From positions 1 to 32,868 of IMG/VR virus record IMGVR_UViG_3300042520_002253: a stretch of DNA of 32,868 nucleotides. The stretch is one strand, 5' to 3'. Below the pieces are notes generated by a model. The model was given only the letters and a program-made list of their open reading frames with translations. It did not search any database and had not been told where the DNA came from. The DNA comes from a virus. Shown piece after piece: positions 1-32,868 of the stretch. Both the position numbers and the translations under genes were made by a program. The stretch's first letter is position 1, and the number at the start of each line of letters is the position of its first letter.

Positions 1-127
1 CTTCTGAAAAATACGCTTCCTTTTTACCTCCAATTGCACCCCTTGAATAGCAAGTAGTATTGTATAGCTTTCTAATTGCGATATGCTTTGCGTATGCTGA
101 ACTAACATTGAACTTTTTACAAATCTT
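1..127. repeat. 127-bp terminal direct repeat, left copy
   Basis: Bases 1-127 are identical to bases 32742-32868. A repeat of exactly 127 bp is what a de Bruijn assembler leaves when a circular or circularly permuted molecule is assembled with k=127, so I read it as an assembly overlap, not a biological terminal repeat. The gene crossing the join stays in frame, which supports circular closure. A true short terminal repeat cannot be excluded from sequence alone. Confidence 0.9.
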
Positions 128-202
128 TGCTTCACTCATCTCAAAAGTAGCATCGTAAACTCTTAGAAAGAAATCTCTCTGATTGTTTTTAATACTAATC
201 AT
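1..202 (-). CDS. Small HTH-like protein, 5' part (gene crosses the genome join)
   Basis: This is the N-terminal part of a 92-aa protein starting at ATG 202 (MISIKNNQRDFFLRVYDA...). It runs off the left edge and continues at 32741 down to a TGA at 32665. The total is 279 bases, a whole number of codons, only if the 127-bp repeat is collapsed. Residues about 22-46 (MSEAKICKKFNVSSAYAKHIA) read like a helix-turn-helix: short helix, turn at FNVS, recognition helix. It is probably a small DNA-binding or regulatory protein of the early operon. Its start overlaps the stop of the 45-aa membrane peptide gene, and its stop overlaps the next ATG (ATGA). No family was recognised with certainty. Confidence 0.8.
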   Translation of the reverse strand, partial: MISIKNNQRDFFLRVYDATFEMSEAKICKKFNVSSAYAKHIAIRKLYNTTCYSRGAIGGKKEAYFSE

Positions 203-332
203 TTTCAAATTGCTTTCTAAATTGTTTTTGAATTTTCCTGCATTTTTGATTGCTTTGATCAAATCGGTAGCATATATATCCTAATCCTAATAATGCAGGA
301 ATACAAGCAAAAAAGTAAACTAAATCAATCAT
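195..332 (-). CDS. 45-aa one-helix membrane peptide
   Basis: A short ORF from ATG 332 to TAG 195-197. Residues 3-22 (LVYFFACIPALLGLGYICYR) form one hydrophobic helix. The rest is a basic, Gln/Lys-rich tail of about 20 residues that would lie in the cytoplasm. It fits the gap between the HTH gene ending at 337 and the HTH gene starting at 202, overlapping the latter by 8 bp, as is usual in this tightly packed operon. The function is unknown. Small early membrane peptides of phages can act in superinfection exclusion or host takeover, but nothing here shows that. Confidence 0.6.
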   Translation of the reverse strand: MIDLVYFFACIPALLGLGYICYRFDQSNQKCRKIQKQFRKQFEND

Positions 333-336
333 AACT

Positions 337-627
337 TTATTTTTTAGATTTCACATATTTATATTCAACTTTATTTATTTTTTTAGGGTAAAGCTTTTCC
401 CTAATTATTACCTCAAAATCTTTTTTTAATGATTTTAAAGGTTTTTCTTTTTTGATCTCCCAGATTGCCTTACGACCAATTCCAATGATGTCTGAAATAT
501 CATTGTTTTTAAATCCGCTTTCAATAAGTAAATGGATTGCAACTCTTTTGATTTGCATCCACTCTTTTGAATTTGTTTGTTTTACCGAAAAATACTCTTC
601 CAGTTCGTCAATAGTAATATTGTCCAT
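337..627 (-). CDS. Small helix-turn-helix protein
   Basis: This 96-aa protein is unnamed, but residues about 27-60 (KRVAIHLLIESGFKNNDISD then IIGIGRKAIWEIKKEK) have the pattern of a helix-turn-helix: helix, GFKNNDIS, helix, then a recognition helix starting IGRKAIWEI. The C-terminal third is Lys-rich, which suits nucleic-acid binding. It is the first robust gene after the promoter at 697-725, so it is probably among the earliest expressed proteins. It is a candidate for the regulator that binds the paired inverted repeats at 710-739 and 29435-29464, though this link is inference only. The ATG at 627 was chosen because no earlier in-frame ATG is plausible. Confidence 0.75.
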   Translation of the reverse strand: MDNITIDELEEYFSVKQTNSKEWMQIKRVAIHLLIESGFKNNDISDIIGIGRKAIWEIKKEKPLKSLKKDFEVIIREKLYPKKINKVEYKYVKSKK

Positions 628-671
628 ATTGCAATTGTTAAAAAGATTAATAAAATTTTTGCCTGTTTCAT
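582..671 (-). CDS. Possible 29-aa membrane leader peptide
   Basis: An ORF from ATG 671 to TAA 582-584 encodes a 29-aa peptide that is mostly one hydrophobic helix (ILLIFLTIAIWTILLL) with a short basic end. It lies directly behind the inferred transcription start near 690, after an A-rich leader, and overlaps the start of the next gene by 46 bases in another frame. It could be a real micro-protein, a leader that controls the HTH gene behind it, or chance. AT-rich DNA easily makes hydrophobic short ORFs. Confidence 0.3.
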   Translation of the reverse strand: MKQAKILLIFLTIAIWTILLLTNWKSIFR

Positions 672-696
672 TTTGATGAGGTTTTTAATTCTTCAA

Positions 697-725
697 CAAA
701 GATATAAAATGTTTCTAATTAACAA
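697..725 (-). promoter_or_regulatory. Bacteroidota-type promoter for the small early genes
   Basis: On the minus strand the sequence reads TTG (725-723), 18 bp, then TATCTTTG (704-697), matching the Bacteroidota/Flavobacterium consensus TTG-N17-23-TAnnTTTG. Counting 7 bases on from the G gives a start near 690, an A. It sits upstream of the HTH operon. The -33 element lies inside an inverted repeat also found at the promoter at 29421. Confidence 0.8.
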
Positions 726-739
726 GCAAAAAAGAAACA
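710..739. promoter_or_regulatory. Operator-like inverted repeat TGTTTCT-N16-AGAAACA
   Basis: The arms are 710-716 and 733-739, with 16 bp between them, a perfect 7-bp inverted repeat spanning the -33 element of the promoter at 697-725. The same arms with the same 16-bp spacing occur at 29435-29464 over another promoter. A protein dimer bound here would block RNA polymerase, so a shared repressor is the simplest reading. Confidence 0.65.
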
Positions 740-760
740 AATTAATGTAAAAAAATAGAA

Positions 761-955
761 TTATTTATTTGCCTGGTAAAATTCAAGAAGTCTTTTATAG
801 TAAGGAATAAATCTTTTATTGCCAGTATTGGCTTTTAAATAAGATATATGTGTGCTTAAAAATTGATCAACATTCATAATTGTACCAAAATGAAAAGAAA
901 GTTTTTTGTATTGGCTTATTTTAGCAAGTTCTTTAATCAGTTCGTTTAGTTTCAT
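761..955 (-). CDS. Small protein of unknown function (64 aa)
   Basis: This 64-aa protein starts MKLNELIKELAKISQYKKLS and is basic and probably helical, with several Tyr and Lys residues near its C-terminus (YYKRLLEFYQANK). No domain was recognised. It starts 6 bases after the hairpin terminator that ends the morphogenesis/lysis operon and stops upstream of the early promoter at 697. I found no convincing promoter of its own, so it may be expressed by read-through of the terminator. There is no visible membrane segment or signal peptide. Confidence 0.65.
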   Translation of the reverse strand: MKLNELIKELAKISQYKKLSFHFGTIMNVDQFLSTHISYLKANTGNKRFIPYYKRLLEFYQANK

Positions 956-956
956 A

Positions 957-992
957 AAACAAAAATAGCCAACAAATTTAATTGTTGGCTAT
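957..992 (-). terminator. Intrinsic terminator ending the structural/lysis operon
   Basis: A perfect 11-bp stem (965-975 with 982-992, ATAGCCAACAA/TTGTTGGCTAT) and a 6-base loop. On the minus strand it is followed at once by TTTTTGTTTT. It lies just after the endolysin gene, so it closes the long minus-strand late operon. Confidence 0.88.
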
Positions 993-1045
993 AAAACATA
1001 TAAAGTATGGCAGCTTTATGAAAGAATCATGTAAATATACATAAA

Positions 1046-1513
1046 TTATTGTCTTATTTCGAAGTGCATCCAATCATAATTCTTTTCTAAACCTAAAGAA
1101 ATAAATCCATGTTTGTAAAAGATATTAATCATTGGTTGGTATTCTGGTCTCGCAAATCTTGCAGTTGATTTAGTTTCTTTTAATTTATTTCTTTCCGGAT
1201 CTAAATCAATTGCTATCCCCCATGAATGTCTGCTAAATTCACTCCCACCTCTCATTTTTCGGTAAGCAAAGCAACCACCAAATAAATCAATTCCTAACTC
1301 AACAATTTTTTCATATCCGTAATGATCTAATAAATCGTTAAAAACAAGTAAAAATTTATTTGCAATTAGTTTGTGGCATTGCATTTTTGTAACCTTTACG
1401 TTTTTATCCCATGATAACCGCATCGGATAAGGCAAAATAATAGGAGTTAAATAACCTGCTCCAGTTTCATTTGGAGAACCGTATTTTAAAATGATTTCTT
1501 TAGTCGTTAGCAT
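1046..1513 (-). CDS. M15-family peptidase endolysin
   Basis: This 155-aa enzyme cuts the peptide part of peptidoglycan at the end of infection. Residues 94-103 (SRHSWGIAID) carry the Zn-binding His96 and Asp103 of the M15 signature SxHxxGxAxD. Residues 147-152 (DWMHFE) carry the third zinc ligand, His150, and the catalytic acid region. This is typical of M15C/VanY-like L-alanyl-D-glutamate or D-Ala-D-Ala peptidases; the exact bond is not decidable here. No signal peptide is visible, so it should need the holin to reach the wall. It is the last gene of the late operon, overlaps the membrane protein gene before it by 14 bases, and is followed by a strong terminator. Confidence 0.92.
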   Translation of the reverse strand: MLTTKEIILKYGSPNETGAGYLTPIILPYPMRLSWDKNVKVTKMQCHKLIANKFLLVFNDLLDHYGYEKIVELGIDLFGGCFAYRKMRGGSEFSRHSWGIAIDLDPERNKLKETKSTARFARPEYQPMINIFYKHGFISLGLEKNYDWMHFEIRQ

Positions 1514-1712
1514 CTTTTATAGTTGTTTGTGATAAAATTCCTGTTAATGTTCCGGTAGCAACCATGTAACCGGCAATTGTAATTAATGAAGCAGGAAGCG
1601 AAACTGGAAGCGTTAATAAACCACCACCAAGTGCGCTAACTGTTATCCCTATATTCCTAACTTTTTTCCAAAACTTAGGTGTTGGTGCTAAAAATCTTTG
1701 TTTTAAATTCAT
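1500..1712 (-). CDS. Small membrane protein of the lysis cassette
   Basis: This 70-aa protein has a basic N-terminus (MNLKQRFLAPTPKFWKKVRN) followed by two hydrophobic stretches, roughly residues 21-41 and 44-62, separated by a Pro/Ser turn. It sits between the holin and the endolysin, overlapping both (4 and 14 bases), so it belongs to the lysis cassette. It may be a second holin, an antiholin or a holin helper. The sequence alone does not separate these. The charged N-terminus should face the cytoplasm. Confidence 0.75.
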   Translation of the reverse strand: MNLKQRFLAPTPKFWKKVRNIGITVSALGGGLLTLPVSLPASLITIAGYMVATGTLTGILSQTTIKDAND

Positions 1713-2140
1713 TGTTTATGTCTTTTAATTTGATTTATTTGTTTTATAGCTTGAAAAGTTTTATCTAAAAAAGAGAATCCAAATAAACCTCTAAAATTTT
1801 CATCAATACTTTTTATCTCAATAAATGAGATACCAATAAGCGCAAATTTTACAAATGGAAGTTGTGGTTCAACTAATGTTATTCCGTGCGCCACAATAAC
1901 TAAAAGAAAGTAAAAAATAAGCTTTGGAACAATAGCAAACATTTTTTTTGAACTTATTGCTTCAATATCTTTTCTTCCTGCTCTCATTACTCCTGTAATT
2001 GTGTCAGTAATAACAAGAATTGTTACAAGAATAAAAGCGTAAAAAATAGGAGAAAAAAATGAAAACAATGCAACACCGAAATATTTTAGAAAAGTGATTA
2101 AAGTAGCTTTCATCGAAAAATTAAAAGTTTTTGAAGTCAT
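1709..2140 (-). CDS. Phage holin
   Basis: A 143-aa membrane protein that should open the inner membrane to release the endolysin. It has about four hydrophobic segments (near residues 12-30, 33-47, 69-88 and 95-110). Residues 46-50 (DTITG), after a hydrophobic segment and followed by basic residues, match the D-x-I/V-T-G signature of the phage holin 4 / toxin-secretion-lysis holin family. The C-terminus is basic (KQINQIKRHKQ) and cytoplasmic. It lies immediately upstream of the second membrane protein and the M15 endolysin, forming a compact cassette at the end of the late operon. Confidence 0.85.
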   Translation of the reverse strand: MTSKTFNFSMKATLITFLKYFGVALFSFFSPIFYAFILVTILVITDTITGVMRAGRKDIEAISSKKMFAIVPKLIFYFLLVIVAHGITLVEPQLPFVKFALIGISFIEIKSIDENFRGLFGFSFLDKTFQAIKQINQIKRHKQ

Positions 2141-2156
2141 AAAATTAAAAATTTTA

Positions 2157-3026
2157 TTAGCTATTATACTTAGAAATTTTATTTTTTATTTTGTCGGTAA
2201 GTTCAACCTTTATTTTCGCGAAGCGTGAATATTCCAAATATTCAATATCAGGAGAACCTTGTACAATCAATGGTAAATCTTTGTAAGAGTACGTGTGGTT
2301 AAATTCATTGTGATCAGATAAAAACAATTCAAACTCTGAAAGCAAATATAGATCAACAATTTTCTTTGTAATTTTTTCTTTAATTGGATCCGTAGCCAAG
2401 TAATATTTATTGATTATTTCGCGCTGCACATTCTTATCTACTTTTCCATTGTAAACAAGGTTATCAATTACTAAATCAGGCTTTCTGCTTCCAAAGAATC
2501 CGTTTAATCGAATTGTATCAATTACATTTGAATCAGTGAAATCAATATCTTCAATCGCATGGTATTGATTAAAGTTTGCTTTCAAACGGATTGTTCCTTT
2601 TGCATTTTCTGCTGTATAAGGTTTCAATTCATATTCATCCCACACATAATTATTTACAACTCCATCAATTGTACTTTCAATTTTTAACTTAAAGCAACCT
2701 TGACCATCAATAATTAAAACTTGTTGCCAATCAACTGTACAATAAAAATCAAGTTCATTTGCTGAAAATTGAATTTTATCTGGTTGATATGAAGTTAATA
2801 CATCGTCATGCGTATATAATTTGAACTCTAATAAATCAGTTGCAAAATCAAGTTTTTGCCAAGCACTTGACAAATCATTTTTCCAAGTTTCAGTATCGGT
2901 AATATGTGCCAGTACTAAAGTAGGCTCACAACATTCATCAATACCATAATCTTCTGTTGGAATTGTTTCAATTTTCTTTGTTACTTTAAAGCATTGCTTT
3001 GTTCTATTGTATAAAAATCCTGCCAT
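2157..3026 (-). CDS. Putative minor tail/appendage protein
   Basis: A 289-aa protein with no recognised catalytic motif. It starts MAGFLYNRTKQCFKVTKKIE and has Cys residues near position 33 (ECCEP). The sequence is rich in Asp, Tyr and beta-prone stretches, with an acidic/basic C-terminus. It lies after the tail-fibre genes and before the lysis cassette, where siphoviruses often encode minor tail or accessory virion proteins; that assignment is by position. Its start overlaps the previous gene by 23 bases. Confidence 0.6.
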   Translation of the reverse strand: MAGFLYNRTKQCFKVTKKIETIPTEDYGIDECCEPTLVLAHITDTETWKNDLSSAWQKLDFATDLLEFKLYTHDDVLTSYQPDKIQFSANELDFYCTVDWQQVLIIDGQGCFKLKIESTIDGVVNNYVWDEYELKPYTAENAKGTIRLKANFNQYHAIEDIDFTDSNVIDTIRLNGFFGSRKPDLVIDNLVYNGKVDKNVQREIINKYYLATDPIKEKITKKIVDLYLLSEFELFLSDHNEFNHTYSYKDLPLIVQGSPDIEYLEYSRFAKIKVELTDKIKNKISKYNS

Positions 3027-3192
3027 AAGTATCGTTTAAAATTGTTTTTGCTAAGATACAAACTTCTTCGTCTGATAATCCTTCATGAGTATCACAATAA
3101 CTTAATTTATCGCTTAATTCTCCAATAGGCACTATTTCAAAATAAGTGCCATTTTCTTCAACTCTTTTTATTTTAACTTCTACTTCAAACAT
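3004..3192 (-). CDS. Small protein of unknown function (62 aa)
   Basis: A 62-aa, mostly acidic protein (MFEVEVKIKRVEENGTYFEI...). The N-terminal half looks beta-prone and the C-terminal half helical (SDEEVCILAKTILND). It has no signal peptide or membrane helix. It sits between the large fibre gene, which starts transcription of this part, and the minor tail protein, overlapping the latter. It could be a small fibre-associated or assembly protein, by context only. Confidence 0.65.
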   Translation of the reverse strand: MFEVEVKIKRVEENGTYFEIVPIGELSDKLSYCDTHEGLSDEEVCILAKTILNDTYGRIFIQ

Positions 3193-3194
3193 AA

Positions 3195-4985
3195 TTATAT
3201 CGAATAAACACCTAAAATACCTAAATCAAATTGTCCACTATTTGTAACACCTCCACTTCCTCCCATACATCTACTCGCAACAAAGTTTAATCCTTGAGTT
3301 GTTGCAGGAAGGTTGGTTGAAATTGTTCCTTCAACGCTTACACTAGTTTCGTTATTTGTAGCCTTGTAAAGTACGTTACCACTATAATCATTGTATAATT
3401 CAAAAGAATACATTGCAGTTAACGCTGAACCTCCAGTTCTATTTGCAGGAAATGAACTACCAAGGTCTATTTTTGTACAAGTACCACTTCCGTCATTGTG
3501 AAATACTTGAATGTTTGTATCTGCTGAATCAGAACCAAAACCGATTACATTTAGCATTGTATCTACTTGTGTAACATCATTGTAAGTCATGTCAGCAGTT
3601 AATGCGTTCATTCCATAGAATTGTCTACAACCACTTGCAAATGCTGTGTCTGAAATATAAACATCACAAACAAATCTGAATCCACCTGATACGTACCAAA
3701 GTAATGCTGAACCTCTTGTTCCAGTGTATCTACCCGAAGAAACAACTGAAGCATAAAAACCTTTTCTTACTTGTTTTGTTGCGTAATTTGTCGTTGCTAC
3801 TGAACGTGCAATTGTACTTCCAGTAGTTGAAATAGTAATACCACCAAACGTATCTTCTGTTGTAGAGTTATTTCTATATTGAACACCCCTAAACGATTCA
3901 TGTGGTGTATATGAAGGAATAATTGAAGTGTTTAAATCACTTGAAAAAACAAAGTTATCATCCGAACAAGCTGTATTGAATTCTGCTTTTGTACCACTTA
4001 AAGTATTGCTTGTGAGACTTAAAGTTTTATTTGTTAATGTTACTGCCGTTGCTTTTAAGTCATCCCAAAGTTGAGCAATTGTACGATTAACCCATAATCC
4101 TGACTTCTTTTGTAAAACATCATCGTTAGCATCAGAAGTAAGTTTTACACCATGTAACTCATCTAAACTATATCCGTTTTGAATGTGTAGTACAATTTTA
4201 CCTTGTGTTGCGTGTGCGTGTGCTACATATCCAATAAATACAGAAAATGCAGGTTCACTTGGTGGTGTAGTTGTAAAATCTCCTGCTGTTTCACTTAACC
4301 ATAAATCATCGCCATCAGCAAACGCAGAAGTGTTTATATCATGAATTGTTCCGTGAGTAATTATATAGCCATCAGAATTGTTTGCAATTGATGAACGTGT
4401 AATACCTATTGTATTGCTTGAAGTGATACCCAAAGAAGCATCTGCAAGAGTTATATTAGGTTTTTGACCCGTAGCACCACTAATATAAACTACTTTCGTT
4501 TTAGCAATTGTTACACCAGTTGAGTTTCTCGCAATAAATTCTAATCTTTCAGAACTATCAACTACTCCATCATTATCAGCATCGTAAACAGCTTTTGTCA
4601 TATCCCCTCCAGTAGCAGAAGAAGTCTGATTCTCCCATTGGCTTGTGGTAGAATTATAAACTAAAGATTGTCCGTTTGAAGGAGCAGAAATATAAACATC
4701 ACTTAAATCATCTAAATCAATTGAAGGTTGTTGAAATCTAATACCAGTATTTTGGTAAATATATTCTTCAAAAACACTTTGCGAAGCATAAGCAGTATCG
4801 GTTTCATCTGTTATGCTTGAAAATGCAATATCTGTAAAAGGTCTATTTTGACCTCTCATCATTATATTGTAGCTTGTTGCAGAATCATTGTCTTTTGAAA
4901 GTAAACAATTCTCTAAATTGTCGATAAAGTAAGTATTACTATCGTCAATTAAAACAAGAAAATTACCTTTTACAAATATTTTCAT
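3195..4985 (-). CDS. Tail fibre / receptor-binding candidate with modular phage appendage domain
   Basis: A 596-aa protein rich in Ser, Thr, Asn and Gly. Residues 91-120 carry a LDDLSDV...NGQSLVYN...WEN type module common at the stalk of phage fibres. Residues about 143-277 (SSERLEFIARNSTGV, VVYISGATGQKPNI, DDLWLSETAG, VQ/IQNGYSLDELH) match a module I recognise from tail appendages of many unrelated, often aquatic, phages. The C-terminal 230 residues are beta-rich and unassigned, and probably make host contact. The gene shares one base with the stop/start of the 72-aa gene before it. It is one of three adjacent candidates for host recognition. Confidence 0.78.
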   Translation of the reverse strand: MKIFVKGNFLVLIDDSNTYFIDNLENCLLSKDNDSATSYNIMMRGQNRPFTDIAFSSITDETDTAYASQSVFEEYIYQNTGIRFQQPSIDLDDLSDVYISAPSNGQSLVYNSTTSQWENQTSSATGGDMTKAVYDADNDGVVDSSERLEFIARNSTGVTIAKTKVVYISGATGQKPNITLADASLGITSSNTIGITRSSIANNSDGYIITHGTIHDINTSAFADGDDLWLSETAGDFTTTPPSEPAFSVFIGYVAHAHATQGKIVLHIQNGYSLDELHGVKLTSDANDDVLQKKSGLWVNRTIAQLWDDLKATAVTLTNKTLSLTSNTLSGTKAEFNTACSDDNFVFSSDLNTSIIPSYTPHESFRGVQYRNNSTTEDTFGGITISTTGSTIARSVATTNYATKQVRKGFYASVVSSGRYTGTRGSALLWYVSGGFRFVCDVYISDTAFASGCRQFYGMNALTADMTYNDVTQVDTMLNVIGFGSDSADTNIQVFHNDGSGTCTKIDLGSSFPANRTGGSALTAMYSFELYNDYSGNVLYKATNNETSVSVEGTISTNLPATTQGLNFVASRCMGGSGGVTNSGQFDLGILGVYSI

Positions 4986-5203
4986 TATACAATTGGATTA
5001 TAAGGAATCAATTCCAAAGTAAACCACCAATCAATAACACCTATCTCGTTTGCTCTTACAAGTGTTAATTTGTTGTATTCCTCTATACCTAAGTAGTAGT
5101 TACCATCTGCATCAATTGCATCTGTGTTAAAAAATTGAACACCATCAAAAGTCTGTCCTACCAATTGATTGCGTTGAGCTTCCGTTATTAAATAAACATT
5201 CAT
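4985..5203 (-). CDS. Small tail-fibre-associated protein
   Basis: A 72-aa protein (MNVYLITEAQRNQLVGQTFD...) with a Gln/Asp/Tyr-rich composition and a C-terminal tryptophan pair (DWWFTLELIPYNPIV). Proteins of this look and size commonly sit next to tail fibres in Bacteroidota phages, where they may be fibre-assembly or structural partners; this is from general familiarity, not a defined domain. It lies between the lectin-like tail protein and the large fibre and overlaps the fibre start. It has no signal peptide. Confidence 0.65.
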   Translation of the reverse strand: MNVYLITEAQRNQLVGQTFDGVQFFNTDAIDADGNYYLGIEEYNKLTLVRANEIGVIDWWFTLELIPYNPIV

Positions 5204-5215
5204 AATTTATATTTT

Positions 5216-6022
5216 TTAGTAAACATTTCTGCCTAATGCTGTGTTAAAAGTGTTGATTGCAGTAGTCATATTAGCTACTTCTGTTCCATTCATTCCATCT
5301 GCAAAGAATATACAGTTACCTTGCCATGCGCCATATAAGTTAACTGTTGGTGCAGATGGTGTTCCTGCTCCATTATCGTCTCCAAATAAAACTATAATTC
5401 TACCACTCCAAGAAGTAGTAACACCCGTTTGAGTAGCAGTATTTTGCAAAACTCCATTTTTATAAGCTAATGCTTGTGTTGAATTTTGCCTTGTAAGAAC
5501 ATACATTCCTTTTTGTGTAGATGAATTGGTGAATGAGTTTTGGGTTCCTGTTATTCTTTGTATACTACCACTAAAACTATCAAAGTATCTAAATTGCATT
5601 TTAGTATAAGCACTACCAATAGCAAATCTTGATGTTGCTAAATTAGCTAAATTGTTCATGTTATACCAACCTGCTGTCATGTTATTAAAGCTAAAAGCGC
5701 TATCAGGTACATGAGTATAAGCATAAGCTGTTGTTCCATTTCCTAACATACCATCAGATGAATGTGTAAATCCTCCAAAGAAAGTTAGTCTATATGCTAC
5801 ATCTAAATCCCTTGGGTCTTTTAAATTCCATTTGTTTTCAGATGCAGTAGTTAAAAATGCAGGGTAAAATGCTTTTACTTTACTCCACAACCCGTAAGTT
5901 TTTAAATCTAAAACTAATGAGTTAACAGCATTTTTTTGAGTTACATTTGTTATCGGCACTGCATTTATATAACTAAGTGCATCAGCATCGTAACCACCAT
6001 ATATATAAGGATTAATTATCAT
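5216..6022 (-). CDS. Lectin-like tail appendage protein
   Basis: A 268-aa protein. After a helical stretch (LVLDLKTYGLWSKVKAFYP) comes a beta-rich region with FGGFTHSSDGMLGNGTTAYA, MYVLTRQNST, LAYKNGVLQ and RIIVLFGDDNG. This pattern resembles the concanavalin A/laminin-G-like jelly roll used by phage tail proteins to bind sugars. It begins at an ATGA overlap with the fibre gene upstream. A role in surface-glycan binding is likely but is inferred from fold resemblance. No enzymatic motif is visible. Confidence 0.65.
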   Translation of the reverse strand: MIINPYIYGGYDADALSYINAVPITNVTQKNAVNSLVLDLKTYGLWSKVKAFYPAFLTTASENKWNLKDPRDLDVAYRLTFFGGFTHSSDGMLGNGTTAYAYTHVPDSAFSFNNMTAGWYNMNNLANLATSRFAIGSAYTKMQFRYFDSFSGSIQRITGTQNSFTNSSTQKGMYVLTRQNSTQALAYKNGVLQNTATQTGVTTSWSGRIIVLFGDDNGAGTPSAPTVNLYGAWQGNCIFFADGMNGTEVANMTTAINTFNTALGRNVY

Positions 6023-7032
6023 GCTCTTGTTCCGATTAAAGTGATTTTCAAACCTTTTGCAGTACCATCCCCAACTTGGTCTATGTCAATTGTTATTTCA
6101 GCATCATCTGCCAAAGCACTATCAGAAATAACAGCAGGAGTAGTTGCAGTTGTACTTGTTTTTTCAGTGTTATCAATTGTTAGTTTTGTTGAAATTACAC
6201 TTGAACCACTTTCGTTTATGTCAATAGTTAAAATACTTCCACTTGTTTGAGCAGTAGATAAACTTGCTCTTACTTCGGTTAATGTCATTGCGTATGGCAT
6301 ACGAAAAGTAATCTTTGAAGTACCAGTAGTCAAAGCAGTTGTTTCATCTGAAACAGCCAATTGTATTTGAGTTGGAAGGAAAGCCCAATTGGATTGACCA
6401 TTTGAATTTATTGATTTTAAAAATTTTCCAGTAGCTTCTGAACCATCTCTTAATCTAAGTGCATAATTGCTACTTCCACCTGATGCTAAAAATTCTGCAC
6501 CAGTATTGGTTGTTGCTCCAACACCAGTTGCATTTGCTTTAAAGCCAACATTTGAACCACTTGTTGCAATAGATTGAAATTCTGCTCCAATACTTGATGC
6601 ACCACTAACTTGCACGTAAATTCCTTGCCCTGCTGATTTACTATTTGCAATTTCAACTCCATTATTTATAGAAGAAGTTGACATTTTAAGTAATGCTGTT
6701 CCTATTGGGGTAGTTCCTAAGCCTAAAGTTGAACCATTATCCTGCAATAAACTATTTGCAAGTGTATTACTATCTGAAAATTTACTTAAATAGTTAGCTG
6801 TACCACTTCCATCAATTGCATCTGTAATTCCGTAACCAACCAAAGTTGTTGGTGTACTTGTTAATGATGCAAAAGGCAATGTTAAATAGGTTGTCAACCA
6901 TGTTTTAAGTTGCAGCAAACTCCATTTCTTTGTTGCGTAAGTTGATCCACTTTTTTCTGAAATATCAATCAAACTTCCAGTATCAGGATTAGTGTTAGAT
7001 ACTGCATTGTATTGTGTTATTTTTTTTCCCAT
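6019..7032 (-). CDS. Tail appendage protein with widespread C-terminal module
   Basis: A 337-aa protein. The N-terminus (KKITQYNAVSNTNPDTGSLI, then WSLLQLKTWL) looks like a virion-attachment segment seen in many phage fibres. The middle is Gly/Ser/Ala-rich and repeat-like. Residues from about 225 (IQLAVSDETTALTTGTSKIT, FRMPYAMTLTEVRASL, DINESGSS, KLTIDNTEKTST, DIDQVGDGTAKGLKITLIGT) form a module that I recognise at the C-terminus of tail appendages in unrelated phages and prophages, so it is probably exchanged horizontally. It overlaps the next gene by 4 bases. Confidence 0.78.
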   Translation of the reverse strand: MGKKITQYNAVSNTNPDTGSLIDISEKSGSTYATKKWSLLQLKTWLTTYLTLPFASLTSTPTTLVGYGITDAIDGSGTANYLSKFSDSNTLANSLLQDNGSTLGLGTTPIGTALLKMSTSSINNGVEIANSKSAGQGIYVQVSGASSIGAEFQSIATSGSNVGFKANATGVGATTNTGAEFLASGGSSNYALRLRDGSEATGKFLKSINSNGQSNWAFLPTQIQLAVSDETTALTTGTSKITFRMPYAMTLTEVRASLSTAQTSGSILTIDINESGSSVISTKLTIDNTEKTSTTATTPAVISDSALADDAEITIDIDQVGDGTAKGLKITLIGTRA

Positions 7033-7033
7033 T

Positions 7034-9334
7034 TTATTCGGTTATTTTGGTTTCTAAATCTTCGGTTATTTTTAATGTTCCATCCTCCATTATTTTATCA
7101 TAAATAATAGGGTTGTTATTTGTGCCTTCCTCACTTATTTTTGAAGTAATGCAGTAATTTGTTCCCTGCAATTTTTTCATATCAACCAAGCAGCTAAGTG
7201 TAATGATTTGAGAAGTTGTAAAATCAATATCTAAACGCGGTTCATAAGAAATCCCTTTTAATGGGCTTGTTTTGTCTGAATCTATTTCAGTTGATAAAAC
7301 GTATCTTGGTGAACTTTCAGAAGGCTCAATTGTAATTTGTCCGTATGGAAATCCGGAGTAATTAACATTAAAATTGTGAGTAGCTTCAATAAATATCAAA
7401 GCATCTTTTTTTAATGAAGAAACCTCCAACATTGTTGCGTAATCATACAACTTGATTGTACTTGTTATTGTACTATCATCGTAATCTACAAAATTTATGC
7501 TTTTATAAAAATAATCGGCAACACCATTTCTGTTTATTTCTACTTTTAATTTAACTGACCAAGGAGAAGTTTGATAATTAAACCAATTTTTATTGTTTGT
7601 GTTATTTTTCTTGAAAAAAGCATCCGCATTAAATTGTTCTATCCAATATTCCCAATGAATTAAAAAAGGATAATACAATCTTAATTTCATTGATCCACCA
7701 GATAAGGCAGTATTTTGAATTAGATAGGATTGTTTTTTGGCACTTGATAAAGGTAAATTATTTGAAACACTTAAATATTCGTTAACAAAATTTGTCAAAT
7801 CTTGATTGGATAAATCAAAAGAAATAGTTTCTAAATCAAATTCATCAGTTCCATTTTTAGCTATAATTTTACAAGTAACACTTTCATTTGAATCTGCGCT
7901 ATAAATCAATATGTCTGAAATATATCCCAAATCATCCTCAATATTAAAATCGTCATTTGCACTCGGAGTAGATAAATCACTAAAATCAATATTTTGATCA
8001 TGGTTTACTAAAATTGAAAGTTCTGGAGTAATTAATACTCCTACCGGTAATTCAAAAGTCATTTGACCACTAAACAACAAAGTGTTTGTGTTACCAACTT
8101 TCACCCACAAATAAACAAGTCTTTCACTTGTTCCCCTACCTTCAATAAACTTTCCAAATGCAACAGAAGAAGCGTATAATGGATCAATAAGCAATTCCCC
8201 TGCAAATGTTCTTTCACCTCCTAAATCGGTTATTGTTAAATCATTAAGAGTTACACTGTATGGAAAAACATCACTATTGAAATTGTCGGTTATATTCGAA
8301 GCGTTCCAAAGTCCACTTGTTCCAAAAGGTATATAATTTTCTTGTGAAAGTGGTTTGTTTTTATTTAATGCATCGTCAATTGTAATGTATGCAAAACCAA
8401 ATTCAATATCATCAATAAAAATATCGTTTGCAACAATTTCAAAAGTTACTATATTTTGTTTATTATAAAATAATTCATTTGCATCTGAAATAACTGATAA
8501 TACGTTTGAAACTTCAGTGTTAAAACCAGTATCAAAAAAGCCAGTATCTGCAGAATCTTTTATTTGTATTGTTGTAATTCCAAATGTTTCACCTTCATTT
8601 ACTTTAAAATCAATTTTTGAAAATAATTTCCAACAATTTTGACCAATAAAGCTATCTTCTGAAAATAATGAAGGAAATATAAATGTAAATGTAACTTCCC
8701 AATTTTGTTGATTGTGAGTAAATCCATAAGGGTTTACACTATCTGCAATTCTTTTGATTTGTGCATTTGTAACTGCGTAGCTTCCTGATTTTTTTCCTGT
8801 TTGATTTAATGCTAAAGTTGAAGAAACAGCAAGCGCATCCAACCCATTTGCAACAAATCGTGTTACTTCTTGATCAATAAATGATTGTAAACTTGGATTT
8901 TGATTTGTATTATCAACAAAATTTATACCTAATTCAATAGATTTTCTTGTAGTTTCAACAAATAAACAAAGTGTGTTGTCACTTGCACTATTCCAATTGT
9001 TAATGGAAGGCAATCCACTCATTTTTATATACAAATCTCCAACTTCTGAAATTGTACCAGTATATGAATAAGTTACCGTATTTACATTATTTACTGTTTT
9101 CAAATAATATGTTTGACCTACTCGAAAACCTTCATCAATAAAAGAACCTTGTGATTGTGTAATTTGATTGTCAATTGCGTTTATAGTCCAATTGTTAACA
9201 TTAGAAGATTTAGCAAAAATTTCCGTATTTATAGTATATTTTACATCAATCTTATCTCCTGCATTTGCTTTTAAATAAGAAGTTGCATTTCCGTAAATAT
9301 CGGTGTACCTTTTACCTGTTATTTTAATTGGCAT
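7034..9334 (-). CDS. Large minor tail / baseplate protein
   Basis: A 766-aa protein, mainly beta-strand by composition (many Ile/Val/Thr/Asn/Tyr), with no catalytic motif that I recognise. It starts MPIKITGKRYTDIYGNATSY. It follows the tail hub gene and the 69-aa coiled-coil gene and precedes the appendage genes, the usual place for a baseplate or central tail-tip protein in siphoviruses of Bacteroidota. The function is therefore given by position and size. It overlaps the preceding gene by 11 bases. Confidence 0.65.
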   Translation of the reverse strand: MPIKITGKRYTDIYGNATSYLKANAGDKIDVKYTINTEIFAKSSNVNNWTINAIDNQITQSQGSFIDEGFRVGQTYYLKTVNNVNTVTYSYTGTISEVGDLYIKMSGLPSINNWNSASDNTLCLFVETTRKSIELGINFVDNTNQNPSLQSFIDQEVTRFVANGLDALAVSSTLALNQTGKKSGSYAVTNAQIKRIADSVNPYGFTHNQQNWEVTFTFIFPSLFSEDSFIGQNCWKLFSKIDFKVNEGETFGITTIQIKDSADTGFFDTGFNTEVSNVLSVISDANELFYNKQNIVTFEIVANDIFIDDIEFGFAYITIDDALNKNKPLSQENYIPFGTSGLWNASNITDNFNSDVFPYSVTLNDLTITDLGGERTFAGELLIDPLYASSVAFGKFIEGRGTSERLVYLWVKVGNTNTLLFSGQMTFELPVGVLITPELSILVNHDQNIDFSDLSTPSANDDFNIEDDLGYISDILIYSADSNESVTCKIIAKNGTDEFDLETISFDLSNQDLTNFVNEYLSVSNNLPLSSAKKQSYLIQNTALSGGSMKLRLYYPFLIHWEYWIEQFNADAFFKKNNTNNKNWFNYQTSPWSVKLKVEINRNGVADYFYKSINFVDYDDSTITSTIKLYDYATMLEVSSLKKDALIFIEATHNFNVNYSGFPYGQITIEPSESSPRYVLSTEIDSDKTSPLKGISYEPRLDIDFTTSQIITLSCLVDMKKLQGTNYCITSKISEEGTNNNPIIYDKIMEDGTLKITEDLETKITE

Positions 9335-9533
9335 TTTTCAAAATATGATTAAGTGCTTCTAAATCTTTATTTTTTATTGCTTCATCTAATTTATCATAAG
9401 TATTGCGTAACTTATCTAATTCAGACTTTTCAAGCGTATTTTCAGCTTTTTTCATTGAGTTATCTAATTGCATTTTTGTTTTAGCAATAGTAACCTCTAA
9501 ATGAACAAGTAAATTATTAAATACATCTTCCAT
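9324..9533 (-). CDS. Small coiled-coil protein in the tail module
   Basis: A 69-aa protein that looks almost entirely helical, with heptad-like spacing of Leu/Ile and many Lys/Glu (VHLEVTIAKTKMQLDN, LEKSELDKLRNTYDKL). It is probably a coiled coil. It lies between the hub protein and the large baseplate protein, overlapping the latter by 11 bases. It might be a small tail-tip component or an assembly factor; nothing in the sequence decides. Confidence 0.65.
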   Translation of the reverse strand: MEDVFNNLLVHLEVTIAKTKMQLDNSMKKAENTLEKSELDKLRNTYDKLDEAIKNKDLEALNHILKNAN

Positions 9534-9543
9534 AGTTTCAAAA

Positions 9544-11217
9544 TTAATAAACTTTCAAAAGTTTCACGTTATTATTATTTATATTTATTTCTTCTTTATA
9601 GTCAATATAAGCTTTTGTTTTTTCATCAAAATATTCAACTCCTTCGATTTCGCAAACCTTACCATTTATGTTCGCGAAATTATTTCCCAATATACCCGCA
9701 AATTGTGTTTCAGTCATTGCGCATGGTACTTTTGTCCTTTTTATAGTAATACCATTCAGAACTGAATTAATTGAATGAAATTTATCCCACAAATAAGTTG
9801 GGTTTAGAATTGTTGCAGGAGCAGGCTTTGAAACTCCATCGTGAATAATAATTTTTGTAATTCCAAAGAATTGTTGTGTCAATGTTACAACTCCAAGTTT
9901 ACTTTTAGTTGCAGAATAATTTGTTCCTGCAATTGTATCGATTAATGAATATAATTCTTTAAACTTTTTTTCAAGCCAATTTTCGGTTTGTTTTGTAGTT
10001 GCTAATGAATAAGGTATTCGAGCTTCTGAAAGTCCTTTAATCGTATTTAAATCTTGGTTTACAATCTTATTTCTTTCAAGCGAATATTCCGCATTTGCAA
10101 AATCAAAATAATCAAGTGTATTTGAGTCACTTTGATCAGTTTCATAAGTAATTAAATATCTTTTGAAAAGCCTACTAAAATCATATGAATAAGAATCACT
10201 TCTATCTGGCTGCAATGGGAGTGCAACTGAAATTTGATTTTGTGTTATATTTTTTCTGTAATCCCACCTTTCTAAATAAACAGTATCACCAATAATAAAA
10301 GTGTCACCATTAAACATTGTTTCCATTGATTTAATCAATTGACCTAAAGTTGAATTAGTGTCCTCTGCACTTAAATATGGATTATTAAATGGTAAATCTA
10401 AATCATTGGAAAAATAATCAGCAAATTTCTTTTTCCCTTTGTTTATAAATTTTGGTATTAAATTCAAGTTGCGATATTCACCTTCCAAAATTGTTGATTT
10501 AAATTTATATCCTAATTCAGTACACCCTTTTTGACATAGTTCTAAAATATCAGCAGTTTTTGCATATCTTACATTTGGATAATTTAATTCGATAAGATTT
10601 TTTATTAGTTTTTGTGTTTGATAAACTAATATTGATAAATATGCAATTTGAATTGCAAGTTTTATTCCAGACTCAACAATTTTTCCTGTTGCGCTAATAC
10701 CATAAGCAACAATTGAAACAAATTCTTTTGTTGTTGTTGCTAATTCTCTGGTTTGATCTGCAATTGCCATTGACAAAGAAAAAATAGAAATTGAAAGAAC
10801 TAATGACCGTGTCACTTTATCTTCAGGTTCAATTATATATCCAACTTCTCTTCCTATAATTGTTTGTTTAATTGCAAGATATTCAAATGTTAAACCATTT
10901 GCCTGCTCAAAAAAATTATCATACGAAAAACGCGGTTTAATTCTACATTCAATATCTTTATCTCTTATTGTAAAATCGTTTGTTACATCAATATAATAAG
11001 GTAATTTTTTACCTGCAATTTCAATATAATAAGGAATTCCCTCTTGCCAACCAACATTTTGAATATGCTTTTCGATTTCAGTTTTACCTTCATTTGGTAA
11101 TACAATTGTATCTGCAGACATTTTAACTTCATCTAATTGAGTTCGAAAGTTGACTTGAATACCTATTTCGTTTTCGTTCCTTGGTGAAACTTGAATATCA
11201 TTGATAAAATGCTTCAT
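9544..11217 (-). CDS. Distal tail / hub protein with internal hydrophobic segments
   Basis: A 557-aa protein directly downstream of the tape measure gene, where siphoviruses encode the distal tail and tail-tip hub proteins. The N-terminal 110 residues are beta-rich (YYIEIAGKKLPYYIDVTNDF). Residues about 135-205 contain two long hydrophobic stretches (SLVLSISIFSLSMAIA and KLAIQIAYLSILVY) with a Thr/Lys linker, resembling membrane helices. The remainder is soluble-looking and beta-rich. The segments might insert into the host envelope during DNA entry; this is inference. No lysozyme or peptidase motif is visible. Confidence 0.68.
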   Translation of the reverse strand: MKHFINDIQVSPRNENEIGIQVNFRTQLDEVKMSADTIVLPNEGKTEIEKHIQNVGWQEGIPYYIEIAGKKLPYYIDVTNDFTIRDKDIECRIKPRFSYDNFFEQANGLTFEYLAIKQTIIGREVGYIIEPEDKVTRSLVLSISIFSLSMAIADQTRELATTTKEFVSIVAYGISATGKIVESGIKLAIQIAYLSILVYQTQKLIKNLIELNYPNVRYAKTADILELCQKGCTELGYKFKSTILEGEYRNLNLIPKFINKGKKKFADYFSNDLDLPFNNPYLSAEDTNSTLGQLIKSMETMFNGDTFIIGDTVYLERWDYRKNITQNQISVALPLQPDRSDSYSYDFSRLFKRYLITYETDQSDSNTLDYFDFANAEYSLERNKIVNQDLNTIKGLSEARIPYSLATTKQTENWLEKKFKELYSLIDTIAGTNYSATKSKLGVVTLTQQFFGITKIIIHDGVSKPAPATILNPTYLWDKFHSINSVLNGITIKRTKVPCAMTETQFAGILGNNFANINGKVCEIEGVEYFDEKTKAYIDYKEEININNNNVKLLKVY

Positions 11218-11235
11218 TATAATAAATTTTTAAGA

Positions 11236-14124
11236 TTAGGAAATTCTCATTCTATTTCTTGTAATTGTATTTCCTTTTGTGACTGTTTCAACAATATGCA
11301 TTACACCTCCAATTATTTCACCAACCTCAACATTTGAAACCGGTTTATCTTCAATTGCTTTTCTTAGTTCTTGTAATTCGTTTACAAGCACACCTGTTTG
11401 CCAACTTGGTGATATTTGCGCTGCTCCTTCATGTTGGTACATTAATTTACCCATTCTTCTATCTTCTGCAATTTTGGTAATTTCACTTGTTGTAAGTCCA
11501 GTATTACCAATTCCCATTCTTTTGGTTTGTTCTCCTGTGAAAATTGATTCATCTTTATCAACCCTAACAATATATTGATCGCGTGTTACTCCGTTCAAAT
11601 GTGGCGCACCTAATTTATCCCCAACTGTAGTTTCAGTACCATCGTAGTTTGTTGATAAAGATTGAATAAATGCTTGTAATACCGAAATATCACTAATTGT
11701 TTTTATAACCGGATTCTTTACATCTTTATTATTGGCATTATTTGAATATGCTTCAAAAACAGATGCAGCAAGTTTTATATTTTCTTGTTTTTTCAATTCT
11801 TTTTCTTTTTTCTTTTGTGCTTCAGCTTGTAATTTTTCATTTTGAAGTAATGATTTTTCCGCTGTAATATTTCCATTAATAGCCATTTGCTCTAAATAAG
11901 TTTGTTGTTTACCTAATGCTTCTAATTCTTTATCAATTTGTTTTACTCGGTTTTGTGATTGAAGAATGAAATAGTCTGCACTTGCTTTTGCTAATGCGTT
12001 CAAATTTTTATACAACAATTCTTTTCTTTTCTTTTCATCTTCTGCTAATTTTTTGTCTTCATCATCTTTCTTTTTTTGTTGATCATCATAATATTTGAAC
12101 CATTCATCTGAAAGTTCTTTCATTATATTGTTTTTTTCTTCTTCACCATCTTGTGTGATTTTATTCAAATCATCTTTGTATTGTTCTGCTTCTAAAACTC
12201 CTTGTTTATCATAATCAATTTTTAATTCTGAAATTGAATCTTGATATGCTTTGTATTCTTTTGTTCCTTTTTTGTAAATATCTCTATCCTTTTCTAATTC
12301 TTTTAATTTAGCTTCATATTCCTTTGTACGAACTTCCTCACTGGCATTAAAGTTTTCTTCCAATGCTTTTGTTTTTATATCTTCTTGCTCTTTTAAAATT
12401 CGCTCTATTTCAGTTAGTTCTCCTTCACCAACTGTTTTAATGTTTTCTTTTTGTTTATCAACTTCTGCTTTTAAATCACGTTGATTTTTTTCTAATCCTC
12501 TTTTATTTTGTAAATCAATTAATTTTGCTAAAATTTCAATATATTTTGAAGTGTAAAGATTTAATTCTTTTTGTGTTTTAATTTTACCTTTGTCTGATTC
12601 AGACCATTGATCAGTCAATACTTTATTTTTCCCAATACTAAAACCATAATATTGAAGCCTTTTATCTGCATCAATCAATCCCTGTTCTAATTCAGCAATT
12701 CGATTAGTAGTTTTTGTTATACCAAATTGTTCTTCAGCTTGTGCCTTATTAAAGTCTTTTAATCCTTTTGTTCTAATATCATAAGAAGCTTTTTGAACAA
12801 ACAATGTTTCTCGCAATGTATTTAACTCATTACGCATTGATTCTTGTTTTACTAAATTTCGTGAAATTAAATCTTCATTTTTTTTAATTAAAAATTCAGC
12901 TTTTTTAAAGTTTATATATTCTTGAACTGAATTATTTAACTGCTCTTGAAACTTTTTTTCATCACTTAAATTTTGTAATGTAGTTCCATATTGATCATTA
13001 ATAGTTTTAATTAAATCACTTCTTTCTTTACTACCTCTATTGGTTTGTTTTAATGCAATTAATAATCCAACATACATTGCGCTTTCTTGTGCAATATATT
13101 CAGTTTGTTTTTTTCTATCTTCTTCAATTCTTTTTTGCTTTTTATTCATTTCTTCCAATTCTTTATTGGCTGGTATTAATGCTTTTGAAACCCAATCAAT
13201 CATTTTAGCACCATACAAAGTAAGAAGCGTTACACCTAAGCTTAAAGCTGTTCCCCATGAAAAAATTGAAGCACCTAATTGAGAAAGTGCGCTTTTGGTT
13301 TCAAGTCCTTGCGCTTTTAGTTCGACATTTGCCTTTTTTATCTTTTGAAGTTCATCAAAAAACATCGGTAAGTTATTTGAAATTGCCATGAATCCAGTTG
13401 ATACTGAATTTGCAAATGCAGGCATCTCTCTTGTAAGTTGGTTTACTGAATTGCTTAATCCGTTCCAACCACTCGCGTAATTACCAACATTACGTTGATG
13501 ATTACCCATCGTTGCATCAACTTTCTTTAATGCAGTATCATAAGTATTTATTCTTTTTTCAAGAACACCATAGCGAAACTCCTCTTTTGCGCTCAATTGT
13601 GCGCCTAATTCCTTTTTTATAGCTAAATCCCTATATTCATTACGCAACTTGTTGAGGGAAGCGTTTACGCGGTTGTATGCGCTCTGTAAACGTGTTTGAT
13701 TTGCAAGTTCTTTTTCAGAAGCTTTGTTTAACCTTTCTTTTTCCTTGGTTTGTCTTTCAGATTCTTTCGTTTGTGCAATTGTACCTTTTAAAACTTCATT
13801 ATCTAATTTAGCCTTTTGCTGTTGAGTTTTTAATTGCTCCTGCTCTACTTTTTCACGTAACTGGATAGCTTTTGCAAGTTCATTCTCAACCTTTATTTGT
13901 TCTTTTTGTAATTTTGTCGCGTTTTCAGTGGCTTTTACTAAATCATTCATTGATTTAACTGAATCTAACTTTGAGTTTTTTAATACCTCTTTGGTTACAT
14001 TAGCTGTAATTTTGAACTCACTATTTAATTCAGTCAATTTAATAATCAATGCATCTGCACTTGCAATTGTATTTTTAAATAAATCTTCTTGTACGACATC
14101 GGTCGACATTACCTTTTTAGCCAT
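11236..14124 (-). CDS. Tape measure protein
   Basis: A 962-aa protein, the longest gene of the genome, and the scaffold that sets tail length. Residues about 40-200 and most of 325-820 are Lys/Glu/Gln-rich with coiled-coil character. A GNHQRNVGNYASGW segment lies near 208-221 and a hydrophobic stretch near 285-308 (LGASIFSWGTALSLGVTLLT). At about 1.5 angstrom per residue, a family rule of thumb, the tail would be near 144 nm. It follows two small genes after the tail tube, where tail-assembly chaperones normally sit, and overlaps the second by 8 bases. Confidence 0.92.
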   Translation of the reverse strand: MAKKVMSTDVVQEDLFKNTIASADALIIKLTELNSEFKITANVTKEVLKNSKLDSVKSMNDLVKATENATKLQKEQIKVENELAKAIQLREKVEQEQLKTQQQKAKLDNEVLKGTIAQTKESERQTKEKERLNKASEKELANQTRLQSAYNRVNASLNKLRNEYRDLAIKKELGAQLSAKEEFRYGVLEKRINTYDTALKKVDATMGNHQRNVGNYASGWNGLSNSVNQLTREMPAFANSVSTGFMAISNNLPMFFDELQKIKKANVELKAQGLETKSALSQLGASIFSWGTALSLGVTLLTLYGAKMIDWVSKALIPANKELEEMNKKQKRIEEDRKKQTEYIAQESAMYVGLLIALKQTNRGSKERSDLIKTINDQYGTTLQNLSDEKKFQEQLNNSVQEYINFKKAEFLIKKNEDLISRNLVKQESMRNELNTLRETLFVQKASYDIRTKGLKDFNKAQAEEQFGITKTTNRIAELEQGLIDADKRLQYYGFSIGKNKVLTDQWSESDKGKIKTQKELNLYTSKYIEILAKLIDLQNKRGLEKNQRDLKAEVDKQKENIKTVGEGELTEIERILKEQEDIKTKALEENFNASEEVRTKEYEAKLKELEKDRDIYKKGTKEYKAYQDSISELKIDYDKQGVLEAEQYKDDLNKITQDGEEEKNNIMKELSDEWFKYYDDQQKKKDDEDKKLAEDEKKRKELLYKNLNALAKASADYFILQSQNRVKQIDKELEALGKQQTYLEQMAINGNITAEKSLLQNEKLQAEAQKKKEKELKKQENIKLAASVFEAYSNNANNKDVKNPVIKTISDISVLQAFIQSLSTNYDGTETTVGDKLGAPHLNGVTRDQYIVRVDKDESIFTGEQTKRMGIGNTGLTTSEITKIAEDRRMGKLMYQHEGAAQISPSWQTGVLVNELQELRKAIEDKPVSNVEVGEIIGGVMHIVETVTKGNTITRNRMRIS

Positions 14125-14581
14125 TTTCTACATTTTTATTGTCATTTGAATACTTTTTCATTAAAGCATCAAATTGAGTTTTAGTACATATTTTCCAATC
14201 AATAAAATATCCAAAATGTTTGGATAAGGTCGCAATAATATCTTCTATTGTTGCTGTATTGCTGTTCATTGAATTTTTGATTTTTTGAATCTCTAATTCA
14301 ATAAGATTTAGTTTTGTATTTAAGAATTTATCCCCAGTAATAACCCTGTCACAAAGCAATAAACCTTTCTTCTGGACCAACTTTGCTATTTTTAATAATT
14401 CTCCATTCAATCCAACCTCATCAATATATTTTGCGTGAATCAATTCAAACGCTTCTTTACATTCTTGATATGTAATACTTTCATCTTCTTGAATCAAAAT
14501 GTATCTAAATTGTTCTTCAATACATTTCACCCAATTAAATAATGGTATTTCGTTAGCTGATTTGTAGAACTTTTGCGACAT
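14117..14581 (-). CDS. Putative tail assembly chaperone
   Basis: A 154-aa, mostly helical protein (FNWVKCIEEQFRYI, CKEAFELIHAKYIDEVGL) immediately upstream of the tape measure gene. This is the standard position of the tail assembly chaperone that coats the tape measure during tail building. No sequence family was recognised, so the call rests on position. It begins inside the last codons of the previous gene in the +1 frame, with its own ATG, and ends 8 bases inside the tape measure gene. A canonical -1 slippery heptamer was not seen in the overlap. Confidence 0.6.
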   Translation of the reverse strand: MSQKFYKSANEIPLFNWVKCIEEQFRYILIQEDESITYQECKEAFELIHAKYIDEVGLNGELLKIAKLVQKKGLLLCDRVITGDKFLNTKLNLIELEIQKIKNSMNSNTATIEDIIATLSKHFGYFIDWKICTKTQFDALMKKYSNDNKNVENG

Positions 14582-15002
14582 AATTTTGATATTTTGGTAT
14601 TAATATTTCAGCTAATTTGTCTTTACTTTCTTGTGTTAATCCAACTATTGCAGTAGTATATTTATCAAACAAATTTTGTTCTCCTTTTTTTCCATTTCCA
14701 TCAATGTTTAAATTATCTGTTGAAACAGTCACAAACAATGAATTGTAAAATGCTCCAGTATCTTCTAAAGTATAAGGAGTTCCTGCAACTTTATTAGGCT
14801 TAAGCATTTCTGTATAAATAGAATAAAGTCCAATAATATCCCCATCTCCATCAATACCTTTTTGCAATTGATCGTTTTTAAGTATCTCTAATATTTTATT
14901 TTTTGTATCTGAATCAATAGCTTCCAACCAAGCAAAAACAACATTTAATTTTTTTGCTCTATTGCTCAATAAACCTAAATCGCTTCCTAACAAATCAATC
15001 AT
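14553..15002 (-). CDS. Small protein between tail tube and chaperone (tail module)
   Basis: A 149-aa acidic protein (MIDLLGSDLGLLSNRAKKLN...). The segment EDTGAFYNSLFVTVSTDNLN is reminiscent of tail-completion/neck proteins, which often have a DTG...S motif, but the match is weak. It lies between the tail tube gene, after a terminator-like hairpin, and the presumed chaperone. It may be a first tail assembly chaperone, a tail completion protein or another minor morphogenesis factor. There is no signal peptide or membrane segment. Confidence 0.6.
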   Translation of the reverse strand: MIDLLGSDLGLLSNRAKKLNVVFAWLEAIDSDTKNKILEILKNDQLQKGIDGDGDIIGLYSIYTEMLKPNKVAGTPYTLEDTGAFYNSLFVTVSTDNLNIDGNGKKGEQNLFDKYTTAIVGLTQESKDKLAEILIPKYQNYVAKVLQIS

Positions 15003-15010
15003 ACATCAAA

Positions 15011-15043
15011 AATAAAAAAAGGGGTGCAATAATACACCCCTTT
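15011..15043 (-). terminator. Terminator-like hairpin after the tail tube gene
   Basis: A 9-bp stem AAAGGGGTG/CACCCCTTT (15018-15026 with 15035-15043) and an 8-base loop, followed on the minus strand by a T-rich run. It sits between the tail tube gene and the genes behind it, with no promoter seen afterwards. It probably ends a fraction of transcripts and so lowers downstream expression. Confidence 0.8.
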
Positions 15044-15068
15044 AACCTATAAATAATAATCTCAAAGA

Positions 15069-15992
15069 TTACGCATCAACAAAATCTAAAGTTGTTTTTG
15101 CAATTCCATCTTTTTGTAAAGTAAGAGTTAAATTGCTTGTTGAACCTGATATTGCTGTAAATGTAGCTGTATATCTTCCTGCAATTGTTGAACTTTCAAC
15201 AACTGTAATTGATACCGAAGCAGCAAGCGTGTTGTCATATAATGACAAGTCAGCAGTAACAAGTCCTTCAACAGCAATACGATTTAATGCTGTCCCTTGT
15301 TTAGCTTTTACATCAAAAACAACATTGGTTGAAGTTTTAGAAACGAAAGTAATATCCGCTTCTAAAAGTGGCTCTAAATCGTTAATATCAAAACCTAACT
15401 CTTCTGCTGTAAGCATCCATGTTTTTGAATCTTTCAACAAACGATTGTAATCAAATGCAACCATCAATCTAGATACAGTTGTATCTTCTGCTTCAACAAA
15501 TTTTGTCGAAAATGATTTTTTGTCGATTTGAATTGGATATAAATCCGTTGAATCATCACTTGTTTTGAAACCTTTGAAGTTTCCATCAATGTCTATTTCA
15601 AAAACACCAGTTTCACCGCATCCGTGACCTTCGTAACGTGCTTCTAATTGAGCAGGAACATCATAATGTTCACCTGTGAACTCTTTTTTACCTTTTTTCA
15701 CTTCATACTTACGGTCGCTTGGAGCAGTATCATAAATGTTGTCTCCTTTTGGTCGTTTTACATTCTCAAAAATTGGAGACAAATAAAGTCTTTTTGATGG
15801 ATCAGGTTCGTTGATTAAGCCTTGGAAAAAAGCTTCATCAATTGTTCCAGTTAAATCAATTTTGTTTTTAACTCCTGTTGAATCGTAAATAGGCATCCAA
15901 CCTAATTTGTTCAATACGGAAAAACGTGGCGCGCAGGAATTAACTCCAAGGTTACCTAAACCGCCACCATCACATAAACATCCTAATGACAT
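15069..15992 (-). CDS. Major tail tube protein with C-terminal Ig-like domain
   Basis: A 307-aa protein. The N-terminus is unusual, Cys- and Gly-rich (MSLGCLCDGGGLGNLGVNSC). The middle (KGKKEFTGEHYDVPAQLEAR) and the size fit a tail tube subunit. The last about 90 residues (from DITFVSKTSTNVVFDVKAKQ) are beta-rich with Thr/Ser/Val and look like an Ig-like decoration domain, common on tail tubes. It sits between the neck genes and the tape measure block and is followed at once by a terminator-like hairpin, as the capsid gene is, consistent with high expression. The family assignment is by position and composition. Confidence 0.7.
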   Translation of the reverse strand: MSLGCLCDGGGLGNLGVNSCAPRFSVLNKLGWMPIYDSTGVKNKIDLTGTIDEAFFQGLINEPDPSKRLYLSPIFENVKRPKGDNIYDTAPSDRKYEVKKGKKEFTGEHYDVPAQLEARYEGHGCGETGVFEIDIDGNFKGFKTSDDSTDLYPIQIDKKSFSTKFVEAEDTTVSRLMVAFDYNRLLKDSKTWMLTAEELGFDINDLEPLLEADITFVSKTSTNVVFDVKAKQGTALNRIAVEGLVTADLSLYDNTLAASVSITVVESSTIAGRYTATFTAISGSTSNLTLTLQKDGIAKTTLDFVDA

Positions 15993-16009
15993 AATTTCTA
16001 TTTTTTAAA

Positions 16010-16714
16010 TTAACAATTGCACTTATTTTTTTTGTAAATATTCAAGGTTATTCTCAATTCAACACCCGAAAGGTTATCATTTAAAATATTCTCAAATACT
16101 CCTTTTTCTTTTTCATTCCCAAACCTTGTTATGGTTCGGATATCAACACTTGAATATTCTTTGAAAATTGGATTGTTGCGCACAACATTCAAAAATTCAT
16201 CTTTCAAGTTCAGCATCGGTGAAACGACATTTTTTCTAAAATCTTCATTCAGTCCGTTACTTGGATCAATATCATCTAAGAAAAACAATCTCAAAGAACT
16301 ATCTCTTTCAATTACCGATTGTTTCCCATATTCAACCTCTCCAATATTTTCAATCAACCAAATCAAAGGAAGGATATCATTTGTTTTTTGTCGTTTTAAA
16401 GTCAATTCATTATTTGCGCTCGTATGCGTTCCAAATAAGAATTTTGGAGTAACAATATTTAAAACATCTTTCGAAGTGATATTTGTTGCTCCTGTTGGCT
16501 TTTTTAGTGTAACAACACCCAAAGAACTTATTGAAATTACCTTCCAAAGTTTATCGCTTGAATCCTTAACATATTGCCCAACTCGAACCCATTTATTATT
16601 GCAAAATTCAATATTTTGATTACCACTTGTAAGTGCGGAAGCTGAAACAACTTTCACACTTGTGTTTATTTTATCAAATATTTCAGATTGCACTAAATCG
16701 TAAATGTCTCTCAT
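16010..16714 (-). CDS. Head-tail connector or tail terminator candidate
   Basis: A 234-aa protein (MRDIYDLVQSEIFDKINTSV...). A beta-rich segment (VRVGQYVKDSSDKLWKVISI) is followed by a mixed alpha/beta region and a Lys/Cys-rich end (YKKNKCNC). It lies between the 166-aa adaptor candidate and the tail tube, where HK97-like phages encode stopper and tail terminator proteins. The call rests on this position. It shares one base with the stop of the preceding gene (TAATG). Confidence 0.6.
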   Translation of the reverse strand: MRDIYDLVQSEIFDKINTSVKVVSASALTSGNQNIEFCNNKWVRVGQYVKDSSDKLWKVISISSLGVVTLKKPTGATNITSKDVLNIVTPKFLFGTHTSANNELTLKRQKTNDILPLIWLIENIGEVEYGKQSVIERDSSLRLFFLDDIDPSNGLNEDFRKNVVSPMLNLKDEFLNVVRNNPIFKEYSSVDIRTITRFGNEKEKGVFENILNDNLSGVELRITLNIYKKNKCNC

Positions 16715-17214
16715 TACAATATAAATTCGTAGCCTAAATATTGACCATTAAACGAAATGTAATCTTCTGAATGAAATCTTATGTAAGATTGAATTGCTCT
16801 AAAACTATCAACCGATTCATTGAATCTTGTAACTGATAATCCAGTAATATTCATTACCATTCCATTTTCACCGCTTTGCTGCACAATTCCAATAGGCGAT
16901 TGATATTGTTGGTTATCGTAAACAAAATGAAAATAAATGAAGCCAAGCAACATTTCTTTTATTCCATTACTTATTACGATTTCAAAACCATTATCAAAAG
17001 CAATGTAATTATATATCGCTTCAAAAATTGGATCAGTTGGAGGATTATTTACGTTGATTTCATCAATGAACAAATCATATAGTTCAACACCTAACAAGAT
17101 TGTCAAATACTTTCTTTCATATTTTTCAATATAAGAATCCAACAAAGTATCATTGTACTTTGTTACTGGAATATGATATTTACCTACAAAATCAGTATTT
17201 AAAACAATGCTCAT
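16714..17214 (-). CDS. Head-tail adaptor candidate
   Basis: A 166-aa, largely helical protein (LLDSYIEKYERKYLTILLGV, KEMLLGFIYFHFVYDNQQY). It lies two genes after the capsid, the place of the gp6-like adaptor that forms a ring under the portal. Size and helical content fit, but no motif proves it. It overlaps the next gene at TAATG and begins 4 bases after the 61-aa gene. No membrane segment is predicted despite the aromatic stretch. Confidence 0.6.
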   Translation of the reverse strand: MSIVLNTDFVGKYHIPVTKYNDTLLDSYIEKYERKYLTILLGVELYDLFIDEINVNNPPTDPIFEAIYNYIAFDNGFEIVISNGIKEMLLGFIYFHFVYDNQQYQSPIGIVQQSGENGMVMNITGLSVTRFNESVDSFRAIQSYIRFHSEDYISFNGQYLGYEFIL

Positions 17215-17218
17215 CGTA

Positions 17219-17404
17219 TCAATCTATTAATTGTCCGTAACCTTTTCCAACTAAAAGTTTTGCCATTTCAAAATTCAATTCAAAAACAGCATCTTTGATC
17301 ATGTGTTGTGAAACTCCATTTGATTGGAATTTTTTAACACCTTCAAAAAATTCAACTTCTTGTTGTTTTATTGGTGTAACTTCTTTTTTTATTCTCGTTG
17401 CCAT
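17219..17404 (-). CDS. Small protein after the capsid gene (61 aa)
   Basis: A 61-aa basic/acidic mixed protein (MATRIKKEVTPIKQQEVEFF...). The C-terminal two thirds look helical (SQHMIKDAVFELNFEMAKLL). It starts behind the hairpin that follows the capsid gene and is packed tightly against the adaptor candidate. It could be a small head-completion protein or a capsid accessory protein; no family is recognised. Confidence 0.65.
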   Translation of the reverse strand: MATRIKKEVTPIKQQEVEFFEGVKKFQSNGVSQHMIKDAVFELNFEMAKLLVGKGYGQLID

Positions 17405-17414
17405 GTTGAAGAAT

Positions 17415-17440
17415 TTTAAAAGGGGAAATTAATCCCCCTT
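17415..17440 (-). terminator. Terminator-like hairpin after the capsid gene
   Basis: Stem AAGGGG/CCCCTT (17420-17425 with 17435-17440), with a 9-base loop and a TTTTAAAATT stretch on the minus-strand 3' side. It is weaker than the hairpin at 15018 because the U-run is interrupted. It lies directly after the capsid stop with no promoter following, so it probably gives partial termination. Confidence 0.6.
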
Positions 17441-17447
17441 AATTAAA

Positions 17448-18722
17448 TTACGCAGTTTCTAAAGCAGCTTTATCAGTAGAGAAAGTTCCTTTTACAAAAG
17501 CTGTTCTATCGTTATTTTTAACAACCATAGCACCTCTAAATTCAGCAATGATAGTACGAAGGTTTTTAGAGAAGTCGTTACCGTCTAATCCCATTTCCAA
17601 AGAAACAGAACCTTTATCGTACAATGTAGCTAAATTGAAAGCACCTACTAAGTAAGTTCCTGCAGTTACTAAAGTTGTTTTAATAATTGGAACACCATCC
17701 AAAGATAATTGACCTGCAATCATTTGTAAACGCTCAACATAACGCTTATCAGTTGCACTAACTTTGATCACTAATAATTTAGCTACATCAGTTGGGTGCA
17801 TCAAAATTGCAGTTGGCTCTGGTTGTTCAGCAATAGCAATTTGATTAATTGCTACAACTAAAACATCCGCTTCATTTGCGTTGTCAATTGCTAAAGCAAA
17901 ATCACCTGCTGCAAACGCAGTTGCAACAGTTCTAACTCCATTCATTGCAGGAGCAGTACCATTACCGGAATAAGCTGTTAATTCAACATCTTTGTTCAAT
18001 TCACGTAACAACTCATTGTTGATTTCAGCTTCAATAAAATCAATATCATCTAACATTTCAGTTGAAACTTTGATGAAAGCAGTACGTTTTACAACTACTT
18101 GTGAAGACACTACTAAATCAAAATCAATTTGATTTTTAGTTGCACCTTCTGCTGTTCCACCTGCAGCACCTTCTTTACCTGATTGGTAAACCCATGAAAT
18201 GATATTTGAAGTTGCAGTTCCTCTTGAAACCAAATCCATCAAACGAACTCGTCTTGAAGCGATTGTGTTTAAACCTGCAATTCTTTGTTCAACTGGAACA
18301 TTACCACCAGATACGTTTGCACTTTCAAGCATTGTACCAACAGCTTTAACTGTCATTTTCACCCAAGGAGCATCACGGTTTTCTTTCAAAGTTGCAATTG
18401 CATCCTTGTTAGCTTTTAATACATCAGCTAAAGTTTCACCTTTTTGGAAAAACTCACCTTCTGAACCTGATTTGATAGCTAATCCCATTTCTTTCAAAGC
18501 TTCATTCAAAGTTTTCATTTGCTCTAATTGAGAAGCTCTCAATTCGTCAATTGCAGTTTGAATGTCCTCTTTTGTTGCGCTTGTGTTTGTCAATTCTTCA
18601 ATTGATTTAGCCAACTCGGAGTTAAAATCATTGTAAAGACCTGCCATTTCTTCTGCAGACTTTGTTGCGAACTCATCGGAAGTAATTCCTTTTTTCGCTA
18701 AAAATTCTTGAAACTTGTTCAT
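17448..18722 (-). CDS. HK97-fold major capsid protein
   Basis: A 424-aa protein that builds the icosahedral head. Residues 1 to about 110 are Glu/Lys-rich and coiled-coil-like (delta/scaffold domain), which the prohead protease normally removes. The mature part begins near APWVKMTVKAVG. Typical HK97-family features follow: VKRTAFIKVSTEMLDDIDFI (the P-domain/E-loop side), AILMHPTDVAKL, then GTYLVGAF and RTIIAEFRGAMVVKNNDRTA at the end. The gene is directly downstream of the protease and is followed by a hairpin, as expected for a highly expressed gene. Confidence 0.93.
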   Translation of the reverse strand: MNKFQEFLAKKGITSDEFATKSAEEMAGLYNDFNSELAKSIEELTNTSATKEDIQTAIDELRASQLEQMKTLNEALKEMGLAIKSGSEGEFFQKGETLADVLKANKDAIATLKENRDAPWVKMTVKAVGTMLESANVSGGNVPVEQRIAGLNTIASRRVRLMDLVSRGTATSNIISWVYQSGKEGAAGGTAEGATKNQIDFDLVVSSQVVVKRTAFIKVSTEMLDDIDFIEAEINNELLRELNKDVELTAYSGNGTAPAMNGVRTVATAFAAGDFALAIDNANEADVLVVAINQIAIAEQPEPTAILMHPTDVAKLLVIKVSATDKRYVERLQMIAGQLSLDGVPIIKTTLVTAGTYLVGAFNLATLYDKGSVSLEMGLDGNDFSKNLRTIIAEFRGAMVVKNNDRTAFVKGTFSTDKAALETA

Positions 18723-18729
18723 TTTTTTT

Positions 18730-19542
18730 TTAGTTTAATAAATTAGTAAAAAATTGTTTTTTGTCTTTTTGAGTGTCTTTCAACGGCTCGTTTGTATTTT
18801 GATCAGATGTGTCATTAACGGCATCTTTTCCAAATTCTATTTCCATAACTGGAGTATATTCATTGCTCCCTTTGATAACAGCACTCCCTTCAATTACTTT
18901 CGCTTCGGTAACAGCCCAAAAGTAACCTTTCTCATCAGCTACTTCTTTATTAATTACCAAAGGATAATATTTGTTCCAGTTTTCTTTTTCCTGCGAATAT
19001 TCTGCCTCATTCCTATCAGCGCACAAATAAAGCTTAACGTATCTCATCCCAACTGAATGGTTGTAAACACGACCTTTTTTGTACATTTCAAACATAAAAG
19101 GATTCACTTCTTTTTTGATTTGAGTATCAAAAATCAAAGCTTGTGTTTTTCCTTGGTATGAATATCCCAATTTTGACCATGCTAAATTTTCAGTATATGC
19201 TTTCAATTCGTCTTTTACTGAATCCGCAATCACTTTGTCAAATTCCATTTCATGCTCTTGAAGTAAGTACAAGATTTTAGTTTCTTGTAAAGATTTTACC
19301 CAAAGGTTTGGAATGTGGCAGTCTCTATGACTATCAATTACATTTGTAGTATTGATAACCAATTTCGCTTGTAAAATATCTTGATTAGGCTCTTCAACTG
19401 TATTTTGATCTAATTTTTCAGCTTCGGTTTTATGGTTATTAGAAAACTCGGTTGTTGTTATCACAACATCGCAATGCTTAATTGCGTTTTTCTTTTGCGC
19501 AATTATTAAATTTTTGTTCTTAAATACTTCTTCAAATGTCAT
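18730..19542 (-). CDS. HK97-type prohead protease (serine, S78-like)
   Basis: A 270-aa protein likely to cleave the capsid delta domain during maturation. The NHSVGMRYVKLYL segment near residue 165 matches the conserved (L/H)SVG serine region of prohead proteases. The later AVTEAKVIEGSAVIKG stretch fits the E-(I/V)-S-L-V type strand before a usual PANP motif, here replaced by IKGSN. The DSHRDCHIP region near residue 70 supplies a candidate catalytic His. Its position just before the capsid gene supports the call. The C-terminal tail is polar and may be scaffold-like. The start overlaps a 22-aa ORF (ATGA). Confidence 0.8.
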   Translation of the reverse strand: MTFEEVFKNKNLIIAQKKNAIKHCDVVITTTEFSNNHKTEAEKLDQNTVEEPNQDILQAKLVINTTNVIDSHRDCHIPNLWVKSLQETKILYLLQEHEMEFDKVIADSVKDELKAYTENLAWSKLGYSYQGKTQALIFDTQIKKEVNPFMFEMYKKGRVYNHSVGMRYVKLYLCADRNEAEYSQEKENWNKYYPLVINKEVADEKGYFWAVTEAKVIEGSAVIKGSNEYTPVMEIEFGKDAVNDTSDQNTNEPLKDTQKDKKQFFTNLLN

Positions 19543-19607
19543 TTTTTAACGATTTGGTTTGATTTAACGACCTTAAGTTTCTCTTTCTTAATTTTCTTAA
19601 TATCCAT
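19539..19607 (-). CDS. Possible 22-aa Lys-rich leader peptide
   Basis: An ORF from ATG 19607 to TGA 19539-19541 encodes MDIKKIKKEKLKVVKSNQIV plus KK. Its stop overlaps the ATG of the prohead protease as ATGA, the usual arrangement for coupled genes in this genome, and the ATG lies about 13 bases after the inferred start of the promoter at 19627-19654. It may be a translated leader that couples ribosomes to the protease gene, or simply AT-rich chance. Confidence 0.35.
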   Translation of the reverse strand: MDIKKIKKEKLKVVKSNQIVKK

Positions 19608-19626
19608 AAGATAAAAATTATATAGT

Positions 19627-19654
19627 CAAAATTAAACAAAACATTTTAAAACAA
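19627..19654 (-). promoter_or_regulatory. Promoter for the head/tail operon
   Basis: On the minus strand: TTG (19654-19652), 17 bp, TAATTTTG (19634-19627), fitting TTG-N17-23-TAnnTTTG. The inferred start is near 19620. It lies in the divergent gap between the portal and protease genes, so the morphogenesis operon has its own promoter and need not rely on transcripts that run antisense through the portal. The matching promoter for the portal on the plus strand is less clear: TTTG 19553-19556, 17 bp, then TAAGTTTC. Confidence 0.6.
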
Positions 19655-19679
19655 TTAATTTTACTAAAAAATAAAATTT

Positions 19680-20897
19680 ATGCAGTTTATTTCATTAAGA
19701 GACATTAGAAGTTTTTTTGGCGGTGCGAAAAACTATGATAAAACACCTTTATTTTATGGAGTGAATATACTTCTTAATGGAGGAAAAGGTGAAATACTTA
19801 ATCCGGAAAGTATAGATGCTTACGATGTTTATTCAACTACACCGCATTTAAAGGCTGTTATTTCTCGAAAAGGTGATTTACTTGCATCCGGTCAATGGAA
19901 GCATTACAAGATTATTCGCGGTGAAAAAATAGAAGTCGTAAATTCTGAAATAGTTGGTATTCTTGAAAATCCAAACGCTTTATTCAAAGGGAATGATTAT
20001 TTAAGATTGATCAATGAAAATATGTGCGTTTATGGTAATGTGTATAAATATGTTTTGCGCCCATTCAAAAAAAGTATTCCTGCATCTATAAATATTTTGC
20101 CTTCCAATGATATTGAAATAAAATCATTAGGAAAATGGTACAAGCAAAGTAAACTAAAAGATATTGTAAAAGAATATCGAATGATTTCGACAAACGATAC
20201 TTTACAAGTTGATGAAGTTGATCATACTTGGATTGTAAATTCTAAAAATCCGCTGCAAGGTGAAACTCCTTTGAAGGCTATTTATTTGCCTTTGTCTAAT
20301 TTGCGAATAGGAATGAAAACGCGAAATGTGTTGATGGCAAAACGCGGTGCAATTGGTATATTGTCAAACGATACAAAAGATGCTGTTGGTAATAAAGGGT
20401 TACCAAATGGAGAACGTGAAAAAATTGAAAAGGAATATCAAAAAAGTTACGGATTAGGTGACGACCAATCACAAATTATCATTTCAAATAATAATCTGAA
20501 ATGGCAGGCAATGGGTTTTCCAACCAAAGATTTGATGTTGTTTGAAGAAGATGAAAACGATTTTTGCCAATTATGTGATTGCTATGGAATAGCACGCGAT
20601 TTGTTTGCTTCTACAAAAGGTGCAACATTCGAAAATCAAAAGCAAGCATTGAAACAAACTTACCAAGGTACAATCATTCCAGAAGCAGAAGAAATTGCAA
20701 TGAATCACACATCAATTTTCAATCTTGATGGGGTGAATGAATGGTTGGAATTAGATTATTCGCATATTCCTGTACTTCAAGAAAATGAATTAGAAAAGTC
20801 ACAAACTTTGCAAAACAAATCAAATGCAATTAAGACTTTGAAAGATGCAGGGTATAGTGATCAACAAATTACATCTATTACTGGAGTTACACTTTGA
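19680..20897 (+). CDS. Phage portal protein (HK97 family), inverted relative to neighbours
   Basis: A 405-aa portal, the dodecameric ring through which DNA enters and leaves the head. Typical features of the HK97/PF04860-type portal are visible: HLKAVISRKGDLLASGQWK near the N-terminus, ENPNALFKGNDYLRLINENM with CVYGNVYKYVLRP, the clip/stem region ISTNDTLQVDEVDHTWIV with NPLQGETPLKAIY, and the C-terminal DLFASTKGATFENQKQAL. It is the only plus-strand gene. It lies between terminase and protease as usual, but its stop overlaps the terminase stop tail-to-tail by 11 bases. Base composition matches the neighbours. Confidence 0.92.
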   Translation: MQFISLRDIRSFFGGAKNYDKTPLFYGVNILLNGGKGEILNPESIDAYDVYSTTPHLKAVISRKGDLLASGQWKHYKIIRGEKIEVVNSEIVGILENPNALFKGNDYLRLINENMCVYGNVYKYVLRPFKKSIPASINILPSNDIEIKSLGKWYKQSKLKDIVKEYRMISTNDTLQVDEVDHTWIVNSKNPLQGETPLKAIYLPLSNLRIGMKTRNVLMAKRGAIGILSNDTKDAVGNKGLPNGEREKIEKEYQKSYGLGDDQSQIIISNNNLKWQAMGFPTKDLMLFEEDENDFCQLCDCYGIARDLFASTKGATFENQKQALKQTYQGTIIPEAEEIAMNHTSIFNLDGVNEWLELDYSHIPVLQENELEKSQTLQNKSNAIKTLKDAGYSDQQITSITGVTL

Positions 20898-22272
20898 TTA
20901 ATATTCCTTCGCTTTGTAGGTGTGTGGCGATGTATCTCACGCAGTCCATTAAGTGATTGTCTTTGTCTTCTGGCTCTTCTAAAACAATTCCATACCTATC
21001 AACTTTGCGTGAATAGTTTTCTTGTTCATGCGCTAAATTAACGCTTGATTTAGTGTAATAAACATTTAAGTTATCAAGCAAATCAATCCCATCTAAAATA
21101 CTTCCTTTTGGTTTTTGTGCCAAATGAACATCGTACCCCTTTCTTCTTAAAATAGCAATTTTGGTAGGTCTATTTGTATCACAAATTATTGGTCTATCCA
21201 TTGGAATATTTAATTTTTCAAACAGCCACACAACAATTCCTTCTTGTGAACTTTCTTCATCGTTATCATACGCATTAATTAAATTGCGCTCATTATTGTT
21301 CATTTTTTCCCTCCATTGATTTTCGGATAGGTAATTCTTTTCGTGCAAATACAAATTCCCATCTTGATATTTAGCTTCTAAAATTGCCCATGGATCAACT
21401 TTTCCCCAGTCACACGCGTAATAAATAGGTAAATCAAGATTGTGATATTCATTATCTGAAATTTCATTCCAATTAAAAATCCTGTTTGGTTTTTCGGATT
21501 TTTCTCCCAATCCGTAAACCTGCCAACTAAAAGCGTTTCTTGTGCCTGTATTTTCGTTCGTAATACACCTTACAAGTTCATTTAATTGGGTTGTTTTTAG
21601 TTGTAATTCGTTTTTTTGAACATTATATATCAATGCTTCATCCCTTGATAAAATACCATTTAAAACAGCACTTGAAAAATCAATAGGTTGATATGAAAGT
21701 ATTTTATTTCTTTGCTCAATCGGACAAAATGGATTGTCTTTGAATGTCGAATGAATTACAATAGCATTGTCAAGTTTTGAAATTTTATCAATCCAATGTC
21801 CGCTTTTTGGGTTCCAATCAATCAAAATGTAGCCACTTGTACGCATATCAATCTGATTGAAAGTTTCTTCGCTTATTTTGTAAGGTTCATTGAAGTGTGC
21901 AATATCCCCTTGGAAACCATGTACGCGGTTTTCATCATCACCACCACATATTTCTATTGTTGATTTGTTTGGAAATGTGTATATTGATTCAGTTTTATTG
22001 AATGATACAATTTCATTGTTAGGGAAATGTACGATTGCTTTTCGAAAATCGGCAAGAACTGTGTTTTTTGTATCTTGTTTGGTTTCCCTCCAAATACTTA
22101 TACGCGTATTTGGATTCTGCAAAGCAAATAAATAATGTGATTGAAGAATTGAAAATGTTTTTGATGAACGTGAACTTCCTGTGTTTATTATGTACTTATA
22201 CTTTCTTGATCCGTCTTTGTTTTTTTCATGGATAGCGTTCCAAATCTTTTCAAAAACTATCGTTGCCTGCAT
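20887..22272 (-). CDS. terL: Terminase large subunit
   Basis: A 461-aa packaging motor. The N-terminal ATPase has Walker A GSSRSSKT at residues 32-39, Walker B IAHFNE at 124-129 with catalytic Glu129, and the coupling-type IDWNP at 151-155. The C-terminal RNase H-like nuclease has candidate metal-binding acids Asp288 (YYACDWG), Asp365 (IICDTNRP) and Asp443 (DNHLMDCVRY). It cuts concatemeric DNA and pumps it through the portal. It follows the small subunit by 4 bases. Its last 11 bases are shared with the end of the convergent portal gene. Confidence 0.95.
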   Translation of the reverse strand: MQATIVFEKIWNAIHEKNKDGSRKYKYIINTGSSRSSKTFSILQSHYLFALQNPNTRISIWRETKQDTKNTVLADFRKAIVHFPNNEIVSFNKTESIYTFPNKSTIEICGGDDENRVHGFQGDIAHFNEPYKISEETFNQIDMRTSGYILIDWNPKSGHWIDKISKLDNAIVIHSTFKDNPFCPIEQRNKILSYQPIDFSSAVLNGILSRDEALIYNVQKNELQLKTTQLNELVRCITNENTGTRNAFSWQVYGLGEKSEKPNRIFNWNEISDNEYHNLDLPIYYACDWGKVDPWAILEAKYQDGNLYLHEKNYLSENQWREKMNNNERNLINAYDNDEESSQEGIVVWLFEKLNIPMDRPIICDTNRPTKIAILRRKGYDVHLAQKPKGSILDGIDLLDNLNVYYTKSSVNLAHEQENYSRKVDRYGIVLEEPEDKDNHLMDCVRYIATHLQSEGILIKV

Positions 22273-22276
22273 AATG

Positions 22277-22762
22277 TTATTCGTCTTGTTCTTTCGGTTT
22301 TACTATTTCGATTGTAATTGCGTTTGATGTAGGTAGTTTTTCACCATCAGTTGTAAGATCAACTTTGCTCGCTTCGTTTATTCCTAACATATCTCGCAAA
22401 TCTTTCAATATAACTCTACATTCTTTGAAGTCGTCTATATCGTATGAATTTCTATATAAATCTTCTAATCTCTTAAAAATATTTGCTTTAAAGTATTGTT
22501 TATCAAACATTAAATCAAAATTCTCTTTTATTTTATTTCTTGCTGCATGAATGTAATTATCTGTACATCTATCAGTTAGTTTATTATACTTTTCTGAAAA
22601 ATAATGTATGATTTCTGGTCTTGAAAATCCCTGACTTAATAATTGAACACACTCCATAACTCTCCTGTCTTTTTCTGCGTTTGTTACAGATAAGTTGTTT
22701 CGCTTTTTAACAACCTTTTTTTTTGCAGGCAGTTTAGTCTTAAGTTGTTTTTTTTCTGTCAT
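22277..22762 (-). CDS. terS: Terminase small subunit
   Basis: A 161-aa protein. The N-terminus is very Lys-rich (KKQLKTKLPAKKKVVKKRN). Residues about 30-80 (VMECVQLLSQGFSRPEIIHY, then FSEKYN...DNYIHAARNKIK) form a helix-turn-helix-like DNA-recognition domain, as in terminase small subunits. The C-terminal part (GINEASKVDLTTDGEKL...EIVKPKEQDE) resembles the usual oligomerisation and TerL-contact tail. It lies 4 bases upstream of the large subunit gene. It should recognise the phage packaging site and regulate the large subunit. Confidence 0.85.
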   Translation of the reverse strand: MTEKKQLKTKLPAKKKVVKKRNNLSVTNAEKDRRVMECVQLLSQGFSRPEIIHYFSEKYNKLTDRCTDNYIHAARNKIKENFDLMFDKQYFKANIFKRLEDLYRNSYDIDDFKECRVILKDLRDMLGINEASKVDLTTDGEKLPTSNAITIEIVKPKEQDE

Positions 22763-22769
22763 TTTTTAT

Positions 22770-22907
22770 TTAGAAAGGCGTTCCCATTGCTTCCTGGGAA
22801 AAATCTGTTCTTCTTTGTGGATTTCTTCGCTGCGCGCTTGTTCTTCTCCATGAAGCGATTCTTTCTCCTTTCCCTTTACCATTACTTCCTGAATTTCCTT
22901 TTGCCAT
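22770..22907 (-). CDS. 45-aa basic Gly/Arg-rich protein
   Basis: A short gene from ATG 22907 to TAA 22770-22772: a Gly/Ser/Lys-rich N-terminus (MAKGNSGSNGKGKGERIASW) followed by an Arg-rich segment (RRTSAQRRNPQRR) and ending EAMGTPF. It is highly basic, so it probably binds nucleic acid or a virion protein. It fills the gap between the PLD-like protein and the terminase small subunit with only 7 bases to the latter, supporting co-expression. No family was recognised. Confidence 0.6.
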   Translation of the reverse strand: MAKGNSGSNGKGKGERIASWRRTSAQRRNPQRRTDFSQEAMGTPF

Positions 22908-22911
22908 GATT

Positions 22912-23586
22912 TTAAAATTTAATTGATATTTTATTTGTGTTTACTTTTTCAATGCACTCCCAAAGTTTTCCATATCTAACAGATTTATTTATTGTTTTAT
23001 ACGTTTCTACTATGTTTGATTGAATTTCATCTGTAAAATTATATAAATCTTCGTTTTCTTCAAACATTATCTGTTCAATATTCGCTGAACTTCGGAGGTT
23101 TGCGCTTCCATGTATTACAAATTTTCTAGCGTTAATTGTTTCAAAACAACATAGTTTGCAGTGTGTTCCTGCGCTTGCAAACTGAAATTTATTGTCTATG
23201 TCTAATTTTTCGTAAATATATGGTATTAAAGATTTTTTTTCATGTGAAAAAAAATAATCTGAAACAATTAAATTTAATTCATCAACAAAATTTCCTTTCA
23301 AAAGATTATGTAAACTATCAATGTTATTTTGATTCATTGATAAGGTTGAAATAGTCATTTTTTTTACATGAATATTGTTTTTAACAATAAAAGCTTCGAT
23401 AAAATCTCCAAAAAAAAATGATCCATCAATAAAAGCAAAATATCTTTTATTTTCACCTTCAAAATCCATGTCATTAACCATTTCTTCTGCATTACGATAT
23501 TTTAATTGTTTTTCATCAAGATATTTAAAAGTTTTTGGCTTTATATATCTTGAATTTGATTTTGAATTATTTAGTGATATTTTCAT
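22912..23586 (-). CDS. Phospholipase D-like nuclease candidate
   Basis: A 224-aa protein with one HKD-type motif: His142-x-Lys144 (HCKLCCFE) with Glu149 in the usual acid position, followed by GSAN at 160-163 (HGSANLRSS). This is the active-site pattern of the PLD superfamily. A single copy is typical of the smaller Nuc-type nucleases, which dimerise to form one active site. Since it sits just upstream of the terminase genes, in the spot where many phages carry an HNH endonuclease, a role in DNA processing before packaging is plausible. It is not a lipase-specific signature. It overlaps the 47-aa gene by 20 bases. Confidence 0.75.
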   Translation of the reverse strand: MKISLNNSKSNSRYIKPKTFKYLDEKQLKYRNAEEMVNDMDFEGENKRYFAFIDGSFFFGDFIEAFIVKNNIHVKKMTISTLSMNQNNIDSLHNLLKGNFVDELNLIVSDYFFSHEKKSLIPYIYEKLDIDNKFQFASAGTHCKLCCFETINARKFVIHGSANLRSSANIEQIMFEENEDLYNFTDEIQSNIVETYKTINKSVRYGKLWECIEKVNTNKISIKF

Positions 23587-23710
23587 TTTGAATTTTTTTT
23601 ATGTATTTTTTCACTTCTTCAATTTTTTCAACAGGAATAACAAATGTAATTTTTTTACCATTCGTTATTTTTTTTCTTCCTGCATTATTTCGATTTCCTC
23701 CTCTTTGCAT
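23567..23710 (-). CDS. 47-aa basic protein
   Basis: A short gene from ATG 23710 to TAA 23567-23569 encoding a basic N-terminus (MQRGGNRNNAGRKKITNGKK) then ITFVIPVEKIEEVKKYIKKI. The GRKK...TFVIP layout, a basic arm followed by a beta strand and a helix, is reminiscent of small ribbon-helix-helix-like phage proteins, but this is not proof. The start overlaps the stop of the 119-aa gene (TAATG), and the end overlaps the PLD gene by 20 bases, so all three are translated from one message. Confidence 0.6.
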   Translation of the reverse strand: MQRGGNRNNAGRKKITNGKKITFVIPVEKIEEVKKYIKKIQNENITK

Positions 23711-24069
23711 TATTTTAAATTTTTAATTTTAGAATTAATTCTATTTAAAATATAATCTGCATTATCTTCATTTATATCAATACAAAAAGTATCGATATTT
23801 AATCTGTTAAAATCTGAGTCGTTTTCTATTTGATTTTCAAATTTATCTGGATTTTCACCTACAAACACAAATAAAATACCATCTAAAGAATCTAAATCGT
23901 TATATGATTGTAAATTTGACAATACTGGATAGTGATTCGAAACTCTAACTAATACATTATCAATAATTGTATATGATGAGGAAGCTAATGATTTGCTACT
24001 TAATAATTGAGTTATTTCTAACGCTTTAACTCCACTTTCAAAACTTTCAATCTTTTTCATAACTTTCAT
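23710..24069 (-). CDS. Protein of unknown function (119 aa)
   Basis: A 119-aa acidic protein (MKVMKKIESFESGVKALEIT...), with Ser-rich TQLLSSKSLASSSYTIIDNV and an acidic second half (FVGENPDKFENQIENDSDFN, CIDINEDNADYIL). No domain is recognised. It is the first gene after the promoter at 24094 and overlaps the next gene as TAATG, so it starts the operon that continues to the PLD-like protein and the terminase genes. It has no signal peptide. Confidence 0.7.
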   Translation of the reverse strand: MKVMKKIESFESGVKALEITQLLSSKSLASSSYTIIDNVLVRVSNHYPVLSNLQSYNDLDSLDGILFVFVGENPDKFENQIENDSDFNRLNIDTFCIDINEDNADYILNRINSKIKNLK

Positions 24070-24093
24070 TTTTTTTTATCGTTTTCCTATATT

Positions 24094-24101
24094 CAAATGT
24101 A
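24094..24101 (-). promoter_or_regulatory. Promoter -7 element for the PLD/terminase operon, within an inverted repeat
   Basis: TACATTTG on the minus strand matches TAnnTTTG; an upstream TTG at 17-23 bp is not evident, so the promoter may need help. An inverted repeat, ATTCAAAT (24091-24098) and ATTTGAAT (24110-24117) with 11 bases between, overlaps this element, suggesting an operator. It lies between the terminator at 24145-24178 and the ATG at 24069. Confidence 0.5.
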
Positions 24102-24144
24102 ATAATAATATTTGAATTAATACTACTTTTTCAAAAAATAAAGT

Positions 24145-24178
24145 AAAAAAAAATACGATTATTATCTCTAATCGTATT
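24145..24178 (-). terminator. Intrinsic terminator ending the small-gene operon
   Basis: A 10-bp perfect stem AATACGATTA/TAATCGTATT (24152-24161 with 24169-24178), a 7-base loop, then nine or more T on the minus strand. It overlaps the stop codon of the 48-aa gene. Confidence 0.88.
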
Positions 24179-24314
24179 CGTTATTAACTGGAGTAATTTT
24201 CATTATTCGATTGAGTAATTGTTTCAAAGGTGTATTTCTTTGAATCCTACGAATGTTAAACGTATATATGCTGTCTTTCAAAGCTGTTAACCTATTTAGT
24301 CTATGTATATTCAT
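24168..24314 (-). CDS. 48-aa basic protein
   Basis: A short gene from ATG 24314 to TAG 24168-24170. The product (MNIHRLNRLTALKDSIYTFN, IRRIQRNTPLKQLLNRIMKI) is Arg/Asn-rich and basic, possibly helical and nucleic-acid binding; no family was recognised. Its ATG overlaps the preceding stop (TAATG) and its stop lies inside the terminator stem. It is the last gene of a two-gene unit driven from the promoter at 24584. Confidence 0.6.
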   Translation of the reverse strand: MNIHRLNRLTALKDSIYTFNIRRIQRNTPLKQLLNRIMKITPVNNEYD

Positions 24315-24490
24315 TACTTTATTTCGATTACTTCTGAAACGTATATTTTTTTAACAAATCTATTTTCTTTTTCAATTTCCAATCTTTCAATTACTTCTTC
24401 TAAAGAAAGTGGTTTTGTTTCAATAAGATTTTTGTCTTTGATAAGGTGAATAATGTACTTTTTTTCACCTTGGAAGTTTTGTTTTGCCAT
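24314..24490 (-). CDS. 58-aa protein of unknown function
   Basis: A short gene from ATG 24490 to TAA 24314-24316. The product (MAKQNFQGEKKYIIHLIKDK, then LSLEEVIERLEIEKENRFVK) is charged and looks like beta strand, helix, strand. No family was recognised. It is the first gene behind the promoter at 24584-24616, but a strong hairpin terminator lies between promoter and start, so its expression may be attenuated. It overlaps the 48-aa gene as TAATG. Confidence 0.65.
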   Translation of the reverse strand: MAKQNFQGEKKYIIHLIKDKNLIETKPLSLEEVIERLEIEKENRFVKKIYVSEVIEIK

Positions 24491-24524
24491 AATTTATAAG
24501 TTTATTTTTTTTAGTAAAAATACG

Positions 24525-24556
24525 AAAAAATCCATGTAAAATACATTACATGGATT
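24525..24556 (-). terminator. Terminator after the rlpA-like gene / leader hairpin of the next operon
   Basis: An 11-bp perfect stem AATCCATGTAA/TTACATGGATT (24529-24539 with 24546-24556), a 6-base loop, then TTTTTTCGTATTTTT on the minus strand. It ends the recombination operon, but it also lies about 20 bases after the start inferred for the promoter at 24584-24616. It would therefore cut that transcript unless bypassed. Confidence 0.88.
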
Positions 24557-24583
24557 AATTTAACAATTAGAAAACAAGGAAGT

Positions 24584-24616
24584 CAAATATAGATAAAAAT
24601 ATTAAACTATTTCAAA
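24584..24616 (-). promoter_or_regulatory. Bacteroidota-type promoter inside the end of the rlpA-like gene
   Basis: On the minus strand: TTTG (24616-24613), 21 bp, TATATTTG (24591-24584), an almost ideal match. The inferred start is near 24577. The -33 element lies within the last codons of the rlpA-like gene. A strong terminator follows about 20 bases into the transcript. Confidence 0.75.
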
Positions 24617-24927
24617 ACTTTTACTTTTATTTCAATTACTCCTTTTTTCAAATCTGCAATTTTGCTAAACGCTTTTTTGGATAGATCAAGTCTTACTTTT
24701 TTGAATTTTCCTGTGTCGGTAACAGTTACCACAACTGATTTTTTATTTTCTAAATTGGTAACTTTTAATTTAGTTCCAAGTGGGTGAATGTTACTTGCGC
24801 AGGTTAATTTATTCATGTCATATATTGCTCCAGAACGCATGATACGACCATGGAACATATCTGAATAATAAGTTGCTTTGAATGATGTTAGGCAAAAGAA
24901 ACACATTGAAATAAATATTAGCTTCAT
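24607..24927 (-). CDS. Secreted RlpA-like double-psi beta-barrel protein
   Basis: A 106-aa protein with a short signal peptide (MKLIFISMCFFCLTSFKA) followed by a minimal RlpA/DPBB domain: ATYYSDMFHGRIMRSG, LTCASNIHPLGTKLKVTNLE, VVVTVTDTGKF, VRLDLSKKAF. RlpA proteins are lytic transglycosylases or septal peptidoglycan-binding proteins. The catalytic Asp (DTG) is present. The usual AAH-x-T-L-P-F-G is here ASNIHPLG, so the His is shifted by a few positions and activity is uncertain. Unlike the endolysin it is in the early recombination operon, which suggests action on the wall during infection, not at lysis. Confidence 0.82.
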   Translation of the reverse strand: MKLIFISMCFFCLTSFKATYYSDMFHGRIMRSGAIYDMNKLTCASNIHPLGTKLKVTNLENKKSVVVTVTDTGKFKKVRLDLSKKAFSKIADLKKGVIEIKVKVLK

Positions 24928-24930
24928 TTT

Positions 24931-25155
24931 TTAATTGTTTTCATTTATCAAATAATAACGCACCCAGTGTGAATTTTCATCTTTTTCACGCACTGAATTT
25001 ATCGTTAAACCTCTTTCTTTTAGCACGAAAACAATTCCTGATAGTCTTGTTGCGCTGTAATTCTTAATCGCTTCCCATGAAGTAATGCTTCCATGTTTGC
25101 GTAAATGTGATTCTACATTTTTAATCTTTGTTTCAAATTTATCTGAAGTAGCCAT
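24931..25155 (-). CDS. Small winged-helix DNA-binding protein
   Basis: A 74-aa protein (DKFETKIKNVESHLRKHGSI, TSWEAIKNYSATRLSGIVFV, LKERGLTINSVREKD, HWVRYYLI). The pattern is a winged helix: helix, ISTWEAI turn, recognition helix with ATRLSGIVFVLKERG, then a beta wing ending in RYYL. Such proteins follow SSB/RecT genes in many Bacteroidota phages. It could regulate the recombination operon or assist DNA metabolism. It is packed 3 bases before the RlpA-like gene. Confidence 0.75.
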   Translation of the reverse strand: MATSDKFETKIKNVESHLRKHGSITSWEAIKNYSATRLSGIVFVLKERGLTINSVREKDENSHWVRYYLINENN

Positions 25156-25173
25156 ACTTTTAGTTTTTTTAGG

Positions 25174-25536
25174 TTAAAATGGTGTTTCTTCTTCCTCTTC
25201 TTGTAAAGAAGTATATCCGATTGTAGGAATGTCAATACTTCCTAAATCTGGAATGTTTTCCAAATCTTCATCGGTTAAATCTTTTGGTTTGATTTCAACA
25301 AACTTGAAGTTCCCAACATAACTGCTCTCACAATTGCTTTCTTTTTCGGGGTTTAGTTGGATTGTAGCATTGTTTTTGAATTGATCAACCTCATCACTCA
25401 CCCACACTTTCACACTTGCGTAAATTTCGCCTTTGTCGGTTTTGTAGAAGCATTTGTTTTTTGCTTGTAATTGTTCGGTCAATCTTGTAAAATTTATTGA
25501 TCCAAGCAATAATTTACTTTTTCTGCTGTTTTGCAT
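25174..25536 (-). CDS. SSB-like single-stranded DNA-binding protein candidate
   Basis: A 120-aa protein. The N-terminal two thirds (LLLGSINFTRLTEQLQAKNK, GEIYASVKVWVSDEVDQFKN, ATIQLNP) could be an OB-fold-like beta domain with aromatic residues. The C-terminus is strongly acidic and ends EEEEETPF, like the acidic tip DDDIPF that SSB proteins use to recruit partners. It follows the RecT and MBL genes in the recombination operon. A ssDNA-binding role is therefore likely, though the core domain was not matched to a named family. Confidence 0.65.
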   Translation of the reverse strand: MQNSRKSKLLLGSINFTRLTEQLQAKNKCFYKTDKGEIYASVKVWVSDEVDQFKNNATIQLNPEKESNCESSYVGNFKFVEIKPKDLTDEDLENIPDLGSIDIPTIGYTSLQEEEEETPF

Positions 25537-25539
25537 AGT

Positions 25540-26061
25540 TTAAAAAATATCAAGGTTTATATTCATTCCATTGTTTGCCACTTGGCAAAATCTTTGAACT
25601 TGTTGTTCTATTTCTTGTTTAAATTCTTTTTCGTTTGAATTGGAATCCGAAAGGTGAATCAAAATAACATTTTGCGTTTTACTCAAATCGTTTGCTTTCA
25701 AAGTTTCAATACAGTTTTCAAGGCTTAAATGTGATTTCAAAATCCTATCTTTCAGAAAGTGATTGATTCCATGTTTTTCAATCTTTTCTTCAATGATTTT
25801 CTTTGAATAGTTCGCTTCAATAATCCAGTGCTTAACATCTTTGAAAGTGTATTTGCAATAGTAAGAATCGGTAATAAAAACAATTTTTCCGCACTCTGGA
25901 TGCTCAATTAAAAAAGAATAACATTCAACATCGTGTTTAGCTTCGAATGGTAATACTTTAAAGCTTCCGATTTGATATGTTTTGTTTTTTTCGATTGTTG
26001 TAATTGGAGTGTAAACTGAATTATATTTTTCGGTTACTGATTGGCAGGTATAAATATTCAT
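25540..26061 (-). CDS. Metallo-beta-lactamase-fold protein, C-terminal part after an in-frame stop
   Basis: An ORF of 173 aa with its own ATG, which continues without frame change the MBL-fold gene that stops at 26104. The region 26103-26062 upstream of this ATG still encodes the expected family sequence (LDHSKYIHEFSKIG), so the original protein ran through. Remaining candidate metal-binding sites include KHDVECYS, ITDSYY, KSHLSLEN and IHLSDS. Alone it lacks the HxHxDH motif and is probably inactive. It may exist as the tail of a hop product (see the site at 26101-26109), as a separate protein, or as the end of a pseudogene. Confidence 0.75.
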   Translation of the reverse strand: MNIYTCQSVTEKYNSVYTPITTIEKNKTYQIGSFKVLPFEAKHDVECYSFLIEHPECGKIVFITDSYYCKYTFKDVKHWIIEANYSKKIIEEKIEKHGINHFLKDRILKSHLSLENCIETLKANDLSKTQNVILIHLSDSNSNEKEFKQEIEQQVQRFCQVANNGMNINLDIF

Positions 26062-26100
26062 TCCGATTTTTGAAAATTCGTGAATATATTTTGAGTGGTC

Positions 26101-26130
26101 AAGTTAAAGATGCTCGTGAGACACGAGCAT
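26101..26130 (-). other. Candidate translational hop site CTT-TAA-CTT with abutting hairpin
   Basis: In the MBL-fold gene the in-frame codons are CAT CTT TAA CTT GAC CAC (26112-26095). The stop lies between two identical Leu codons (CTT 26109-26107 and 26103-26101). If tRNA-Leu hops from the first CTT to the second, the protein reads HEHLDH, exactly the MBL metal-binding motif HxHxDH. A perfect 9-bp stem with a 3-base loop (ATGCTCGTG-TCT-CACGAGCAT, 26130-26110) ends next to the take-off codon. Hopping over CUU-stop-CUN sites is known from experiments in E. coli, and hairpins promote bypassing in T4 gene 60. Whether it happens here is untested. Confidence 0.5.
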
Positions 26131-26277
26131 ACCTTGAATATTTTGAATGTTAAAATTTAAAACTTGTTTCACTTCAATCAATTTCATTCCTGCTTCGATT
26201 AACAAACATTCTCCTTTTGAATCTTGCAAAACATATCCGTTTCCTTTGCTTCCGGTACCTACTACAATTAATTTCAT
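26104..26277 (-). CDS. Metallo-beta-lactamase-fold protein, N-terminal part ending in TAA
   Basis: The first 57 codons of an MBL-fold hydrolase/nuclease. ATG 26277 gives MKLIVVGTGSKGNGYVLQDS, the typical MBL start (GxGSKGN). It ends GMLVSHEHL followed by TAA, in the middle of the HxHxDH metal motif. A longer GTG start at 26301 is less likely because the family begins at MKL. The same frame continues past the stop with LDHSKY. It lies between recT and the SSB-like gene, so the intact protein may be the nuclease partner of RecT. The 6 extra bases are either a disabling insertion or a recoding site. Confidence 0.75.
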   Translation of the reverse strand: MKLIVVGTGSKGNGYVLQDSKGECLLIEAGMKLIEVKQVLNFNIQNIQGMLVSHEHL

Positions 26278-26292
26278 ATTTCGCATATTAGA

Positions 26293-26324
26293 AGTGTACA
26301 CCCTAATTTAATAAGGTGTACACC
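26293..26324. promoter_or_regulatory. Two GTGTACAC palindromes between recT and the MBL gene
   Basis: GGTGTACACC at 26315-26324 is a perfect 10-bp palindrome, and GTGTACAC at 26294-26301 is a second copy in a direct repeat (period about 22 bp) that also includes the flanking CTAATTT. Direct plus palindromic symmetry, two helical turns apart, suggests a cooperative protein-binding site. It could control expression of the MBL gene. No promoter match was found here. Confidence 0.45.
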
Positions 26325-26333
26325 TAATTTTAT

Positions 26334-27203
26334 TTAGAATCCTGCTTCTTCAAAAGATTTCGGTTCTTCAACCTCCTGCTTTACTTCCTCTTTTTCGGTT
26401 TCTTTCGGTTGTTCAGCAATTTCTTCAAAATCTATTACTTCTGCATTTGCATTGTGCGTAAATTCGCGCTTCAATTCATTTTCAGCGGTTGGAATAATTA
26501 CTTCCTGCTCTTCGTATAAAGCTGAATCATCACTTGCACCGATAACTGTTTTTAATGCTCGGTTAATGATTGTTTTTTTAACCATTTCACCGCGAAAGTT
26601 TTTATGTGCAGGGCTTCCACCTTTTGCATAACCTTGATTCCATGAAGTTTCAACCTGTTTGATATTCATTATTTCGGTTTTCACTCTTCCATCGTTGAAA
26701 ATCACTACTGCATAGCCACCAATAATATCTTGATCATTGATATTTTCAAGTTTTGTTTCGTGTTGGATTACTTCAAATATTCCAGTTTTCGGGTTTACAC
26801 CGATATTGAATAAATCTTCTTTGTAAACCACAACTGCGTTTACCTCTCTCACTCCTGCTGTACGTTTCGCGATTGCTACATTTCCAAGGTATGATTTTGA
26901 AATTTGTAGTTTATCTCCGTATGGTATGAAGTACACTTGGTTTTTCATTGGAGACAACCCCCACGTTACCATACTGAATAATGCGTTTGCAATGCTTGGT
27001 TTTGTGCAGCTTTCAAGAACTGATTTACCTGATTTGTCTTTTTGCTCTGAAAGAACAAGATACGCACTTTTCAGCGCGTTTTCCGGAGAATAATTACTTG
27101 GAATAGTTAATTCCCCATTTTCTTTGAAGACATTGATTTTGTCTAACACTTGAACAGTAATGTCTTTTTTCACTGTTTCCACATTTTTTGTTGTTTCACT
27201 CAT
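26334..27203 (-). CDS. recT: RecT-family ssDNA-annealing protein
   Basis: A 289-aa recombinase that anneals complementary single strands. Typical RecT features: SIANALFSMVTWGLSPMKNQ, VYFIPYGDKLQISKSYLGNV, AIAKRTAGVREVNAVVVYKE, then GGYAVVIF, RVKTEIMNIKQV and the FRGEMVKKTIINRALK block. The C-terminal about 40 residues are Glu-rich and ordered loosely, often a site for SSB contact. It is preceded by the Rad50-like ATPase and followed by the MBL-fold gene and the SSB-like gene, a recombination module for replication by annealing. Confidence 0.93.
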   Translation of the reverse strand: MSETTKNVETVKKDITVQVLDKINVFKENGELTIPSNYSPENALKSAYLVLSEQKDKSGKSVLESCTKPSIANALFSMVTWGLSPMKNQVYFIPYGDKLQISKSYLGNVAIAKRTAGVREVNAVVVYKEDLFNIGVNPKTGIFEVIQHETKLENINDQDIIGGYAVVIFNDGRVKTEIMNIKQVETSWNQGYAKGGSPAHKNFRGEMVKKTIINRALKTVIGASDDSALYEEQEVIIPTAENELKREFTHNANAEVIDFEEIAEQPKETEKEEVKQEVEEPKSFEEAGF

Positions 27204-27243
27204 TTTACTTTATTTTAGGTTATTATTTACTTTCACAAAATGA

Positions 27244-29238
27244 CTATTTGATAGTCAAAATTTCACATTCTGAATCTACGACTAAGTTAACTATTTGTTT
27301 CGTATTTTCCAAGATATTTGTAACGCTTTCTCTATTATCTATGAATATTGGCACTTGCGTTTCATAAAATTTAGATAGTGCTTTTATTACATCAATTCCT
27401 GCGTTTACTTTTGTCGCTGTGTTTAATGAAGAGAAAGGTACTCCATTCACCAGGGCTTCGCAGGTTTCTGATATCCCTCCGTTTAATTGGTTTTCAAACA
27501 TTTTGAATTTTACTATTTCAAAGTTTTGGTTTACTCGCTTTTCTATTAAATCAATTTTTGAGTTGTTGAATTTATCAATTGCCATTTCTACCTTTTCAAG
27601 GTTTGCGATTTCTTGACTTAAATTTGTAAATTGCTCTCTCAATTCAGCAAGTCTTTTGTTTTGCGATTCAATTACTTTGCGATCGTAAAGTTTTTCCTCC
27701 AAAGTTTTTATTTCATCCAGTAAAGTTTGTTTATCGTTTTTAAATTGCGTTGTATCAACTTCTTTTATCTCTGGAATAACAATGCTTTCAACTTCTTTTT
27801 GAAGTGCTTTTATCTCATCTGTCAAAGGTATTTCAACATCAATAAGGCTTAGTAGTGTATCTTCAACCGCTTTGAGTTCTTGGTTTTCAATATTGATTTT
27901 TTGTTGTGTTGATTCAACATCTAATTGTGCAGCATCTATTTTTGATCCAAGTAAAATATTTTCTTGCTTTAAAGCTTCAATCAATTCATTATTGGATTTT
28001 CCTTTCGCTCTGATTTCGTTTAGTATATTCGTTTTATTGTCCGTAAAGCGTTGAAGTAATTCTGCTCTTTTACTTTCAATATCTTCTATTGGCAATCCTT
28101 GTTTACAAGTAGGACAAACACACGATTCTAAATCAAAATCAAATTCTCTTGTATTTTCAGCTGTGAAAAGATTTCTTAAATTGTCGTTTGTTTTATTGAT
28201 TTCAATTTGTTTACTTTCATTGATTTCAACATCTTTTTTGGTATTGAAAACTATTTGTTTTGCCTTTGTTAGTTTGTCGTTTAGTAGGTACAAAGAGTGC
28301 TTCAAATCCTGCTCTTTCACTTTAAGTTCCGATTGGCTTTTTTTAGCTTCTGCGTTTAATTCAATAATCAATTGTTGAATCTTTTGCTCTTTCTGAAACT
28401 TATCCGTTTTGATTTGTTGAATTGCTTTTATTTGCTCGTCAGTGCCTTTTGTGGCATTTTCAATAAGTGAATCAAACTTTTGAATATCCTTTTTTAAAGA
28501 ATCAATTTTGCTTTCGATTTCCAACCAATTCTGCTCTTGTGGAATAGATCTACTTGCTTCGTCTATTCGTGCAGGTAGTTGATCCAATTCAGCCTTTAAA
28601 TTTTTGCGCTTTACAGCATATTCTTTTTTGATGTCCTCAAAAGATTTGTTTGAGTTAAGAATGTCTTTCAATCTTTCGTTTGTTTGATTGTCAACTATTG
28701 AAAAAACATCTTCATCACTTATTTCACCTGCTAATTCTGAAAGAACTAATCTTCGTTTTTTCCAGTCTAAAATTTGATTGAAGTACAAAGTGTTTGACAA
28801 CATTCTAAATTCTTCTTCATTGCAAATGGAATCAATTCTTGTTTTATATTCTGAAAGTGAAGCAGGAACATCGTTGATAAAGTATTCAGTTGTGTGACCG
28901 GTCAATTCACTTGTTTCAGAACCTCGTTTTTTAGTCCATTTTTCAAAGTAGGAAACTTTTAATTTTACCTCTTCGCTATCAATGTCAAATAAACCAATTA
29001 CTTCGTGTTTAAGGTTGTGAAGTGGATTGTTTGAAGAATCCAATGTTTTGATTTCGAATTGCTTTTCGTTTTGGCTGTTTTTTCCGTACAATAGGAATGT
29101 AAAAGCATCAAACACTGTTGTTTTTCCTGATCCATTTTTACCATGGATGAAAGTTTCTTTTTGTGTAAAATCTAATTTTAAAAATTTCACTCCTTTGAAG
29201 TTCACTAATTCCAAAGATTTTAAGTTCACATTTTTCAT
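27244..29238 (-). CDS. Rad50/SbcC-like AAA ATPase with zinc hook
   Basis: A 664-aa SMC-like protein. Residues 33-41 (GKNGSGKTT) are the Walker A loop. Two long coiled coils (about 190-365 and 380-590) flank a zinc-hook motif CVCPTC near 372-378. The C-terminal half has an ABC signature-like SSLNTATKVNAGIDVIKALS near 605-624 and a Walker B strand VPIFIDNRE near 629. The order N-ATPase, coil, hook, coil, C-ATPase matches Rad50/SbcC in a shortened form. No SbcD/Mre11 phosphoesterase gene was seen, so the MBL-fold protein is a candidate nuclease partner. Confidence 0.9.
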   Translation of the reverse strand: MKNVNLKSLELVNFKGVKFLKLDFTQKETFIHGKNGSGKTTVFDAFTFLLYGKNSQNEKQFEIKTLDSSNNPLHNLKHEVIGLFDIDSEEVKLKVSYFEKWTKKRGSETSELTGHTTEYFINDVPASLSEYKTRIDSICNEEEFRMLSNTLYFNQILDWKKRRLVLSELAGEISDEDVFSIVDNQTNERLKDILNSNKSFEDIKKEYAVKRKNLKAELDQLPARIDEASRSIPQEQNWLEIESKIDSLKKDIQKFDSLIENATKGTDEQIKAIQQIKTDKFQKEQKIQQLIIELNAEAKKSQSELKVKEQDLKHSLYLLNDKLTKAKQIVFNTKKDVEINESKQIEINKTNDNLRNLFTAENTREFDFDLESCVCPTCKQGLPIEDIESKRAELLQRFTDNKTNILNEIRAKGKSNNELIEALKQENILLGSKIDAAQLDVESTQQKINIENQELKAVEDTLLSLIDVEIPLTDEIKALQKEVESIVIPEIKEVDTTQFKNDKQTLLDEIKTLEEKLYDRKVIESQNKRLAELREQFTNLSQEIANLEKVEMAIDKFNNSKIDLIEKRVNQNFEIVKFKMFENQLNGGISETCEALVNGVPFSSLNTATKVNAGIDVIKALSKFYETQVPIFIDNRESVTNILENTKQIVNLVVDSECEILTIK

Positions 29239-29260
29239 TTGTTTTGTTTTTATTGGTTAT

Positions 29261-29395
29261 TTACTTAATTCTACCTTTTGCCCATTGTTCCATCAATTCC
29301 ATTGAATTACAAAACGTGCGCAACACTTTTTCAATTTGCTTTTCAGTTCCTGTTTGCCCGTTGTACTGGCAAATCTTTTTCGCTAATTCTCTCAT
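29261..29395 (-). CDS. 44-aa small protein
   Basis: A short gene from ATG 29395 to TAA 29261-29263 (MRELAKKICQYNGQTGTEKQ, IEKVLRTFCNSMELMEQWAK). It looks helical with two Cys. It is the first ORF after the strong promoter at 29421-29451, about 19 bases after the inferred start, and the Rad50-like gene follows 22 bases after its stop. It may be a small early regulator or translational leader; no family was recognised. Confidence 0.6.
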   Translation of the reverse strand: MRELAKKICQYNGQTGTEKQIEKVLRTFCNSMELMEQWAKGRIK

Positions 29396-29420
29396 AATTT
29401 TCACATTTAAATTTCTTCAA

Positions 29421-29451
29421 CAAATATAATGCTTTGTTTCTTTACAAACAA
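29421..29451 (-). promoter_or_regulatory. Bacteroidota-type promoter for the recombination operon
   Basis: On the minus strand: TTG (29451-29449), 20 bp, TATATTTG (29428-29421), an ideal match. The inferred start is near 29414, an A. It drives the 44-aa gene, Rad50-like ATPase, recT and the genes behind. The downstream bases TTGAAGAA are shared with the promoter at 697, as is the inverted repeat over the -33 region. Confidence 0.85.
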
Positions 29452-29464
29452 TAAAAAAGAAACA
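29435..29464. promoter_or_regulatory. Operator-like inverted repeat TGTTTCT-N16-AGAAACA, second copy
   Basis: The arms are 29435-29441 and 29458-29464 with 16 bp between them; here they extend to 9 bp (TGTTTCTTT/AAAGAAACA). Same arms and same spacing as at 710-739, in nearly the same place relative to the -7 element (centre about 21 bp upstream in both). This makes a common DNA-binding regulator likely. Confidence 0.65.
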
Positions 29465-29475
29465 TTTTTAACAAT

Positions 29476-29667
29476 TTATTTTTTAGCTTCACTCATAAAA
29501 TGTTCAAAATCATTGAATTTACGATATAAAAAATCTTTAAAGAAATTTTCTTTTTTGACTTGCTTTATGAATCTTGACTTCTGGACCAGATTCATTTTAT
29601 CGTAAAACACCCAACCAAGTTGTTGTGGTTGTGGTAATGGATCTAAATCAAATAATAAGTTCATCAA
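29476..29667 (-). CDS. Small protein of unknown function (63 aa)
   Basis: A 63-aa basic protein (MMNLLFDLDPLPQPQQLGWV, FYDKMNLVQKSRFIKQVKKE, then FLYRKFNDFEHFMSEAKK). It is rich in Lys and aromatic residues, with no recognised domain. It overlaps the RusA gene by 20 bases and ends the replication gene run before the promoter at 29421. It could be an accessory of replication by context only. The start may be either of two adjacent ATGs (29667 or 29664). Confidence 0.65.
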   Translation of the reverse strand: MMNLLFDLDPLPQPQQLGWVFYDKMNLVQKSRFIKQVKKENFFKDFLYRKFNDFEHFMSEAKK

Positions 29668-29977
29668 TTCTAAACTTTATAAATTCTTCACCTTTTTTGG
29701 TAATTATTTTTTTCGCGTGCAACTCGTAAATATCTCTATCGTCAAATCCGTATTTCTTTACCAAACAATCCTGCAGAAACTTAATACAGTTGTCTAAATC
29801 TTGTAATTTTGAAGACAATCCAAATTCGATAAAAAGCTTGTAAGGTGCTTTTCCTACTTGCATTTGTGGAAGTAGAAGTAAAACATTTCTTTCGTATTTT
29901 TTGTATTCAACCGTCTTAAACCTGCGACCTTGGAATCCAGAATTTACTGATAGTGCTTTGATTGGTAATGTGATCAT
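29648..29977 (-). CDS. rusA: RusA-family Holliday junction resolvase
   Basis: A 109-aa endonuclease that resolves branched DNA before packaging or recombination. Residues 60-66 (DLDNCIK) match the RusA core D-x-D-N-x-x-K, giving metal ligands Asp60 and Asp62 and Lys66. The third acid is Asp79 or Asp80 (GFDDRD), at the right distance. The family is common in phages, and the 109-aa size is near normal (E. coli RusA is about 120 aa). It follows the replication genes and overlaps both neighbours slightly. Confidence 0.9.
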   Translation of the reverse strand: MITLPIKALSVNSGFQGRRFKTVEYKKYERNVLLLLPQMQVGKAPYKLFIEFGLSSKLQDLDNCIKFLQDCLVKKYGFDDRDIYELHAKKIITKKGEEFIKFRIDELII

Positions 29978-30606
29978 AATACAATTTTTCGGTTAATAGA
30001 TTCTTGAACTACAAGTTGTGCCAACAACCTTTCTTCGGTATAAATTATTGAATCAAAATCGTTTTTTTCTTGAATTTGGTTGAATTGATATTTCGCTTGT
30101 CTTTTCAGTTCAATTCTTTCAGATTCATTAAAAAACTTTGTGAATTTATTCAGCAAAACTTTTGCTTCGTACATATCGCCAATCCATTTATTGATTTTAA
30201 TGCTTTCAGCGTACTTTTTTAATGCTTGTTGATAAAATATACTTTCTTGCTTTTTTCTTTCGTTAAACTCGCTAATTTCACGCTCTAATTTGATTCTTTC
30301 ATTGTTTATTTTGTTTTTAATGTTTGAATAACGGATAATTGGGTTCATTATCTCTTGAAAAGTGATATTTTTCCAACTTTTATCAACTGGAATATCAAAC
30401 CTTTCAAAACTGTATTCAACATCTTCAACGGATAAATGATTAAACTTTGAAAATATTTCTCTTTGCGCTTTCATGATTAAATTTTCAGAAACTTGATTTG
30501 AACGTAATCCAAAGTAAATATCCAAGCAGGAAATCAAGATTCGTGTAACATCTTCAATCGCTTTTTCATAATTCGTAATCGAAGCTATCGGTTGAAAATT
30601 GTTCAT
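29974..30606 (-). CDS. Replication accessory protein (possible helicase loader)
   Basis: A 210-aa protein with start chosen at ATG 30606 (MNNFQPIASITNYEKAIEDV), because the longer form starting at 30741 would overlap the initiator gene by 176 bases and begin with a different-looking sequence. The remaining overlap is 41 bases. The protein is mostly helical, with a Lys/Glu-rich middle (NNERIKLEREISEFNERKKQ). It follows a DnaD-like initiator and precedes RusA, so it may be a helicase loader or primosome protein. No P-loop was seen. The function is from context. Confidence 0.6.
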   Translation of the reverse strand: MNNFQPIASITNYEKAIEDVTRILISCLDIYFGLRSNQVSENLIMKAQREIFSKFNHLSVEDVEYSFERFDIPVDKSWKNITFQEIMNPIIRYSNIKNKINNERIKLEREISEFNERKKQESIFYQQALKKYAESIKINKWIGDMYEAKVLLNKFTKFFNESERIELKRQAKYQFNQIQEKNDFDSIIYTEERLLAQLVVQESINRKIVL

Positions 30607-31498
30607 CCTGCTGCAATCCTTCATCGTTATTCCTTGACTGCTCAATTTCAATCCTAATTTTTTGTTTAATTCTTTCTGTAAGTTCTGTAATTCCTCGCTC
30701 CTGAATTTCGGTGCGGGTAAGTGGTTGTGTAAATGTTCCATTGTTTTTTGTTTTAGTTGTTAAATCTTTAAATATTTCCCAGTAATTAATTCCCTCTTTA
30801 TTTTTCAATCTTAATTTTAAGATAGTTTGAAAATTATTACTCCAAAAACTATCATTTCTTCCATTTTTGATTATTTGTAAAATTTGATGAAAATCTAAAT
30901 TTTCTAATCGAATTAATTTATCAATACAATCCAACCATTTGTTTTTTTGATTTTCATTTTTAGGAATAAATTGAGAATTGAAATATTGAAGAATATGATC
31001 ATAAAAATTAATTATTTCCTCCGAAAATTCATTTTTCGGGGTTATAGATTCTTTATTATCTATATTAATTCTTTTTTCTTCTTTACTTTCTTTTTTTTCT
31101 TTACTTTCTTTAATTGGTGTCATTTGCGTTTCATCTGCGTTTCGTTTGCGTGTCATTTGCGTTTCATCTGCGTTTCGTTCTCCTTGATAACTCTCGTAGT
31201 TACAAATAGTTATCCGTGTCGTTACTTGTTCCGATTTTAGTACAATCATTGAATCACTTTCGAGCAACTTTAGAAACCGTCTTACTTTTGATTTATTACT
31301 ATTCCATCGTAAAGAAAGTGAATCTAAACTATACAATAATTCCCCTCTTTTACAAGTCAATAACATACCTTTTATTACAACTTTATTATCAGAATAGTTT
31401 GCCAATACAAGTAAATCAACCCAACATTTAAACTTCCAGTCGTCTTTAAATATCCAATGTTTAACAACATTTCTATCTAATTTTATCCAGTTACTCAT
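30566..31498 (-). CDS. DnaD-like replication initiator with internal iterons
   Basis: A 310-aa protein. Residues 1 to about 95 form a DnaD/replisome-organiser-type winged helix (WIKLDRNVVKHWIFKDDWKF, LLTCKRGELLYSLDSLSLRW, SKVRRFLKLLESDSMIVLKS). Residues 112-130 contain an 11-residue duplication (RNADETQMTRK, then RNADETQMTPI) encoded by 11-bp DNA iterons, followed by a Lys/Glu-rich linker. The C-terminal part (FYDHILQYFNSQF, FWSNNFQTILKL) resembles the DnaD C-terminal domain that binds DNA or helicase. The arrangement resembles the lambda O gene, in which the origin lies inside the initiator gene. Confidence 0.8.
   Translation of the reverse strand: MSNWIKLDRNVVKHWIFKDDWKFKCWVDLLVLANYSDNKVVIKGMLLTCKRGELLYSLDSLSLRWNSNKSKVRRFLKLLESDSMIVLKSEQVTTRITICNYESYQGERNADETQMTRKRNADETQMTPIKESKEKKESKEEKRINIDNKESITPKNEFSEEIINFYDHILQYFNSQFIPKNENQKNKWLDCIDKLIRLENLDFHQILQIIKNGRNDSFWSNNFQTILKLRLKNKEGINYWEIFKDLTTKTKNNGTFTQPLTRTEIQERGITELTERIKQKIRIEIEQSRNNDEGLQQDEQFSTDSFDYEL
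31114..31176. repeat. Five 11-bp tandem iterons inside the initiator gene (candidate origin)
   Basis: TGCGTKTC occurs at 31125, 31136, 31147, 31158 and 31169 with a period of exactly 11 bp; a degenerate sixth copy (TTGGTGTC) starts at 31114. Two 30-bp stretches, 31117-31146 and 31150-31179, are identical. On the lower-coordinate side lies a T/C- and A/T-rich tract (about 31010-31112) that could melt. Iterons beside an AT-rich tract inside an initiator gene are the classic plan of a lambdoid-type phage origin. Confidence 0.65.
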
Positions 31499-31500
31499 AC

Positions 31501-31707
31501 TTATTTCATTTCCTTATGTAATAAATGTAAAGCACCAATGAACCTATAAACATCTTTTTTATCTAAATTTATGCTTATCCATTCATCAGAATTTTGATAG
31601 TGCTTCATGGAAAATACAGTATTTTCTTCTAATACAATACCGCCTTCTTTTTCTTGTATCAATTCAATTTCTAAATCAATACCATCATTTGAAAATTTGT
31701 AAATCAT
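31501..31707 (-). CDS. Small protein of unknown function (68 aa)
   Basis: A 68-aa acidic protein (MIYKFSNDGIDLEIELIQEK, GGIVLEENTVFSMKHYQNSD, ending ALHLLHKEMK). It looks like several beta strands followed by a helix. It is the first gene behind the structured RNA/terminator at 31728-31821, with only 20 or so bases between them, so its expression should depend on read-through. The initiator gene starts 3 bases after its stop. No family was recognised. Confidence 0.7.
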   Translation of the reverse strand: MIYKFSNDGIDLEIELIQEKEGGIVLEENTVFSMKHYQNSDEWISINLDKKDVYRFIGALHLLHKEMK

Positions 31708-31727
31708 AATAAATAAATTTTAATTAA

Positions 31728-31821
31728 ATAAAAAAACCCTATCAAATCGGTAGGAGTCTCACGTCTACTTCATTGACAGGGTTTCAATTTCTTTTAGTTC
31801 ACTATGTTTGAGACTCGAACT
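31728..31821 (-). ncRNA. Structured RNA with complementary hairpin loops (kissing-loop candidate)
   Basis: On the minus strand, hairpin 1 (TAGTTC 31822-31817 with GAACTA 31800-31795) has a 16-base loop containing GAGTCTCA (31816-31809). Hairpin 2 is a 12-bp stem (31784-31773 with 31745-31734, one G-U pair) with an inner GTAG/CTAC stem and an 11-base loop containing TGAGACTC (31761-31754). The two 8-mers are perfect complements, which allows a kissing interaction. Hairpin 2 is followed by a T-run, so it is also a terminator. The inferred transcription start (31821) falls exactly at hairpin 1. It may be a stand-alone sRNA or an attenuator. Confidence 0.65.
31730..31784 (-). terminator. Terminator hairpin of the structured RNA / operon attenuator
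   Basis: Stem AAACCCTGTCAA with TTGATAGGGTTT (12 bp with one G-U pair), followed by TTTTATTTAA on the minus strand. It lies about 23 bases before the ATG at 31707 with no room for another promoter, so the operon behind it must be read through this site. Confidence 0.8.
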
Positions 31822-31827
31822 ACAACA

Positions 31828-31835
31828 CAAATATA
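31828..31835 (-). promoter_or_regulatory. Promoter -7 element of the structured RNA
   Basis: TATATTTG on the minus strand, a perfect TAnnTTTG. A clear TTG is missing at -33; TTTT 17 bases upstream is the nearest match. The inferred start is the A at 31821, which is the first base of the 5-bp core of hairpin 1. Confidence 0.65.
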
Positions 31836-31840
31836 ATAAA

Positions 31841-32020
31841 TTATTTTGAATTAAAATACACTTTTCCATTTCCATACGCATCACATTTTTTTGGTGCTGC
31901 GCAACTGGTAAAAATCATTGTTAAAAAACAAATAATGATTACTAAAAGAATAATTATTCCGTGAAGAATTAACCTAACAATTCTAAATTCTTCTTCTAAA
32001 TTTGGATCACGTTCTATCAT
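31841..32020 (-). CDS. 59-aa membrane or lipoprotein-like peptide
   Basis: A short gene from ATG 32020 to TAA 31841-31843. An acidic N-terminus (MIERDPNLEEEF) precedes a hydrophobic segment (LILHGIIILLVIIICFLTMI, about 18-37), then FTSCAAPKKCDAYGNGK. Bacteroidota lipoproteins often have SC-A/G after the hydrophobic part, so Cys40 may be lipidated, although the N-terminus is longer and more acidic than usual. A plain single-pass protein is the alternative. It overlaps the previous gene as ATGA and is the last early gene before the structured RNA. A role at the cell envelope, for example in superinfection exclusion, is possible. Confidence 0.65.
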   Translation of the reverse strand: MIERDPNLEEEFRIVRLILHGIIILLVIIICFLTMIFTSCAAPKKCDAYGNGKVYFNSK

Positions 32021-32244
32021 AAAGTTTTGAAATATACGTTAACAAGTTCTTCAATTGATAAACCAATATGCTTATCCCCATTGTCGCGCACCCAAACAAA
32101 AAAATTAACAACAAACTCTTTTTCTTTTTCAAGATAGTTTGAGTATTTATTAATAAAATTCCTTCCTTTTGTTGTGTGAACGTCAAATAATTCACGATAA
32201 TTAGCTTCTAAATCGCTAAATACTTCTTGTACTGGTGTTTTCAT
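32017..32244 (-). CDS. Small protein of unknown function (75 aa)
   Basis: A 75-aa protein (MKTPVQEVFSDLEANYRELF, YSNYLEKEKEFVVNFFVWVR, HIGLSIEELVNVYFKTL). It is helical and charged. Proteins with an MKTPxQE start and an LEKEK...V/I motif are frequent in Flavobacterium-type phages, but their function is not known to me. It overlaps its neighbours as ATGA on both sides, showing tight translational coupling. Confidence 0.72.
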   Translation of the reverse strand: MKTPVQEVFSDLEANYRELFDVHTTKGRNFINKYSNYLEKEKEFVVNFFVWVRDNGDKHIGLSIEELVNVYFKTL

Positions 32245-32456
32245 CTTTTAAAAAAATATTTAAAATTATTAATCTTGGTAAACACAAACTTTCCGTTTAC
32301 ACGTTGCATCAAACCTCCTTGCGTTTTGCTTCGTTTTAACACACAAAAACGACATTCTACAACTTTACCCTTATTAGATTTCAATTGATACGCTGAATCG
32401 TCTTTATGGAAGAATATAAGTGGGTATTTACGTTTGCAAGTAAAACAAGATTTCAT
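32241..32456 (-). CDS. Small Cys-rich, possibly zinc-binding protein (71 aa)
   Basis: A 71-aa basic protein with CFTC near residues 4-7 and CRFC at 36-39, giving a two-CxxC pattern (C-x2-C...C-x2-C) typical of a small zinc ribbon or finger. It is Lys/Arg-rich (MKSCFTCKRKYPLIFFHKDD, VLKRSKTQGGLMQRVN) and so may bind nucleic acid. It overlaps the genes on both sides as ATGA. No named family was recognised. Confidence 0.72.
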   Translation of the reverse strand: MKSCFTCKRKYPLIFFHKDDSAYQLKSNKGKVVECRFCVLKRSKTQGGLMQRVNGKFVFTKINNFKYFFKR

Positions 32457-32668
32457 AGTTTATTAAATTTTTTATCAAAGAAAAGTTCATATATTCTTAT
32501 CGAACCTAATCCACTATCTTTTTCTACTTCAACCATACATTGTGTTCCAAACATAATTAATTGGTCTCTTTCCATTTCTTTAGCTTTGTTAATTAAATTT
32601 TGATGATATAAACTTAAATCAATACTTTCTAATTTAAGCTTTTCTACTAAAAAATCAATTGCTGTCAT
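32453..32668 (-). CDS. Small protein of unknown function (71 aa)
   Basis: A 71-aa protein (MTAIDFLVEKLKLESIDLSL, LINKAKEMERDQLIMFGTQC, VEKDSGLGSIRIYELFFDKK). It is mostly helical. The AKEMERDQLI stretch resembles a motif common in small proteins of flavobacterial phages, whose function is unknown to me. It begins as ATGA after the gene that crosses the genome join, in an unbroken chain of coupled small genes. Confidence 0.72.
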   Translation of the reverse strand: MTAIDFLVEKLKLESIDLSLYHQNLINKAKEMERDQLIMFGTQCMVEVEKDSGLGSIRIYELFFDKKFNKL

Positions 32669-32868
32669 AAACTATCGTATATTAATTTTTCACTTTCACT
32701 CAAATCACTAATTTTACACGTAAATCCGTTGAGCATTTCTTCTTCTGAAAAATACGCTTCCTTTTTACCTCCAATTGCACCCCTTGAATAGCAAGTAGTA
32801 TTGTATAGCTTTCTAATTGCGATATGCTTTGCGTATGCTGAACTAACATTGAACTTTTTACAAATCTT
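32665..32868 (-). CDS. Small HTH-like protein, 3' part (gene crosses the genome join)
   Basis: The C-terminal part of the 92-aa protein that starts at 202. It enters from the right edge, covers the repeated 127 bp and ends at TGA 32665-32667 after ...FTCKISDLSESEKLIYDSL. The 127 bp are counted twice in this window, so the true gene has 279 bases. The TGA overlaps the ATG of the next gene. Confidence 0.78.
   Translation of the reverse strand, partial: KICKKFNVSSAYAKHIAIRKLYNTTCYSRGAIGGKKEAYFSEEEMLNGFTCKISDLSESEKLIYDSL
32742..32868. repeat. 127-bp terminal direct repeat, right copy
   Basis: Identical to bases 1-127. Removing one copy gives a circle of 32,741 bp in which the gene at the join is intact. 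Confidence 0.9.

Follow-up and report, generated by a model that had tools for sequence, protein, structure and literature searches.

Genome organization at the two early promoters

The sequence analysed here in its entirety, hereafter the window, is the 32,868 bp virus record IMGVR_UViG_3300042520_002253. Its first 127 bases are repeated as its last 127, which makes it probable that the window represents a closed phage contig with a length of 32,741 bp. The G+C content of the contig is 30% and nearly all recognised genes of the window are carried on the minus strand. The portal gene (19680–20897, plus strand) is the only large gene that runs opposite to the others, an inversion that is also present in G001, G002 and G005. 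The capsid protein showed 36% likeness to Flavobacterium phages and the hosts of this virus are Flavobacteria-like bacteria. None of the records of the phage collection closely matched the first 25 kb of the window. The closest syntenic relatives were the viral contigs G001 and G002, with an SbcC-like protein that is 67–68% identical, and a further relative, G012, possesses a capsid protein that is 80% identical. No components of lambdoid immunity, that is, no CI/Cro-type repressor and no lysogeny genes (integrase), were found among the window ORFs scanned (small ORFs in part).

Two minus strand promoters, P1 and P2, are the subject of this analysis. P1 follows the genes for the endolysin and the DUF6965 protein and is directed into small early genes, of which the first sizeable one encodes a 96 aa helix-turn-helix (HTH) protein (337–627, minus strand). 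P2 is located directly before a 47 aa ORF (29261–29404, minus strand), for which no relatives were found, followed by genes encoding an SbcC-like ATPase (27244–29238, minus strand; phrog_77, E 2.8e-62; AAA_23) and a RecT annealing protein (26334–27203, minus strand; phrog_148, E 4.4e-63; Pfam RecT, E 8e-38). By position, an early operon is found behind P1 and a recombination operon behind P2, as in lambda-like coordinated early operators.

At 25540–26301 (minus strand) the window carries a gene for an MBL-fold hydrolase that contains an in-frame TAA; its counterparts are located in G001 (L014, 2999–3733) and G002 (L016, 9447–10175). Its metal motif in the window and G001 is CAT CTT TAA CTT GAC (HEHL*LDH), where identical CTT codons flank the TAA, and the G002 gene is without those 6 bases and reads HEHLDH. 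Codon divergence of the coding type was observed on both sides of the stop, and approximately 60 bases around it are identical between the window and G001. Because identical codons are present on both sides of the stop, a 6-base ribosomal bypass is possible; alternatively, the gene may be broken or may encode two split proteins. One of the phage homologues of this hydrolase is annotated as an anti-Pycsar nuclease.

A shared dyad overlaps the −33 element of P1 and P2

The inverted repeat TGTTTCT-N16-AGAAACA occurs exactly twice in the window, at 710–739 and 29435–29464 (minus strand; proposed operators O1 and O2). Both copies are exact and they were the only matches with fewer than three mismatches in a scan of the window, which confirms the preliminary description of an identical repeat at these two positions. 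The copies cover the −33 regions of P1 and P2, respectively, which are both Bacteroidetes-type promoters on the minus strand with a TAnnTTTG motif, the −7 box of flavobacterial sigma-A (PMC9723704). In minus strand reading, P1 is TGTTTCTTTTTTGCTTGTTAATTAGAAACA-tttta-TATCTTTG-TTGAAGAA and P2 is TGTTTCTTTTTTATTGTTTGTAAAGAAACA-aagcat-TATATTTG-TTGAAGAA. The −7 box TATCTTTG of P1 is at 697–704 and the −7 box TATATTTG of P2 at 29421–29428, and the −33 TTG (723–725 at P1; 29449–29451 at P2) is located inside each dyad. The start-site region TTGAAGAA, at 689–696 and 29413–29420 (minus strand), is common to both promoters. Accordingly, the repeat spans the −33 element at both promoters and the two share downstream sequence, as had been proposed. 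The dyad centre, previously placed about 21 bp upstream of the −7 box, was found at this distance for P2 (21 bp) but at 20 bp for P1, where the gap between the repeat and the box is 5 bp instead of 6 bp; the distance from the −33 TTG to the −7 box is 18 bp at P1 and 20 bp at P2.

Likeness between P1 and P2 was limited to the arms, a T-run, the −7 box and TTGAAGAA. The identity of TGTTTCTTTTTT and TTGAAGAA at both promoters could also be expected if one promoter cassette had been copied to a second place, with the dyad carried along without a function of its own. This explanation appears improbable to us, as the similarity of the flanks, and of the inner spacer for the most part, does not exceed that expected for such A/T-rich DNA while the arms, the −7 box and TTGAAGAA were kept, and as the relatives G012 and G039 have separate pairs in other letters (described below). 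The other six TGTTTCT half-sites of the window are inside ORFs by their coordinates. A role of the repeat as an RNA hairpin or terminator was rejected, given the weak stems (−8 and −7.4 kcal/mol), the unlike folds at the two sites and the absence of a T-run after the stem.

Chance expectation of the shared dyad

Whole-genome shuffles showed that some repeated dyad with 7 bp arms and equal spacing is common (64.5% of shuffles), mostly with arms composed of A/T only, in comparison to only 0.5% of shuffles with a repeated dyad of at least 2 G/C per arm. The exact window repeat was absent from all 300 shuffles. A promoter test was based on dinucleotide shuffles of the 52 bp regions upstream of the 11 intergenic TAnnTTTG sites of the window, and a shared repeat with at least 2 G/C per arm was observed among these regions in 0 of 3000 shuffles, or in 2 of 3000 when the G/C condition was removed. 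The plain ungapped similarity score of P1 and P2 (18.0) equalled the 95% null value and is borderline, and the strength of the observation is the dyad plus its position rather than the overall similarity of the two promoters. The shared dyad over the −33 elements of two promoters is beyond chance, in agreement with the earlier argument.

The repeat sequence is private to this virus

The letters of the repeat are private to this virus. With at most one mismatch allowed, the repeat was absent from the syntenic relatives G001 and G002, and the single match among approximately 40 capsid-sharing relatives, with one mismatch, was located in G034. No copy was found in 62 RusA loci. The promoter-linked pattern with a fixed 5 bp gap had no match in viral contigs, and with a 3–8 bp gap it had one match in the viral collection, which falls within the coding sequence of a gene in an unrelated phage.

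The dyad might alternatively be a binding site borrowed from a regulator of the host, as P1 and P2 match the sigma-A promoter type of the host (TAnnTTTG; PMC9723704). Our survey of 149 Flavobacteriaceae genomes argues against this, with the pattern present in 7 genomes and the reversed-pattern control also in 7, never more than once per genome. The two promoter-linked matches in genome contigs came from unrelated genomes and fell in what looks like coding sequence. Because pattern and reversed control are equally rare, without enrichment in the host family, a host regulon is unlikely; it was rejected as a candidate, and we regard a borrowed host site as highly improbable.

Paired dyads of different sequence in related phages

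The preliminary description had proposed a search of related phages for the same pair and would have taken a lack of conservation there as a refutation. The relatives indeed do not conserve the letters, but they do not refute the layout: comparison of the upstream regions of promoters within each relative showed the arrangement again in different letters, and in at least one relative it occupies the equivalent promoters. In G012, ATTACATTT-N7-AAATGTAAT is found at the first early promoter and again, with one mismatch, before an ERF recombinase gene. ATTACATTTGTTTATTAAATGTAAT precedes small early genes of G012 that include the homologue of the window HTH protein, and the annealing protein behind the second dyad (Pfam ERF, E 4.2e-19) belongs to a recombinase family that differs from that of the window. 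An exact-arm search for repeated dyads in relatives overlooked the G012 pair because of the one mismatch, and the promoter comparison recovered it. Three early promoters in the DNA-metabolism region of G039 carry TTTGAA-N14-TTCAAA dyads, separated by 8 bp from the −7 box. G024 has a dyad common to two promoters, and two neighbouring promoters of the RusA locus L209 have a similar dyad (ATAAAC/GTTTAT and GATAAA/TTTATC). Among 200 distinct promoters of the group, 20 dyads centred 18–23 bp upstream of the −7 box were observed in comparison to approximately 5 in shuffles (two bins), although some of these are terminators. Dyads in G020, G024 (14633) and G028 were set aside, as they look like terminators upstream of promoters. 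The paired-dyad layout is not universal in the group, since promoter comparison identified no significant dyad pair in G001 and G002, though both promoters and the HTH homologue are present.

Two further repeats were noted in the relatives. Near-identical copies around TTGGCGAACCTAAACACAGTACG...TTTCGCCAA in G022 (locus L126, 2237 and 5212) form an inverted-repeat element that is not at a promoter. Behind the first early promoter of G002, a gene that contains GTGCAAATCTTGACG in long tandem arrays spans the contig ends (L016, 1–280, and the end of L017); it looks like one for a pentapeptide-repeat protein.

The window has, on the minus strand, a second promoter type with no TTG at −33. Its dyad over −33 reads TTTGAA-N13-TTCAAA at 24101 and TTAATTCAAA at 31835, both resembling the three G039 promoters. 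In the 149 host-family genomes, this dyad had 4 matches versus 1 for the control, which is no real enrichment.

A putative RNA of approximately 100 nt is located behind a TATATTTG box at 31730–31835 of the window (minus strand) in a promoter-hairpin-terminator arrangement, where the loop of the 5′ hairpin/segment is complementary to the loop of the following terminator hairpin. Sites of this kind were found in G002 (L016, 3935), G010 (L111, 10341), G008 (L107, 2389), G012 (L113, 12276), G015 (L116, 11941) and G001 (L015, 12280). The loop words covary between the window (GAGTCTCA/TGAGACTC), G002 (GCTCTC/GAGAGC), G010 (CATCCTAC/GTAGGATG), G008 (GTTCTCAC/GTGAGAAC), G012 (GCGTGAGAAA/TTTCTCACGC) and G015 (CATCCAC/GTGGATG), and those of the G001 site do not match. 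No Rfam family was matched at the gathering score, and a generic scan for such loop-loop RNAs returned more than in shuffles. This RNA is a candidate new phage small RNA with loop-loop contact.

Candidate regulators

The HTH protein encoded at 337–627 had been suggested as the regulator. This suggestion gained from its AlphaFold model (mean pLDDT 87.4), a confident helix-turn-helix with a beta hairpin, but not from family searches, where no Pfam or NCBIfam match was obtained at the curated cut-off and all family matches, terminase small subunit among them, were weak. Foldseek with this model returned no match at E 0.001 or better, and among its top matches are DNA-binding HTH domains, for example the C-terminal domain of DnaA. 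A search for this protein among viral contigs and phages identified homologues only in G001, G002, G012 and one short contig that starts too near the gene to show a promoter. The scaffold is kept among the homologues, and the putative recognition helix is GRKAIWEIK in the window, TYKTLWTLE in G012 and SPINVCNNK in G001; its apparent divergence fits private operators. In both G012 and G001 at least one other gene separates the HTH homologue from the promoter. Overall, the 337–627 protein is a reasonable candidate for the dyad binder.

The window also encodes a winged-HTH protein (24931–25155, minus strand; Pfam HTH_39, E 1.8e-9), an alternative regulator candidate that the preliminary description had not named. 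With 73% identity in G001 and G002, it is too conserved in relatives without the dyad to be the better candidate, and it was disfavoured as the binder. The second HTH protein named in the preliminary description, of 92 aa and spanning the contig junction, had no family match and none to an HTH family in particular, and the part of it that is common to relatives looks to be its C-terminal part.

Proposed regulation of the two operons

We consider it probable, although by no means certain, that the two repeats are operators at which one phage-encoded dimer bound across −33 blocks sigma-A RNA polymerase and turns down both operons, with a regulator that probably comes from the P1 operon. Such a dimer would contact the two TGTTTCT half-sites, approximately two helix turns apart, across the −33 elements of P1 and P2, and would exclude sigma region 4 and with it sigma-A RNA polymerase from both promoters. 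Expression of the SbcC/RecT operon and of the early small-gene operon, which starts after the genes for the endolysin and the DUF6965 protein, would then be lowered together. If the regulator is made from the P1 operon, for which the 96 aa HTH protein would be the first candidate, P1 and P2 may be subject to negative feedback after an early burst. The earlier proposal of one regulator for the early genes and the recombination operon is consistent with the dyad at both promoters, with the unlikely host regulon and with the pair that G012 has at equivalent promoters, the regulator itself being putative.

Repression is the simplest reading because the arms flank the −33 TTG, where a bound dimer would block sigma region 4. 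The same dyad, position and start-site sequence at P1 and P2 would equally fit a shared activator, or a phage factor directing polymerase to these promoters, and the other dyad promoters (G039; window 24101 and 31835) are without a −33 TTG in the expected place. P1 and P2, however, have a −33 TTG and good −7 boxes, so they look strong unaided, and a protein bound to both arms around the −33 element would block sigma; we judge an activator site to be unlikely. The regulator acting at these operators is probably a phage-encoded, fast-evolving repressor. Tentatively, the design may extend to a group of Flavobacteriia-type phages that have no recognisable lysogeny genes, where each phage or small clade would possess its own early operator, over −33 of the first early and recombination promoters, together with a matching small HTH regulator. 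This possible, if doubtful, generalization would amount to a fast-evolving specificity, akin to that of immunity, which serves to time lytic growth.

A private operator pair with parallels in other letters among relatives provides a concrete, testable regulon for which a candidate regulator is at hand; as a tool, Flavobacterium genetics would gain a phage repressor system. In the literature searched, of which coverage was incomplete, no description of such operators in the early-gene control of Bacteroidota phages was found.

Comparison with known systems

The OL and OR operators of phage lambda, bound by CI and Cro, place the operator of one regulator at two distant early promoters, pL and pR. 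One of the two drives recombination genes, and the operator letters differ between related phages. Here too the same dyad overlaps promoter elements at two early promoters, as in coordinated early operators, and it would probably couple the beginning of the early region with the recombination operon. In contrast to lambda, a single 30 bp dyad with half-sites two turns apart is present per promoter, both promoters have the same direction and are of the Bacteroidetes sigma-A type, and no CI/Cro-type repressor or integrase was recognised. In comparison to the plain flavobacterial sigma-A promoter (PMC9723704), P1 and P2 carry the same TAnnTTTG box and TTG near −33 and add a dyad over −33. Mycobacteriophages of cluster A have many sites (stoperators) for one repressor, and the motif varies by genome and tracks repressor divergence (PMC6550527). 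These stoperators are asymmetric and genome-wide (PMC6550527), whereas the window dyad is symmetric and located at two promoters only.

Follow-up and report, generated by a model that had tools for sequence, protein, structure and literature searches.

How is a gene expressed when a stop codon splits the metal-binding motif of its product? This question is raised by an MBL-fold gene on the minus strand of IMG/VR virus record IMGVR_UViG_3300042520_002253, of which positions 1 to 32,868 (32,868 nucleotides; hereafter, the window) were analyzed (Table 1). The first-pass annotation of the window had described two same-frame parts of one MBL gene joined by CTT-TAA-CTT, and had proposed that a programmed ribosome hop over TAA CTT restores the HxHxDH motif. 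Both the sequence statement and the arithmetic hold: on the minus strand, the gene reads HEHL-TAA-LDH, and skipping 6 nt yields HEHLDH. When read through, the product (P0001) is a single MBL protein that is split solely by TAA 26106-26104 between HEHL and LDH and matches the phrog_392 profile over residues 5-251 (E=6e-70); the ATG of ORF1 agrees with the start positions of relatives. An alternative genetic code was rejected because the remaining genes of the window tile with normal stops under table 11; a suppressor tRNA was rejected as well, none being present among the window genes, and a +1 shift at CUU U would terminate after about 16 codons.

Table 1 Features of the interrupted MBL-fold gene and its upstream neighbors (positions in the window)
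Feature	Position	Strand	Basis
MBL-fold gene overall	ATG 26277-26275 to TAA 25542-25540	-	open apart from one internal TAA
ORF1, N-terminal MBL part (MKLIVVG...LVSHEHL), ends at TAA	26104..26277	-	reading frame and profile match
5' hairpin, 9 perfect bp and 3-nt loop, 3' end touching the take-off codon	26110..26130	-	sequence, folding, synonymous suppression
Take-off codon CTT (Leu)	26107..26109	-	sequence
Stop codon TAA, in the A site at the putative take-off	26104..26106	-	sequence
Putative landing codon CTT, matching the take-off codon	26101..26103	-	sequence; same amino acid in 25/27 interrupted genes
GAC CAC (Asp-His), completing HxHxDH after the putative hop	26095..26100	-	invariant in 46 uninterrupted relatives
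ORF2, C-terminal MBL part, read after the putative landing	25540..26103	-	dN/dS 0.074 vs L005
RecT ssDNA-annealing protein, upstream neighbor (context)	26334..27203	-	profile match
SbcC-like ATPase (context)	27244..29238	-	profile match

The same interruption recurs among relatives. We identified 27 distinct interrupted members of the phrog_392 family, coming from IMG/VR contigs, isolate genomes (Lachnotalea) and two cultured Cellulophaga phages (phi18:3 and phi46:3), and in every one of them the break lies between HxHx and DH. The nearest IMG/VR relatives of the window include both states: L005 (also L002; 84% identical to the window) has the same CTT TAA CTT, which implies that the six bases are not a sequencing error, and L003 (81% identical) has an uninterrupted HEHLDH. 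Sequencing or assembly errors can be rejected more generally given that the same site is found in isolates and in many independent data sets. The existence of relatives with a plain HEHxDH had been named beforehand as grounds for refuting a hop; such relatives, exemplified by L003, do exist, but they do not refute it, since the interrupted allele appears repeatedly, in many different lineages.

Searching viral contigs with the pattern HEH-x-TAA-x-DH produced 20 stretches, of which six are MBL genes with an open frame to either side of the stop and the remainder are clearly non-MBL; scans for TGA and HGH patterns yielded more interrupted MBL genes. Three family loci without a motif match carry GGT TAG GC followed by GAT CAC, with the halves in different frames, and all eight matches of a scan for this frame-changing GGT TAG GC form fell in MBL genes. 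Additional interrupted genes were found in Lachnospiraceae genomes (L206), in an unannotated human-gut phage (L215) and in the last scan (L230). The cultured Cellulophaga baltica phages phi18:3 and phi46:3 contain CAA TGA CAG, and their records annotate two genes; in Cellulophaga phages phi13:2 and phi19:3, the MBL gene is uninterrupted. The isolate Lachnotalea glycerini, which has an interrupted MBL gene, accounts for the one MBL case in a TAA-pattern scan of the genomes of 85,000 species. All 4 MBL genes detected in 397 Flavobacteriaceae genomes are intact, and 3 of the 5 matches in 397 Lachnospiraceae genomes are interrupted. Pattern matches outside MBL genes (e.g., L043, L046 and L148), whose surroundings contain no MBL sequence, were dismissed as chance. 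The apparently split MBL gene of Staphylococcus phage StB27 (L218) is unrelated, with a 1-nt difference from the StB20-like sequence upstream of the motif; the annotated gene in this phage is shortened by a plain frameshift or an error.

All three stop codons are used in the 27 interrupted genes, and the stop is always located immediately 3' of the take-off codon, which is CTT/CTC, CAA/CAG or GGT; in 25 of these genes, the take-off codon and the codon preceding Asp-His specify the same amino acid. The gap spans 6 nt in 18 genes and 5 nt in 9. The Leu forms are CTT TAA CTT, CTT TGA CTA/CTT and CTC TGA CTT; the Gln forms are CAG TGA CAA and CAA TGA CAG; and the Gly forms are GGT TAA GGT/GGC/GGA (AGT once), GGT TA GGC/GGA and, once, GGT TG AGC. 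The take-off codon is thus limited to CUY, CAR and GGU, for which a weak P-site wobble pair is a plausible, inferred reason. The Gly take-off codon is always GGT in interrupted genes, compared with 5 of 25 in intact relatives, and Lys, which occupies position x in 21 of 70 intact genes, never does so in interrupted ones. Two members, L009 (GGT/AGT) and L206 (GGT/AGC), have a landing mismatch in the first codon position, so strict codon matching may not be needed.

Stop-codon readthrough, whereby a tRNA would decode the stop to give a protein with two extra residues (HEHL-X-LDH), is common in viruses and compatible with the 6-nt class, which remains in frame. We nevertheless consider it quite improbable: the two halves are in different frames in the 9 members with the 5-nt gap, and none of the 70 intact loci has an insertion within the H-x-H-x-D-H spacing, the residues of which are metal ligands. 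Furthermore, readthrough requires neither matched codons, nor a restricted take-off codon, nor UAA, which is generally the tightest stop, and there is no tRNA gene within the window. In the 5-nt class, the putative landing codon GGC/GGA borrows the G of UAG, such that only a +5 hop would restore both the frame and the H-x-H-x-D-H spacing; since this G is used in landing, neither readthrough nor a simple -1/+2 shift can restore the two together. A -1 shift was also rejected for this class because there is no slippery heptamer and two residues would be added to the motif.

Of the 80 family loci compared, 10 are interrupted and the other 70 intact; all 10 breaks fall at the same codon and none elsewhere, which is beyond chance and unlike gene decay. 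The query alignment behind these loci included interrupted genes, so that 10/80 is a biased estimate of prevalence; the concentration at one codon is unaffected. This distribution bears on the dull alternative acknowledged in the first-pass annotation, a 6-bp insertion that broke the gene, that is, a recurring scar left, for example, by a mobile element or by error-prone repair, with no full-length protein made. The alternation of intact and interrupted alleles among very close relatives is in line with such inactivation, as is a short diverged tract that begins at the insertion in two independent pairs, as it would after a break or a homing event. The comparative evidence leads us to reject this explanation as very improbable: the 80 loci show no other interruption, selection keeps the hairpin and its codons (see below), and dN/dS after the stop is only 0.07-0.2 between diverged interrupted genes.

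Specifically, for pairs in which both genes are interrupted, dN/dS after the gap is 0.07 (window and L005), 0.08-0.15 (L176 group) and 0.20 (L011 and L013); for L192 and L196, both of which are frame-changing, it is 0.09. By this measure (about 0.07-0.2), the downstream halves are under purifying selection, as is, by inference and without evidence at the protein level, the full-length protein. The first codons past the gap (DHSKY...) are conserved as well. Production of two separate proteins, with ORF2 re-initiated internally and pairing with the ORF1 peptide, could be suspected from the two ORFs annotated in the Cellulophaga phage records and from the ATG located 14 codons past the landing codon in the window, but is barely credible. 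Under this scenario, DH and the next helix would be untranslated, yet they are conserved, and the second piece would lack metal ligands; moreover, the first 64-72 codons past the gap contain no ATG in L183, L009, L192 and L196, so that re-initiation at an ATG cannot make the conserved stretch.

The perfect 9-bp hairpin with a 3-nt loop that had been reported beside the first CTT is indeed present (minus strand 26130-26110: ATGCTCGTG-TCT-CACGAGCAT). Its stability far exceeds chance, with a z-score of -3.6 against dinucleotide shuffles and -5.7 against synonymous recoding at the window's own codon usage, with 1 in 1000 recoded sequences as stable. The 3' end of a hairpin touches the take-off codon in ten genes (those of the window, L005, L183, L173, five members of the L176 group and phi18:3), with z-scores of -4.4 to -9.8 against synonymous recoding and at most 1 in 1000 as stable. 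In the L176 cluster, the 18 codons immediately preceding take-off show synonymous change of 10/118 (0.08), versus 75/213 upstream and 178/531 downstream (0.33-0.35); between the window and L005, the corresponding values are 0/9 and about 0.6. Judging from these patterns, the hairpin and its codons are kept by selection in Bacteroidota-type members, a label that is itself inferred from relatedness to the Cellulophaga phages; the IMG/VR contigs come from unknown hosts. Across relatives, the hairpin shows one compensatory A-U to G-C change and one U-G, too few for significance on their own. For a possible second stem-loop in the window, one that would include the take-off codon and the stop as in T4 gene 60, the excess over synonymous recoding is weak (z-score -3.2), and the folded stretch takes in part of the upstream hairpin.

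The synonymous suppression in the L176 cluster and the window extends beyond the 7-codon hairpin, hinting at additional RNA or peptide signals. The hairpin was not seen in the Gly take-off class or in the Leu-class members L147, L215 and L230; its absence from the Gly class led us to reject it as a feature of the whole family, and we infer two mechanistic classes, with the hairpin (Bacteroidota-type) and without it (the Gly class, L147, L215 and L230). In phi19:3, a strong hairpin is retained although the insert is absent, which fits either a recent loss of the insert or a hairpin that preceded it.

The explanation that we favor, with a probability of roughly 0.85 and on wholly comparative evidence, is that decoding of the gene relies on programmed short translational bypassing, a natural and recurrent "stop-hop". 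The minimal bypass element envisaged at the outset, CTT-stop-CTT with a hairpin, finds strong support in the recurrence, the matched codons, the +6/+5 gaps, the selection after the stop and the synonymous constraint on the hairpin. Unlike the anatomy and recurrence of the site and the selection acting on the two halves and the hairpin, which are demonstrated, the hop itself and the order of its steps are inferred. The ribosome would reach HEHL with peptidyl-tRNA-Leu on CUU and UAA in the A site; the peptidyl-tRNA would then release CUU, the mRNA would slide by 6 nt, and tRNA-Leu would re-pair at the second CUU, with decoding restarting at GAC. Nine nucleotides would thus be translated into one Leu, giving the canonical HEHLDH site; that a single amino acid stands for the 8-9 nt across the family is implied by the motif spacing and the selection. 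In the window and its Bacteroidota-type relatives, the hairpin, whose mechanical role is likewise inferred, probably would drive the forward slide by zippering right behind the take-off codon, a mechanism that has also been proposed for the 5' stem-loop of gene 60 in T4. Other phages would perform the same hop with Gln (CAG UGA CAA) or Gly (GGU UAA GGU or, with +5, GGU UA GGC). Against the stop-hop count the lack of protein, ribosome-profiling or reporter data, the mismatched landing codons of L009 and L206, and the absence of the hairpin from the Gly class and three Leu-class members, for which the stimulator is unknown. In addition, very close insert-free relatives exist (L003, L063 and L112), so the element is dispensable.

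A stop-hop need not regulate the enzyme. As a variant of the favored explanation that concerns purpose rather than an exclusive rival, a real hop might merely neutralize a mobile insertion of selfish or neutral origin (cf. T4 gene 60 and MobA, and the yeast mitochondrial byps), a possibility that we take seriously without giving it even odds. Over 3.2 kb, identity between L005 and L003 is about 95%, apart from a single dip to 0.62 that starts at the insertion and ends at about +110 nt; phi18:3 (L060) and phi19:3 (L063) show a similar dip over about 75 nt. On a 102-protein tree, at least 8 changes (gains or losses) are required to account for the interrupted state. Atkins et al. (2016, PMC5009743) mention that the gene 60 insert possibly protects against a homing nuclease. 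In line with what has been proposed for T4 gene 60/MobA, the diverged tract resembles the co-conversion tract expected next to a homing site; such local conversion tracts hint at homing-like spread, with mobility being inferred. On the other side, the 6-nt element carries no gene, and no homing endonuclease is annotated in phi18:3 or was found near the MBL gene among annotated or scanned genes, the neighbors having been scanned only in part; homing-like spread therefore remains a lead. In both pairs, the tract of 75-110 nt extends downstream and begins exactly at the insertion, as if a break in the motif had been repaired from another allele. The uninterrupted L112, with Val at position x (CAC GTA GAT CAT), is nested among the interrupted relatives L094 and L095 and possibly lost the insert recently.

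With regard to the enzyme itself, the residues of HxHxDH and the further metal ligands are invariant (H53, H55, D57, H58, D134 and H205) or, for H112, nearly so. The AlphaFold2 model of L003 (pLDDT 95) has BA1088, YhfI, RNase Z, Apyc1 and PhnP as the closest solved folds, with TM scores of 0.72-0.74 to YhfI and 0.61-0.62 to Apyc1. On the basis of this model, the protein is predicted to be an RNase Z or class II phosphodiesterase-like MBL protein, encoded beside recT in several phages, with an unknown substrate. Only an MBL fold of the RNase Z/YhfI/PhnP/Apyc1 type is supported; the identity as a nuclease, assumed in the first-pass annotation, is not established, and the proposed control of its dose by bypassing is an untested inference. 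The phage enzyme shares with Apyc1, YhfI and RNase Z the MBL fold and HxHxDH with further ligands; the profile match to Apyc1, however, is limited to residues 13-66, the motif region (E about 1e-5), and the phage gene sits beside recT. The enzyme should not be named Apyc1, the anti-Pycsar nuclease defined by cleavage of cCMP/cUMP, on present evidence. In phages of Bacteroidota, Bacillota and Marinitoga (the window, L060, L217 and Bacillus/Staphylococcus phages), recT is immediately followed by the MBL gene, an adjacency that suggests a shared role in a recombination module. Elsewhere in the window, a portal gene (Pfam Phage_portal, 19680-20897) is encoded on the plus strand, opposite to the adjacent terminase and almost every other long gene, which occupy the minus strand.

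Should a recurrent natural stop-hop (+5/+6, with or without a hairpin) be real, the minimal requirements for hopping would become directly testable, and the cultured carriers, Cellulophaga phages phi18:3 and phi46:3, are on hand together with the near-identical insert-free sisters phi19:3 and phi13:2. As this case shows, gene finders split genes interrupted in this way. Tentatively, and with more doubt than confidence, we suggest that this is the first natural stop-hop family, in which a 5-6-nt recoding element that is mobile or has evolved repeatedly, hairpin-driven in some members and hairpin-free in others, sits exactly in the catalytic motif of a phage enzyme and possibly spreads by homing-like conversion, such that every active molecule would depend on a hop, possibly as a sensor of dose or host translation.

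We found no prior description of a natural stop-hop in this MBL family in the open-access literature. Natural in-frame stop-hopping is regarded as possible but without known occurrences by Atkins et al. (2016, PMC5009743), whose review mentions a Prevotella adhesin and the terminase of Streptomyces phage Hau3 as further candidates; the natural cases of bypassing given in a 2024 paper (PMC11194080) are confined to T4 gene 60 and yeast mitochondria. Hops of +5 and +6, as well as stop-hops from one codon to a matching one, have been reported for synthetic genes expressed in E. coli (Weiss et al. 1987, cited as ref. 54 in PMC5009743). The phage element likewise includes both +5 and +6 but, unlike those artificial reporters, is natural, conserved and recurrent, with a selected upstream hairpin in one class. 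As in T4 gene 60, a 5' stem-loop lies upstream of the take-off codon in the window and nine relatives, although not in the Gly class; unlike in gene 60, it directly abuts that codon, and the gap is 5 or 6 nt rather than 50 nt. The gene is also different, no Shine-Dalgarno-like landing aid was found at the phage element, and the nascent signal of gene 60, KKYK at 25-30 residues upstream, is absent from the ORF1 peptides, other peptide signals not being excluded. Like the byps of Magnusiomyces mitochondria, the phage inserts are short and patchily distributed and would be rendered harmless by bypassing; byps, however, are mitochondrial, context-independent and present at many sites, whereas the phage element occupies one codon of one gene family in bacterial hosts. 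Finally, the prfB site CUU UGA C resembles the phage site in placing a weak CUU in the P site with a stop in the A site, but the prfB shift is +1 to an overlapping codon, whereas the tRNA at the phage site would re-pair at a non-overlapping one.

What the first reader, a model, noticed from the sequence alone, without database searches (positions are those of the whole stretch)
31114..31176. Helically phased iterons inside the initiator gene: a candidate origin of replication
Five copies of TGCGTKTC at an exact period of 11 bp place each site on the same DNA face. They sit between the winged-helix and C-terminal domains of a DnaD-like protein, beside a long A/T- and pyrimidine-rich tract. Lambda O and several phage initiators keep their origin in the same place. 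The iterons also produce an 11-residue duplication in the protein.
Basis: partly seen in the sequence, partly recalled or inferred. Interest (0 to 1): 0.7.

Follow-up and report, generated by a model that had tools for sequence, protein, structure and literature searches.

The report
Replication origin inside phage initiator gene
A small virus of Bacteroidota-type bacteria carries five evenly spaced copies of a short DNA word inside the gene for its own replication-starting protein; the same layout, in other letters, recurs in related genes of phages of three bacterial phyla and is kept as DNA rather than as protein, so it is very probably the spot where the virus begins copying its genome.

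Summary
Five TGCGTKTC sites at exactly 11 bp (31125-31176), plus a degenerate sixth at 31114, form the strongest tandem array in the 32.9-kb virus. They lie in codons for the disordered linker of a DnaD-like helicase loader, between its winged helix (WH) and C-terminal domain. They directly abut an A/T-rich 18-bp repeat (31069-31111) that is among the easiest 4% of the genome to melt.

The origin reading is strongly supported, although no replication was measured. Of 143 non-redundant homologues from phages of Bacteroidota, Bacillota and Gammaproteobacteria, 102 have a DNA repeat that no protein-preserving codon shuffle reproduces. In 100 of these the period is 11, 22 or 23 bp, and 100 sit at the end of the WH. 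Only 1 of 198 control genes shows such a repeat. Iterons are read in all three frames, use rare codons, follow the WH rather than the exchangeable C-terminal domain, and occur once in non-coding DNA. A conserved unwinding-type motif (AARAATGWAAARAATG) follows and is read in two frames.

Intragenic phage or plasmid origins are known (lambda O, SPP1 gene 38, 80alpha gp20, pSK41 RepA). New here, as far as I could search, are the family-wide 11-bp architecture and the WH-plus-origin cassette.

The parts
30566..31498 (-). DnaD-like helicase loader / replication initiator gene (310 aa)
   Evidence: PHROG 2514 E 2e-37 and PHROG 186 E 2e-19; homologues in Cellulophaga, Vibrio and Staphylococcus phages
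31181..31477 (-). winged-helix domain (residues 8-106), the predicted iteron-binding part
   Evidence: AlphaFold pLDDT about 90; structural matches to winged helices including plasmid initiator chains 4pql (Z 8.6), 4pt7 (8.3) and 5kbj 'Rep-DNA complex' (7.2) over 88-91 residues
31125..31179 (.). five 11-bp iterons (coding-strand consensus GAMACGCARAY); starts 31125, 31136, 31147, 31158, 31169
   Evidence: exact pattern matches; tandem repeats; shuffle and simulation tests
31114..31124 (.). degenerate sixth iteron at the edge facing the A/T-rich tract
   Evidence: 11-bp register listing
31031..31180 (-). codons for the disordered inter-domain linker (residues 107-156), which contain the iterons and the A/T-rich tract
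   Evidence: pLDDT <50 at residues 107-156
31050..31112 (.). A/T-rich, strand-biased tract with an 18-bp/9-bp repeat: candidate DNA-unwinding element (degenerate form of the family motif AAAGAATGTAAAGAATG)
   Evidence: 18-bp repeat at 31069-31111, 96% matches; 60-bp stability at the 96th-99th percentile for ease of melting, while the iterons next door are the hardest stretch to melt; family motif
30803..31021 (-). helical C-terminal domain (residues 160-232), probable helicase/host-facing part; exchanged for unrelated domains in relatives
   Evidence: model; 14 C-terminal clusters behind one WH family

Best explanation
The array is the initiator-binding half of the phage's replication origin, placed inside the initiator gene. 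The winged helix of the encoded DnaD-like protein binds the tandem 11-bp iterons as double-stranded DNA, one subunit per iteron on nearly the same face, forming a nucleoprotein array. This strains and opens the adjacent A/T-rich tract (31050-31112). The C-terminal domain, tethered by the linker that the origin itself encodes, then brings in the replicative helicase (host or phage) and replication starts. Shown here: the array, its position, its conservation as DNA, its co-inheritance with the WH, and the conserved unwinding-type motif beside it. Inferred: WH binding to the iterons, melting of the tract, helicase loading, and origin activity.
For: (1) In 143 non-redundant homologues (80% WH identity cut-off) from 416 loci, 102 have a non-codon tandem repeat beaten by 0/60 synonymous shuffles; 100 have period 11, 22 or 23; 100 start within -30 to +60 nt of the WH end, median +8.5 nt. 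Control: 1/198 other ORFs of the same loci. (2) In the window's own WH family all 40 representatives have best non-codon period 11 (31) or 22 (9), at about nt 320-350 of the gene. (3) Codon choice inside iterons is forced: Arg CGA/CGC 92% versus 18%, Asn AAC 94% versus 30%, Ala GCA 98% versus 51%. (4) The same iteron word is read in three frames as ETQ, RNA or xKR. (5) Iteron similarity follows the WH (7.27/11 when the WH is similar and the CTD unrelated) and not the CTD (5.70 when the CTD is similar and the WH distant; background 5.64). (6) A motif AARAATGWAAARAATG follows the iterons in 95/143 representatives (0/143 in the first 160 nt of the genes) and is read in two frames, 84 as (T)NKNVKN and 11 as K(Q)ECKE; where it encodes TN[KN]N..., the codons are near-fixed: first Asn AAC 52/53, later Asn (positions 3 and 6) AAT 105/106, Lys AAG 83/84. 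(7) Contig L585 carries three iterons plus an A/T motif in non-coding DNA and has no WH gene. (8) In the window the iterons are the hardest and the neighbouring tract among the easiest 60 bp to melt. (9) Precedents: 80alpha ORF20 could not be complemented in trans and ORF20-21 drive autonomous plasmid replication (PMC5499656); SPP1 oriL lies in gene 38 (PMC6316719); lambda (PMC7466680); pSK41 RepA (PMC5703833).
Against: No binding, melting or replication data for this phage or any phage with the 11-bp array; the precedents are distant homologues or analogues. 80alpha gp20 has no 11-bp array. About 29% of representatives fail the strict codon-shuffle test and some have 12-bp, codon-compatible repeats, so the array is not universal. 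The window's own A/T motif is degenerate. L585 is a single contig without a known initiator. GC skew does not mark an origin here.
Confidence: 0.86

Rival explanations
1. The iterons bind the initiator, but only as an operator by which the protein controls its own operon; the origin is elsewhere.
For: Winged helices resemble many transcription factors. A DNA-level binding array alone does not prove origin function.
Against: A promoter-like TATATTTG box with a conserved leader lies upstream at about 31850, far from the array. The array is followed by a conserved easily melted motif. No comparable array exists elsewhere in the genome. Precedents in the same position are origins.
Confidence: 0.09
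2. The repeat is kept for the protein: an 11-residue linker repeat with no DNA function.
For: ETQ, KRKRN and TNKN-type peptides recur within the family.
Against: Codon shuffles, codon bias, three-frame reading of iterons, two-frame reading of the A/T motif, and a non-coding copy. The linker is predicted disordered, and in pSK41 the equivalent linker is dispensable when an origin is given separately (PMC5703833).
Confidence: 0.02
3. The array is chiefly a recombination or module-exchange junction where C-terminal domains are swapped.
For: At least 14 unrelated C-terminal clusters follow the same WH and iterons.
Against: It does not explain fixed 11-bp phasing, co-variation of iterons with the WH, or the A/T motif. 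The swapping is expected if WH plus origin form one functional unit.
Confidence: 0.03

Closest known systems
Bacteriophage lambda O gene and ori-lambda
   Same: Iterons inside the initiator gene between the DNA-binding and C-terminal parts, followed by an A/T-rich tract (PMC7466680; annotated iterons seen).
   Different: Lambda has four 18-bp iterons spaced 20-24 bp. The lambda O protein is not matched by the WH profile.
Staphylococcus phage 80alpha gp20 (ORF20) and SPP1 gene 38
   Same: Replisome organizer genes with the origin embedded, supported experimentally. 80alpha gp20 matches PHROG 186 (7e-20), as the window protein does (2e-19), and has an AATAATG-type A/T region after its repeats.
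   Different: No significant 11-bp array in 80alpha gp20 and no match to the WH profile. SPP1 could not be fetched.
RepA_N plasmid replicons (pSK41, pTZ2162)
   Same: WH N-terminal domain binds Rep boxes inside rep; linker encoded by the origin; C-terminal domain differs by host genus and resembles DnaD (PMC5703833). The window WH aligns with 4pql, 4pt7 and 5kbj. In pPR9 a phage-like N-terminal domain plus origin replaced the pSK41 one and gave a working replicon with a new compatibility (PMC5703833).
   Different: No PF06970 match; [quoted passage not shown]
Bacillus subtilis oriC, DnaD and its recognition element
   Same: DnaD binds single-stranded TnnT motifs in the unwinding region (PMC10201434); the complement of the phage A/T motif contains TnnT motifs.
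   Different: Resemblance only; there the duplex is opened by DnaA, and ssDNA binding by this protein was not tested.

Membership tests
Phage DnaD-like helicase loaders (PHROG 2514/186) | Profile match over WH and most of the protein | tested here: met
   PHROG 2514 E 1.9e-37, residues 1-233
Phage DnaD-like helicase loaders (PHROG 2514/186) | Loads a replicative helicase | not testable with these tools
   needs biochemistry
Intragenic iteron origins (lambda-O-like layout) | Tandem iterons inside the initiator gene, after the DNA-binding domain | tested here: met
Intragenic iteron origins (lambda-O-like layout) | Adjacent A/T-rich unwinding tract | tested here: met
   60-bp stretches at the 96th-99th percentile for ease of melting, beside the least meltable one
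Intragenic iteron origins (lambda-O-like layout) | Repeats maintained as DNA, not as peptide | tested here: met
Intragenic iteron origins (lambda-O-like layout) | Initiator binds iterons; replication starts there | not testable with these tools
   needs EMSA/footprinting and origin mapping
Lambda O homologues | Homologous DNA-binding domain | tested here: inconclusive
   The WH profile does not match lambda O; remote homology not excluded
RepA_N plasmid initiators (PF06970) | RepA_N Pfam domain | tested here: not met
   No Pfam family at E <= 0.1
RepA_N plasmid initiators (PF06970) | RepA_N-type WH fold | tested here: inconclusive
   4pql Z 8.6, 4pt7 Z 8.3, 5kbj Z 7.2, but tied with generic winged helices such as CRP
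RepA_N plasmid initiators (PF06970) | Semi-palindromic iterons converging on a poly-A tract | tested here: not met
   Array is 11-bp head-to-tail direct repeats

The most novel reading that the evidence does not exclude
A previously undescribed, cross-phylum origin architecture: in phage DnaD-like loaders, 11-bp-phased iterons and a near-invariant A/T motif (AAGAATGWA-type 9-mers) are written into the codons right after the winged helix. The WH-iteron unit moves as one origin cassette among at least 14 unrelated helicase- or host-facing C-terminal domains, changing partner while keeping origin specificity.
Probability: 0.6. Interest if true: 0.7.

Novelty: new variant of a known kind. Interest (0 to 1): 0.62.

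Why it matters
If right, the replication origin of many uncultured phages of Bacteroidota, Bacillota and Gammaproteobacteria can be read from sequence: look just past the winged-helix codons for 11-, 22- or 23-bp repeats followed by AAGAATGWA repeats. It shows how one stretch of DNA can serve as both cis-element and linker code: three 11-bp iterons equal eleven codons, so the linker repeats every 33 bp while the iterons rotate through all frames. It also makes WH-iteron recognition and domain swapping between helicase partners testable on isolated phages such as Cellulophaga phi18:3 and Vibrio 1.276.O.

Tried and rejected
GC skew as origin signal: uninformative, monotonic because nearly all genes lie on one strand. 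Pfam: no hit for the initiator. PDB by sequence profile: only weak matches to transcription-factor winged helices. Foldseek against PDB: no match with E <= 0.001; generic winged helices dominate. A broad WH alignment gave no scannable motif; narrower alignments worked. The first genome-contig scan found no relative; the second gave two Bacteroidota MAG contigs. Plasmid searches for a pPR9-like chimera with the same WH found none that could be recognised as such, so the pPR9 parallel rests on the literature. SPP1 could not be fetched. 80alpha gp20 was tested as a positive control for the 11-bp array and lacks it. Pure protein-repeat and chance readings were rejected by shuffles and frame tests. 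The idea that the A/T motif is a DnaD-type TnnT element (PMC10201434) is left as speculation, since runs of Asn/Lys/Asp/Glu codons give T every third base anyway. I could not read Weigel and Seitz 2006 (not in the library), so some of this may be anticipated there.

Full report
What is there. The window is a complete-looking 32.9-kb virus record (a 127-bp exact repeat at both ends; virus record). The gene 30566-31498 (-) encodes a 310-aa DnaD-like helicase loader (PHROG 2514, E 1.9e-37) among phage replication and recombination genes (RusA-like, RecT, SbcC-like). Inside it are five exact TGCGTKTC sites at 11-bp steps, 31125-31176, and a degenerate sixth at 31114. On the coding strand the unit is GAMACGCARAY. 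It is the strongest tandem array of the genome; 200 simulated genomes never gave three sites at this spacing. Three 11-bp units make 33 bp, i.e. eleven codons, which is why the protein shows RNADETQMTRK-RNADETQMT.

Position. An AlphaFold model built on window relatives gives a confident winged helix (8-106), an unstructured linker (107-156) and a helical C-terminal domain. The iterons are codons of the linker's start. Next to them lies an A/T-rich, 93% pyrimidine tract with an 18-bp repeat (31069-31111). By nearest-neighbour energies the iterons are the hardest 60 bp of the genome to open and the neighbouring 60-bp stretches (31050, 31060) lie at the 96th-99th percentile of ease.

Is it DNA or protein that is kept? 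I collected homologues: named phages (L003-L015), viral contigs and two Bacteroidota MAG contigs. With the protein held fixed and synonymous codons permuted, the 11-bp self-match of the window gene (37/44) was not reached in 300 shuffles (z 4.5). In the window's WH family all 40 representatives have 11 bp (31) or 22 bp (9) as best non-codon period. Over all 143 representatives (WH identity <80%; Bacteroidota, Bacillota and gammaproteobacterial phages), 102 beat all 60 shuffles, 100 of them with period 11, 22 or 23, and 100 start within -30 to +60 nt of the WH end. Of 198 other genes in the same loci, one passes the same test. Inside iterons, codons are chosen against the gene's habit: CGA/CGC for Arg in 88/96 versus 76/421 elsewhere (p 2e-43), AAC for Asn in 72/77 versus 197/650. 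The same iteron is read in all three frames, giving ETQ, RNA(T) or xKR. These tests use related sequences, so p-values overstate independence; the size and consistency of the effect do not depend on that.

The A/T side. In 53 representatives the iterons run into TN[KN]N[VDEY][KN]N, with near-fixed codons (first Asn AAC 52/53, Asn at positions 3 and 6 AAT 105/106, Lys AAG 83/84 against a 33% AAG background). The DNA core AARAATGWAAARAATG occurs (<=2 mismatches) in 95/143 representatives after the WH and in 0/143 in the first 160 nt of the genes; it is read in two frames, 84 as (T)NKNVKN and 11 as KQECKE/KECKE. Two unrelated peptides from one DNA word argue strongly for selection on DNA. A scan of viral contigs for the motif ACAAACAAKAATGWWAAKAATG gave 80 loci, 77 of them in WH genes (the other three have truncated ORFs), and 68 with a strong 11/22/23-bp repeat just upstream. 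The window carries a degenerate copy in the second frame (KESKEKKESKEE).

Modularity. Behind the window's WH-iteron unit sit at least 14 unrelated C-terminal clusters; L019 and L020 have WHs 92% identical and no C-terminal similarity. Iteron similarity tracks the WH (7.27 of 11 with unrelated CTDs) and not the CTD (5.70 with similar CTDs and distant WHs; background 5.64). This is what is expected if the WH reads the iterons and the C-terminal part faces the helicase or host.

A non-coding copy. L585, an 11.2-kb phage contig with terminase genes, has GAAACGCAAAC x3 at 11 bp followed by ACAGACAATAATGTAATAATTAAATAA in DNA without a WH reading frame; no WH gene was found on the contig. SPP1, which has one origin inside gene 38 and a second elsewhere (PMC6316719), offers a parallel. 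One contig is an anecdote, but it is what a cis-acting element would predict.

Mechanism. Best reading: origin. WH subunits bind head-to-tail iterons (11 bp, slightly over one turn; 22 bp, and 23 as 11+12, in relatives), the adjacent A/T 9-mers open, and the tethered C-terminal domain recruits helicase. Binding, opening and loading are inferred from lambda O (PMC7466680), SPP1 gp38 (PMC6316719), 80alpha ORF20, whose deletion could not be complemented in trans and which with ORF21 drives plasmid replication (PMC5499656), and pSK41 RepA, where Rep boxes lie in rep, the linker is dispensable in trans and the CTD is genus-specific (PMC5703833). In plasmid pPR9 a phage-like N-terminal domain plus origin replaced that of pSK41 and yielded a compatible, working replicon (PMC5703833), the same cassette behaviour seen here by comparison.

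Novelty. Origins inside initiator genes are well known, so this is not a new kind. I found no description of the 11-bp-phased array with the AAGAATGWA motif as a general feature of phage DnaD-like loaders, nor for Bacteroidota phages; the open-access library lacks the main review (Weigel and Seitz 2006), so this is stated with caution.

Noticed on the way. Upstream of the operon (31710-31849, -) lies a conserved element of about 100 nt: promoter-like TATATTTG, a hairpin, and an intrinsic-terminator hairpin. Eight nucleotides of the first loop pair with eight inside the second. In 27 distinct sequences, six central pairs are never broken and 56 cells (nine pairs counted) are changed on both sides (shuffle mean 13.1; slid controls 5-12). 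The first hairpin stem forms in 27/27 (control 15.8). In 21/21 loci holding both, it precedes the initiator on the same strand. No Rfam family matches at its gathering score. This may be an unrecognised leader RNA that controls phage replication genes and deserves its own study; a DNA-level inverted repeat remains possible.

Noticed in passing
window 31710-31849 (- strand); homologues e.g. L087:1639-1771, L018:342-479, L003:1615-1747 (Cellulophaga phage phi18:3): Conserved structured leader upstream of the replication operon: promoter-like TATATTTG, hairpin H1, then an intrinsic-terminator hairpin; 8 nt in the H1 loop are perfectly complementary to 8 nt inside the second hairpin, with about 18 different compensated versions (covariation 0.671 versus 0.189 shuffled). 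Same strand and upstream of the initiator in 21/21 loci with both. No Rfam family at gathering score. Possible new kissing-loop attenuator or small RNA; a DNA inverted repeat is not excluded.
   Followed up: partly
L585:1211-1265: Iterons of the window's type plus an A/T motif in non-coding DNA of a phage contig that has no winged-helix initiator on the contig.
   Followed up: partly
window 29974-30741 (-) versus 30566-31498 (-): The next ORF overlaps the 3' end of the initiator gene by 176 bp if its first ATG is used; the ATG at 30606, preceded by GCAGCAGG, may be the true start.
   Followed up: no
window 1-127 and 32742-32868: Exact 127-bp direct repeat at both ends: the record is probably circular or terminally redundant, so the true length is about 32,741 bp.
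   Followed up: no
L016-L094: One WH-iteron family is joined to at least 14 unrelated C-terminal domain types, sometimes between near-identical WHs.
   Followed up: partly
L005, L193, L229, L225: Some homologues have 12-bp (four-codon) repeats at the same place, for which DNA- and protein-level repetition cannot be told apart.
   Followed up: no
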